This document shows, one piece after another, positions 1 to 44,302 of a DNA stretch of 44,302 nucleotides (the first letter of the stretch is position 1; each line of letters opens with the position of its first letter). Location: contig CADBQN010000033.1 in assembly GCA_902796855.1 (NCBI GenBank), forward strand, positions 1 to 44,302. The letters run 5' to 3'. The notes below the pieces were generated by a model. That model saw only the letters and a program-made list of their open reading frames with translations. It was not told the DNA's origin and did no database searches. This DNA is from an uncultured Bacillota bacterium. Its GTDB lineage: Bacteria > Bacillota > Dehalobacteriia > UBA7702. A program made the translations under genes and the position numbers.

Positions 1-42
1 CAAAAAGCCGCCGGTCAGCTCAAGCATTACCTGTTCAATCAT
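1..42 (-). CDS. ABC transporter permease, N-terminal fragment (runs off window)
   Basis: The first 14 codons of a minus-strand gene are present, reading MIEQVMLELTGGFL, and the gene leaves the window at base 1. An AGAGGA ribosome binding site lies about seven bases before the ATG at 42. The start resembles the first residues of membrane permeases of polar amino acid ABC importers, which often follow the binding-protein gene, and the gene just upstream is such a binding protein. The identity rests mainly on this context, because too little protein is visible for domain evidence. Confidence 0.55.
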   Translation of the reverse strand, partial: MIEQVMLELTGGFL

Positions 43-74
43 TCGTTCATTCCTCTTGGGTAAAAAAACACAGG

Positions 75-123
75 AAAGGGCTGCCTCCGATCATCCCCGC
101 GGAACGATAGGAGACAGGCCCTT
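75..123 (-). terminator. Hairpin between binding protein and permease, possible leaky terminator
   Basis: Bases 75-88 (aaagggctgcctcc) pair with 110-123 (ggagacaggccctt) with one mismatch and one bulge. Read on the minus strand, the stem is followed after about five bases by a run of seven T. It lies between the binding-protein stop and the permease start, where a partial terminator would give more binding protein than permease. A second small hairpin (152-174) sits directly after the binding-protein stop. Confidence 0.5.
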
Positions 124-176
124 ACATTTTTTTCTTCAATTTTCAGGAAGTAAAGGGGAAACGTTCTTCCCTTTTA

Positions 177-977
177 TTACTGTTCAATCAAAGATTCCTG
201 AACACCGTATTTTTCGGCGATTTCGAGCATGGAGCCATCGGCATAGCTGTCAGCGAAGAACTGATTGAGTTTTTCGGCAAGGTCGGAGCCTTTTCTGAAA
301 CCAACGCCGTATTCTTCGGAATTGAGGGCGGCGGTATAGGTCAGGTTTTCGTAGCTGGTGCCTTCACCGATCATGGCGCCGGCCATCAAAAGGTCGATCA
401 CGCAGGCGTCGGAGGTACCGGCGGCAACTTCCATCAAAGCTGCGGACTGTGTCTGCAGGCTGGTCACGTCATAGCCCAGATCCTGAAGGGCGGCTTCACC
501 GGCGGAACCGGATTCGGCGCAGAAGCCCAGATCGGCGCAGGCTTCGGCGGTGGCGTACTGTTCGGCCTTATCGGCGGGAACGACGATAACCTGAGCGTTG
601 TCGCAGTAGGCGTTGGACGTTTCCATGGCGGATTTCACTTCGTCGGTCAGGGTCATACCGTTCCAAACACAGTCAATGCTCTTGGAATCGAGTTCCATAA
701 TTTTGTTGTCCCAGTCGATTTCGATGAATTCAGCGGTCACGCCGAGGCTTTCGGCGAACGCTTTGGCCATATCGGCGTCAAAGCCGACCCATTCGTCGCC
801 GTCTTTATAATCCATCGGTTCAAAGTCGGTGATCCCCACGACCAGCGTCCCTTTTTCCACGACGTAATCGTAGTCGCTGCCGGAATCGTCGGTGGCGGCG
901 GTGTCATCGCTGCCGCCGCAGGCGGCCAGGCAGAAGACCATAGAGAGCGTCAACAAAACAGCAAGTAATTTCTTCAT
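177..977 (-). CDS. Amino acid ABC transporter substrate-binding lipoprotein
   Basis: 266 residues. The N-terminus is a lipoprotein signal: positive MKK start, hydrophobic stretch and lipobox LAAC with the acceptor Cys at residue 20, then a Ser/Asp/Thr-rich linker. The rest matches family 3 solute-binding proteins for polar amino acids: GTLVVGI at the first strand, FEPMDY, VGFDADMAKAFAESLG, then the second lobe ending ADGSMLEIAEKYG. It should capture an amino acid outside the cytoplasmic membrane and hand it to the permease beginning at 42. The ligand cannot be told from sequence. A strong promoter (1012-1040) and a GAGGAG site precede it, so it starts its own transcript. Confidence 0.9.
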   Translation of the reverse strand: MKKLLAVLLTLSMVFCLAACGGSDDTAATDDSGSDYDYVVEKGTLVVGITDFEPMDYKDGDEWVGFDADMAKAFAESLGVTAEFIEIDWDNKIMELDSKSIDCVWNGMTLTDEVKSAMETSNAYCDNAQVIVVPADKAEQYATAEACADLGFCAESGSAGEAALQDLGYDVTSLQTQSAALMEVAAGTSDACVIDLLMAGAMIGEGTSYENLTYTAALNSEEYGVGFRKGSDLAEKLNQFFADSYADGSMLEIAEKYGVQESLIEQ

Positions 978-1011
978 TTTTTTCTCCTCATAAATGATTT
1001 ATTGTGCCCTC

Positions 1012-1040
1012 ATTATACTTTATTAAACTAAATTTGTAAA
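1012..1040 (-). promoter_or_regulatory. Sigma-70 type promoter of the amino acid ABC transporter unit
   Basis: On the minus strand, TTTACA (1040-1035) and TATAAT (1017-1012) are separated by 17 bases, 35 bases before the lipoprotein gene start at 977. Confidence 0.75.
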
Positions 1041-1123
1041 GTAAATTATTGTTGATTATTTTGTGATTATGCCTTGGATAGCATTTATCCCGACATATGC
1101 CGGTTCTATCCCATCAAACATAC

Positions 1124-1168
1124 AAAAACCGCGGTACAAAACCAATTTAGAATTGTACCGCGGTTTTA
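1124..1168. terminator. Bidirectional intrinsic terminator, 15-bp perfect stem
   Basis: Bases 1125-1139 (aaaaccgcggtacaa) are the exact reverse complement of 1153-1167, with a 13-base loop. The stem carries A residues at one foot and T residues at the other, so it can stop transcripts from both sides. It ends minus-strand transcription from the accessory patch before the ABC promoter at 1040. Confidence 0.85.
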
Positions 1169-1170
1169 TT

Positions 1171-1281
1171 TCATTTAAGCAGCCATTCGTATAGGAGTTT
1201 ATCGGGCTTTGCGCCATAAAAAGTCTGCCACATTGCCCCTCCATGTAAACCTATTCTGCACGGATTTGCCGCATCGATGGC
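1171..1281 (-). pseudogene. Possible C-terminal remnant of an unidentified gene
   Basis: A minus-strand frame without start codon reads from 1281 to a TGA at 1171-1173 and ends ...MWQTFYGAKPDKLLYEWLLK, which looks like a protein C-terminus. In-frame stops lie just upstream (1282-1284 and 1294-1296), so nothing intact remains. The perfect terminator begins only four bases after the stop, as expected for the tail of a former gene. I do not recognise the family, and a stretch this short could also arise by chance. Confidence 0.25.
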
Positions 1282-1322
1282 TCAATCATTGATTCAAACA
1301 TGGATCACTGTTTCATTCACAT

Positions 1323-2045
1323 TCACCGCCACTCAAAATGGTCGCCCCATGCGGATGCGATCATGCCACGCACAGCACGTTCAATCACTTCTCTATGTCT
1401 TGGCTGCATAACAAAAAAGAAATACCTCTGTGATGTTTTTTTGAATTTCAGTGCAAGTCCGGCGGCCTCGTTCAGTTCCGTTCTCTTTAGAAGTCGATTC
1501 TGCTGGTCCATATAAAACGAGTCTTGCTTCCTCGCTTTGTGCTGGTAATACACCACACTGGAACCCTGCCTGTAATAGTCAACAATCTCATCCGGCAGAA
1601 CGTACTTGTTTTCCTTGACCGTTCCAACAGCTGACGGAACAATAAGACCGTTATCAGGATCGACAAATACAATATCCATCCGGGCAAGTTCAGAGAGTGC
1701 TTTTTTATGCCAGCGTTCTCTGATTGAGCGCCTCTCCGCTTTAGATTTTCCGGAAAAGACGAGTGGCTTTGAATAGAAGGATGCATTCAGAATACTGCCA
1801 TTTTGAAGAGCCTGTACTTCCCGCTGTTCAGAATTTACAATGTCATTTAATTCTGACCATAAGGACTCATCGCAAACGCGATATTCTTCTTTTTTTAAGT
1901 AATCCACATGTCGTCCATCACCGTTATGGTTTTCATCCGGAGTAAGATACCAGTTTACCCCAACTGTCAGACCGGCGAACTGCAAAACCCGCAGCAGTCC
2001 GAGTTTCCCATAATCTCCAATGTCACCTGTATATCGGTTTTGCAT
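1323..2045 (-). CDS. Protein of unknown function, accessory gene
   Basis: 240 residues; I cannot assign a function. The start is MQNRYTGDIGDYGKLGLLRV, followed by GVNWYLTPDE and NGDGRHVDYL, and a central MDIVFVDPDNGL. I believe a family of scattered bacterial hypothetical proteins shares this N-terminus and DPDNG motif, but I cannot verify it here. The hydrophobic strand ending in DPDNG could suit a Rossmann-like or methyltransferase-like fold; that is only a guess. No signal peptide or membrane segment is visible. An AAGGAG site precedes the ATG, and a 7-bp hairpin (2066-2092) lies just before it. The gene is more AT-rich than its neighbours and stands alone beside a tRNA, which suggests acquisition by transfer. 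Confidence 0.75.
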   Translation of the reverse strand: MQNRYTGDIGDYGKLGLLRVLQFAGLTVGVNWYLTPDENHNGDGRHVDYLKKEEYRVCDESLWSELNDIVNSEQREVQALQNGSILNASFYSKPLVFSGKSKAERRSIRERWHKKALSELARMDIVFVDPDNGLIVPSAVGTVKENKYVLPDEIVDYYRQGSSVVYYQHKARKQDSFYMDQQNRLLKRTELNEAAGLALKFKKTSQRYFFFVMQPRHREVIERAVRGMIASAWGDHFEWR

Positions 2046-2208
2046 TTTTCACTCCTTACTGCCACTCCCGACCAATACAACCTTAGTCGGGAACAACCTG
2101 CTTTTCCACAGCTTAATGCCGCAATCGCTGCCCGTAATTCACAGAACAGCAAAACCGCCCGCGATCTTCGGAAACATCACTTCCCGATTAAACCGGTAGT
2201 TTTTTACA

Positions 2209-2397
2209 ATGAAAACACCCTTTGAAATCATCTCGCAGAAGAATGAAATCGCTTGTGACCTTGGTCTTATCCGCGTATATTACTATGAATGCGGTGACGC
2301 CGAGATCAGTCACAAAAGGTATCTTTTCCGGGTTTAGGATAGCCTCAACTGCAGCAACCGCCTCTCTAAACAGCTTAAGTATAACACGAAAGAATAA
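2209..2397 (+). pseudogene. Possible decayed short ORF of unknown origin
   Basis: On the plus strand an ATG at 2209 opens a 42-codon frame ending at TAG (2335-2337). Its middle reads EIISQKNEIACDLGLIRVYY. The same frame stays open for 19 more codons to a TAA at 2397, as if a stop had split one frame. There is no ribosome binding site, and the opposite strand has a competing 72-codon frame over the same bases. I do not recognise it. It is a weak call kept because the residue composition looks protein-like. Confidence 0.15.
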
Positions 2398-2440
2398 AAG
2401 AGACAACTGTCACCAAAAAAATCACGGCGGCTTTGCGTAC

Positions 2441-2485
2441 AAAAAGAAAAAACCGATAATTGACACATTGTATCAATTATCGGTT
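2441..2485 (-). terminator. Intrinsic terminator of tRNA-Leu
   Basis: A perfect 13-bp stem (2451-2463 with 2473-2485) with a 9-base loop lies five bases after the tRNA 3' CCA on the minus strand and runs into a T-rich tract. Confidence 0.9.
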
Positions 2486-2489
2486 CGTT

Positions 2490-2576
2490 TGGTGCGGATG
2501 ACAGGACTTGAACCTGCACTCTTTTGACGGAACTAGAACCTGAATCTAGCGTGTCTGCCAATTCCACCACATCCGC
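2490..2576 (-). tRNA. tRNA-Leu (CAG anticodon)
   Basis: A class II tRNA of 87 bases with the 3' CCA encoded in the DNA. The acceptor arm pairs GCGGATG with CATCCGC. The D region carries TGGAATTGGCAGAC. The anticodon stem CTAGA/TCTAG closes a seven-base loop TTCAGGT, giving anticodon CAG, which reads CUG. A long variable arm follows, then the T arm with GGTTCAAGTCC. It has its own promoter and terminator, so it is a single-gene transcript. The accessory patch begins directly downstream. Confidence 0.97.
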
Positions 2577-2595
2577 TTAAAATCGGTGCTTAACT

Positions 2596-2625
2596 ATAAT
2601 ACCACTACTTGGGGGTATTTGTCAA
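2596..2625 (-). promoter_or_regulatory. Promoter of tRNA-Leu
   Basis: On the minus strand, a consensus TTGACA (2625-2620) and TATTAT (2601-2596) with an 18-base spacer lie about 20 bases before the mature tRNA start, just after the stop of the upstream permease. Confidence 0.85.
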
Positions 2626-2640
2626 TCACCAATTTTAAAT

Positions 2641-4056
2641 TTATTTAAAGAAAATCAGCAGCGCGGAAGCAACGGCGATAAGCATGACGGAAATAATCGC
2701 GATCGTCAGTTTTTTGTCCCGGGCGGTCAGTTCCTTTTGCCCGTCGACACCGCCGTATTTCTTTTTGCAGATCACATACACCGCCGGACCGGAAATGATG
2801 CCGATGCAGCCGCCGATGAAATACGAAAGACCGTTGGTGAACAGCGCGACAACACAGAGAATGATCGGACAGGTGCAGAGAAGCGCCACCCCTTTTGTGC
2901 CCAGCGGGATCTTAAATGGCCGTTCCAACTCCGGTTCCTTGACCCGCAGAACGATAGCGGCGACATAGATCAGGATATAGGCGAACATCAGCAGGAAAAC
3001 GTCGATAACGACGAGGGTATCAAAGCCGATCTGACATAGAAGCAGATTGATCACGGCCATCGCGATAATGGCCGTATGCGGCGTGCCGTATTTGCCGTGG
3101 AGCTTCTGCAGAAAATCCGGGGCGAGGTGGTCGTCGGCCAGCGAGAAGAACCCTCTGGACCCGGAGGCGAGATAGGTATTGTACATCGAGAGATTCGCGA
3201 TGACCGCAGTCACCACAAAAATCAGCGAGAGCCAATGGAACCCCAGCATATCCCCGATGCTGCCAAAAGAGATCCCGTCTTCCACACCCCAGTTCTGCCA
3301 CTGCCCCACCGCCGCGAGACAGGCGATGGTGGAGAGGATATATAAAAGCATGATCGCCGGGACCGAAAGGATCGTCGCTTTCGGGATCACCATCGGGTTT
3401 TCCAGCTCCCCGGCCATCGTCGACATCGACTCATAACCGGCGTACATCCACATGCAGATGGCAATGCCGAGGCCGACGCTCTCCGCCACGGTCTGACCTT
3501 CAGGAACAAAGGGCAGCAAAGGATTGAACTGCGCGTGGCTGAAACCGACAAAGATCAGGGCGATGAACGAACCGATGACTATGACCGAAAAATAAGAGGC
3601 GATCCGGCCGACGTCCCGCAGTCCCCTGACGTTGATGACGGAAAAGGCGATAATAAAAAAGGCCTTCAACGCGAACGACTGCCATCCCGTCAGCGGGAAC
3701 ACGGAATTCACGTATCCCACCGCCAGGATGACATAAAGCGTGGAGTCCACATAAATCGAAATCGTCCTCCACCAGCAAGCCTGAAAGCCCCAAAATTCAC
3801 CTAAGGCCCGTTGAATCCATTTGTAATAGCCGCCTTCCGTCGGAATCGCGGAACCAAGCTCCGCCGCGACGAGCCCCTGCGGGATGCTCCAGAAAAAAGG
3901 CAGAAAAATCAGGAGTACAACGGTAAGTCCCGGTCCGGCCGAGGGAATCATATCCTCGATTCCGTATGAGCCGGCGCAGACCATGCAAAAAATCATGAAG
4001 AAAACCGTCAAGGTCGTCACCTTGTGTTTCTTCAGCACTGTTTTTTCTTCTTTCAT
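2641..4056 (-). CDS. APC-superfamily amino acid or polyamine permease
   Basis: 471 residues, very hydrophobic, with about a dozen membrane segments. A short charged N-terminus is followed by TLTVFFMIFCMVCAGSYGIE, the first helix of APC transporters with its substrate-binding loop. Later come IPTEGGYYKWIQRALGEFWG and MWMYAGYESMSTMAGELENP, which resemble the LAT/polyamine-uptake branch (YfnA, PuuP and plant PUT relatives). It should import an amino acid or polyamine by coupling to a proton or another solute; the substrate is not determined. It has its own promoter (4154-4182) and an unusual leader with two overlapping mini-ORFs. The ATG at 4056 fits the conserved start of the first helix. Confidence 0.85.
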   Translation of the reverse strand: MKEEKTVLKKHKVTTLTVFFMIFCMVCAGSYGIEDMIPSAGPGLTVVLLIFLPFFWSIPQGLVAAELGSAIPTEGGYYKWIQRALGEFWGFQACWWRTISIYVDSTLYVILAVGYVNSVFPLTGWQSFALKAFFIIAFSVINVRGLRDVGRIASYFSVIVIGSFIALIFVGFSHAQFNPLLPFVPEGQTVAESVGLGIAICMWMYAGYESMSTMAGELENPMVIPKATILSVPAIMLLYILSTIACLAAVGQWQNWGVEDGISFGSIGDMLGFHWLSLIFVVTAVIANLSMYNTYLASGSRGFFSLADDHLAPDFLQKLHGKYGTPHTAIIAMAVINLLLCQIGFDTLVVIDVFLLMFAYILIYVAAIVLRVKEPELERPFKIPLGTKGVALLCTCPIILCVVALFTNGLSYFIGGCIGIISGPAVYVICKKKYGGVDGQKELTARDKKLTIAIISVMLIAVASALLIFFK

Positions 4057-4123
4057 CTTTTTTGTAAATTTCCCCTTTTCATCGGTGCAAGCTGATAAAA
4101 ATGATGAAAAGCTTATTTACCAC
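4053..4123 (-). promoter_or_regulatory. Two overlapping mini-ORFs in the permease leader, possible translational relay
   Basis: A very strong ribosome binding sequence AAAGGAGG lies at 4132-4125, but no ATG follows at normal distance. A GTG at 4123 opens a 14-codon frame (VVNKLFIIFISLHR) ending in TGA at 4081-4079. That TGA overlaps an ATG (4082-4080) opening a 9-codon frame (MKRGNLQKR), whose TGA (4055-4053) overlaps the permease ATG at 4056. Each junction has the ATGA form used for coupled translation. The spacing from GGAGG to the GTG is only one base, which is poor, so initiation there is uncertain. Confidence 0.3.
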
Positions 4124-4153
4124 TCCTCCTTTCGGTCTAAATGCAATACTGAA

Positions 4154-4182
4154 ATTATATTCGATTCGACATCATTTGTAAA
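4154..4182 (-). promoter_or_regulatory. Promoter of the APC permease
   Basis: On the minus strand, TTTACA (4182-4177) and TATAAT (4159-4154) have a 17-base spacer. The predicted transcript carries a leader of roughly 90 bases before the permease start. Confidence 0.75.
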
Positions 4183-4191
4183 TACAAAATC

Positions 4192-4234
4192 AAAAAAAAG
4201 CGAAATTATTGATTCTCCAAAAAATAAGTCGCTT
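4192..4234 (-). terminator. Probable terminator of the rib-thiN-HD operon
   Basis: AAGCGA (4234-4229, minus strand) within the last codons of the HD gene can pair with TCGCTT (4203-4198), followed at once by TTTTTT. The stem is short with a large loop, partly stabilised by TATT/AATA pairing, so efficiency is doubtful. Confidence 0.4.
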
Positions 4235-4784
4235 CCATATCCGCCGTAGAGAGGGCAAAAGCCAGCGGGAACAGACGAAAACTGTCGCTGACATTGCGCG
4301 CGTCCTCATTCCCGGCAAAACCCATATGGTAGCGGATGGCAAAAGCCTCTTCCCGGCTCAGGTTCATAAAACCGCCGATCATATACACGGATTTCTCACC
4401 GTGCCCGTAGGGCATGGAATCGGCGTATTCATAGCTCGGCACCCTTTGCCACTTGCCGTTTTCGTCTTTCACGTTGCGAAAACTCTTTTTGTAGCAGTTC
4501 GTTTTGCAGATATCGTGGAGCAGCGCCACCACGGCGGCGGTCTCTTCCGAAACGGTAAGGCCGTATACCTCCCGCACCCGTTCCCGTTCCAGATAGTCTT
4601 TCAGGCAGTGATAAACGTTGAGGCTGTGCTCGACGAGTCCGCCCTCAAAGGACATGTGAAACCGCGTCGAAGCCGGCGCCGTAAAAAAATCGCTGTGATT
4701 TTCCAAATAATCCAAAAGCGCCTCGCTTCCCTCTCTGGTAATGTTTTCTTTATAGATCCTGATGTATTCTTCCTTTTTCGACAT
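4206..4784 (-). CDS. HD-domain phosphohydrolase-like protein
   Basis: 192 residues. It carries HD-superfamily metal-binding residues: His53 in LVEHSLNVYH, His90-Asp91 in VALLHDICKTN, and a late Asp in STADMEA. HD proteins hydrolyse phosphate esters of nucleotides, cyclic nucleotides or metabolites; the substrate is not predictable here. Length and form match small stand-alone HD proteins of Bacillota, with no attached sensor or synthetase domain. The start is supported by an AGAGGTG site before the ATG. It follows thiN by four bases and closes the riboflavin/thiamine operon, so a role in nucleotide or cofactor turnover is possible but unproven. Confidence 0.8.
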   Translation of the reverse strand: MSKKEEYIRIYKENITREGSEALLDYLENHSDFFTAPASTRFHMSFEGGLVEHSLNVYHCLKDYLERERVREVYGLTVSEETAAVVALLHDICKTNCYKKSFRNVKDENGKWQRVPSYEYADSMPYGHGEKSVYMIGGFMNLSREEAFAIRYHMGFAGNEDARNVSDSFRLFPLAFALSTADMEATYFLENQ

Positions 4785-4788
4785 GGTC

Positions 4789-5433
4789 TCACCTCTTTTG
4801 CAGAATCAAAATGGCTTCGCCTTCCGTCAGTTTCAGCGACGCTTCATTGCCGGTCAGCTCGTTGCTGATGCTCCTCGTTTCGCCCCGATAAAAGGAGAGC
4901 CCTTCCAGCGGGTATTTCAAGCCTTCGCTGTGCCCCGTTTTGACGGTTTCACTGAGGGGCAAAAGCGAAACGTAATCACCGGCGGCGCCCCGCAGAGTGA
5001 CCGCGGAACGGCCTTTCAGAAAGCGCGCCTCGCTCCACTCGTTTTTCATCACGATTTCCCCGCCCCCGTCATAAGCGGCGAGAGCCAGGAGATTACCGAG
5101 GAACATATCGACCCTTCTGCCGCCGAAGGCGCCGAGAATCAAGATCTCTTTCCGCCCCCGTTTCCGCGCTTCCTCAATGCCGAGCGCCATGTCAATATAG
5201 TCCTTATCGGCGGGAAAGGAAATACACTCCGTTTTTCCCGGCTCATAGGAAACCAGTATATCCCGGGGGAGCGAATCGAAATCGCCCAGCGCGACGTCGG
5301 GAACGACGCCCATTTCCATACAGTATCGGCCGCCGCCGTCCACGGCAATGATCAGATCGCCGTCTCGAAGCAGGCGGCGGTGATAATCTAAATCGTGGAT
5401 CTCGCCGTTGCAGAACAAAACGGCCCGGCTCAT
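4789..5433 (-). CDS. thiN: Thiamine diphosphokinase
   Basis: 214 residues, the normal length. It transfers pyrophosphate from ATP to thiamine to make thiamine diphosphate in the cytosol. Family motifs are visible: [26 protein letters not shown] and the final [10 protein letters not shown]. Two usually conserved positions differ: the DKD-x-TD motif reads DKDYID, and the GGR-x-DH motif reads GGRRVDM. The fold is clear, but these changes could affect activity or substrate. Its ATG overlaps the ribH stop (ATGA, 5430-5433), so it is coupled to the riboflavin operon. In related genomes thiN commonly follows rpe directly; here the rib genes lie between them. Confidence 0.88.
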
Positions 5434-5897
5434 CTCTGAATGAGTTCCATCAAATTGGCCATTTCAATGGCCGTCGTCGCGGCGTCGTAGCCTTTGTTGC
5501 CGCTCTTTGTGCCGGCGCGGTCAATGGCCTGTTCCAGCGTATCGGCGGTAATGATGCCGAAGATGACCGGTTTTCCGCTCTGCATGGAGGCCTGCGCCAC
5601 GCCTTTGGAAGCTTCGGCGGCGACGTAATCAAAGTGGGGCGTCGCGCCGCGGATGATGGCGCCGAGGCAAATAACGACGTCGACATCGTCCTTTTCCGAA
5701 AGGGCTTTGGCGACAACGGGGATCTCAAAAGCGCCGGGAACACGGTAGAGAGAAATATCTCCCACTTCCACCCCGTGACGCAGAAGCGCGTCTTCCGCGC
5801 CTTCAATCAGTTTCGCCGTGATGAATTCGTTGAACCGGGCGGCGACAATCGCCACTCTGAGATTCTTTCCGATCAGGTTCGCTTCATATTTCCGCAT
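5430..5897 (-). CDS. ribH: 6,7-dimethyl-8-ribityllumazine synthase
   Basis: 155 residues, typical of the subunit that assembles into hollow capsids. It condenses 5-amino-6-ribitylaminouracil with 3,4-dihydroxy-2-butanone 4-phosphate, the penultimate step of riboflavin synthesis. Visible signatures are [14 protein letters not shown] at the substrate pocket, [30 protein letters not shown] with the proposed catalytic His, KPVIFGIIT and [15 protein letters not shown]. It is the fourth rib gene of the operon, two bases after ribBA, and overlaps thiN by four bases. Confidence 0.97.
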
Positions 5898-5899
5898 GA

Positions 5900-7120
5900 T
5901 TATTTCTCCTTCCTCAATGCGTCGAGACCGTCTAAATAATGGCCCATTTTTTCTTTTTTCGTTTCCATGTAAAAATAATTATCATCGTTGGGCGCTATGT
6001 TCATCGGCACCCGTTCCACAATCTCGATGCCGTAATCGGAGAGATCGTGAATCTTCTGCGGATTGTTCGTCAGCAAACGGAGCCGGTTCACGCCGAGATC
6101 CGTCAAAATCTGACTGCCGGAGCTGTAATCCCGGAGATCCGCGGGAAAACCGAGCTCGATATTGGCTTCAATCGTGTCCAGCCCGTCATCCTGAAGGGCG
6201 TAGGCGCGGATCTTATTGATCAGCCCGATGCCGCGCCCCTCCTGACGAAGATAGACGAGGACGCCCCTCCCCTCTTCGCTGATGGCCTTCATCGCCGCGT
6301 CGAGCTGCTGTCCGCAGTCACAGCGGCGGGAGCCGAACACGTCGCCGGTGAGACATTCGGAATGAACGCGGCAGAGGACGGGCCGTCCGTCGCCGACATC
6401 GCCTAAAACGAGAGCGACATGGTGTTCGCCGTTGATTTCATTGATGTATCCGAAAATCTTAAAATGACCGTATTTCGTCGGCAGGTCCGCTTCGGTGATC
6501 CGGGTCATGAAGCGGTCGTGAATTTTACGATAAAGCTGCAGATCTTTGATGGAAATCATCGTGATGCCCCGTTCTTCGGCAAAGGCCATCATTTCCGTTC
6601 TGCGCATCATCGTGCCGTCATCCCGCATGACCTCACAGCAGAGGCCGATCTCCTTCAGCCCGGCGAGGCGGAGCAGATCGACCGTGGCTTCGGTGTGCCC
6701 GTTCCGTTCCAGCACGCCGCCGGGCCGCGCTTCCAGCGGGAACATATGCCCGGGACGGCGGAAATCATTGGGAACCGCCGTTTCCTTCGCCGCTTCCATC
6801 GCCGTCATGGAACGTTCCGCCGCGGAAATCCCCGTTGTCGTCCCAACGAAATCGATGGATTCGGTAAAAGCCGTTTCGTGGTTATCGGTATTGTGCTGCA
6901 CCATCGGCCGAAGGCCGAGACGGCGGATGTATTCCCGGTTCATCGGCATGCAGATCAGCCCCTTGGCCTCGGAAGCCATGCGGTTCACGTTTTCCGTCGT
7001 GGCGAATTCCGCCGCGCAGATCATATCCCCTTCGTTTTCCCTGGTCGGATCGTCGGTCACGAGAATGATCTTTCCGGCGCGCAGATCCTCCAGCGCTTTT
7101 TCTATCTTTTCAAAACCCAT
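5900..7120 (-). CDS. ribBA: Bifunctional 3,4-dihydroxy-2-butanone 4-phosphate synthase / GTP cyclohydrolase II
   Basis: 406 residues from the chosen start. The first half (about 1-200) is the RibB domain converting ribulose 5-phosphate, with [16 protein letters not shown] and [15 protein letters not shown]. The second half is GTP cyclohydrolase II, with zinc ligands in [20 protein letters not shown] and the substrate loop [15 protein letters not shown]. It feeds both branches of riboflavin synthesis. An in-frame GTG at 7141 would give seven more residues, but it would lie on top of the GAGGAGG ribosome binding site; that site is well placed for the ATG at 7120, so I prefer 7120. Confidence 0.97.
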
Positions 7121-7137
7121 GGATTGAAACACCCTCC

Positions 7138-7791
7138 TCACAGAAACCCTTTTTCCGCCAAAAAGTCAAGGGAAACGCCGTTTTCCGCCGGGCTTTCCGG
7201 CGGAGACGCCGTCAGATACTTTTTGACGTATTTGCCGATCATGTCGGTTTCCACATTGATCGGATCGCCGATTTTTTTATCTCTCAGATTTGTCACCGCT
7301 CTCGTATGCGGGATCAGCGAAACGGTAAACCCCTTTTCATCCACATCCACGACGGTAAGGCTGATTCCGTCCAGCGTCACGGAACCCTTTGGGATCACGC
7401 CGCCAAGGAGTTCCCTTTCGGCCTCAACGCGGCAGACGACGGCGATCTCATCCGCCCGCATTTCCGTCAATGTGCCCGTACCGTCGATGTGACCGCTGAC
7501 AAAGTGACCGCCGAACCTGCCGTTTGCCGCCATGGCACGTTCCAGATTGACCCGGGAACCGTTGTTCAGCGCCCGCAGTGACGTCCGCGTCATGGTCTCC
7601 GGCATCACGTCGACGGTAAAGCTCTCTTTGTCAAAAGACGTCACCGTCAGGCAGATCCCGTTCACGGCGATGCTGTCGCCGATATGCAGATCGGCAATGA
7701 TTTTTTCGCAGGCGATGGTCAGCGACGCACTAAGTGAATGACGCCGGATTCCGCGGACGGATCCCGTTTCCTCAATGATTCCGGTAAACAT
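7138..7791 (-). CDS. ribE: Riboflavin synthase
   Basis: 217 residues with two tandem lumazine-binding domains. The first opens with the near-universal [10 protein letters not shown] and has NGICLTV; the second, from about residue 98, has [11 protein letters not shown]. The enzyme dismutates two lumazine molecules to riboflavin and 5-amino-6-ribitylaminouracil. The start is fixed by the conserved N-terminus and a GGGAG/GTGGAG site. The gene begins inside the 3' end of ribD, with a 73-base out-of-frame overlap. Confidence 0.97.
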
Positions 7792-8897
7792 GACTCCACT
7801 CCCGAATGATTTTTATAGGTGATATGCAGATCCTCTCCGCAGAGCTCCGAAGAGACCGAAACGTTCAGCGCCAGCGTTTCCTTAAGCGGACGGTCAAATA
7901 CGTTTATTCCGTCTGTCCCGAGGAATTTCGGGGCGACAAAGCAATGGTATTCATCCCACACTCCGGCCTCTAAAAAGCGGGTCAGCGTATGGGCGCCGCC
8001 CTCGACGAGAACACCGCAGATACCGCGTTCCAACAGATCAACGGTGAGGCGCAGCGGATCGATGACGCCGTTCTCATGGGGCAGGGAAACAATGCTTCCG
8101 CCCATGCCCTCGATCTTCCGACGCAGAGAGGAAGAGACATCGGAGAGCGTATAGATCAAAACCGGTTCCTTCGTGCCGTTCCAGATCTTTCCCGTCAGCG
8201 GCAGTCTCATTTGCGGGTCGATCACGATCCGCACCGGCCGATCCGGCGGATGGTCGATATCATAGCGAATATTTAAAGAAGGATCGTCCTTTAAAGCGGT
8301 CCGAACGCCGATCAGCATGGCGCCGCAGTCACGGCGCAGAAAATGCCCGCGGCGTCGCGCTTCCTCCCCCGTAATGATCAGGGGTCGGCCGTCGGCGGGA
8401 CCGATCCTGCCGTCGATCGTCTGCGCCGATTTCAGGGCGACAAAGGCCCGCTTCTTTATCTGATTCGTCAGGAACACACGGTTCTGCGCGATGGCCTCCC
8501 GCCGCATCAGCCCCGTATGAACCGCAATGCCCGCTTCTTCCAAAATACGGATACCTCTGCCGTCAACTTTCGGATTCGGGTCTTCCAAGGCGATGAACAC
8601 CTCTTTGATCCCGGCCCGGACCACGGCGTTGGCGCAGGGAGGCGTTTTGCCGTAGTGGGCGCAGGGTTCCAGCGTCACGTACATGGAAGCGCCCCGCGTC
8701 TTATTTCTCGCGGCGGAAATGGCGTTGATTTCCGCGTGGGGCTCCCCTGCCTTATGATGGTATCCCTCGCCGACAATGGCTCCGTCTTTGACGATGACGG
8801 CGCCGACGAGGGGATTGGGTTCCGTGAATCCCCGGGCTTTTTCCGCGAGGAGCAGAGCCCGTCTCATATAGTCTTTTTGCTCCGCGGTGAATTCCAT
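7719..8897 (-). CDS. ribD: Bifunctional riboflavin biosynthesis deaminase/reductase
   Basis: 392 residues from the ATG at 8897. The N-terminal zinc deaminase carries EPHAEINAI and TLEPCAHYGKTPPCANAV; the C-terminal reductase domain includes VALKSAQTIDGRIG and GVLVEGGAHTLTRFL. Together they convert the GTP-cyclohydrolase product to the ribitylamino-uracil precursor. A TTG at 8915 is in frame, but AAGGAAGG between the two fits the ATG. The usual C-terminal strand is followed by about 28 extra residues encoded in the overlap with ribE. First gene of the operon, directly behind the FMN riboswitch terminator. Confidence 0.96.
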   Translation of the reverse strand: MEFTAEQKDYMRRALLLAEKARGFTEPNPLVGAVIVKDGAIVGEGYHHKAGEPHAEINAISAARNKTRGASMYVTLEPCAHYGKTPPCANAVVRAGIKEVFIALEDPNPKVDGRGIRILEEAGIAVHTGLMRREAIAQNRVFLTNQIKKRAFVALKSAQTIDGRIGPADGRPLIITGEEARRRGHFLRRDCGAMLIGVRTALKDDPSLNIRYDIDHPPDRPVRIVIDPQMRLPLTGKIWNGTKEPVLIYTLSDVSSSLRRKIEGMGGSIVSLPHENGVIDPLRLTVDLLERGICGVLVEGGAHTLTRFLEAGVWDEYHCFVAPKFLGTDGINVFDRPLKETLALNVSVSSELCGEDLHITYKNHSGVESCLPESLRKRDPSAESGVIHLVRR

Positions 8898-8913
8898 TGG
8901 CTTTCCTTCCTTC

Positions 8914-8942
8914 AAAAAAACCCGCGTCCTAAAAGACGCGGG
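8914..8942 (-). terminator. Riboswitch-controlled intrinsic terminator before ribD
   Basis: CCCGCGTC (8928-8921 on plus as cccgcgtc) pairs perfectly with 8935-8942 around a six-base loop, and seven T follow on the minus strand. It sits between the FMN aptamer and the ribD ribosome binding site, so it is the likely expression platform: FMN-bound aptamer lets it form and stops transcription. Confidence 0.88.
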
Positions 8943-8971
8943 GATCGCTCAAATCGCTGAGGATTATGAAA

Positions 8972-9092
8972 TCTCAGATCTCTTCCATCCAGACTTTACT
9001 GTCGGCTCCGGATTTTCACCGGATCAGCCTTTCGGCTCGCGGGCTTTTACCGCCGGTACGGAATCGCACCGTCCCCGAAGATCTTTCTCTGG
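8972..9092 (-). promoter_or_regulatory. FMN riboswitch (RFN element)
   Basis: The minus strand carries the conserved RFN blocks in order: AGATCTTCGGGG, GATTCCGTACCGGCGGT, AGCCCGCGAGCC, GCTGATCCGGTG, CCGGAGCCGACAGT and AGTCTGGATGGAAGAGATCT. The two ends pair to form helix P1. The element binds FMN and lowers expression of the rib operon when flavin is plentiful. A small CTGAG/CTCAG helix between aptamer and terminator could be part of the switching region. Confidence 0.97.
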
Positions 9093-9097
9093 GTTCT

Positions 9098-9126
9098 ATC
9101 CTATCACTTTTCCATTCATCTGTCAA
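9098..9126 (-). promoter_or_regulatory. Promoter of the riboflavin operon, inside the end of rpe
   Basis: On the minus strand, TTGACA (9126-9121) and TAGGAT (9103-9098) have a 17-base spacer. The -35 box lies within the last sense codons of rpe, whose stop is at 9118-9116. The start point falls just before the FMN aptamer. Confidence 0.82.
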
Positions 9127-9778
9127 TAGAGAGACCGGTATAATAGCGCACTTCCTCCTCGATGTTTTCCGCGCCGAAAACGGCGGTGCCGGCGACAAGG
9201 ACTTCCACGCCGCCGGAGACGGCTTTAGCCGCGGTTTTTCGGTTGATGCCGCCATCCATCTCAATGAGATAGGAGTAGCCGTTTTTCGCCTTTTCTTCCG
9301 CGAGCCAGGCGCTCTTTTCAAGGGTGTGCTCCATAAAGGACTGACCGCCGAACCCCGGTTCCACGCTCATGACCAAAACGAGATCGAGCCGGTCCAAATA
9401 GGGCGCGAGGGCTTTGACATCGGTCTTGGGCTTCACGGAAATGCCGCATTTCATTCCGGCTTCTTTGACCCGGTCAATGAGAGCGGACGGATCCGCGGCG
9501 GCTTCCAGATGAAACGTAAAATAATCCGCGCCGGCTTTTTGAAAGGATTCAATATATTTTTCGGGCTGTTCCACCATAAAGTGGGCGTCAAACACCATTT
9601 TCGACAAGGGGCGGAGCGACCGGACCACGCCGGCGCCAAAGGTCAGGTTGGGCACGAAATGGAAATCCATGATATCGAGATGGAGCCATTGGGCGCCGGC
9701 ACGCTCTGCCATGGCGATCTGACGGTCAAGACAGCTGAAATCGGCGGCCAGCAAAGACGGGGCTAAAATAACGGACAT
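9116..9778 (-). CDS. rpe: Ribulose-phosphate 3-epimerase
   Basis: 220 residues, a full-length TIM barrel that interconverts ribulose 5-phosphate and xylulose 5-phosphate. Motifs include ILAPSLLAADFSCLD, WLHLDIMDFHFVPNLTFG (metal-binding His and Asp), FDAHFMVEQPEKY, MSVEPGFGGQSF and IEMDGGINRKTA. Its ATG overlaps the rsgA stop (TAATG), and it is the last gene of the kinase cluster before the riboflavin promoter. Its substrate, ribulose 5-phosphate, is also the RibB substrate, which makes the neighbouring rib operon metabolically sensible. Confidence 0.97.
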   Translation of the reverse strand: MSVILAPSLLAADFSCLDRQIAMAERAGAQWLHLDIMDFHFVPNLTFGAGVVRSLRPLSKMVFDAHFMVEQPEKYIESFQKAGADYFTFHLEAAADPSALIDRVKEAGMKCGISVKPKTDVKALAPYLDRLDLVLVMSVEPGFGGQSFMEHTLEKSAWLAEEKAKNGYSYLIEMDGGINRKTAAKAVSGGVEVLVAGTAVFGAENIEEEVRYYTGLSIDR

Positions 9779-10656
9779 TAATACTTCTTCTCTCTTTCCT
9801 TTAATTCCTCAAGAAACTGACAGTAGCGGCTGTAACGGCCCTGATCGATCAGACCGTCCGCCACGCTGTTTTTCACTTCGCATTCCCTTTCGTTCCAATG
9901 AAGACAGCCGCGGAAGGGACAGCGGGAAGCGGCGTCGGCAAACTCCGGATAAAAAGAGGAAAGTTCCTCTTTTTTAAGATCCTCGGGGAGGTACAGCGAG
10001 GAAAAGCCCGGCGTGTCGACGATATAGGCGTCGTTTCCCAGCGGAAGGAGTTCCACACGGCGGGTCGTGTGACGGCCCCGTTCCGTTTTTTTGCTCAGAC
10101 CGCCGGTACGCAGTTCGAATCCCAATCCCAACGCGTTGATCAGACTGCTTTTGCCGACGCCGGAAGGTCCGGCAAAAACGCTGATGCTCCCGGAAAGCGC
10201 CCGCTTTAAATCGTCAAGGCCGGTTCCCTTCTCGGCGGATACCGCCAAAGCGGTGAAGCCGGCTTCCCGATAGGGTGCGAAAACCGCTTCCGCTTCGCTT
10301 TCCGTCAGAAGTTCGCATTTATTGAAACAGAGGATCGGCCGAATCTTCTCGTTCATCACCTGAATCAGCAGACGATCCAAAAGCGCGTAGTCGGGAGCCG
10401 GATTGGTCACGGCAAAGGTAATCAGCGCCGTTCGGACATTAGCGACGGCAGGACGAACCAAGCGGTTCGTCCTGTCTTTCACGTTTTCTATGACGCCTTT
10501 TGGATACTCAAGCTTTGTGAATTCCACCTGATCGCCGGGGAGAAAATCCTGCTTTTTCAGGCGGAACCGACCTCTCAGGGAGCAGGTCCACGTTTCTCCC
10601 TCGGAAGAGACGTAATAAAACCCGTTATAGCCTTTGATCAATAATCCTTCCGCCAT
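9778..10656 (-). CDS. rsgA: Ribosome small-subunit-dependent GTPase
   Basis: 292 residues from the ATG at 10656. The GTPase is circularly permuted as expected: N-terminal OB fold (RGRFRLKKQDFLPGDQVEF), then G4 (CFNKCEL), then G1 (GPSGVGKSSLINAL), G3 (VDTPGF) and a C-terminal zinc finger with CPFRGCLHWNEREC. It checks late maturation of the 30S subunit. A GTG two codons upstream is in frame, but AGAGGT is correctly spaced only for the ATG. It sits 15 bases after the kinase gene, a conserved pairing. Confidence 0.96.
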   Translation of the reverse strand: MAEGLLIKGYNGFYYVSSEGETWTCSLRGRFRLKKQDFLPGDQVEFTKLEYPKGVIENVKDRTNRLVRPAVANVRTALITFAVTNPAPDYALLDRLLIQVMNEKIRPILCFNKCELLTESEAEAVFAPYREAGFTALAVSAEKGTGLDDLKRALSGSISVFAGPSGVGKSSLINALGLGFELRTGGLSKKTERGRHTTRRVELLPLGNDAYIVDTPGFSSLYLPEDLKKEELSSFYPEFADAASRCPFRGCLHWNERECEVKNSVADGLIDQGRYSRYCQFLEELKEREKKY

Positions 10657-10670
10657 AAACACCTCTTAAA

Positions 10671-12677
10671 TCATTCACCGCCGGAATCGGATTCCCTTTC
10701 ACCGGCGTCGATGGGATTATCGGTGCTGCCGCCGGAATTACCGCCGCTGTTGCCGCCGGAATTACCGCCGCTGTTGCCGCCGGAATTACCGCCGCTGTTG
10801 CCGCCGGAATTGCCGCCGCTGTTGCCGCCGGAATTACCGCCGCTGTTGCCGCCGGAATTACCGCCGCTGTTGTTGTCGGTATTGGAATTATCATTGTTAT
10901 TGTTCTGTGTCCCGGGATCTCTGCCTTTGGACACTTTGATTTTGATGACCGTGTCTTTATCGACTTTTTCGCCGGAGCTGTAATTCTGATAAATGACATA
11001 CCCTTCGGCGTAGCTGCTGCTGTATTCATAAGAAGTGATGGTATACTTCAGATTCGCTTCCGTCAGCCGTTCGACGGCGTCATCCTTGGTCATGCCAACC
11101 AGATTCGGAACGGCGATCTGATCCTGACCGGTGCTGACGACGATCGTGACGGTCTTCCCTTTTTCCAGCTTCTGACCGCCGGCCGGGGTCTGACGGATGA
11201 CTTTGCCTTTTTCAACATCATCGGAGGCTTCTTCCTTCACCTCCACCTTGAAACCGGCGTTCTGCAGCATGGTGGACGCCGCGTCTTCTTTTTTATCCGT
11301 CACATCGGGGACCTCAATGGCTTCGAAGCCGATGGAAACGGTGATGGTGATCTTCTTGTTCTGTCTGATTTTTGTGCCGGGCTCAATGCTCTGGTCGCAG
11401 ACGTAGCCTTCGTCGTACTCCGCGTTTTCTTCTTCCACAATGGAGTATTTAAGGCCGAGGCCTTCCAGTTCGTTGACCGCCTGATCTTCGGTGAGACCGA
11501 TCAAACGGGGAACAACAACTTCCTCTCCGCCGGTCAGACCGCGCACCAGCGCGAAACCGCCGACGCCGAGCAGAACGACGGCCAGCGCCGCGATGACAAC
11601 GGCGGCAATCAGTTTTTTATTATCCTTCTTTTTCTTTCTCCGTCTTTTCGGCCGTTCTCTTCTGTAATCGTCCTCGTCGTCATCGTCGCGGTCATAGCGG
11701 GAGGATTCGTCCCGGCGCTGTCCGCGGCTTCTTTCGCTGCGGCGGGAACGGCGGCGTTCACTCACTTCTTCGTCGTCAAGGCCATTGTCGTTTTTCGCTC
11801 TCAGCGCGTTGTTCTTCGATTTCGACGTCATCTGGATCGGCGTGAGGATCACGTCGTATTCATCGGCGGCGGTCTCGATATCGTCCATCATAATCTGGGC
11901 GCTGGCGTACCGTTCGTTCAGATCGACGGACATCGCCTTATCGACGATGCGCGCGACTTCATAGGGGATATCCTCATCGATTTCATCGATGGGCGTATAA
12001 CCGCCTTCCACATGCTGGAGGGCGATGGCGATGGGGCTGTCCCCGGTATAGGGGAGCTTGCCGGTGAGCATTTCATACAAAACGATGCCGGTGGAATAAA
12101 GGTCCACGCGTTCGTCCCCGGAACCCTTCTGCGCGATTTCCGGCGCGATGTAATAGACCGAGCCGAAAATGTTCTTTTCATAAGTGATCGTCGTGTCGGT
12201 GATGTTCATCGCCAGACCGAAGTCCATGATCTTCACCTGACCGGTCGGGGTGATCATAATGTTCTGAGGCTTGATATCACGATGGATCACACCGAAGGAG
12301 TGCGCGTGGCTCAACCCGGCTAAAATCTGGTGAACATAGTCAAGGGCGCGGTCAAGGGAGAGAGAACCTCGTTCGTTGATGACCTCTTTCAGCGTCTGAC
12401 CCTCAACGTATTCCATAATCAGATAGTGCTCGCCTTCTTCGCTGCAGCCGACGTCATAAACACTGACAATGTTTGGATGGGACAGCGCCGCGATGGCCTG
12501 CGCTTCCTTGTTAAAGCGCATGACAAATTTCTGATTTGTCGTAAATTGTTCCTGTAAGATTTTGACAGTAACTTCACGGTTCAATTTATTGTCAATCGCC
12601 TTGTAAACAACGGCCGTACCGCCGCTGCCCAATTTTGAAACGATCTCATAGCGATCCATAAAGTTTTTACCGATCAT
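10671..12677 (-). CDS. prkC: PASTA-domain serine/threonine protein kinase with (NSGG)12 tail
   Basis: About 668 residues from the ATG chosen behind GGGGTG. The kinase domain (about 8-265) has LGSGGTAVVYKA, catalytic VIHRDIKPQNIMI, MDFGLAM and YIAPEIAQ. A long juxtamembrane stretch, first acidic then Arg/Lys-rich, leads to one membrane helix (AAVVIAALAVVLLGVGGFAL) and three extracellular PASTA domains opening VVPRLIGLT, EVPDVTD and AVPNLVGMT. Such kinases sense cell-wall fragments and control growth, wall synthesis and dormancy. The C-terminus is unusual: after the third PASTA come Asn-rich residues and twelve exact NSGG repeats. The cognate phosphatase gene lies just upstream, with its stop inside the kinase 5' region. 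Confidence 0.96.
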   Translation of the reverse strand: MIGKNFMDRYEIVSKLGSGGTAVVYKAIDNKLNREVTVKILQEQFTTNQKFVMRFNKEAQAIAALSHPNIVSVYDVGCSEEGEHYLIMEYVEGQTLKEVINERGSLSLDRALDYVHQILAGLSHAHSFGVIHRDIKPQNIMITPTGQVKIMDFGLAMNITDTTITYEKNIFGSVYYIAPEIAQKGSGDERVDLYSTGIVLYEMLTGKLPYTGDSPIAIALQHVEGGYTPIDEIDEDIPYEVARIVDKAMSVDLNERYASAQIMMDDIETAADEYDVILTPIQMTSKSKNNALRAKNDNGLDDEEVSERRRSRRSERSRGQRRDESSRYDRDDDDEDDYRRERPKRRRKKKKDNKKLIAAVVIAALAVVLLGVGGFALVRGLTGGEEVVVPRLIGLTEDQAVNELEGLGLKYSIVEEENAEYDEGYVCDQSIEPGTKIRQNKKITITVSIGFEAIEVPDVTDKKEDAASTMLQNAGFKVEVKEEASDDVEKGKVIRQTPAGGQKLEKGKTVTIVVSTGQDQIAVPNLVGMTKDDAVERLTEANLKYTITSYEYSSSYAEGYVIYQNYSSGEKVDKDTVIKIKVSKGRDPGTQNNNNDNSNTDNNSGGNSGGNSGGNSGGNSGGNSGGNSGGNSGGNSGGNSGGNSGGNSGGSTDNPIDAGERESDSGGE
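10729..10872 (-). repeat. Tandem repeat, 12 units of 12 bases, encoding (NSGG)12
   Basis: Twelve consecutive 12-base units alternate two codon versions (ccgccggaatta and ccgccgctgttg as read on plus), making a 24-base repeat present six times with one base difference (at 10812). The unit length keeps the kinase frame open whatever the copy number, so length variation between strains would be tolerated. Confidence 0.95.
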
Positions 12678-12690
12678 CATTTCACCCCGA

Positions 12691-13407
12691 TTACAGTTTT
12701 TTCGCGAGGATGGCCGTAATATTATCTTTGCCCCCGCGATCAAGAACTTTTTTTACCATAGTGTTCAACGCGTGTTCTAAATTATTGTTACCTTTGATAA
12801 TGGCGGCCATTCTCTTGTCGTCAAGATAGCCGGACATACCGTCGGTACAAAGCAAAAAGATATCGTTTTTTTGGGCGTCGCCGGAATAAAAATCGATTTC
12901 CGGCAGCGGCTTGCGCCCGATGACACGGGTCAGCATGTTGCGTCCGGGATGTTTGTGGGCTTCTTTTTTGCTGATCTGTCCCGATTTCAGCAGAGCGCCG
13001 ACCATGTTGTGATCTTCCGTCAGGCGGCGCAGTTTGCCGCCGCGGCAGAGATAGGCGCGGCTGTCACCGATATGCCCGATATAATACCGGTCTTCATGAA
13101 AGCAGAGCGTCGTCAGCGTCGTGCCCATTTCGCTGTAGAGCGGGTCTTTTTTTGCTTCCGCGACGATCTCGTCGTTGCAGATGGTGAAAAGATCCGTCAG
13201 GTCCCGCTGATACGTTTCTTCCGTTACGCCGATGTAGTGAGTCGCGAAAATCTTAACGGCAATCGCGCTGGCGACGCGGCCGCCGGCATAGCCGCCCATG
13301 CCGTCAGCCATGACCATCAGACCCTTTTTTTCATCATAATAACAGGAATCATCATTATAATCCCTGTCATTACCGATATCCGTAATGGATCTGATTACCA
13401 TCGTCAT
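12691..13407 (-). CDS. stp: PP2C-family serine/threonine phosphatase
   Basis: 238 residues, a compact bacterial PPM phosphatase. Metal-binding and catalytic motifs are present: MADGMGGYAGG, GDSRAYLCRGG, LTEDHNMV, CTDGMSGYL and KDNITAI. It removes phosphates placed by the adjacent PASTA kinase on shared substrates and on the kinase. I place the start at the ATG at 13407; an in-frame TTG at 13416 is also possible, and no ribosome binding site is strong. A gap of about 100 bases to rlmN holds a likely promoter, so phosphatase and kinase may also be transcribed apart from the upstream genes. Confidence 0.95.
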   Translation of the reverse strand: MTMVIRSITDIGNDRDYNDDSCYYDEKKGLMVMADGMGGYAGGRVASAIAVKIFATHYIGVTEETYQRDLTDLFTICNDEIVAEAKKDPLYSEMGTTLTTLCFHEDRYYIGHIGDSRAYLCRGGKLRRLTEDHNMVGALLKSGQISKKEAHKHPGRNMLTRVIGRKPLPEIDFYSGDAQKNDIFLLCTDGMSGYLDDKRMAAIIKGNNNLEHALNTMVKKVLDRGGKDNITAILAKKL

Positions 13408-13442
13408 TTTAAACAAACTATCCCAAATTAATCATTTATATA

Positions 13443-13471
13443 AAGATAGCATTATTTCCTTCATTTTTCAA
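13443..13471 (-). promoter_or_regulatory. Possible promoter of the phosphatase-kinase pair
   Basis: On the minus strand, TTGAAA (13471-13466) and TATCTT (13448-13443), with TGC before it, have a 17-base spacer. The region is clearly AT-rich compared with its surroundings. The -10 box is imperfect. Confidence 0.5.
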
Positions 13472-13508
13472 GTATTTCCTATACTTTTTCTTAAAATTCA
13501 TAAATTTT

Positions 13509-14558
13509 TCACTTTTCCCGGCGGTGGCGGGCGCGAAGCTGTCCGCAGGCGCCGTCAATATCGTTTCCCTTCGACTCGCGGACCGACACGGGAACAGAGC
13601 GTTTTTCCAAACGGGCGGCAAAGGCCGCGATCTTTTGAGCGGAGGAACGCTTAAGCCCCGTATCACAAACGGGATTGCCCGGAACCAGGTTGACATGATA
13701 CAGTTTTCCCGCCAGTAAATCGGCAAGTGCATCGGCATCGGAGCGGCGGTCATTGACACCGTCAAAGAGCGCGTACTCAACGGTCACGCGCCGACCGGTC
13801 GCTTCAATGTACCGGTCGAGGGCCGCCATCAGCTCCGCCAGCGGATACCGCTTGTTGATCGGCATCAGCCGAGACCGCAGCGGTTCGTTGGCGCCGTGAA
13901 GAGACACCGCCAGCGTCAGCTGGAGGTCCTCTTTCGCCAGACGGTCGATTTCGGGAATCAGCCCGCAGGTGGAAATCGTAATGCGGCGCATGCCGATCCC
14001 TTTCGCCGCGTTGATCAGGCGAACGCTTTTCAGTACCGCCTCATAATTGGCGAAAGGTTCGCCCATTCCCATATAAACGACGTTGGAAACGGGTCTTTCG
14101 CCGCGGCTTTTCAAATACGCGTTGGCGTGATTCAGTTGGTCAAGGATATTCCCAACGGAGAGATTCCGCACCAGACCCCCCTGGCCCGTGGCGCAGAATT
14201 TACAGCCCATGGCGCAGCCCACCTGGGTGCTGACACAGAGCGTCGCCCGATTCCTCGCTTTCATCCGGTCATAGCGCATCAGAACCGTTTCAACGCAATC
14301 GTCGCCGAAGCGGAGCAGGAACTTAGCGGTCTCCCCGTCATCGGAAAGGCTCTCGCCGAGGAGTTCGCCGCGGTCAAAAAAAGCTTCTTTCTCAAGAAAA
14401 GCACGAAAGTCCTTCGGCAGATCGGTCATCCGCCCAAAATCAAAAACGGATTTTTCGTGGCACCACTGAAACAGCTGCCGGCCGCGAAAGGCCGGGAAAC
14501 CGTGAGCGGAAACAAAATCCACCATATCCTTTTGATCCAGCGAAAGAAGATCGACCAT
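13509..14558 (-). CDS. rlmN: Dual-specificity 23S rRNA / tRNA adenine-C2 methyltransferase
   Basis: 349 residues. A radical-SAM enzyme that methylates A2503 of 23S rRNA and A37 of some tRNAs. The iron-sulfur cluster ligands are Cys115, Cys119 and Cys122 in CAMGCKFC, and the methyl-carrying cysteine is Cys338 near the end (DIDGACGQL). Other signatures are STQVGC, VVYMGMGEPFANYE and LAVSLHGANEPLR. The ATG follows the rsmB stop directly (TAA ATG), which indicates coupled expression. Confidence 0.97.
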   Translation of the reverse strand: MVDLLSLDQKDMVDFVSAHGFPAFRGRQLFQWCHEKSVFDFGRMTDLPKDFRAFLEKEAFFDRGELLGESLSDDGETAKFLLRFGDDCVETVLMRYDRMKARNRATLCVSTQVGCAMGCKFCATGQGGLVRNLSVGNILDQLNHANAYLKSRGERPVSNVVYMGMGEPFANYEAVLKSVRLINAAKGIGMRRITISTCGLIPEIDRLAKEDLQLTLAVSLHGANEPLRSRLMPINKRYPLAELMAALDRYIEATGRRVTVEYALFDGVNDRRSDADALADLLAGKLYHVNLVPGNPVCDTGLKRSSAQKIAAFAARLEKRSVPVSVRESKGNDIDGACGQLRARHRREK

Positions 14559-15896
14559 TTACTTACATTCCTTTTCAAAACAGGCGATGAAAAAACCGTC
14601 GGTATGGTGGTGATAGGGCAACAGTTCAAGCATCCCCTTCGCCGCCGCGGCGCTTTCCTCCTCGTTCAGTCCGCCGATTCGGTCAGCAAAGGGCAAAAAA
14701 CGGATATCGGAATGGGCTTGTACGAACCAAAGAGCGTTCGTTTCGTTCTCCGTTCTCGTCAATGTACAGGTCGAATAAACGAGCCTGCCGCCGGGGCGAA
14801 GCGCCCGATAGGCGGATTCAAGCAGTTTTCGCTGAATCGCGCCGAGTTCGGCGATATCGCTTTCTTTTTTGCGAAGACGGCTGTCCGGCCTGCGGCCGAG
14901 CACCCCCAGACCGGAGCAGGGCGCGTCCAGCAGCACCGCGTCAAAATCGGCGGGCGATTCCTCTCCCCACAGCAGGGCGTCTTTCGTCTCCGCCCGTATG
15001 ATCGTGATGCCGAGCCGCTCTGCGTTCTGACGGATGAGCTCAATCTTGTGATCGTAGAGATCGGAGGCCCGTATCACACCGGTGTTTTTCATCTTTTGCG
15101 CGATATGCGTCGTTTTGCCGCCGGGGGCGGCGCACATATCCAAAACACTCTCGCCGGGCTTCGGAGCCAGGACGGCGGCCACCAGCTGAGACGATTCTTC
15201 CTGAACGGCAAAAAGTTCCTGGGGAAGGTTTCGGAGATCGCTCCCCTTCGGGAGGCGCAGCGCGTCGGCGGAAAGAGCCCCTTCCGTCGCTTCAATCCCC
15301 TTTTCGGCAAGGAGCTTTTTCAGTTTGTTTCTGTCGGTTTTCAGCGTATTTACGCGCAGAACCGGCGGGTGTTCTTCCCCTATGGCGTCGATGAGGCGGG
15401 AAGCGGTTTCCTCCCCGCGTTCCCTCTTCCACAGGTCGACCAGCCAGAACGGAAGCGATTGAAAGAAAGCGTTTCGCTCCGTATCGTCGGCAAAATCGGG
15501 CCATTCCGGTGACGTCAGCTGTCGTTCGGCGTTCCGAAGAACGCCGTTGATCACTTTCCCCCAAATGGGGCCGCCCCGTTTTTTTCCGATCTTGACATAT
15601 TCATTGACGACGGCGTAAGGTTTCGCCGCCGAGAAAAACAGCTCATACAGACCGGCGCGGAGCAGCGTTTCCAAATACTTATCCTTTTTCCGAACCGGCT
15701 TTTTCAAAAAACGATTCAGCTGATAATCGAGAGGCGTCTTTTTTTGAACGGCGCCGTAGACAAGATTCGTGATAAAAGCGCGGTCCCTGCCGTTGTGGAC
15801 ACCGAAAAGCGCCCGATTCAAAAGGATATTGGCGTAGCCGCCGTCCATCAGCACGCCGTGGAGCACGTCGGCGCCGATTTCTCTTGGTGTCTTCAT
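14559..15896 (-). CDS. rsmB: 16S rRNA cytosine-5 methyltransferase
   Basis: 445 residues. It has an N-terminal NusB-like RNA-binding domain (about 1-140) followed by a SAM-dependent m5C methyltransferase: DMCAAPGGKTTHIAQKM (SAM site), VLLDAPCSGLGVLGRRPD with the catalytic PC motif, and RLVYSTCTLTRTENE with the second cysteine. It modifies C967 in 16S rRNA. The downstream rlmN starts immediately after its stop. The position between the yugP-like protease and rlmN is typical for Bacillota. Confidence 0.95.
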   Translation of the reverse strand: MKTPREIGADVLHGVLMDGGYANILLNRALFGVHNGRDRAFITNLVYGAVQKKTPLDYQLNRFLKKPVRKKDKYLETLLRAGLYELFFSAAKPYAVVNEYVKIGKKRGGPIWGKVINGVLRNAERQLTSPEWPDFADDTERNAFFQSLPFWLVDLWKRERGEETASRLIDAIGEEHPPVLRVNTLKTDRNKLKKLLAEKGIEATEGALSADALRLPKGSDLRNLPQELFAVQEESSQLVAAVLAPKPGESVLDMCAAPGGKTTHIAQKMKNTGVIRASDLYDHKIELIRQNAERLGITIIRAETKDALLWGEESPADFDAVLLDAPCSGLGVLGRRPDSRLRKKESDIAELGAIQRKLLESAYRALRPGGRLVYSTCTLTRTENETNALWFVQAHSDIRFLPFADRIGGLNEEESAAAAKGMLELLPYHHHTDGFFIACFEKECK

Positions 15897-15901
15897 CTTC
15901 G

Positions 15902-16585
15902 TCAGTCTCTCCGGAAAATCATGATCAGACGGAGGAGCTGCAGAATCGCCATCACGGCGGCGGCGACATAGGTCCAGGCCGCAGCGGAAAGTACTTTTTT
16001 CCCGCCCTGGATCTCGTCATTGGCGAGAATGCCGTAATAGGAGAGCTGCTGCAGCGCCCGGGACGAGGCGTTGAATTCCACGGGAAGCGTCACGACCTGA
16101 AAGAGAACGACACAGGAAAAGAGCAGAATCCCGATCTGAACCAGCGGATCCCAGGAAAACGCCAAACCGGCGATGAGCAGAATCCACGAGGCGTAGCTGC
16201 CGATATTGGCCACCGGCACCAGCATGCTGCGGATGGTCAGCGGCGTATAGCCCACGTTGTGCTGAATGGCGTGACCGCATTCGTGGGCGGCGACGGCAAT
16301 GGCGGAGATCGTCGACTCACCGTAGACCGTTTCCGAAAGGAACACCGTTTTTTTCGTCGGATGATAATGGTCGGTGAGGCTCCCCTGCGTCGCGGCGACG
16401 GCGACATCGGTGATGCCGTTCAGTTCCAAAAGCTTTTTCGCGACCTGCGCCCCGGTGATGCCGGAGCGGCTGTAGACCTTGGAGTACTTGTTAAAATTGC
16501 CCTGCACCTTAAACTGCGCCCATAAGGAGAGCAGAATCGCCGGGATCAACAGGATAAAGGTCGAGTCATACATCGGATAATACAT
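15902..16585 (-). CDS. Membrane zinc metallopeptidase, YugP family
   Basis: 227 residues. The N-terminal helix (TFILLIPAILLSLWAQF) is followed by a soluble segment and then the zinc motif HECGH (101-105), with further membrane helices (about 118-160 and near the end, VAAAVMAILQLLRLIMIF). This is the YugP/DUF2081 neutral zinc peptidase family. Its substrates are not known to me; membrane protein quality control is a reasonable inference. It sits between fmt and rsmB with a gap of seven bases to fmt, as in many relatives. Confidence 0.9.
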   Translation of the reverse strand: MYYPMYDSTFILLIPAILLSLWAQFKVQGNFNKYSKVYSRSGITGAQVAKKLLELNGITDVAVAATQGSLTDHYHPTKKTVFLSETVYGESTISAIAVAAHECGHAIQHNVGYTPLTIRSMLVPVANIGSYASWILLIAGLAFSWDPLVQIGILLFSCVVLFQVVTLPVEFNASSRALQQLSYYGILANDEIQGGKKVLSAAAWTYVAAAVMAILQLLRLIMIFRRD

Positions 16586-16592
16586 AGATCAT

Positions 16593-17555
16593 TTACCTTT
16601 CGTCATTATTTATACTCTCACCGGTAAAGCGGAGATTTTCCGTTTCACGCAGACCGCGGAACCAGTCGGCGGCGTTCATTTCCTTTTTGCCCTGAGGCTT
16701 TACGGTTTTCAGCCACAGAATTCCGCCGTTCACGGCGGCGGCGACGCCTTTCTTTTTGTCAAAAGAGAGGATCGTCCCCGGCGGTTCCGCCGTTCCGTCC
16801 TTTTTTTCAAAAGAAGTTCGGATCAGCTTAAAGGGCGCGTTCCGAAAATAGGTATACGCTCCCGGTGAAGGGGATATGCTGCGGATCATATTGTGAATGG
16901 CCTCGCCGTCCTTTTCCCAGTTGATCCGCTCATCTTCTCTCGTCAGCAGCTGACAGTAAGTCGCTTTCTCATGATCCTGCGCCGTCCGGGGCGCGGCGCC
17001 CGCCTCCAATAGATCGAGCGCGGAAACAATCATCTCCCCTCCCAGTTTTCCCATTCGCTCTTTCAGCGATGCGAAATTCTCGTCGGGCGCGATGGGGATG
17101 GAACGCATTTCCAAAATATCCCCTTCATCCATGCCTTCATCCATATACATGATCGTGATGCCGGTCTTATCACGGCCGTCCCGAAGAACGGCGTTCATCG
17201 GCGAGGCGCCCCGATATGCCGGCAGCAGCGAGCCGTGAATGTTCAGCACGCCATAGGGCAGGAGATTCAGCAGCTCTTTTTTCAGCAGCCTGCCGAAAGC
17301 CGAAACGACGATAACATCGGCGCCGAGGGCCTTCAGTTCCTCCAAAAAAACGGGGTCATTGACGTTTTCCGGGGTATAGACGGGATACCCCAGCGCCAGA
17401 GCCCGTTCTTTGACCGCCGTCGGCTGCGGTGTTTTTTTGCGTCCCTTGATTTTATCGACACGGCTGACCACGGCGACGATCTGATGATGACTGCGATCGA
17501 GGGATTCCAGGCCGTAAACGGAAAAATCGGGACTGCCCATATAGATGAGTTTCAT
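16593..17555 (-). CDS. fmt: Methionyl-tRNA formyltransferase
   Basis: 320 residues, the usual length. It formylates initiator Met-tRNA. The N-terminal formyltransferase fold has YMGSPDFSVYGLE and the catalytic stretch NIHGSLLPAYRGASPM with its Asn and His; MDEGMDEGDIL follows. The C-terminal OB-like domain includes INWEKDGEAIHNMIRSISP and PGAYTYF. The ATG overlaps the def stop by four bases (17552-17555), the classic def-fmt coupling of the enzymes that add and remove the formyl group. Confidence 0.97.
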   Translation of the reverse strand: MKLIYMGSPDFSVYGLESLDRSHHQIVAVVSRVDKIKGRKKTPQPTAVKERALALGYPVYTPENVNDPVFLEELKALGADVIVVSAFGRLLKKELLNLLPYGVLNIHGSLLPAYRGASPMNAVLRDGRDKTGITIMYMDEGMDEGDILEMRSIPIAPDENFASLKERMGKLGGEMIVSALDLLEAGAAPRTAQDHEKATYCQLLTREDERINWEKDGEAIHNMIRSISPSPGAYTYFRNAPFKLIRTSFEKKDGTAEPPGTILSFDKKKGVAAAVNGGILWLKTVKPQGKKEMNAADWFRGLRETENLRFTGESINNDER

Positions 17556-18034
17556 TCCGTTTCCGCTTCCTCCGTTTCCTCCGCTTTGCTCGGTTTTTTC
17601 GCCTTATCGATAAAGAGGATGCCGTCTAAATGATCGATTTCATGCTGGAGCGCGACGGCGGGAAAATCCTTCGCTTTGATGCTCACCTTTTTACCGTCGC
17701 GGTCAAGACCCTCGATATAGACGGTTTTGTACCGTTCCACCGGCGCGTAATAGCCGGGAACGCTGAGACAGCCCTCATCGCCGACTTGTTTGCCGCGGCC
17801 TTTCAGCAAGACGGGGTTAATCAGTTCGATCAGCCCTTCGCCGACATCGACGACGATGATGCGGCGGGAAATGCCGACCTGCGGCGCGGCAAGGCCGACG
17901 CCTTCGGCGGCGTACATGGTCTCCGCCATATCATCAAGGAGCGTGCGGATCGTATCGTTCACTTCTTTAACGGGTTTCGCTTTTTCCCGAAGGACAGTGC
18001 TTTCCCCGGCCTTCTCGATATTGTAAATTGCCAT
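17552..18034 (-). CDS. def: Peptide deformylase
   Basis: 160 residues. It removes the N-formyl group from new proteins. All three family motifs are present: GVGLAAPQVG, EGCLSVPG with the metal Cys, and QHEIDHLDGILF with HExxH metal ligands. An AGGAG site lies six bases before the ATG. It overlaps fmt by four bases and follows priA by ten bases. Confidence 0.97.
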   Translation of the reverse strand: MAIYNIEKAGESTVLREKAKPVKEVNDTIRTLLDDMAETMYAAEGVGLAAPQVGISRRIIVVDVGEGLIELINPVLLKGRGKQVGDEGCLSVPGYYAPVERYKTVYIEGLDRDGKKVSIKAKDFPAVALQHEIDHLDGILFIDKAKKPSKAEETEEAETE

Positions 18035-18044
18035 TTGAATCTCC

Positions 18045-20249
18045 TCATACCGGATGAACCGGCTCCGTTTCTATTTTAACTGAAATATTTTTATCTATTA
18101 TCTTTTCGCTCTCCAACCGCGAAACTCCTTTTTTTATCGCCTCGCGAAGCGAAAAAAGTTCCTCACCCAAAAAGGTGATCACCCATTTTTCCCTGGCGCG
18201 TTCTTTATAAATCGCCGGAGCGGGCCCGAAGACGCGCAGGCCCTCCGCGGGGAAACAGCCGCGGATCTCTTTCAGCTCTTCCTTTTTCAGATAATCCGGC
18301 GGTGTCGTCAGCAAAACGCGCATCATATGGGAAAAAGGTGGATAGCCGAAGCGGCGGCGGTTCTTTTCCTCCCAACGGTAGTAGGTATCATAATCCTGCA
18401 AACCGCCGAGGACCAGCGCCGGTTCATCGGGACGATAGGTCTGCAAAATCACCGTCCCCTGTTCCCTGCTGCGGCCGCAGCGCCCGGCGACCTGGGCGAT
18501 CATCTGAAAGGTACGCTCTCCGGAGCGAAAATCGGGAAAATTCAGCGTGTAATCGGCGGCGACAATGCCCATCAGCGCGACGTCGGGAAAGTCCCAGCCT
18601 TTGGCGATCATCCGGGTGCCGATCAATATTTCCGTCTCACCGCGCTTCATGCGCTCGTACACTTCGTCAACGCTGCCCTTTTTTTTCACGCTGTCGGAGT
18701 CAAGGCGGTCGATGACGGCGGCGGGAAAATGACGGCGGACGACGCTTTCAAGCTGTTCCACACCGAGACCGAAATAGCGAATCCGGCGGCTCCCGCATTC
18801 GGGACAGTGATCCGATACCTCCAACCGGTAACCGCACCTCGTGCAGCGCAGACATTTCTCCTTTTGATAGTAGGTCAGCGGCACGCCGCAGTCGGGACAG
18901 CGATAGACAAAACCGCAGTCACGGCAGGAAATGAACGTATGATAACCGAGCCGGTTCAAAAAAAGCATGACCTGTTTTTTCCGGGAGAGCGTCCGTTCCA
19001 TCTCGGAAAGGAGCTCCCGGCTTAAAACTTCGGTCCAGCCCCGTTTCAATTCCTCCCGCATATCCACGGTACGGATCTTGGGGAGCGGCGTATCGTTGAC
19101 CCGGTGTTTCATCGTGACAAGATCATAAACGCCGTCTTCCGCCTTGGCGTAAGACTCAAAGGACGGCGTCGCGCTGCCCAAAACGAGATCGGCGCCGCAA
19201 AGGGCGCACCGCAGTTCCGCGGCTTTCCGGGCGTGAAAACGGGGAGCGGAATCCTGTTCGTAACTGTCCTCGTGCTCCTCATCGATGATGATGAGCCCTA
19301 AATCGGCGGCGGGAGCGAAAACGCAGGAACGGGCGCCCAAGGCGATCCGAACATCACCGGAGCGCATGGCATACCAGCTGTCCCGCCGCTCTCCATGGCT
19401 CAGCCGGCTGTGGAACAGCGCGACTTTGCCCCGGAAACGTCCCTCAAAGATCTTCACGAACTGGGGCGTCAGCGCGATTTCCGGCAGCAGCACAATGGCC
19501 TGCTTCCCTTTTTTCAGCGTATCCTCGATCAGGCGGAGGTATACTTCGGTTTTTCCCGAGCCGGTGACGCCGTGAAGCAAAATCGGGCGGTGATCGTCGG
19601 GAGCGCGGTTTCGGATCCGTTCCAGCACCCGTGATTGTTCCTCCGTCAAAGCGGGAATTTCCGCGCTTTCGGAGGAGCTCTCCGCGTAGGAGTAACGCTG
19701 AACGGGCCGATTTTCCAATTTCGCGCCGCCGCTTTTAACAAGACCGCCGCAGACGTCGGCCGAAAAGCCGCGCGCCGCGGCGGCGGCAAAGGAAATCTCC
19801 CCTTCTTCCGCCAAAAGCGCGGCGAGGGCCCGGCGTTTCGGTCCCCGCGGCGGCGCGGCGGCAGGCTCATCCGGCGGCAAAAGCCACCGTTCCGTTTTTG
19901 GCTTCTGCGCCTTGCCAAAGAGATTGACTCCGGCGGGGATCATCGCTTTCAGCATCGCCATCGTTGTTTCCGTATAAAAACGGCTCAGCTCATCGGCGAG
20001 GAGCAGCAGATCCGACGGGAAAAGGAACGTCTCGTTGACGGGAGCGTCGATAAATTTGATGTCAAAATCCTTATCTATGGGTTTCTCTGCAAGGCCGATG
20101 ACGATCCCTTTTGCCGTCTGATGTCCGAAAGGAACGGAAACAACGCTTCCGATCCGGACGGAACCGATGTATTCCGGCGGGACCTCATAGATAAAATCAC
20201 GGTCAAGAGACGCTATTTTTTTGTTGATCAGAACTTTAACATACCGCAT
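18045..20249 (-). CDS. priA: Primosomal replication restart helicase
   Basis: About 734 residues from the ATG at 20249. The N-terminal DNA-binding domain has the usual VLINKKIASLDRDFIYEVP start. The helicase core has Walker A GVTGSGKTEVYLRL and DEEH box IIIDEEHEDSYEQ. A zinc region follows with eight cysteines in CRDCGFVYRCPDCG, CLRCTRCGYR and CPECGSR, then GTRMIAKGWDFPDV and AGRCGR motifs. It reloads the replisome at stalled forks. An upstream frame extends to 20285 but crosses a hairpin and lacks a binding site, so I chose the conserved start. Confidence 0.96.
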   Translation of the reverse strand: MRYVKVLINKKIASLDRDFIYEVPPEYIGSVRIGSVVSVPFGHQTAKGIVIGLAEKPIDKDFDIKFIDAPVNETFLFPSDLLLLADELSRFYTETTMAMLKAMIPAGVNLFGKAQKPKTERWLLPPDEPAAAPPRGPKRRALAALLAEEGEISFAAAAARGFSADVCGGLVKSGGAKLENRPVQRYSYAESSSESAEIPALTEEQSRVLERIRNRAPDDHRPILLHGVTGSGKTEVYLRLIEDTLKKGKQAIVLLPEIALTPQFVKIFEGRFRGKVALFHSRLSHGERRDSWYAMRSGDVRIALGARSCVFAPAADLGLIIIDEEHEDSYEQDSAPRFHARKAAELRCALCGADLVLGSATPSFESYAKAEDGVYDLVTMKHRVNDTPLPKIRTVDMREELKRGWTEVLSRELLSEMERTLSRKKQVMLFLNRLGYHTFISCRDCGFVYRCPDCGVPLTYYQKEKCLRCTRCGYRLEVSDHCPECGSRRIRYFGLGVEQLESVVRRHFPAAVIDRLDSDSVKKKGSVDEVYERMKRGETEILIGTRMIAKGWDFPDVALMGIVAADYTLNFPDFRSGERTFQMIAQVAGRCGRSREQGTVILQTYRPDEPALVLGGLQDYDTYYRWEEKNRRRFGYPPFSHMMRVLLTTPPDYLKKEELKEIRGCFPAEGLRVFGPAPAIYKERAREKWVITFLGEELFSLREAIKKGVSRLESEKIIDKNISVKIETEPVHPV

Positions 20250-20262
20250 GTTTCTTAGATGA

Positions 20263-20292
20263 AGAAACCTTGCAGACGAGCGCAAGGTTTCT
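20263..20292 (-). terminator. 11-bp hairpin between nrdG and priA
   Basis: Bases 20263-20273 (agaaaccttgc) pair perfectly with 20282-20292 around an eight-base loop. On the minus strand only TTCATCT follows, not a T run, so this may be a weak terminator or an RNA-processing or stability element separating nrdDG from the priA cluster. Confidence 0.45.
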
Positions 20293-20309
20293 CAATTCCG
20301 TTTCAAACT

Positions 20310-20810
20310 TTAACTCAGGGAATATTCCGCCACAACCCCGTCGGAGAAATAGCGCTTCACGTCGATTAGGCGCTGATTTTTGGAACCGCGGAAAGGCAGT
20401 TCCAGGGTGCGCAGGGATTTTTCAAAGCGCCCGTCCACAAGGACATCGACAAAACGGAGAAGCTCCATGATTTCCCTGTCGTTCTTCTCAAGCAGCGCTT
20501 CAAAAACAAAACCGGTGTAGCACCACACGCTCATCCCGTTTTCCCGCGCTTTCCGCGCCAATTCCGCCAGGGGGAGCGGCTGAAAGAGCGGATCGCCGCC
20601 GCTGAAAGTCACGCCGTCCAGAAGTGGGTTTCCCTCTATTTCACGCCAGATATCTTCCGTATCCGTTTCAAAGCCGCCGTCAAAAGCGTGGGTCTGGGGA
20701 TTGTGGCACCCGTCGCAATGATGGGAGCATCCCTGTACATAGACGGCGTAGCGCAGTCCGGGGCCATCCACGATGGAATCATTGATCAGCGACGCGGCAC
20801 GGAGCTTCAT
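20310..20810 (-). CDS. nrdG: Anaerobic ribonucleotide reductase activating protein
   Basis: 166 residues. A radical-SAM activase that installs the glycyl radical on NrdD. The cluster ligands are Cys28, Cys32 and Cys35 in CSHHCDGC, followed by HNPQTHAFDGG and TFSGGDPLFQP. The ATG overlaps the nrdD stop by four bases (20807-20810), so both are made together as the complex needs. Confidence 0.96.
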   Translation of the reverse strand: MKLRAASLINDSIVDGPGLRYAVYVQGCSHHCDGCHNPQTHAFDGGFETDTEDIWREIEGNPLLDGVTFSGGDPLFQPLPLAELARKARENGMSVWCYTGFVFEALLEKNDREIMELLRFVDVLVDGRFEKSLRTLELPFRGSKNQRLIDVKRYFSDGVVAEYSLS

Positions 20811-23182
20811 TTATACTCATCCTCCGATGCGGAGCAGGAGCTCAGACTATGAATTACGCGGTCGTGCTCCTCGGCGCGCTTCGCGTTATTGAATCGGTTC
20901 AGCGTGCCGACGAGATAGCCGGTGATGCGGCGAATCCGCTCAAATTCCACGTTGTTCTCGCTCCTGCCGCAGTGGGGACAGGTATCGCCGATGATGCCGT
21001 TGTAGCCGCAGACCGGATCACGGTCAACGGGATGATTGATGGAGCCGTAGCCGATGCCCTGTTCCTTCATGCAGCGGACGATTTTCTCAAAGGCGTCGAG
21101 ATTCTGGGAGACGTCGCCGTCCATTTCCACATAAGAAATATGCCCTGCGTTGGTCAGCGCGTGATAAGGCGCTTCCAACTGAATTTTCTTAAAGGCGTTG
21201 ATATCGTAATAGACGGGAATATGGAAACTGTTCGTGTAGTAATCGCGGTCGGTCACGCCTTCAATAACGCCGAAGCGCTTTTTATCGAGACGCACAAAAC
21301 GACCGGAAAGCCCCTCGGCGGGCGTTGCCAGCAGCGTATAGTTCAGCCCTGTTTTCGCCGAGAGATCGTCGAGATACCCGCGCATGAAACCGATGATTTC
21401 CAGACCGAGGTTCTGAGCTTTCTCGCTTTCACCGTGATGGACGCCGATCAGCGCTTTCAGCGTCTCGGCCAGACCGATAAAACCGACGGAAAGGGTTCCG
21501 TGTTTCAGCACTTCGCCCACTTCGTCGTCCCAATCAAGGGTCTCGCTGTCGAGCCAGACCCCCTGCCCCATCAGGAAGGGGAAGTTCTTCACTTTCTTTT
21601 TGGACTGAATCGCGAAACGCTCGTTGAGCTGGCCGACGGCCAAATCCAGCTTCCGTTTCAGTTCCTCAAAGAAAAAGGTGATGTCCCCTTTGGAACGAAT
21701 GGCGATGCGAGGCAGATTGATCGATGTAAACGAGAGATTCCCCCGCTGGGTCGAGATTTCCTTCGTGCGGTCGTGAACGTTGCCGATGACCCGGGTGCGG
21801 CAGCCCATATACGATATTTCCGTTTCGGGATGACCTTCTTTATAGTACTGCAGATTATAGGGCGCGTCCTGGAAGGAGAAATTCGGAAACAGGCGCTTGG
21901 CGCTGACACGGCAGGCCAGCTTAAAGAGATCGTAGTTGGGATCTTCCGGGTTATAATTGATTCCTTCCTTGATGCGGAAAATCTGAATCGGGAAAATCGC
22001 CGTTTCCCCCTGGCCGAGACCGGCTTCGGTGGCGAGGAGCAAATTGCGCATGACCATACGCCCTTCCGGCGACGTATCCGTTCCGTAATTGATGGAGGAG
22101 AACGGTGTCTGGGCGCCGGCTCTGGAATGCATCGTGTTCAGGTTATGAACAAAGGCTTCCATGGCCTGATAAGTGATGTGATCCACTTCTTCCCAGGATT
22201 TTCTCTTCGTAAACTCCATGATCCGCGCCGCCGTCTGTTCATCGGTGACGTGGTCTTTCAGATAAGCGAGAAAGCAGGCGTCGCGTTCCGCGTCTTCCAT
22301 TGCCGGGTCACCGCAGGCCAAAACGGCTTCCTTCGCCGCGTCTTCGGCGTTGTCCGTATCGCAGAGCAGTTCCATGGCGTTGGCCAGATTGCAGCGGAAC
22401 CGTTTGATATAGGTCTTGCGGACACCGGGGGCCATGCCGTAATCGAAATTGGAAATGCTCTGGCCGCCGTGCTGGTCGTTCTGATTGCTCTGAATCGCGA
22501 TGCAGGCCAAAGCGGAATAACTGGTGATGTCGTTGGGCTCCCTCAAAACACCGTGACCGGTGGAGAACCCGTTGTGGAACAGCTTTTGCAGGTCGATCTG
22601 GCAACAGGTCGTCGTCAGCGTGTAGAAATCCATATCGTGGATATGGATATCCCCTTCCTTGTGGGCCGTGGCGTATTCTTTGTCGATGACGAACATTTCA
22701 TAGAACTGCTTCGACCCTTCGGAGCCGTATTTCAGCATGGTGCCCATGGCGGTGTCGCCGTCGATGTTGGCGTTTTCCCGCTTGATATCGGAATCCTTTG
22801 CCGCCTTAAAGGTGATGTCCTGATAAATCTTCATCAGGTTCGTATTCATTTCACGGCGGCGGTTGCGCTCGGCGCGGTAGAGAATGTAGGCTTTCGCTGT
22901 CTGAACAAAGCCGTTGGTCATCAGAACATCTTCCACGACATCCTGAATTTCCTCAACGGCGGGTTTGGAATTGCCGGCTTCCTCCAAATCGTGAACGACT
23001 TCCTTCGTCAGTTCTTTCGCGGTTTCTTCCCCTTTTGTGCTCCCGGACGCGACAAAGGCCTTGACGATCGCCTGGGTGATTTTATCGTCATCAAAAGGAA
23101 CTTCCCGCTGATCGCGTTTGATGATGGTTTTAATCATTTTCTTTTTTTCCGCCCGGTTGACTTTACAGCCATACACAGGCAT
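20807..23182 (-). CDS. nrdD: Anaerobic (class III) ribonucleoside-triphosphate reductase
   Basis: 791 residues from 23182. It reduces ribonucleotides for DNA synthesis without oxygen. An N-terminal ATP-cone (KRDQREVPFDDDKITQAIVKAF, then VEDVLMTNGF) controls activity, and the barrel follows. The C-terminus has NAGHISYVEMDGD, a cysteine-containing zinc region (PVCGYNG then CPHCGR) and the glycyl-radical loop RRITGYLVGTLNRFN. Only three Cys are visible in the zinc region. The first ATG has a well-placed AGGAG; an internal ATG 15 codons later (23137) is nearer the usual family start but lacks a good site, so I kept 23182. Presence of this enzyme fits strict or facultative anaerobic life. Confidence 0.96.
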   Translation of the reverse strand: MPVYGCKVNRAEKKKMIKTIIKRDQREVPFDDDKITQAIVKAFVASGSTKGEETAKELTKEVVHDLEEAGNSKPAVEEIQDVVEDVLMTNGFVQTAKAYILYRAERNRRREMNTNLMKIYQDITFKAAKDSDIKRENANIDGDTAMGTMLKYGSEGSKQFYEMFVIDKEYATAHKEGDIHIHDMDFYTLTTTCCQIDLQKLFHNGFSTGHGVLREPNDITSYSALACIAIQSNQNDQHGGQSISNFDYGMAPGVRKTYIKRFRCNLANAMELLCDTDNAEDAAKEAVLACGDPAMEDAERDACFLAYLKDHVTDEQTAARIMEFTKRKSWEEVDHITYQAMEAFVHNLNTMHSRAGAQTPFSSINYGTDTSPEGRMVMRNLLLATEAGLGQGETAIFPIQIFRIKEGINYNPEDPNYDLFKLACRVSAKRLFPNFSFQDAPYNLQYYKEGHPETEISYMGCRTRVIGNVHDRTKEISTQRGNLSFTSINLPRIAIRSKGDITFFFEELKRKLDLAVGQLNERFAIQSKKKVKNFPFLMGQGVWLDSETLDWDDEVGEVLKHGTLSVGFIGLAETLKALIGVHHGESEKAQNLGLEIIGFMRGYLDDLSAKTGLNYTLLATPAEGLSGRFVRLDKKRFGVIEGVTDRDYYTNSFHIPVYYDINAFKKIQLEAPYHALTNAGHISYVEMDGDVSQNLDAFEKIVRCMKEQGIGYGSINHPVDRDPVCGYNGIIGDTCPHCGRSENNVEFERIRRITGYLVGTLNRFNNAKRAEEHDRVIHSLSSCSASEDEYK

Positions 23183-23208
23183 TTTGCTCCTATTTTTTCT
23201 ATATTACT

Positions 23209-23236
23209 ATTATATCATGTCTTAAAAAAAAGTAAA
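23209..23236 (-). promoter_or_regulatory. Promoter of nrdDG
   Basis: On the minus strand, TTTACT (23236-23231) and TATAAT (23214-23209) have a 16-base spacer, about 27 bases before the nrdD start. Two small GC-rich hairpins (GCGAA/TTCGC and CGCAG/CTGCG) lie upstream. Confidence 0.65.
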
Positions 23237-23344
23237 GCGCGGCCGCGAAGCGCCCGTTTCGCAGACCTGCGGATTCAAAAATGAAACGTAAAAATTTTTT
23301 ATCATTTTCTTTTTCGTTTTATGTTGTTTTTTTGTCCTCCGCTC

Positions 23345-23376
23345 AAAAAGAAAACCGGAACATGTCATTGTTCCGG
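23345..23376 (-). terminator. Intrinsic terminator overlapping the DUF896 stop codon
   Basis: CCGGAACA and TGTTCCGG (23369-23376 with 23355-23362) form an 8-bp stem whose six-base loop contains part of the TGA stop of the preceding gene (23367-23365); TTTTCTTTTT follows on the minus strand. It ends the dnaD-dnaI-nitrilase-DUF896 transcript before the nrdD promoter. Confidence 0.88.
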
Positions 23377-23709
23377 AATTTCTTCCTGTTTGCTGTAATC
23401 GTCATGCTCATGCTCATGATCGTGATCGTGATAGCCGCAGCAACAGTGACCGTCATGATGGTGATGGTGGTGATGGTGGTGATGTTCGTGATGATGGATC
23501 TCTGAGGGATCTCTCTTTTTCAGCGGCGTCAGCGTGCCGTCAGCTTCCTGAATCAAAACGCTTTCCAGCGTCGCCCGGGTACCGGCGCGAAAGGCCTCGA
23601 TGTATTCCTGACGCAGAACCGTGCGTTCCGCCAGCTCCTCATCGGTCAGACCAACAGTTTTCGCCTTGCGGGCCAGTTCGTTGATGCGGTCGATTTTTGC
23701 TTTTTCCAT
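23365..23709 (-). CDS. DUF896 (YnzC-like) protein with His/Cys-rich C-terminal tail
   Basis: 114 residues. The first 68 or so match the DUF896/YnzC family: MEKAKIDRINELARKAKTVG, LTDEELAERTVLRQEYIEAF and RATLESV, a small helical-hairpin protein of Bacillota linked in Bacillus to the SOS-associated YneA-YneB-YnzC operon. The family is normally near 75-80 residues. Here a tail of about 35 residues (72-104) adds 19 His and three consecutive Cys (89-91), mixed with Asp and Glu. Such tails bind nickel, zinc or cobalt in other proteins such as SlyD and HypB. Metal storage or sensing is an inference. It is the last gene of its unit. Confidence 0.85.
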   Translation of the reverse strand: MEKAKIDRINELARKAKTVGLTDEELAERTVLRQEYIEAFRAGTRATLESVLIQEADGTLTPLKKRDPSEIHHHEHHHHHHHHHHDGHCCCGYHDHDHEHEHDDYSKQEEIPEQ

Positions 23710-23724
23710 GCTCTTCTCCGTTCA

Positions 23725-24525
23725 TTAAAATAAGTTATTATCGATTTCGTCCAGGATGTTCCGCCGGTCCTGGAACACCGGGATCATTTTGCGGATGTAA
23801 TGATCCGATTCCACATAGATTTCACAGCAGGAAAGCCCTTCCTCCTCGCCGCAGGCCGTCAGGACCGTTCCGTCCGGGGAAATGATCATCGAGCTGCCGC
23901 CGTAGGCGAGATTGTCCTTTCCGCAGCGGTTGACACCGATCACATAGACCTGGTTTTCAATGGCCCTCGCTTTGAGAAGCGACGTATAGTGATCGTTTCT
24001 GGCGGCGGGCCACTGGGCGGGAACGAAAATCACCGAGGCGTCCCGCAAAACGAGATTGCGGCAAAAAGCCGGAAAGCGCAGGTCATAGCAAAGCATCAGC
24101 CCAAAGGTGAGATCCCCCACCCGGGTCAGTCCCCATTCGTCCCCGGCCTTAAAATATGAAGACTCGTGGATCGCGTGGGAAAAGAGGTGCACCTTGCGGT
24201 ATTTATCAATCAGTTCCCCTTCTTTGCTGATGACGGGCATCGTGTTGTAGAACCCATCGTCGCGCCGTTCGGCGATGCTTCCGCCGATGATATTCACCTG
24301 ATGCTTTTTCGCGAGGTACTTTAAAAAGCGGACGGAGTCTCCTTTCAGCGTTTCCGCCTTTTCATCCAGATGTTCCAAATCATAGCCGATGTTCCACAGT
24401 TCGGGGAGAACGAGAAAATCGCACTGATCCGGCAGCTTTTCCGCCAGCCGCTGCAATGAGGCCTTGTTTTTCTCCCGTTCGCCGAAGGCAACATCCATCT
24501 GAGCCAAAGCGATATTCAGACGCAT
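23725..24525 (-). CDS. Nitrilase-superfamily carbon-nitrogen hydrolase
   Basis: 266 residues. The catalytic triad is visible as Glu42 (VLPELWN), Lys111 (DKYRKVHLF) and Cys146 (LMLCYDLRFP). The length and FNTMPVIS-like strand pattern fit the branch containing omega-amidase and YafV/MtnU-like enzymes, which hydrolyse short amides such as 2-oxoglutaramate or 2-oxosuccinamate. The exact substrate is not certain. It starts three bases after the dnaI-like stop and is probably cotranscribed with the DnaD/DnaI pair, with no obvious functional link. Confidence 0.9.
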   Translation of the reverse strand: MRLNIALAQMDVAFGEREKNKASLQRLAEKLPDQCDFLVLPELWNIGYDLEHLDEKAETLKGDSVRFLKYLAKKHQVNIIGGSIAERRDDGFYNTMPVISKEGELIDKYRKVHLFSHAIHESSYFKAGDEWGLTRVGDLTFGLMLCYDLRFPAFCRNLVLRDASVIFVPAQWPAARNDHYTSLLKARAIENQVYVIGVNRCGKDNLAYGGSSMIISPDGTVLTACGEEEGLSCCEIYVESDHYIRKMIPVFQDRRNILDEIDNNLF

Positions 24526-24527
24526 TT

Positions 24528-25316
24528 TTATCCCTTTCTGATCTCACGGATCCTCTTTTCCATTCTGATGTCCTTTGTGTTTTCCAAACGGAAAAAGCGG
24601 CAGGCTTCCATCAGCCGCGAATAAATGCGGGAACCGAGAAGTTCCTCGATATCGCGGCGTTCCAGGTTCGTCGTCACGATGGTCGGTTTCTCATAATTGA
24701 CACGGTAATTGAGGATTGCGAAAATGGTCTTGATCGACCAATCGGTGTAATTGTGCGCGCCGAGGTCGTCCAAAATCAGGACGGGAACGTGCTTCACCTC
24801 ATTCATCAGGTCGCTTTCGCTTTCCTCGGAATCATCGCCAAAGGACTCCCGCAGACGGTCGAGGAAATCGGGGACGACGGTAAAATCCACATCCACCCCG
24901 GCCTCGATCAGCGCGTTGGCGATGGCGGCGGCAAGGAACGTCTTGCCGCTGCCGACGGCGCCCTGGAACATCAGACCGCAGGGTTCCTTTCCGTCGATCA
25001 CGTCATCGACGAACCGCCGCGCCGCTTTCCGCGTCTCAGCGGCGTTGTCCCGAAAGGTCAGCTTGTTCGCGCCGCGGCTCTCGTCGCTGTAAAAGGAAAG
25101 GTCAAAACGGTCAAAGGTCTGTTTTAAAAGCCGCGGCGTGATGCCCGCCCGTTCTTTTCGCGCGGTCAGATGGGCCTCTTTCGCGCAGCGGCACGGGTAG
25201 GCGATTTCCCCGTCGAAGAGAACGCCCTGATCTTTGCAGATGGGACAGCGGTACGTCGCCGGAGCATCCGATTTTGAAAAAATCTGTTCCAAAGGAATCT
25301 CAGAAAACCTTTTCAT
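24528..25316 (-). CDS. DnaI/DnaC-like helicase loader ATPase
   Basis: 262 residues. An N-terminal zinc-binding motif has Cys24, Cys27, Cys42 and Cys44 (CPIC and CRC). The AAA+ domain carries Walker A GAVGSGKT (119-126) and Walker B LILDDLGA (about 180-187), then TTNLERRDIEELLGSRIYSR with sensor and Arg-finger features. It would load the replicative helicase at the origin or at restart sites. It overlaps the dnaD-like gene by one base (TGATG), which supports a replication role over an IstB-type transposition helper; no transposase is nearby. Confidence 0.9.
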   Translation of the reverse strand: MKRFSEIPLEQIFSKSDAPATYRCPICKDQGVLFDGEIAYPCRCAKEAHLTARKERAGITPRLLKQTFDRFDLSFYSDESRGANKLTFRDNAAETRKAARRFVDDVIDGKEPCGLMFQGAVGSGKTFLAAAIANALIEAGVDVDFTVVPDFLDRLRESFGDDSEESESDLMNEVKHVPVLILDDLGAHNYTDWSIKTIFAILNYRVNYEKPTIVTTNLERRDIEELLGSRIYSRLMEACRFFRLENTKDIRMEKRIREIRKG

Positions 25317-26044
25317 CAGAACACCTCATAAATATCATCCGTATAGATATCTTCCTTTTTCTGCTCGCCGCGGAAACTGCGCTGACCGCCGTTCGGAGCC
25401 GTCCTGCCGCCTCTGCGTTCCTTTTCCGCCTTTTCCATGGCTTCCAGCTCGGCGCAGGTGCGAATCCCCTGCCGCTGCCAGGAATCGAGAATCGCCTCGA
25501 TGTAGCGAAGGTTGTATTTTCCGAGCAGCACCGCCCGGGTCAGGCCGGCTTTGATCAGCTCCGCGGGGATCTTCCGTTTCTTATACCAATAGGAAATCTG
25601 TTCCCCCTCAATGGGCGAGAGCGGACGTCCCATTTCTTCCTCAAAGCGCTGATACAGATCGGCGAAAGCCTGATCAACCCGGCTCGTTTTGCGTTCTTTG
25701 CGGATCTTTTGTTCCGCTTTCACCGCTTCCCAGCTGTGGACTTCCAAAAACTTCTCAACGAGGCCGTCAAGAAGGATATCCCCTTCCCCGGATAAGCTCA
25801 AAAACCCTTTATCGATGAGGACGGGAACGAGGGTCATTACTTCCTCTTCGCTGTATACACTCTCCCTCGCCGTGTTTTTAAAGGTCAAAACAGACTTTTT
25901 ATTCTTCAGCCGGAGCAAAACGATGAGGAAAAGGGTTTCCGCCTCGGTGAGCCCCATATCGCGGTAATGATCCAACAGCGTATTGGGGACGGAAGAACCG
26001 TCGGTCAGAATATTCAAAAAGATCTTTTTATTTTCAGCGTTCAT
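25316..26044 (-). CDS. DnaD-domain replication initiation protein
   Basis: 242 residues. The N-terminal winged-helix part (about 20-110) includes LTEAETLFLIVLLRLK and SVYSEEEVMTLVPVLIDKGF. The C-terminal DnaD/DnaB-like domain has LYQRFEEEMGRPLSPIEGEQ and YIEAILDSWQRQGI, the YxxxI-W region used for DNA contact. It remodels origin DNA and helps the loader encoded next. A charged, flexible tail ends the protein. Confidence 0.9.
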   Translation of the reverse strand: MNAENKKIFLNILTDGSSVPNTLLDHYRDMGLTEAETLFLIVLLRLKNKKSVLTFKNTARESVYSEEEVMTLVPVLIDKGFLSLSGEGDILLDGLVEKFLEVHSWEAVKAEQKIRKERKTSRVDQAFADLYQRFEEEMGRPLSPIEGEQISYWYKKRKIPAELIKAGLTRAVLLGKYNLRYIEAILDSWQRQGIRTCAELEAMEKAEKERRGGRTAPNGGQRSFRGEQKKEDIYTDDIYEVF

Positions 26045-26097
26045 CGCAAAACCTCAACATCATACAAAGGACGAAAAGAGACACGCCTTATCGCGCC

Positions 26098-27546
26098 TTA
26101 TTTTTTCCAGAAAGCGGGCACAAAGACAATCAAAACCGTGTAAATTTCCATTCTGCCCAGCAGCATCAGCATACTGAGGATGATTTTCCCAGAGGAAGGC
26201 ACGAAGGCGTAATTCCCCGACGGCCCCAGCGCGCCCATGGCGACGCCGTTGTTGGAGATCGCCGCCATCGCGCCGGTCAGCGCCTCTTTAAAAGGCATGC
26301 CGCACATGGAGAGCAAAACGGAGCCGATAAAAGCGAGGATAAAGAAGAGCGACGCGAACTGCAGCACTTTCATAACGGTCTTTTCGTGGATCGGCCGCCC
26401 GTTGATGCGGATCTCCGTCAGCGCCCGTGGGTGGAGCATCCGGAAGAACTGCGATTTCAGGCTGCGGTAAGCGAGGACATACGTTCCGATCTTCAGCGAA
26501 CCCGAAGTCGAGGAATAGGAAGCGCCGATCATCATCAGGCAGAACATGATCATATACGACGTGGAAGGCCACAATTCATAATCCGTGGCGGAAAGTCCGC
26601 ATGTCGTGAGCTGAGAAACCGTCTGAAAGAGCGCCGTCCTCAGCGTCACGCCGGCGTCACCGCTCCGGTGAATCATCAGATCGATAAAGATCACGGCGGC
26701 GATAAACAGCGTAAAGAAGAGATAGACGCGGAATTCCTCATTCCGAAAGAGCGTCTTCGGGGAGCGAGAGGAAACAGTCTTATAGATCAGCGGGAAACTG
26801 ACCCCGCCGATGAACATAAAAATCATCACGACCCATTCCACATAAGCACTGTGGAACGCGGCGACGCTCTCGTTATACGAGGAAAAACCGCCGGTGGAGA
26901 TGGCACTGAAACCGTGGCAGACGGCGTCGGTCAGCGACATGCCCCCGGCCAGAAGCAAAAGAATCAAAGTCACGGACAATACGAGATAAATCAGCCAAAG
27001 CTTGATGGCCGAATCCTGCACTTTGGAGGAGATCTTCTCGTTAAAGGGGCCGGAAAGCTCCGCCCGGAGCATGGTCAGGCCGCCGGTATCCACCTGAGAA
27101 AGAATGGCGACAAAGAGCACGACGACCCCCAAGCCGCCGAGCCACTGGGTCATGGCGCGCCAAATGAGCAGCGAGTCGGGGACGGCCTCGATATCGCTGA
27201 GGGCGGTGCCGCCGGTGGTGGTAAAACCCGACATCGTCTCGAAAAAACAGGAGACGTAATCGGGAAAAACACCGCCGAAATAATAGGGCAGCGCCCCGAT
27301 GAAGGAGACGACCAGCCAGCTCAGAGTCACGATCAAAAAGCCCTCTTTGGCGCGGATATGGCCCCGTTCTTTCGTCAGGATGATCAATCCGGCGCCAAGG
27401 ACAGCGTAAATCAGCGTCGTCAGCAAAAGGCTCAGCGTCACGCCGTCAAGCCGGGCGGCGGACCAGATCAGCGGAACCAGCATGGCAAAAGCCACGATCA
27501 ATAAAATTTTCCCTAACGCGTTCAGAACGCATCTGAGTCGAATCAT
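26098..27546 (-). CDS. trkH: Potassium uptake channel subunit, TrkH/KtrB family
   Basis: 482 residues with many membrane helices. It contains the four pore-loop repeats of the SKT family, seen as SGFTTTGGTAL, GFSAISTGGFSS, VSQLTTCGLSA and AAISNNGVAMG. The selectivity glycines are present in each. It forms the membrane part of a potassium importer driven by ion gradients and gated by TrkA. Its ATG overlaps the trkA stop by four bases (27543-27546). Confidence 0.95.
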   Translation of the reverse strand: MIRLRCVLNALGKILLIVAFAMLVPLIWSAARLDGVTLSLLLTTLIYAVLGAGLIILTKERGHIRAKEGFLIVTLSWLVVSFIGALPYYFGGVFPDYVSCFFETMSGFTTTGGTALSDIEAVPDSLLIWRAMTQWLGGLGVVVLFVAILSQVDTGGLTMLRAELSGPFNEKISSKVQDSAIKLWLIYLVLSVTLILLLLAGGMSLTDAVCHGFSAISTGGFSSYNESVAAFHSAYVEWVVMIFMFIGGVSFPLIYKTVSSRSPKTLFRNEEFRVYLFFTLFIAAVIFIDLMIHRSGDAGVTLRTALFQTVSQLTTCGLSATDYELWPSTSYMIMFCLMMIGASYSSTSGSLKIGTYVLAYRSLKSQFFRMLHPRALTEIRINGRPIHEKTVMKVLQFASLFFILAFIGSVLLSMCGMPFKEALTGAMAAISNNGVAMGALGPSGNYAFVPSSGKIILSMLMLLGRMEIYTVLIVFVPAFWKK

Positions 27547-28892
27547 GATTTGCGATTCTCTTCAAAGAATTTTTCCACTTTTTTACTGGAATGAGGGAGT
27601 GTAATCACAAGGAGTTTGTCCCCGGGAAGAATGTAATCGTTCCCGCGGGGGATGATGACATCGCCGCCGCGGACAATGGAACCGAGGATGGCGTTTTCCG
27701 GGAAATCGAGATCCATCAGGGGAACGCCGAGGATCCCCGAACGCTCCGGCGCCATGATCTCCATGACGTGGGCGTTGGTATCGCCGATCAGCGTCAGCGA
27801 GAGCACATTGCTGTTGTGGAAATAGCGCAGGATATGCCCGGCGGCGAGGATTCGGGGGCTGATGCTCTGATCGATGCCGATGCTGTCGGAAATCGGCATG
27901 TAGTCGGACATTTTCAGCTGTACGATGGTACGGGAAGCTCCCAGCTCTTTGGCGATGACGGCGCTGAGGATATTGAAATTATCCTCGTCGGTCACGGCAA
28001 TGAAAGCGTCGGCTTCCTCGATGTTCTCGTCTTTCAGCAGCTGAATGTCGCTGGCGTTGCCGTGGATGATCAAGGCATCGTCCAGCGCGTCGGCCAGCTG
28101 CTTGCATTTTTCAAAATCCTCCTCAAAGATTTTGATATCCATATGCCGCTTTTCCAGATCGGAAGCGAGATAATAACTGATGGTATCACCGCCGGCGATG
28201 ATGACGTCGCGGATTTTCTTTTTGGAGTGACCGAAATCCTGCTCCACTTCGGGGATATAGTCCACCGGCGTAAAGAGAAAGAGACGGTCGCCGTCTTTGA
28301 TCATCTCATTCCCGTTGGGGATGATCATTCTGCCCTTACGGATGATGCCGACGATGAGATAGTGAAAATCCGTTTTGATCTCTTTCAGCAGTTTGCCGCA
28401 GACGGCAGTGGCGGGCTGGATCTTAAATTCCATGAGCAGGACGCGGCCTTCGTTGTAGAACTCAACGTTCACCGCGTCGGGATAATCGAGCATTTTGCTG
28501 ATCTGGGCGGCGGCGATGCGTTCTGGGTTGATCATCAAGTCGATACCCAGGGATTTTTTGACCGTTTCCGAATCGAGATCGGCGAATTCCGGGCTGCGTA
28601 CCCGGGCGATGGTCGTTTTGACGCCGTAGGATTTCGCGATAAAGCAGGCGACGATATTCAGTTCATCCCGTTCGGTAACGGCAAGAAGCATATCGGCGTG
28701 GTCGATCCCGGCCGCCATCAAAACCGACGTTGAGGTGCAGCTGCCGAGAACGGCGTTAACGTCGAGACGCTCCTCCACCGTATCGATGCGTCCCTCGTTG
28801 CGATCGACAACGGTTACGTCGTGATCATCGTTTGAAAGCATGTGAGCCAGGACAAAACCGACCTTGCCGGCGCCGACAATAATGATTTTCAT
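27543..28892 (-). CDS. trkA: Trk system potassium uptake regulatory protein
   Basis: 449 residues in two tandem halves, each an NAD-binding RCK domain followed by a TrkA_C domain. The first half has the intact nucleotide motif IIVGAGKVGFVLAHML and later VVDRNEGR. The second begins VIIAGGDTISYYLASDLEKR, with a less canonical glycine pattern. It is a cytosolic ring bound to TrkH that gates potassium flow by nucleotide binding. It lies 40 bases after the aminotransferase gene. Confidence 0.95.
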   Translation of the reverse strand: MKIIIVGAGKVGFVLAHMLSNDDHDVTVVDRNEGRIDTVEERLDVNAVLGSCTSTSVLMAAGIDHADMLLAVTERDELNIVACFIAKSYGVKTTIARVRSPEFADLDSETVKKSLGIDLMINPERIAAAQISKMLDYPDAVNVEFYNEGRVLLMEFKIQPATAVCGKLLKEIKTDFHYLIVGIIRKGRMIIPNGNEMIKDGDRLFLFTPVDYIPEVEQDFGHSKKKIRDVIIAGGDTISYYLASDLEKRHMDIKIFEEDFEKCKQLADALDDALIIHGNASDIQLLKDENIEEADAFIAVTDEDNFNILSAVIAKELGASRTIVQLKMSDYMPISDSIGIDQSISPRILAAGHILRYFHNSNVLSLTLIGDTNAHVMEIMAPERSGILGVPLMDLDFPENAILGSIVRGGDVIIPRGNDYILPGDKLLVITLPHSSKKVEKFFEENRKS

Positions 28893-28914
28893 CTCTCTAC
28901 TTCCCGATTATTTT

Positions 28915-28945
28915 AAGGAAGTGCTGAATGATTCAGTGTTTCCTT
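28915..28945 (-). other. Hairpin at the aminotransferase stop codon
   Basis: An inverted repeat covers 28915-28929 and 28931-28945 and overlaps the TGA of the aminotransferase. In minus-strand RNA the outer AAGGAA/TTCCTT and inner CTGAAT/ATTCAG helices form around a 3x3 internal loop; in plus-strand RNA three G-U pairs make it continuous. No T run follows in the gene direction, so it is not a standard terminator. Confidence 0.35.
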
Positions 28946-30111
28946 AATTGATTTACAAATATTTCAATGCGGTCAAAGGCCTCGACGATGTTTTTCATCG
29001 ACGTGGCGTAGGAGCAGCGCACAAATCCCTCGCCGCTTTCACCGAAAGCGGTCCCCGGGACAACGGCGACTTTCTGTTCGCGCAGCAGGCGCGTGGCGAA
29101 TTCATCGCTGCAGAGCCCGAATTTCTTTACCGAAGGAAAGACGTAAAACGCGCCTTCGGGCGTTACCATATCAATACCGATTTTTTTCACGCGGTCGACG
29201 ATATAACGGCGGCGGTGGTCATATTCCGCGCGCATTTTCTCAATTTCCTTGCGGCCGTTCCGAAAGGCCTCCACCGCGGCTTTCTGCCCCATGATCGGCG
29301 CGCAGAGGATCGTATACTGATGAATCTTTACCATCTCGGCGATAAAATCGGGGTGGCAGGCGATATAACCGACGCGCCAGCCCGTCATCGCGAAAGATTT
29401 TGATAACCCGCTGACGACGATGGTACGGTCTTTCATCCCGGGAATCGACGCCATGGAGACGGGCTCCTTCTCATACGTTAGCTCACAGTAGATTTCGTCG
29501 CTGATGACGATGAGATCATGTTTCTTCGCCACTTCTGCCAGGGCCGTCAGCTCTTTCCGACTCATCGCCGCCCCGGTGGGATTGTTGGGGAAACTTAAAA
29601 TCAGGACCTTGCTTTTCGGCGTGATTTTCGCCTCGATATCTGCCGGCGTCAGCCGAAACCCGTTTTCCTCCGTGGTCACAATGGGCACCGGCACACCGTG
29701 AGACATCAGCGTACAGGCCTGATACGAAACGTAGCAGGGCTCCGGAATCAGGACCTCATCGCCGGGAGAGATCAGGGCGCGGAGCGCCATGTCGATGGCC
29801 TCGCTGGCACCGACGGTAACAATGATATCCGTGGCCTCGTTATAGGACAGACCGAACCGGTCCTCAAGATACTTCACGATCTCATGCCGGAGCTCGGGCA
29901 GACCGTAGTTGGAGGTATACATCGTATAGCCGCGTTCCAGAGAATAGACGCAGGCTTCCCGGATCGTCCAGGGCGAAACAAAGTCCGGTTCGCCGACGCC
30001 GAGGGAAATGATATCCTTGGAACCGGCGCAGAGATCGAAAAACTTGCGGATCCCCGACGGACGAACTGCCCGGATACTGTCATTGATATAATGGCTGGGA
30101 TCAAAAGTCAT
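28933..30111 (-). CDS. Class I/II pyridoxal-phosphate aminotransferase
   Basis: 392 residues. Fold type I transaminase: SLGVGEPDF near the N-terminus, Asn177 in NNPTG, Asp205 in ISDEIYCEL, the cofactor Lys238 in SGLSKSFAMTGWRVGY, and the C-terminal arginine in FVRCSYA. This is the branch of aspartate, aromatic and PatA-like aminotransferases that move amino groups to 2-oxo acids. Amino acid preference cannot be read. Its ATG overlaps the Lrp-type regulator stop by four bases, so the regulator probably controls it directly. Confidence 0.92.
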   Translation of the reverse strand: MTFDPSHYINDSIRAVRPSGIRKFFDLCAGSKDIISLGVGEPDFVSPWTIREACVYSLERGYTMYTSNYGLPELRHEIVKYLEDRFGLSYNEATDIIVTVGASEAIDMALRALISPGDEVLIPEPCYVSYQACTLMSHGVPVPIVTTEENGFRLTPADIEAKITPKSKVLILSFPNNPTGAAMSRKELTALAEVAKKHDLIVISDEIYCELTYEKEPVSMASIPGMKDRTIVVSGLSKSFAMTGWRVGYIACHPDFIAEMVKIHQYTILCAPIMGQKAAVEAFRNGRKEIEKMRAEYDHRRRYIVDRVKKIGIDMVTPEGAFYVFPSVKKFGLCSDEFATRLLREQKVAVVPGTAFGESGEGFVRCSYATSMKNIVEAFDRIEIFVNQLRKH

Positions 30112-30617
30112 AACGTCACCACCTGTCTGTGATCACCGTCTTCCTCTCCGTAGATAACTTCGTTTTCTTTATATTTTTTCAGCACAAAATTCGTCCAGGT
30201 ACTCTTTACGCCGTCGATGGTAGCGAGTTTCCCGGAGACAAAATTGGAAACGGCCATCATCGTCGGCGCTTCCACCATCACGGCGAAGTCGAATTTGCCC
30301 GAAACGAGAAGCAGCGATTTCACTTCGGGGAAGCGGCAGATGCGGCGGGCGATGTCGTCAAAACCCACTTCCCTCTGAGGCTGAACCTGCACGTCGATGC
30401 GGGCGTAGACCGTGGCTTCTTTGTTGATCTTTTCCCAGTCGATGATCGTCGTATATTTCATGATCACACGTTCTTCTTCCATTTTCGCGATGAGACGATC
30501 GACGGTCTCACGGTCGCAGCCCACCATCGCCGCGACGGTATCACGATCGATGCGGCTGTTTTCGGAAAGGATCGTCAATATTTCCATTTTGATATCTTTT
30601 GTCATCGTTAAATCCAT
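30108..30617 (-). CDS. Lrp/AsnC family transcriptional regulator
   Basis: 169 residues. The N-terminal helix-turn-helix spans roughly residues 10-60 (ILSENSRIDRDTVAAMVGCD then ETVDRLIAKMEEERVI), and the C-terminal RAM domain that binds amino acids follows (VYARIDVQVQP, VKSLLLVSGKFDFAVMVE, GVKSTWTNFVLKKYK). Proteins of this family sense an amino acid and regulate its metabolism. Coupling by ATGA to an aminotransferase makes the local operon the likely target. Start is uncertain between 30617 and an in-frame ATG at 30605. A structured leader precedes it. Confidence 0.92.
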   Translation of the reverse strand: MDLTMTKDIKMEILTILSENSRIDRDTVAAMVGCDRETVDRLIAKMEEERVIMKYTTIIDWEKINKEATVYARIDVQVQPQREVGFDDIARRICRFPEVKSLLLVSGKFDFAVMVEAPTMMAVSNFVSGKLATIDGVKSTWTNFVLKKYKENEVIYGEEDGDHRQVVTL

Positions 30618-30641
30618 CCATTTCTTTTTTAATTATTATAT

Positions 30642-30699
30642 AAAAAAATCCGAGTCGCCGCGATTTCGGCGGGGAACCTCCCTCAGGCCGCATCGCGGC
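30642..30699 (-). terminator. Possible attenuator in the lrp leader
   Basis: GCCGCGAT pairs with ATCGCGGC (outer stem), with inner GCGG/CCGC and GGGA/TCCC pairs. The T tract lies about eight bases beyond the outer stem, farther than in standard terminators, so its activity is uncertain. Confidence 0.4.
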
Positions 30700-30894
30700 A
30701 TGGTGCGGAGGCAAAGAAAAAATCAAATTGTATCGACTGAGTGCAATTGAACCGCATAAGAAACGCCTCACATTCATAAAGTGTGATTTGGATAATATTA
30801 TAGCATACCCGGCGAAAAAAAACCATCATTTTACAAAAAGAAATCAATCCTCCGTAAAAATAACGAAAAAGCGGATCTGCGGGACAAAATACAT

Positions 30895-30919
30895 GAAAAA
30901 AATCCCGGCGCACCGGGAT
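30895..30919 (-). terminator. Intrinsic terminator after the SLOG/DUF1273-like gene
   Basis: ATCCCGG and CCGGGAT form a perfect 7-bp stem (30913-30919 with 30902-30908) with a four-base loop, followed on the minus strand by TTTTTT, eight bases after the stop codon. Confidence 0.9.
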
Positions 30920-30926
30920 CCTCGTT

Positions 30927-31418
30927 TCATTCCTCTTTTCGGTAAAGTCTTAAATCGGGAACGACCCGCCAGGGCTTCATTTCCGATCTCAGCATGGGCT
31001 TCTTCGTTTTCGCGGCCCAGAACTCCGTTTCACCGTCACGGCCCAGCAAAAAAACGATGTCGGAACGGTCCATCATCATGATGTTGCGCTGGAACCGCAT
31101 CTCCCCGCCGTGAAAGGGATGCAGAATCCATTCCTCGTCACAGCGGGAAATCAGGCGGAAAAGCTGTTCGCGTTCGTTTTCCCGCCAGCCGCTCGATTCT
31201 TCCTCATGGATGAACACACCGCCCACAAAAAGCCCGGGGAAATCCTCCTTTTGCTTCAAAATGAAGTCCAGGGCGGAAAGCTCCGCCCCGCGGTGCACGC
31301 CGGCAATGATTTTTTTCACGCCGAAATCGTAATACAGCGATTTCAGCAGAGAAGCAAGGAACATCTGATCGGGAATCCTTCGCTGATCGGCCCCGGCGAT
31401 GACGGCACAAGTTTTCAT
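30927..31418 (-). CDS. SLOG-superfamily protein resembling YpsA/DUF1273
   Basis: 163 residues. The pattern fits a small Rossmann-like SLOG protein: a first strand (CAVIAGA), a glycine loop with acidic residue (IIAGVHRGAELSALDFIL), a third strand (LFVGGVFIHEEE) followed by NEREQLFRLISRCDEEWIL, and RFQRNIMMMDRSDIVFLL, which is the region conserved in DUF1273/YpsA proteins. YpsA in Bacillus affects cell division, and SLOG proteins bind nucleotides or their derivatives; a role here is inferred only. The typical GHR signature is altered to GADQRR. It follows mutS2 with a gap of 75 bases and has its own terminator. Confidence 0.6.
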   Translation of the reverse strand: MKTCAVIAGADQRRIPDQMFLASLLKSLYYDFGVKKIIAGVHRGAELSALDFILKQKEDFPGLFVGGVFIHEEESSGWRENEREQLFRLISRCDEEWILHPFHGGEMRFQRNIMMMDRSDIVFLLGRDGETEFWAAKTKKPMLRSEMKPWRVVPDLRLYRKEE

Positions 31419-31493
31419 CAGTACCTCTGTGTCGTAAGAAATGCTGATTCTATCTTATGCAGTTTCACCTCAAAATAAACGGGGAAAAGCGGC

Positions 31494-33845
31494 CTATTTC
31501 AGCGTGGCGATGGTGACGCCGGCACCGCCTTCGTAATAGCCGCCAAGGCGCTGTTCCTTGACGCGGCTGTCCTTTTTGAGAAAATCGTATACCATTTTTT
31601 TCAGCACGCCGGTTCCGAGACCGTGGATGATCTTCACCTCTTCCAGATTGGCAAGACAGGCGTCGTCCAAAAACTTGGAGAGTTCCTCCTCGGCCTCGTC
31701 GGCGGTCATGCCTCTGAGGCTCACCTCGTTGGTCACGGTGCGCGCCTTCGCCGCTTTCATGTGGCTCTGATATGTTCCGGATTGTTCTTCCTTTTTGGGG
31801 GAAGCGGCACGAAGTTCGCTGAGCTTCATCGTCACTTTCATGATCCCTGCCTGGATCAGGACATCGTTTTTGCCGGTCACGTCGAGAACGACGGCGTTTT
31901 TGTTGAGGCGCGGGATATAGACCTCATCGCCTTTTTCCACCTTTTTCAGCCGTTCGCCGCCGTAAACCGGTTCTTCCTTCGCCGTCGACAGCGCGTCGAT
32001 CTTCTTCTTTTTCGCCTTGACCTTGGCCATAACCTCTTCCCGTTCCCTGGCGGAGACACCGGCGAGAGCGGCTTTGATTTCCTTCAGCGCCTCGTCGGCC
32101 TCGCGGCGTTTTTCCCGGACGAGACGGTCGGCCCGTTCCTCGGCTCTGCGCACGATGGAGGCTTCCCGTTTTTTCAGCTCTTCCTCCCGGCGGGTCATGC
32201 TCCGTTCCATTTCCTCAAGGCGTGCCTTTAATTCCTGAGCCTCGGCTCTGGCTTTTTCCGTTTCCGCCCTGCCGGCCTCAAGATTGGAAAGAAAGTCCTG
32301 TACTTCTTTTTGTTCCACGCTCATATACTCATCGGCCTTTAAAATGACGTTCCGGTCAACGCCGAGGCTGAGGGCGATATCAAAAGCGTTGCTGCGTCCG
32401 GGAATCCCCATCAGCAGACGGTACGTCGGCCGCAGCGTATCGACGTCGAACTCAACGCTGGCGTTGGCCAGGCGGCGGTCGTTATAGGCAAAGGCTTTCA
32501 GTTCGCTGTAATGTGTCGTCACGATCACTTTGGCGTTCTTCGCCATCAGCGTCTCAATGACGGCCATGGCCAGCGCCGCGCCTTCCACCGGATCCGTCCC
32601 CGCGCCGAGCTCATCGAGGAGGACGAGATTGTTCCGACCGGCCTTGGCGAGGATATCGACGATATTGACCATGTGAGAGGAAAAGGTGCTGAGCGACTGT
32701 TCAATGCTCTGTTCGTCGCCAATATCAGCGTAAACGCCGCGGAAAACGCCGACGCCGCTGCGGTCCGCCGTCGGCAGGTGCAGGCCGGACTGGGCCATCA
32801 GCACGAAGAGCCCGGCGATTTTTAAAGAGACCGTCTTGCCGCCGGTGTTGGGGCCGGTGATGATGATGCCCTTTAAACCGCGGCCCATATCGAGATCGAT
32901 GGGAACGGCCCTTTCACCCAAAAGCGGGTGGCGGGCTTTTTTCAGATGGATTTCCCCGTCGTCGTTGAGGATCGGCTCAAAGCCGTTCATCCTGTGGCTG
33001 AGCTTCCCCTTCGCAAAAATAAAATCGAGATCGGCAATGATATCCAGGTTTTCCCGAAGTTCCTTCGCGTTGGCGCTGACGAGCCCCGACAGCCGCGTTA
33101 AGATCCTCTGGACTTCCGTTTCCTCGGCGCTGCGGAGCTTTCGCAGGTCGTTGTTGAGATCCAGCACCGACATGGGCTCAATAAAGAGCGTCGCGCCGCT
33201 GGCGCTCTGATCGTGAACGAGACCGGGCACCTGATTGCGGTATTCCTGTTTCACGGGAACGACATAGCGGTCGTTGCGGACGGTAATGATGTTTTCCTGC
33301 AAATATTGGTTCTGGCTGGAATTTCTCAGAAACTGATCGAGTTTTTCCTTGATGCGGTCGTTGGTCCGCCGGATCTTTCGGCGGATATCCGACAGCTCCG
33401 AAGAAGCGCTGTCCAATACGGAGCCGTCGTCGCCGATGGCTTCCTCAATGGCGGTTTCCAGGGAGTTGATGAAGACGACGCGGGAGGCGATGCCCTTGAT
33501 GATGGGGAAATCCTCTTTCATCTGGGTAAGCGTGAGTTTCAGCCGCCGGCCCGACCGCACCGTCACCATGATATCCCGAAGGTGGCTGCCGTCGAGAATG
33601 CCGTTCTTCTTTGCCAGGGCGACGGACTCACGAATGTCCTTTACGGTGCCGATACTGAAATTAGGCAGATAAACCAGGATGTTCCGGGCTTCCGTCGTCT
33701 CCTTCTGCCAGCCCTCAACGATGACGCGTTCCCGGTGGGGCGTCAGCTTTTCGGCGCGCTCCCGTCCGGGGGCGGAAACACATTCATCGGCGAGAAAGCC
33801 GATGATCTTATCATATTCTAATTTTTTAAACGTCTTCTCGTTCAT
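31494..33845 (-). CDS. mutS2: MutS2-type DNA/ribosome-associated ATPase with Smr domain
   Basis: 783 residues, the usual length. The MutS-like lever and clamp lead to an ATPase with Walker A GPNTGGKT, Walker B VLLDELGAGTDP and VTTHYSELK. A long charged coiled coil (about 515-620) follows, and the C-terminal Smr domain has SLRGMTADEAEEEL, IIHGLGTGVLKK and GGAGVTIATLK. MutS2 suppresses recombination in some bacteria and rescues collided ribosomes in Bacillus. Its ATG directly follows the U32 peptidase stop (TAA ATG). Confidence 0.96.
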   Translation of the reverse strand: MNEKTFKKLEYDKIIGFLADECVSAPGRERAEKLTPHRERVIVEGWQKETTEARNILVYLPNFSIGTVKDIRESVALAKKNGILDGSHLRDIMVTVRSGRRLKLTLTQMKEDFPIIKGIASRVVFINSLETAIEEAIGDDGSVLDSASSELSDIRRKIRRTNDRIKEKLDQFLRNSSQNQYLQENIITVRNDRYVVPVKQEYRNQVPGLVHDQSASGATLFIEPMSVLDLNNDLRKLRSAEETEVQRILTRLSGLVSANAKELRENLDIIADLDFIFAKGKLSHRMNGFEPILNDDGEIHLKKARHPLLGERAVPIDLDMGRGLKGIIITGPNTGGKTVSLKIAGLFVLMAQSGLHLPTADRSGVGVFRGVYADIGDEQSIEQSLSTFSSHMVNIVDILAKAGRNNLVLLDELGAGTDPVEGAALAMAVIETLMAKNAKVIVTTHYSELKAFAYNDRRLANASVEFDVDTLRPTYRLLMGIPGRSNAFDIALSLGVDRNVILKADEYMSVEQKEVQDFLSNLEAGRAETEKARAEAQELKARLEEMERSMTRREEELKKREASIVRRAEERADRLVREKRREADEALKEIKAALAGVSAREREEVMAKVKAKKKKIDALSTAKEEPVYGGERLKKVEKGDEVYIPRLNKNAVVLDVTGKNDVLIQAGIMKVTMKLSELRAASPKKEEQSGTYQSHMKAAKARTVTNEVSLRGMTADEAEEELSKFLDDACLANLEEVKIIHGLGTGVLKKMVYDFLKKDSRVKEQRLGGYYEGGAGVTIATLK

Positions 33846-36332
33846 TTATTTCACTCCGCGATGAAAGTGTCCTTTGGTAAAACCGGGATTCGGATATTTC
33901 GCGATTTCCTCGGCGAAAAGATCCTTTTGATAGGCCATGCCGGAAACGATCTGCTCCCGGGCGGATTTATAGACGGCGACGATTTCTTTTAAAGAGCCGA
34001 TATCGTAAAACTGCCCTTCCAGACGCCAGGAGGTAAAGCCCATTAAAGCCGGAAGTTCCTCGATGAGACAGAGATCACGGCAGTTATAGATCAGACCGTT
34101 GTGATACAAATCGCCGATAACGGGAAATTCCATTCCCATCCGATCAATAAGACGATAGCGGCAGCCGCGGCAGTTAAAACCGCAGGGAACAGCGTTCTTT
34201 TTCGCGCCTTCCACGGCGCCGATGAAGCAGTGACGGCTGATCATCATGCGCATCGCGCCATGGACGAGCACTTCCCGCTCCCCTTCGCCCTTGGCGAACC
34301 GTTCTAACTGTTCCTTTGTCAATTCCGGCGACGCCGTCACCGTATCAAAGCCGAGCGCTTCCAGTTCCGCGGCGGTATAACGGTTAAAGGCGTTGACGGA
34401 AAAATCCGCCGCGACGTGCTTTATCTCGGGATAACGCTCTTTCAGGCCGATATCGGCGCAGTGTCCGACGAGAAAATGACGGAAGCCGCCGGCAAGCGCC
34501 GCCTCCACCTGGCGGAACAGGACATCGTTCTTTTCATCCTGGGTCACCGGAGGCAGAGCGTAATAGAGCTTTTCTTCCAGCGCCTCGATCTTTTCTCTCA
34601 GTTCATCCCAAACCGCTTGATCGGGGAAGGAAAAGCCCAGATGGGGCGCGAAGTACACCCGGTCGGCGCCGCCTTCCAGAGCGGAGCGAAGCTGGTAGAG
34701 GTCGGCGGTTTTTACGCTGATCAAAGGCTGGTTCTTCTTTTTGCGGACGTCGCTGACGGCGAGGGTTTCCTTTTTCCGATCCTGAAAGCGGTAATTCTTC
34801 ACCGGCGGATAGACACCGAAGACCGCGCGGTCAAAGGCGATGACGATATCACGGCGGGCCTGATTGAGAACGCTGGCGGGAATCATGATGTTTCCGTCAA
34901 TTTCCGCCGTCAGCTCACGGAAGGAATAACCGCTGCCGCCGAGACGGGAAAGTTGTTTTTTGATCATTTCCCCATCCGTCGGGCGGTTCTTCGCTTCCTC
35001 CGCAACATAGGGCGACATGATCTCGGCACGGTGGCCGAGCTCATCCTCGGCGGCAACAACGAGGTTTTTGCCGACTCTGCCGATGACATGAAAACAGAGG
35101 GCAATGTCGCCATCGAGCTCCTCAAAGCTGTTCATCGCCGAACGCATCAGGCGGCTGTCATAGGTTTTAAAAACGCGGTCGCCGGCGCGGACGCGGCCGG
35201 GAAGAAATACCTCGCAGGTCTCGCCCTTTTTCGCCGTGCCGACCTTTTTCTGATCCACCTTCAGTTCGGAAACGACCGCACCGAGACGGCCGCCGACCTT
35301 GACCCATATCTCAATGCCGTCGCCGACGGTGAGTTCCTGTTCCAGCCGAAGGGTGATCTTCCGCTGACCGGCTTTGACGACACGGCCGAGAAACAATCCG
35401 CGGTTGTTGGGCTTTTCGTGGCTCATCAGGTCCAACCCGGGATTGCCGCGGAGGTACCCCGGGGTGAAACTGCGGTTGAAGACCTGTTCCACCAGGACTT
35501 TATCTTTTTCGCCAACGGGTTCTTTCCCTTCACGCAGACGGTCGATGGCATGCCGATAGACGCGCCCGACGGTCGCGACGTATTCCGGGCGGCGCATGCG
35601 GCCTTCGATTTTTAAGGAAGAGACGCCGATTTCCATCAGCTCTTTCAGCTCTTCCAGCGTATTGAGATCCCGAGGGCTCAAAAGATGCATCGGTTTATTC
35701 GTTCTGGGCTGACGGAAGGAGTCCGCCAACATATAGGGAAGACGGCAGGGCTGGGCGCACTGACCGCGGTTGCCGCTGCGTCCGCCGATGAGGCTGCTCA
35801 TCAGACACTGACCGGAATAACAGATACAGAGGGCGCCGTGGCAGAAAACCTCCAATTCCAGTTCTGGAACGGCCTCGCGGATCGCGCGGATTTCCCCAAG
35901 GGTCAGCTCACGGCTGAGAATGACCCGCTTGAAACCGTACCGATAGGCCCACTGCGCCCCGCGGACATTGTGGATCGTCATTTGGGTGCTGCCATGCAGA
36001 CCGAAATCAGGCAGGAGCTTTTTAATTGCCCCTGCCAGACCCAGATCCTGGACGATCAGGCCGTCGACGCCGAGATCGTACAGGAATTTCGCGTAATCGA
36101 GAGCGTCCGCCATTTCATCATCGGCGATGAGCGTGTTCATGGTGACGTAAACACGGACTCCGTTTTTGCGGCACAGCTTCACCGCGGAGCGGAGCTCGCT
36201 CTCGTCAAAATTGCCCGCTCCCGCCCGGGCGCCATAGGAACTGCCGGCAAGATAAACCGCGTCGGCGCCGTTGGCGACGGCGGCTTTCAGCGATTCCGGC
36301 TTCCCGGCGGGGAGCAGTAATTCCGTTTTCAT
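33846..36332 (-). CDS. U32 family peptidase / RlhA-like protein
   Basis: 828 residues from the ATG at 36332, chosen because GGAGAA lies six bases before it (an earlier ATG at 36344 is weaker). The N-terminal half is a U32 domain with ELLLPAGKPESLKAAVANGA and the signature EVFCHGALCICYSGQC followed by further Cys in GQCAQPCR. A DUF3656-type middle section follows, and the C-terminal part has another Cys set, CGFNCRGCRYRL. Relatives include E. coli RlhA, which hydroxylates C2501 of 23S rRNA, and tRNA hydroxylases of the TrhP group, so an RNA-modifying role is more likely than proteolysis. Gap to the NIF3-like gene is about 15 bases. Confidence 0.9.
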   Translation of the reverse strand: MKTELLLPAGKPESLKAAVANGADAVYLAGSSYGARAGAGNFDESELRSAVKLCRKNGVRVYVTMNTLIADDEMADALDYAKFLYDLGVDGLIVQDLGLAGAIKKLLPDFGLHGSTQMTIHNVRGAQWAYRYGFKRVILSRELTLGEIRAIREAVPELELEVFCHGALCICYSGQCLMSSLIGGRSGNRGQCAQPCRLPYMLADSFRQPRTNKPMHLLSPRDLNTLEELKELMEIGVSSLKIEGRMRRPEYVATVGRVYRHAIDRLREGKEPVGEKDKVLVEQVFNRSFTPGYLRGNPGLDLMSHEKPNNRGLFLGRVVKAGQRKITLRLEQELTVGDGIEIWVKVGGRLGAVVSELKVDQKKVGTAKKGETCEVFLPGRVRAGDRVFKTYDSRLMRSAMNSFEELDGDIALCFHVIGRVGKNLVVAAEDELGHRAEIMSPYVAEEAKNRPTDGEMIKKQLSRLGGSGYSFRELTAEIDGNIMIPASVLNQARRDIVIAFDRAVFGVYPPVKNYRFQDRKKETLAVSDVRKKKNQPLISVKTADLYQLRSALEGGADRVYFAPHLGFSFPDQAVWDELREKIEALEEKLYYALPPVTQDEKNDVLFRQVEAALAGGFRHFLVGHCADIGLKERYPEIKHVAADFSVNAFNRYTAAELEALGFDTVTASPELTKEQLERFAKGEGEREVLVHGAMRMMISRHCFIGAVEGAKKNAVPCGFNCRGCRYRLIDRMGMEFPVIGDLYHNGLIYNCRDLCLIEELPALMGFTSWRLEGQFYDIGSLKEIVAVYKSAREQIVSGMAYQKDLFAEEIAKYPNPGFTKGHFHRGVK

Positions 36333-36347
36333 TAAATTCTCCATCTT

Positions 36348-37298
36348 TTATCTTTCCACCCGCAGGAGACCGGAAGCGGCGTAAATTTCCACACCGCGTT
36401 TTTTCAGCGCGTCGAGGAGCAGATTAATCCCAATGCTGTCGCTGGCCATGTGACCGGCGATAACGACGTTGATGTGGTATTTTTCCGCTTCTTCCCTCGC
36501 TTCGTCCCGCATGTGCATGCAGACGCAGGTGCCGAAGCCCCTGGCCGAGAGTTCCTTATACATTTCTTTTGCCGTTCCGGTGCCGCCGGTCATCTCGCAG
36601 AGGATCCTGCCGCAGGAATTCTCCCGTTTTCCGCTGAGCACCACGGGGCCGTCCATATTGGCGGCGGCCATGCGGTATTCCGGAATCTCATAGAGCAGCT
36701 CGATCACGTCGCCGACGGTTTCCGGCTGTTCTTTCGCGAAATATTCGTCAAGAAAGCGCTGCACCAGATTGTCGCAGGGCGTGTGGGAGCTCATCAACGG
36801 CATATTGAGGAGCCGCGCCGCGTCGACGGCGCGCTGGAAATTCGAGGCCATCAGACGGCGGCGGATCTCTTCGATCCTCGGCGCCATCACTCCTTCGGCG
36901 ATGTGGATCGGGATCCCCTCCCCGGCGAAGATCTGCGACTGCATTTCCATGATGTCGGCGAGACCGACAAGGCCCGTTCCTTCCGGGTGATGGGTCAGCA
37001 CCATATCGATGGGCAGTCCCTTTTCACGCAGGCGGTCGGCGAGAAGGATTTCCTGAGTCTCCATATCGACGCCGCAGAGCAGACCTTTGATTTCCGTCTC
37101 TCCGTCGCCGTTGACAACGCGGGAATCGGCGTAGGGGTTCTCCAGCAGTTCCTTGGGGAACGCTTCCTTCTCCCGGCCTTTCAGGCCGTCATAAATCCGT
37201 TTCTGGCGGCGCAGTTCTTTTTGAATCCCCTGTTCGCCGCGGGGATCGGCGTCACGGCCCATCTCAATGGCAAGCTGATGAATCTCTTTTAATTTCAA
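36348..37298 (-). CDS. NIF3-like (NGG1p-interacting factor 3) protein
   Basis: 316 residues. Start MKLKEIHQLAIEMGRDADPR and the later LTHHPEGTG, SSHTPCDN and AGHMASDSIGINLL place it in the NIF3-like group found in clostridia and Negativicutes, a two-domain metal-binding fold related to GTP cyclohydrolase I type 2. The His residues in HHPEG and AGHMASD are the likely metal ligands. The biochemical function is not established. It follows zapA by twelve bases. Confidence 0.85.
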   Translation of the reverse strand: MKLKEIHQLAIEMGRDADPRGEQGIQKELRRQKRIYDGLKGREKEAFPKELLENPYADSRVVNGDGETEIKGLLCGVDMETQEILLADRLREKGLPIDMVLTHHPEGTGLVGLADIMEMQSQIFAGEGIPIHIAEGVMAPRIEEIRRRLMASNFQRAVDAARLLNMPLMSSHTPCDNLVQRFLDEYFAKEQPETVGDVIELLYEIPEYRMAAANMDGPVVLSGKRENSCGRILCEMTGGTGTAKEMYKELSARGFGTCVCMHMRDEAREEAEKYHINVVIAGHMASDSIGINLLLDALKKRGVEIYAASGLLRVER

Positions 37299-37310
37299 CG
37301 AAAAGCCTCC

Positions 37311-37565
37311 TCAGAATTTCAAAGTCGCGATCTCATCGCGGAAGGTCTCATAGTCTCTTTCCAGCTTCTTATACTCATCCAGCAGTTCCATGGCGATGAG
37401 CACGGCGGCTTTGGCCACGGTAAGGGAGGGGTTGTCTTCCCGCATCTTACCGATGCGGCCGTCGATGGTATCGGCGAGGGAATAGAGGTATTCGCTGTCC
37501 TCATCGGTTTTCAGATAAAAGCTCTGTCCGCCGACGGTCACGGCGATTTTGTTTTGTTCCGCCAT
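37311..37565 (-). CDS. zapA: Cell division protein ZapA
   Basis: 84 residues, a short ZapA. It has the typical start KIAVTVGGQSFYLKTDEDSE and the helical C-terminus ALLIAMELLDEYKKLERDYE-like (seen as AVLIAMELLDEYKKLER). ZapA bundles FtsZ filaments at the division site. Presence between pheT and downstream genes is a common arrangement in Bacillota. It starts 18 bases after pheT. Confidence 0.92.
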   Translation of the reverse strand: MAEQNKIAVTVGGQSFYLKTDEDSEYLYSLADTIDGRIGKMREDNPSLTVAKAAVLIAMELLDEYKKLERDYETFRDEIATLKF

Positions 37566-37583
37566 GATGAGATCTCCTTTCTG

Positions 37584-40013
37584 TCAGGAGCGCAGAACGA
37601 TACCGAATTTTTCGTTCAGCTCACTTTTGATTCTTTCAACGACTTCGTTCACTTCTTCCGCTTTCAGCGTCCGTTCCTTGGCACGAAAGATCAGGTTATA
37701 AGCGAGGCTCTTTTTACCCGCTTCGACGCGGTCGCCTTCGTAGATATCAAAGAGTTCCGTCTTTTTCAGGTAATCGCCGCCCGCCGCAGCGATGGCCTTT
37801 TCGATGTCCGCCGCGGCCAGTTCCCGGTCGGCGACGAAAGCGAGGTCCATTTCAACGGCGGGGAATTTGGAAATAGCCTCATAGACGATTTCCTTGTCGG
37901 CGAGAGCGGTCAGTCGATCCATGTCAAGTTCAAAGACGACGGCCTTCTGGGGCAGTTCGTAGTTGGCGGCGACAAGAGGATGGAGCTCCCCTAAATAACC
38001 GACGGCCTCCCCGTTGATGAGAACGTCGCAGCCTCTGCCCGGATGGAGGAAGGGCTCAATATGATCGGCGGAAACGGTCAGGCCGTCGATGCGCAGACTG
38101 TTCAGCAGCTGTTCCAGGGCGCCCTTCATGTAATAGAAATCCTTTTCGACGGTTTCCCCGTTCCAGCCTTTGGCGAAGGAACCGCTGACGAGCGCCGTCA
38201 GCATGCTCTTTTCCCGAGGCATTTTTTCACCTTTGACGGGGAAATAACCGCTGGCGATCTCAAAGAGAGAGAGGTTCAGGTTCCTGCGGCTCATGTTCTT
38301 CGCGGCGACGGTGACAACACCCGGGAGCACGAGGGTGCGGACGACGCCCTGCTCGTCGCTGAAGGGATTCATGATAACGACGCTGTCGCGGCGTTCATCG
38401 TCTTCCGGGAGCAGGAGCATATCGTAATGCTTCTTGTTCATGAAGGTATAGGTGATCACCTCATCAAAGCCCATTGCCATCATGGCATTTCGGACTTCAT
38501 CGGCGACTTTCTGGCCCTTGGTCTTTTTCCCTTCGGTCATCTGCCCCTTCGGCAGTGTCGCCGGAATCTTGTCGTAACCGTTCAGACGGGCGACTTCCTC
38601 AATGAGATCCACTTCCCTTTCGATATCGACGCGGTAATGAGGCACCGTCACATTGACGCCGCCCGCCGCGGGGGCGTGAGCGAAGCCGAGACTGTCCATC
38701 ATGGCGACCATATCATCGTCGCTGACGTCGACGCCGATAAGGGAGCGGGCGTGATCGAAAATCAGTTCCACGTTCCGTTCCTCAAAGGAGCCTTCATAAG
38801 AATCGAGGGTACCTTCCACGAGGGTACCGCCGGCGTATTCACAGAGGAGCTGACAAATGCGTTCCGAGGCTCTTTCCGCCGCTTCGATGTCGATGCCCTT
38901 TTCAAAGCGGGAAGCCGCTTCGGAGGCGAGGCCTAATTTACGGGAGGTCAGGCGGATGGATTTCGGATAGAAATAGGCGCTCTCAATGAGAATATTTTTG
39001 GTGTTTTCGGTAATTTCCGTATTCTGGCCGCCCATGACACCGGCGACGCCGACGGCTTTTTCACCGTCGCAGATCAGGAGCATATCGGTATCGAGATCCC
39101 GTTCCTGGTCATCCAGGGTAACGATCTTTTCCCCTTCTTTCGCCCGGCGAACGACAATTTCATGGCCGGAAAGAGTGTCATAATCGAAGGTATGGGAAGG
39201 CTGATTCATTTCCAGCATCACATAGTTGGAAATATCAACGATATTGCTGATGGAGCGGATCCCCGCCGCGGCGAGGCGGTGGCGCATCCAGAGCGGCGAG
39301 GGGCCGATCTTCAGATCCTTCACCAATTTCGCGGTATAGCGCGGGCAGAGATCAGCGTCGAGCACGGTGACTTTCGCCAGATCGGCGATGTTTTCCCGGG
39401 CTTCGGGAAGTCTGATTTCCGGAACGGTCAGCGGCTTGCCGCTGATGGCGGCGACTTCCCTGGCGACGTTGATGACGGAGAGACAGTCGGCGCGGTTCGG
39501 CGTCAGCTCAAATTCCAAAACGGCGTCGTCCAGATCGAGGGCGGTGACGATATCCTCGCCGACGGTGAGCTCATCGGGGAGGATGAAGATCCCGTTGTCG
39601 CTCTCGGCGGTGGCGAGACCTTCGGGAATCTGCAGTTCCGTGACGGAGCAGAGCATCCCTTCCGACGTCACGCCGGCTTTATCGGCGGCCTCAATGTGAA
39701 ATCCGCCGGGAAGATCGGCGCCGACCATCGCCAGGGGAACTTTGATGCCGGGCCGCACGTTGGGAGCGCCGCAAACGATGGTCAGGTCCTCGCCGCGGCC
39801 GGCGTCCACCCGGCAGACGTGCCATTTCGTATGCTTCGGATCGGGGTGGTTCGCCACCGTTTTGATTTCGGCGACGACAACGTTCCTGATTCCCTTATTG
39901 AAATATTCAATCCCCTCAACGCTCAGACCGACGAAGGTCAGGCGGTCCGCCAGCTCTTCGGGGCTCCATTCAATGGGCACCAGGGATTTTAACCATTGGT
40001 ATGATACATTCAT
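37584..40013 (-). CDS. pheT: Phenylalanine-tRNA ligase beta subunit
   Basis: 809 residues. The order is the usual one: N-terminal MNVSYQWLKSLVPIEWSPEE, an OB-fold tRNA-binding domain (about 40-150, KWHVCRVDAG, ICGAPNVRPG), the B3/B4 editing domain (about 215-390, NYVMLEMNQPSHTFD), a B5 domain, the catalytic-like core and a C-terminal ferredoxin-like anticodon-binding domain (KFPAVEMDLAFV, ending ELNEKFGIVLRS). With PheS it charges tRNA-Phe and edits Tyr. It follows pheS by 15 bases. Confidence 0.97.
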   Translation of the reverse strand: MNVSYQWLKSLVPIEWSPEELADRLTFVGLSVEGIEYFNKGIRNVVVAEIKTVANHPDPKHTKWHVCRVDAGRGEDLTIVCGAPNVRPGIKVPLAMVGADLPGGFHIEAADKAGVTSEGMLCSVTELQIPEGLATAESDNGIFILPDELTVGEDIVTALDLDDAVLEFELTPNRADCLSVINVAREVAAISGKPLTVPEIRLPEARENIADLAKVTVLDADLCPRYTAKLVKDLKIGPSPLWMRHRLAAAGIRSISNIVDISNYVMLEMNQPSHTFDYDTLSGHEIVVRRAKEGEKIVTLDDQERDLDTDMLLICDGEKAVGVAGVMGGQNTEITENTKNILIESAYFYPKSIRLTSRKLGLASEAASRFEKGIDIEAAERASERICQLLCEYAGGTLVEGTLDSYEGSFEERNVELIFDHARSLIGVDVSDDDMVAMMDSLGFAHAPAAGGVNVTVPHYRVDIEREVDLIEEVARLNGYDKIPATLPKGQMTEGKKTKGQKVADEVRNAMMAMGFDEVITYTFMNKKHYDMLLLPEDDERRDSVVIMNPFSDEQGVVRTLVLPGVVTVAAKNMSRRNLNLSLFEIASGYFPVKGEKMPREKSMLTALVSGSFAKGWNGETVEKDFYYMKGALEQLLNSLRIDGLTVSADHIEPFLHPGRGCDVLINGEAVGYLGELHPLVAANYELPQKAVVFELDMDRLTALADKEIVYEAISKFPAVEMDLAFVADRELAAADIEKAIAAAGGDYLKKTELFDIYEGDRVEAGKKSLAYNLIFRAKERTLKAEEVNEVVERIKSELNEKFGIVLRS

Positions 40014-40028
40014 TTTCGCTTGTCCTCC

Positions 40029-41060
40029 TCAAAATTCACCGAGAAAACGGATATCGTTGTCGTAGAAAACACGGAGATCATCGATGCCGTATTTCAGCAT
40101 CGCGATCCGTTCCACCCCCAGGCCAAAAGCGAAACCCTGGAGTTTGGAGCTGTCGTATCCGGCCATTTCAAGAACGTTGGGATGGACCATGCCGGCGCCG
40201 AGGATTTCCAACCAGCCGGTATCACTGCAGGTGCGGCAGCCTTTGCCGCCGCAGATACCGCAGGAGACATCCACTTCGGTACTGGGTTCGGTGAACGGGA
40301 AGTAACTGGGACGAAGACGGATTTCGCGGTCTTCGCCAAAGAGCTGTTTCATGACTTTGAGGAGAGTGCCTTTGAGATCGGCCATGGAAATATTCTCGTC
40401 GATGACAAGGCCTTCCACCTGATGGAACATGGGCGAATGGGTGGCGTCGTCATCTCTGCGGAAGACGCGGCCGGGGCAGATCACCTTAACGGGATATTCC
40501 GGCACTTTCGCGGCCATCGTTCTCACCTGCATCGGCGAGGTATGGGTGCGCAGCAGCGTATCCTCGGTAATGTAGAAGGAATCCTGCATATCCCGGGCGG
40601 GATGGTCTTTGGGCAGGTTCAGCCCTTCAAAGTTATTATAGTCATTCTCGATTTCGGGACCTTCGCCGATTTCATAGCCCATACCGAGAAAAATCTCTTT
40701 GATTTCGTCAATGATCCTCGTCAGGGGATGGATGTGACCGGCCTCAAGTTTCGTACCGGCCAGGGAAATATCGATTTTTTCCTCTTCGATCTGCCGTTTT
40801 AAGGCGGCTTCCTTCAATTCTTTCGTTTTGGCGGAAATAACTTCCTCAAGGGACTGGCGGATCTCATTGGCGATCTGGCCGACTTTGGGACGATCCTCGC
40901 CGCTGAGCTTGCCCATTCCCTTTAAAATCGCGGTCAATTCCCCTTTTTTGCCGAGATATTTGACGCGCAGTTCATTGAGTTCTTCCTGTTTTCCCACTTG
41001 TTCAAACCGGGACTTCGCTTCCGCCTCGATTCTCTTCAAGTCTTCTAACATCTGTTCCAA
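40029..41060 (-). CDS. pheS: Phenylalanine-tRNA ligase alpha subunit
   Basis: 343 residues from a TTG at 41060. The N-terminal coiled coil ([18 protein letters not shown]) is followed by the class II core: [74 protein letters not shown] and [25 protein letters not shown] is eight bases before the TTG; the next ATG (41051) is too far and a GTG at 41162 would add about 34 residues that cross a terminator-like hairpin. The 343-residue product equals the normal PheS size. It has its own promoter and attenuator-like leader. Confidence 0.95.
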
Positions 41061-41083
41061 CGTGGCATCCTCCTTCAACAGTT

Positions 41084-41120
41084 CAAAAATAAAAGGCGAT
41101 CTCCGTCCGTAAAGATCACC
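41084..41120 (-). terminator. Attenuator-like terminator in the pheS leader
   Basis: GGTGATCT (41120-41113) pairs with AGATCGCC (41102-41095) with one G-U pair and a ten-base loop, then TTTTATTTTT follows on the minus strand, 20-odd bases before the pheS start. An earlier CGCCC can instead pair with GGGTG and take part of the 5' arm, giving an alternative antiterminating fold. The leader is about 115 bases and lacks T-box motifs. Confidence 0.65.
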
Positions 41121-41182
41121 CTGTCCGCGCGCGGGCGAAAAACGATCCTTCAGGCGTTTCACTCCTATTTTCCTAAAATATT

Positions 41183-41211
41183 ATTATAGCAAATCCCGCG
41201 CTTTATTTCAA
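41183..41211 (-). promoter_or_regulatory. Promoter of the pheS operon, inside the end of the methyltransferase gene
   Basis: On the minus strand, TTGAAA (41211-41206) and TATAAT (41188-41183) preceded by TGC have a 17-base spacer. The -35 box is formed by the last two sense codons (Leu-Lys) of the upstream gene, whose stop is at 41205-41203. Confidence 0.85.
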
Positions 41212-42003
41212 GTTTTTGATTTCCGCGATTCGGCGCCGATGATCGAAAGCGATGACGGAAGCGGCCACGGCCACATTCAGCGATTCGACACCGTTTTCCA
41301 TCGGAATCATCAGCGAGGAAAAGGAACGCTCCCGCCAGCGCGCGCTGATTCCGTTTCCCTCGTTGCCGAAAACGACGGCGGTTTTGCCGCTCACCGGCAC
41401 TTCATGATAGCAAACGGGCTCCTCCATGCCGGCGATATAAACGTCCACGCCGTTTTCATCCAAAAAAGAGAGGATCGCTTCAAAGGAAAGATCGGTAAAA
41501 ACCGGGACCCTGGCCACCGTCCCCATCGTTGCCCGAATGACTTTGGGGTTGTACAGATCGACGGACCCTTTTTCCAGAAGGACGGCGCCGACGCCGGCGG
41601 CGGCGGCGGAACGGATGACGGTGCCCAAATTGCCGGGGTCACGGATCTCATTGAGAATCAAAATCAGTTCCCCGACACCGGGCCGATAGCTCGCAAGCTC
41701 CGGACAGAGGCAGGGAAAAGCGGCGGCGATGCCCTGCCCGTTCTGCGTATCGCTGACGGAAGAAAAAGCACTCCGCGAAACGGACAGAACGCGGTCGGAA
41801 ACGGCGGCGGCCTTTTCCAAAAAGGCGATATCTTTAAAATCTTCCGCGTAAAGGAGGAAGTGCGGGCTGAGACCGGCGCCGATCAAATCGTCGATGAGGC
41901 GCTTCCCCTCGGCGGGGAAAAGGCCGTATTCCTCCCGATATTTCTTATGACCCAGCTCCCGGAAAAGGCGGAGAAAGCGGTTGTCCTTTGAGGTAATCAG
42001 CAT
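41203..42003 (-). CDS. TrmH/SpoU family RNA 2'-O-methyltransferase
   Basis: 266 residues from the ATG at 42003, which has AGGAA well placed; an upstream in-frame start at 42033 lies within the Fur coding region. The N-terminal SpoU_sub_bind part (FRELGHKKYREEYGLFPAEG) is followed by the knotted SPOUT fold with all three motifs: ILNEIRDPGNLGTVIRSAAA, VFGNEGNGIS and IPMENGVESLNVAVAASV. It methylates a ribose in rRNA or tRNA; the site is unknown. Its start overlaps the end of the Fur gene by seven bases, and its last codons carry the pheS -35 box. Confidence 0.92.
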   Translation of the reverse strand: MLITSKDNRFLRLFRELGHKKYREEYGLFPAEGKRLIDDLIGAGLSPHFLLYAEDFKDIAFLEKAAAVSDRVLSVSRSAFSSVSDTQNGQGIAAAFPCLCPELASYRPGVGELILILNEIRDPGNLGTVIRSAAAAGVGAVLLEKGSVDLYNPKVIRATMGTVARVPVFTDLSFEAILSFLDENGVDVYIAGMEEPVCYHEVPVSGKTAVVFGNEGNGISARWRERSFSSLMIPMENGVESLNVAVAASVIAFDHRRRIAEIKNLK

Positions 42004-42422
42004 GACGGTTCCTCCCCTTCCTTTTCGGCGCATTCCGCGCAGATTCCGTAAAGAACGGTCTTCATGGAGTTGACCTTAAAACCGTGATCGGCCAGAATGT
42101 GATCCTCAACGGAATCCAGCAGATGACATTGGAGATGGATCAGCTTGCCGCAGCGTTCGCATTTCAGATGATAATGTTCCTCGCAGCGGCCGCTTTCCTC
42201 CCCGGCGTACTGAAAACAGGCGCCGGCCTTGCCGTCTAAAATAAATTTGCGGACCACACCGTCTTTCTCCATTTTTTCCAGCTGCCGATAAATCGTCGCG
42301 ATGCCGACGGAAGAACCGTTTTTCGCCAAAGCGTCACGAATCGTCGTCACGGTAACGTGGCGATGGCCGAACGATTTTAAACAAGCCAGGATCTCCCGGC
42401 TCTGCTTTGTGTTGTAAGTCAT
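41997..42422 (-). CDS. Fur family metal or peroxide regulator
   Basis: 141 residues from the ATG at 42422, preceded by AGAGGTG. The winged helix includes HVTVTTIRDAL and VGIATIYRQLEKMEKDGVV; the dimerisation domain has HYHLKCERCGKLIHLQC and a second cysteine pair in GICAECAEK, the structural zinc site. The sensing branch (Fur, Zur or PerR) is not decidable here. The protein keeps the His cluster EEHYH. Divergent promoters separate it from the sodium symporter, so it could regulate both, though no operator was identified. Confidence 0.93.
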   Translation of the reverse strand: MTYNTKQSREILACLKSFGHRHVTVTTIRDALAKNGSSVGIATIYRQLEKMEKDGVVRKFILDGKAGACFQYAGEESGRCEEHYHLKCERCGKLIHLQCHLLDSVEDHILADHGFKVNSMKTVLYGICAECAEKEGEEPSC

Positions 42423-42470
42423 GGCGGCACCTCTCTTCCGTTCCGTCGTCATCACCCTGAGGTCTTTTCC

Positions 42471-42499
42471 AGTTTAACACGGCAAAAGGCCTTCGTCAA
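42471..42499 (-). promoter_or_regulatory. Promoter of the Fur-family gene
   Basis: On the minus strand, TTGACG (42499-42494) and TAAACT (42476-42471) have a 17-base spacer, about 50 bases before the chosen start. Confidence 0.72.
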
Positions 42500-42530
42500 C
42501 GATCTTTCGGTGAAATTAAGTCACATATGT

Positions 42531-42559
42531 TTGACTTTTCCGCGATTCTGCATTATACT
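42531..42559 (+). promoter_or_regulatory. Promoter of the sodium symporter unit
   Basis: TTGACT (42531-42536) and TATACT (42554-42559) are separated by 17 bases, about 59 bases before the TTG start. It points away from the Fur promoter, with 32 bases between the two -35 boxes. Confidence 0.75.
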
Positions 42560-42617
42560 GTATTATTGTATAGAAAAAATAACATCTGTAAATGTGAAAA
42601 GCAGAGGAGGGAAAAAC

Positions 42618-44135
42618 TTGAGAGATCAATGGAACAGTAAAATCGGGTTTATCATGGCGGCCATCGGCTCCGCTGTCGGGCTGGGGAACATTTGGCGGTT
42701 CCCCTATGTCGCCGCCACAAACGGCGGCGGCGCATTTTTGCTGCCCTATTTCTTCGTCATTCTCACCGCCGGTATCCCCATTTTGATTTTGGAATACACC
42801 ATGGGGAAAACATACCGCGGCGGCGCGCCTTCCACCTGGGCAAGGATCAACAAACGCTTTGAATGGCTCGGCTGGTGGCAGGTCATGTGCGCTTTCGTCA
42901 TCGCGACGTATTACACCGCCATCGTCGTCTGGGTCGTTTCCTATTTCGGCTTTGCCTTCACCTCGGCCTGGGGCGCCGATCCGACCTCCTTCTTCCTCAA
43001 TGATTTTCTCGGCGTCACCGACTCCGCCCACAACTTCGGCGGTCTCCGGCTGAACCTGGTGATCCCGTTCTTATGTGTCTGGGCCGTTTCGGCCTTCATC
43101 ATCTATCGCGGCATCAACCGCGGCATCAATCTGGCCTGCAAGATCTGCCTGCCGATCCTGATTTTCATGATCTTCATTCTCGTCATCCGCGGTCTGACAC
43201 TGCCCGGCGCCGTAGACGGCCTTGCTTATATGTTCACGCCCGACTGGAGCGCGCTGAAAGAGCCGAGAGTCTGGGTCGCCGCTTACGGACAGGTCTTCTA
43301 CAGCCTCTCCATCTGCTTCGCCATCATGGTGAGCTATTCCAGTTATCTGCCCAAAAAGACCGACGTCGTCAACACGGCGTTCATCACGGCCACGGCAAAC
43401 CACGGTTTTGAAATCTTCGCCGGGATCGGCGTTTTCAGCATCATGGGCTTCATGGCGCTGCAGCAGGGCGTCGGCGTTTCCGACGTCGCTTCCGCCGGCG
43501 TCGGCCTGGCCTTCATGACCTTCCCCACCGCCATCAGCACGCTTCCCGGGTTCAACGCCTTTTTCGGCATCTGCTTCTTCGGCGCGCTGCTCACCGCCGG
43601 GGTCACCTCTCAGATTTCCATTCTGCAGGCCGTTACCTCCGGTTTTCAGGACAAATTCAATGTCAGCCACGCGAAAGCCTGCACCATCATGATTGTGCCC
43701 GCTTTTGTCATCAGTTTCCTGTTCATCACCGGCGCCGGTCTGAACATCCTCGATATCGTCGATTATTTCATCAACAGCATCGGCGTCGCTTCCGCGGGGT
43801 TCCTCGAAATCGTGCTCATCGGCTGGTTTTTCCAGCCTGAAAAACTGCGCCGTGAAGCCAACGAGTTCTCCAACTTCAGCATCGGCAAATGGTGGATCTA
43901 CGCCATTAAGATCGTCAGCGTTTTTGGTCTCGGAATCATGGTCATTCTGAACCTGAAAGACACCATCATCAACGGTTACGGCAGCTATTCGCCGCTGGAT
44001 ATCAGTGTCTTCGGCTGGGGCGTCATCGCTCTCTGTGTTGTCGCCACCATCGTTTTAACGGTGATGAGAGGCCGTGAGAACTACGATAAGATTCCGGAAG
44101 AACCGGTCCGGACCGAAGAAAAGGAGGCTGAATAA
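42618..44135 (+). CDS. Sodium-dependent transporter, NSS family (MetP-like)
   Basis: 505 residues from a TTG start at 42618, chosen because AGAGGAGGG lies just before it. The conserved family start is WNSKIGFIMAAIGSAVGLGN followed by IWRFPYVAATNGGGAFLLPY, the sodium and substrate site of helix 1. About eleven or twelve membrane segments follow, with GQVFYSLSICFAIMVSYSSY in helix 6 and GALLTAGVTSQISILQ. Members import amino acids with sodium. The tiny gene next to it encodes the MetS-type subunit known from methionine/alanine importers, so a methionine- or alanine-type importer is likely. First gene on the plus strand. Confidence 0.92.
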   Translation: MRDQWNSKIGFIMAAIGSAVGLGNIWRFPYVAATNGGGAFLLPYFFVILTAGIPILILEYTMGKTYRGGAPSTWARINKRFEWLGWWQVMCAFVIATYYTAIVVWVVSYFGFAFTSAWGADPTSFFLNDFLGVTDSAHNFGGLRLNLVIPFLCVWAVSAFIIYRGINRGINLACKICLPILIFMIFILVIRGLTLPGAVDGLAYMFTPDWSALKEPRVWVAAYGQVFYSLSICFAIMVSYSSYLPKKTDVVNTAFITATANHGFEIFAGIGVFSIMGFMALQQGVGVSDVASAGVGLAFMTFPTAISTLPGFNAFFGICFFGALLTAGVTSQISILQAVTSGFQDKFNVSHAKACTIMIVPAFVISFLFITGAGLNILDIVDYFINSIGVASAGFLEIVLIGWFFQPEKLRREANEFSNFSIGKWWIYAIKIVSVFGLGIMVILNLKDTIINGYGSYSPLDISVFGWGVIALCVVATIVLTVMRGRENYDKIPEEPVRTEEKEAE

Positions 44136-44136
44136 A

Positions 44137-44244
44137 ATGACTCCCAGCGCCATTATTATGATGATTATCGGCTGCGGCGGCCTCTGGGGCGGATGCGCTC
44201 TCGCCATGGCAATCGCGATCAAACACCGAAACGACAATCGTTAA
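44137..44244 (+). CDS. Small MetS-family NSS transporter subunit
   Basis: 35 residues, MTPSAIIMMIIGCGGLWGG then CALAMAIAIKHRNDNR. One membrane helix with a Gly-rich centre and a charged C-terminus matches the small subunit (MetS family) that accompanies NSS transporters such as MetP of Corynebacterium. AAGGAGG lies within the last codons of the symporter gene, and the ATG is one base after its stop, so translation is coupled. Such genes are easily missed because of size. Confidence 0.85.
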   Translation: MTPSAIIMMIIGCGGLWGGCALAMAIAIKHRNDNR

Positions 44245-44261
44245 ACGAACGCTTTCACTTG

Positions 44262-44299
44262 AAAAGAGAGACCTCAAAAAAGGAGGTCTCTCTTTTTTG
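44262..44299 (+). terminator. Intrinsic terminator of the symporter unit
   Basis: A perfect 14-bp stem (44262-44275 with 44283-44296) encloses a seven-base loop and ends in six T. The A-rich 5' foot also allows termination of minus-strand transcripts from beyond the window. Confidence 0.93.
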
Positions 44300-44302
44300 C
44301 TG

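Follow-up and report, generated by a model that had tools for sequence, protein, structure and literature searches.

A DUF896 protein with a His/Cys-rich, probably metal-binding C-terminal tail, and the recurrence of such tails among its relatives in the Bacillota

The window, by which is meant the whole 44,302-nucleotide stretch of DNA analysed here (contig CADBQN010000033.1, from an uncultured Bacillota bacterium), encodes a protein that joins a DUF896 core to a C-terminal tail rich in His and Cys. The features of the gene and of its surroundings are as follows:

20807..23182, reverse strand: nrdD (class III ribonucleotide reductase), downstream of the DUF896 gene (Pfam, NCBIfam)
23345..23376, reverse strand: hairpin resembling an intrinsic terminator (23355-23376) with a T-rich run (fold of 61 bases, -23.5 kcal/mol, z -4.68)
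23365..23709, reverse strand: DUF896 gene, 114 amino acids (ORF list; ATG start, GGAG upstream)
23404..23496, reverse strand: His/Cys tail, residues 72-102, with 19 His and Cys 89-91, predicted to be disordered (positions, pLDDT, codons)
23437..23445, reverse strand: codons of the Cys triplet, TGT TGC TGC, kept in a second genome of the genus (G001)
23524..23709, reverse strand: DUF896 core, residues 1-62 (AlphaFold2 model, with the Pfam match at 5-64)
23725..24525, reverse strand: CN_hydrolase gene, directly upstream of the DUF896 gene and 15 bases from it (ORF list, Pfam)
41997..42455, reverse strand: Fur-family regulator, about 18 kb from the DUF896 gene (49% identity to the regulator that heads an operon in G003, a genome of a sister genus)

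Past the DUF896 gene the order is nrdD-nrdG-priA (priA being named from its sequence), and in all three members of the window's family that were found with DUF896, nrdD follows within 2 kb and is read in the same direction. The terminator-like hairpin overlaps the end of the DUF896 gene: its loop holds the stop codon and its 5' arm the codons of the last residues. Inspected by eye, the same site in G001 keeps CCG GAA CAA, continues with bases that lack the arm repeat, and has another gene directly after it. Elsewhere in the window an FMN riboswitch (8973-9087, reverse strand) stands ahead of a gene set resembling one for riboflavin synthesis (named by eye), a protein that by eye resembles serine/threonine kinases (10671-12743, reverse strand) carries a long GGNS repeat at its C-terminus, and an 811-codon open frame antisense to nrdD (20849-23284, forward strand) is most likely an artefact of codon bias.

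The architecture proposed in the initial annotation, a DUF896 core and then a His/Cys-rich tail, is confirmed. PF05979 (DUF896) matches residues 5-64 over model positions 2-62 of 64, scoring 75 bits where the cut-off is 24.2 (NCBIfam PRK02539 reaches 64.7 bits, short of its own cut-off of 112). The protein's 19 His all fall within residues 72-102, and its Cys are residues 89, 90 and 91. An AlphaFold2 model, built with three homologues as input, gives the core two helices (3-18 and 23-49) and a short beta hairpin (52-62), with a mean pLDDT of 79-96 over the first seven ten-residue blocks; pLDDT is low from about residue 71 and under 50 at 79-85 and 87-113, as is expected for a tail that is predicted to be disordered.

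How widely such tails occur was followed through the relatives. DUF896 was found in 10 of 43 genomes of the window's class, in 88 of 299 and 117 of 398 genomes of two overlapping draws spread evenly over the phylum (not a random sample), and in 20 of the 37 genomes of one further class that was searched whole, all 20 in a single family. A first set of 99 proteins from 98 loci makes 100 with the window's own (97 different cores, near-identical rows being included), and a second set adds 32 proteins from 32 loci, for a total of 132; three relatives in named records, among the matches listed, were left out of this total, and all three are untailed. The start codons of relatives were picked by a simple score. 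A protein is counted as tailed, by a rule of our own, if at least two Cys and at least one His stand behind core position 50, so that L086, with its His-only end, is scored untailed.

The tail turns out to be common. DUF896 proteins had been described in the initial annotation as normally lacking it, which is wrong: 70 of the 132 are tailed (58 of the 100 in the first set with the window, 12 of the 32 in the second), and the comparison across homologues finds that tailed members occur in 32 of 53 families (29 of the 46 that the first set covers, and 3 of another 7 that only the second contains). The untailed 62 include relatives of tailed proteins (L142, L119); the absence of the tail from these 62, from the truncated L181 (see below) and from the relatives in named records indicates that the core works without it. 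Among the 58 tails of the first set, 54 contain CxC and 49 match C.CG?.{0,8}H. Several genomes hold more than one copy of the gene: L130 has two, tailed and about 1.9 kb apart, and G107, G393 and G429 have three each, untailed.

The median tailed protein has 26 residues behind the core, with 3 Cys and 4 His; the window's, with 19 His, ranks first of 100 in His content, ahead of that of G003 with 14. At least two Cys and two His stand in the last 30 residues of 54 of 99 DUF896 proteins, and the same criterion picks out 16 of 510 complete neighbouring ORFs of fewer than 300 amino acids (one of the 16 is a second DUF896 copy) and 8 of the 430 neighbours seen at more than one locus. Written as a DNA pattern, HHxHHxH has 8 matches in the window's 2.1 Mb genome, 5 of them inside the DUF896 gene; two of the other three lie in Arg/Pro-rich stretches with 81-82 codons between stops, the third is without an open stretch of at least 60, and the reversed pattern, run as a control, has 5 matches in that genome. 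The concentration of this pattern in the DUF896 gene and the controls with neighbouring ORFs together place the Cys/His tail beyond chance.

The initial annotation also suggested that the tail, being encoded by simple CAT/CAC runs, might vary in length by slippage, and took a lost or frameshifted tail in close species as the mark of slippage noise. When those close homologues are compared, the tails of G001 (same genus) and of G003 (same family) are both in frame. A third member of the genus (G002, an assembly of 360 contigs) is uninformative on tail loss, since DUF896 and the amidase gene beside it are both missing from the assembly. G001 keeps TGT TGC TGC, and its His arms differ from the window's in length and in codon use. 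In the 20-protein family of the class that was searched whole, nine members share C.D[DE]CC, eight share C..CGHDH, two are His-rich with one Cys and one (L181) stops before the tail; the three Cys columns of the first group are Cys in 9/9, with TGT/TGC exchange in each, and the two of the second are Cys in 8/8, without codon change. The suggestion of slippage holds in part: the His run does vary in length, and in this family all of its length differences are whole codons, but the CAT/CAC codons are mixed and the Cys part is conserved, so that slippage alone is insufficient. As far as these alignments reveal, the tail is kept by selection and not by slippage alone. On a tree of the cores the tailed state is clustered: it takes 16 changes, against a mean of 32.2 when shuffled and with 0 of 500 shuffles as low; the tree, of 51 columns, is poorly resolved, no more than 4 of the changes are forced by starred branches, and gain and loss are indistinguishable on it.

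One locus connects the tail with metal uptake. In G003 a tailed DUF896 gene is the last, overlapping gene of an operon whose products match, in order, PF01475 (the regulator), PF01297 (ZnuA), ABC_tran, PF00950 (ABC-3) and DUF896, each start overlapping the preceding stop; the DUF896 start overlaps the stop of the ABC-3 permease gene in ATGAATAA, and the sequence upstream of the regulator gene contains a perfect palindrome, ATGAAATTCAATTTCAT. By its Pfam matches the operon appears to be one for zinc-type uptake. All of its members score below cut-off with the curated zinc and manganese models of NCBIfam, so that its metal can be proposed only by inference, and it may take up manganese or iron. 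Of 130 loci searched by tblastn at E 1e-6, each spanning 3-10 kb and some truncated at the end of a contig, one shows DUF896 linked to an uptake operon. The sole DUF896 gene of the window's genome, like that of G001, is on a different contig from the znuB homologue and the homologous ABC genes; the window's own Fur-family regulator stands in a gene order other than that of G003, and a palindrome of the G003 (Fur) type was absent from the window when up to 3 mismatches were allowed. A literature search on the zinc operon found no paper.

DUF896 neighbourhoods vary from family to family and are no general guide. In one family (f58: L057, L059, L061, L065 and L066) a gene for a PF03773-type permease lies 0.6-1.7 kb from the tailed DUF896 gene in 5/5, assigned by Pfam in two of the five and by tblastn in the others, and counted once as one conserved neighbourhood. 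A single case (L050:2826-3974, reverse strand) involves a gene for cation efflux (PF01545), which shares bases with the beginning of an untailed DUF896 gene.

The existence of the tail, its architecture, its conservation, its distribution and its place in one operon are direct observations. Metal binding is the natural reading of the tail, and one tailed gene ends a zinc-type operon. The initial annotation went further, to a buffer or sensor of metal; of this, metal binding is supported as a reading, and for the role, which can only be inferred, buffering or donation is preferred to sensing. In the mechanism that we favour, a helical hairpin of the DUF896 (YnzC) type would bear a disordered C-terminal His/Cys tail able to coordinate several transition-metal ions; the folded core would dock on a partner while the tail holds exchangeable metal; and the protein, which looks to be cytosolic, would serve as a metal buffer and donor with zinc as its main cargo, its gene having joined a zinc-type uptake operon in the sister genus. 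The parts of this reading differ in strength. The tail very probably binds metal; zinc is somewhat favoured as the main metal; that the role is buffering or donation rather than sensing we put at about an even chance, and the whole, in which a hairpin of helices acts through its disordered, metal-chelating tail as a cytosolic zinc buffer or donor, is equally finely balanced. That tailed DUF896 proteins constitute a phylum-wide set of cytosolic zinc buffers or zinc-responsive adaptors, with metal as part of the role of DUF896 and carried furthest in the window's family (the most His-rich tail, the sister-genus operon), is offered tentatively and is rather doubtful; no such class was found described in the accessible portions of the literature searched. 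This is a known family with a testable function, and not a new kind of system.

In the strongest alternative the Cys/His motif would be a small zinc site, structural or redox in kind, by which an interaction or a dimer is fixed, and the window's long His run would be an elaboration that is tolerated. SecA carries a short C-terminal Cys/His motif, and many DUF896 tails are likewise short, with Cys and His packed closely at the end, e.g., CSCGDPNCKHSH. An exact C-terminal His occurs in 53 of 100 DUF896 proteins (40 of the 58 tailed and 13 of the 42 others) and in 21 of 430 recurring neighbours, and such a residue is possible as a metal ligand or as a recognition point. However, the spacing of Cys and His is inconstant between families, unlike that of a fixed site, and the long tails carry far more ligands than one site requires; a structural site is unlikely, if still the most credible of the alternatives.

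A less probable alternative would make the tail a store of nickel (or cobalt) that supplies NiFe hydrogenase and other metalloenzymes, in the manner of the SlyD, HypB and UreE tails. Its composition is close to that of the SlyD and UreE tails, as far as the portion of the source available describes them (PMC7055735), and HypA scores above cut-off in the window's genome, in G001 and in G003. Over the wider set, however, 26 of 50 genomes with a tailed protein have HypA above cut-off, as do 11 of 30 with an untailed one (p=0.25), and in family f5, which has long His/Cys tails, HypA has no match in 3/3 genomes (two of them 75-87% complete). These 37 of 80 genomes (80 of 95 having been searched) become 50 of 80 at a looser E of 0.001, tailed and untailed pooled. 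Co-occurrence of the tail with nickel enzymes was rejected as a candidate signal, the association with HypA being short of significance, and on this survey of gene content nickel, although it may be one of the ligands, does not explain the distribution of the tail. Finally, a functionless tail, be it slippage noise or a near-neutral extension, for which the imperfect CAT/CAC arrays (period 9, 85% matches), the variable length, the absence from 62 of 132 proteins and the 16 changes on the core tree could all be cited, is very improbable in face of conserved Cys (with synonymous exchange in one group), mixed His codons, a single truncation among 20 in the family studied in depth and recurrence in 32 of 53 families.

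To return to the preferred reading, of a core that carries exchangeable metal on its tail: DUF896 has had its structures solved, yet the family is filed under unknown function. A metal-ligand tail in about half of its proteins and one operon copy provide a hypothesis for the family that can be tested, namely that the hairpin buffers metal or acts under its control. In the accessible portions of the open-access literature no description of a tail on DUF896 was found (PMC3814617, PMC10845952, PMC4143570, PMC10533825). According to the excerpts available, no viable knock-out was obtained for the pneumococcal member spr1327 (PMC4143570), and a paper on gliotoxin as a cause of metal depletion (PMC10533825) marks the UPF0291 protein EF_1580 of Enterococcus faecalis 'Unique' in its proteome table, where it is one of many proteins. 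In Streptococcus mutans a protein of the DUF896 family appears in the interactome table of MecA (PMC10845952), which makes MecA a candidate partner of the core.

The known system closest to the window protein is YnzC of Bacillus subtilis (DUF896/UPF0291; PDB 2hep, 3bhp, 2jvd), which has the same core by sequence. Only YnzC structures share the DUF896 core in a sequence search of the PDB, other matches covering the region of the His stretch alone, and a search with a long DUF896 tail gave no match at E 10. With a score of 65.4 bits the entry 2hep matches residues 3-81 of the window protein; the end of this match reaches the last residues of the 2hep chain, which are probably a His expression tag, so that no tail would be shared. 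The helices predicted at 3-18 and 23-49 with high pLDDT are as expected for the hairpin of 2hep and 3bhp, the likeness to 2hep being one of sequence only. YnzC-like proteins end in ..VDPEGNDVTPEKL..LH without Cys (which we take to be the type of ending of B. subtilis YnzC itself), unlike the tailed DUF896 proteins.

The settings of the genes also differ. The ynzC gene of B. subtilis presumably belongs to an SOS operon beside lexA and a serine recombinase (yneB-like) gene, whereas the neighbours in the window are CN_hydrolase and nrdD. Nearby lexA was seen at nine of the first 98 loci, all of them untailed and most ending VDPEGNDVTPEKL..LH-like or in ..LKH, so that in this sample the branches with the lexA setting are others than those with the tail. 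A scan for LexA boxes in the 250 bases before each of 99 DUF896 genes gave 0 matches to a strict motif (0.66 expected) and 6 to a loose one (3.07 expected), no excess of boxes and hence no SOS signal in these 99 genes.

With the ZnuABC/Adc-type uptake operons that have a Fur-family regulator the likeness is one of context: the tailed DUF896 gene of G003 ends such an operon, unlike that of the window's genome, which stands outside one. For the tail itself the best comparison is with SlyD and UreE. Their cores (a peptidyl-prolyl isomerase and a urease chaperone) are unrelated to DUF896, and the window protein matches only DUF896-type models in Pfam and NCBIfam, with no core domain of SlyD, HypB or UreE. 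What they share with it, in the portion of the source available, is a C-terminal tail, disordered and with much His, Cys, Asp and Glu, carried on a folded core and variable between species (PMC7055735). SlyD and UreE tails of this composition bind metal (2.4 Ni or 3.3 Zn per protein for SlyD of Helicobacter pylori, according to the same portion of PMC7055735), which supports the metal-binding reading of the DUF896 tail.
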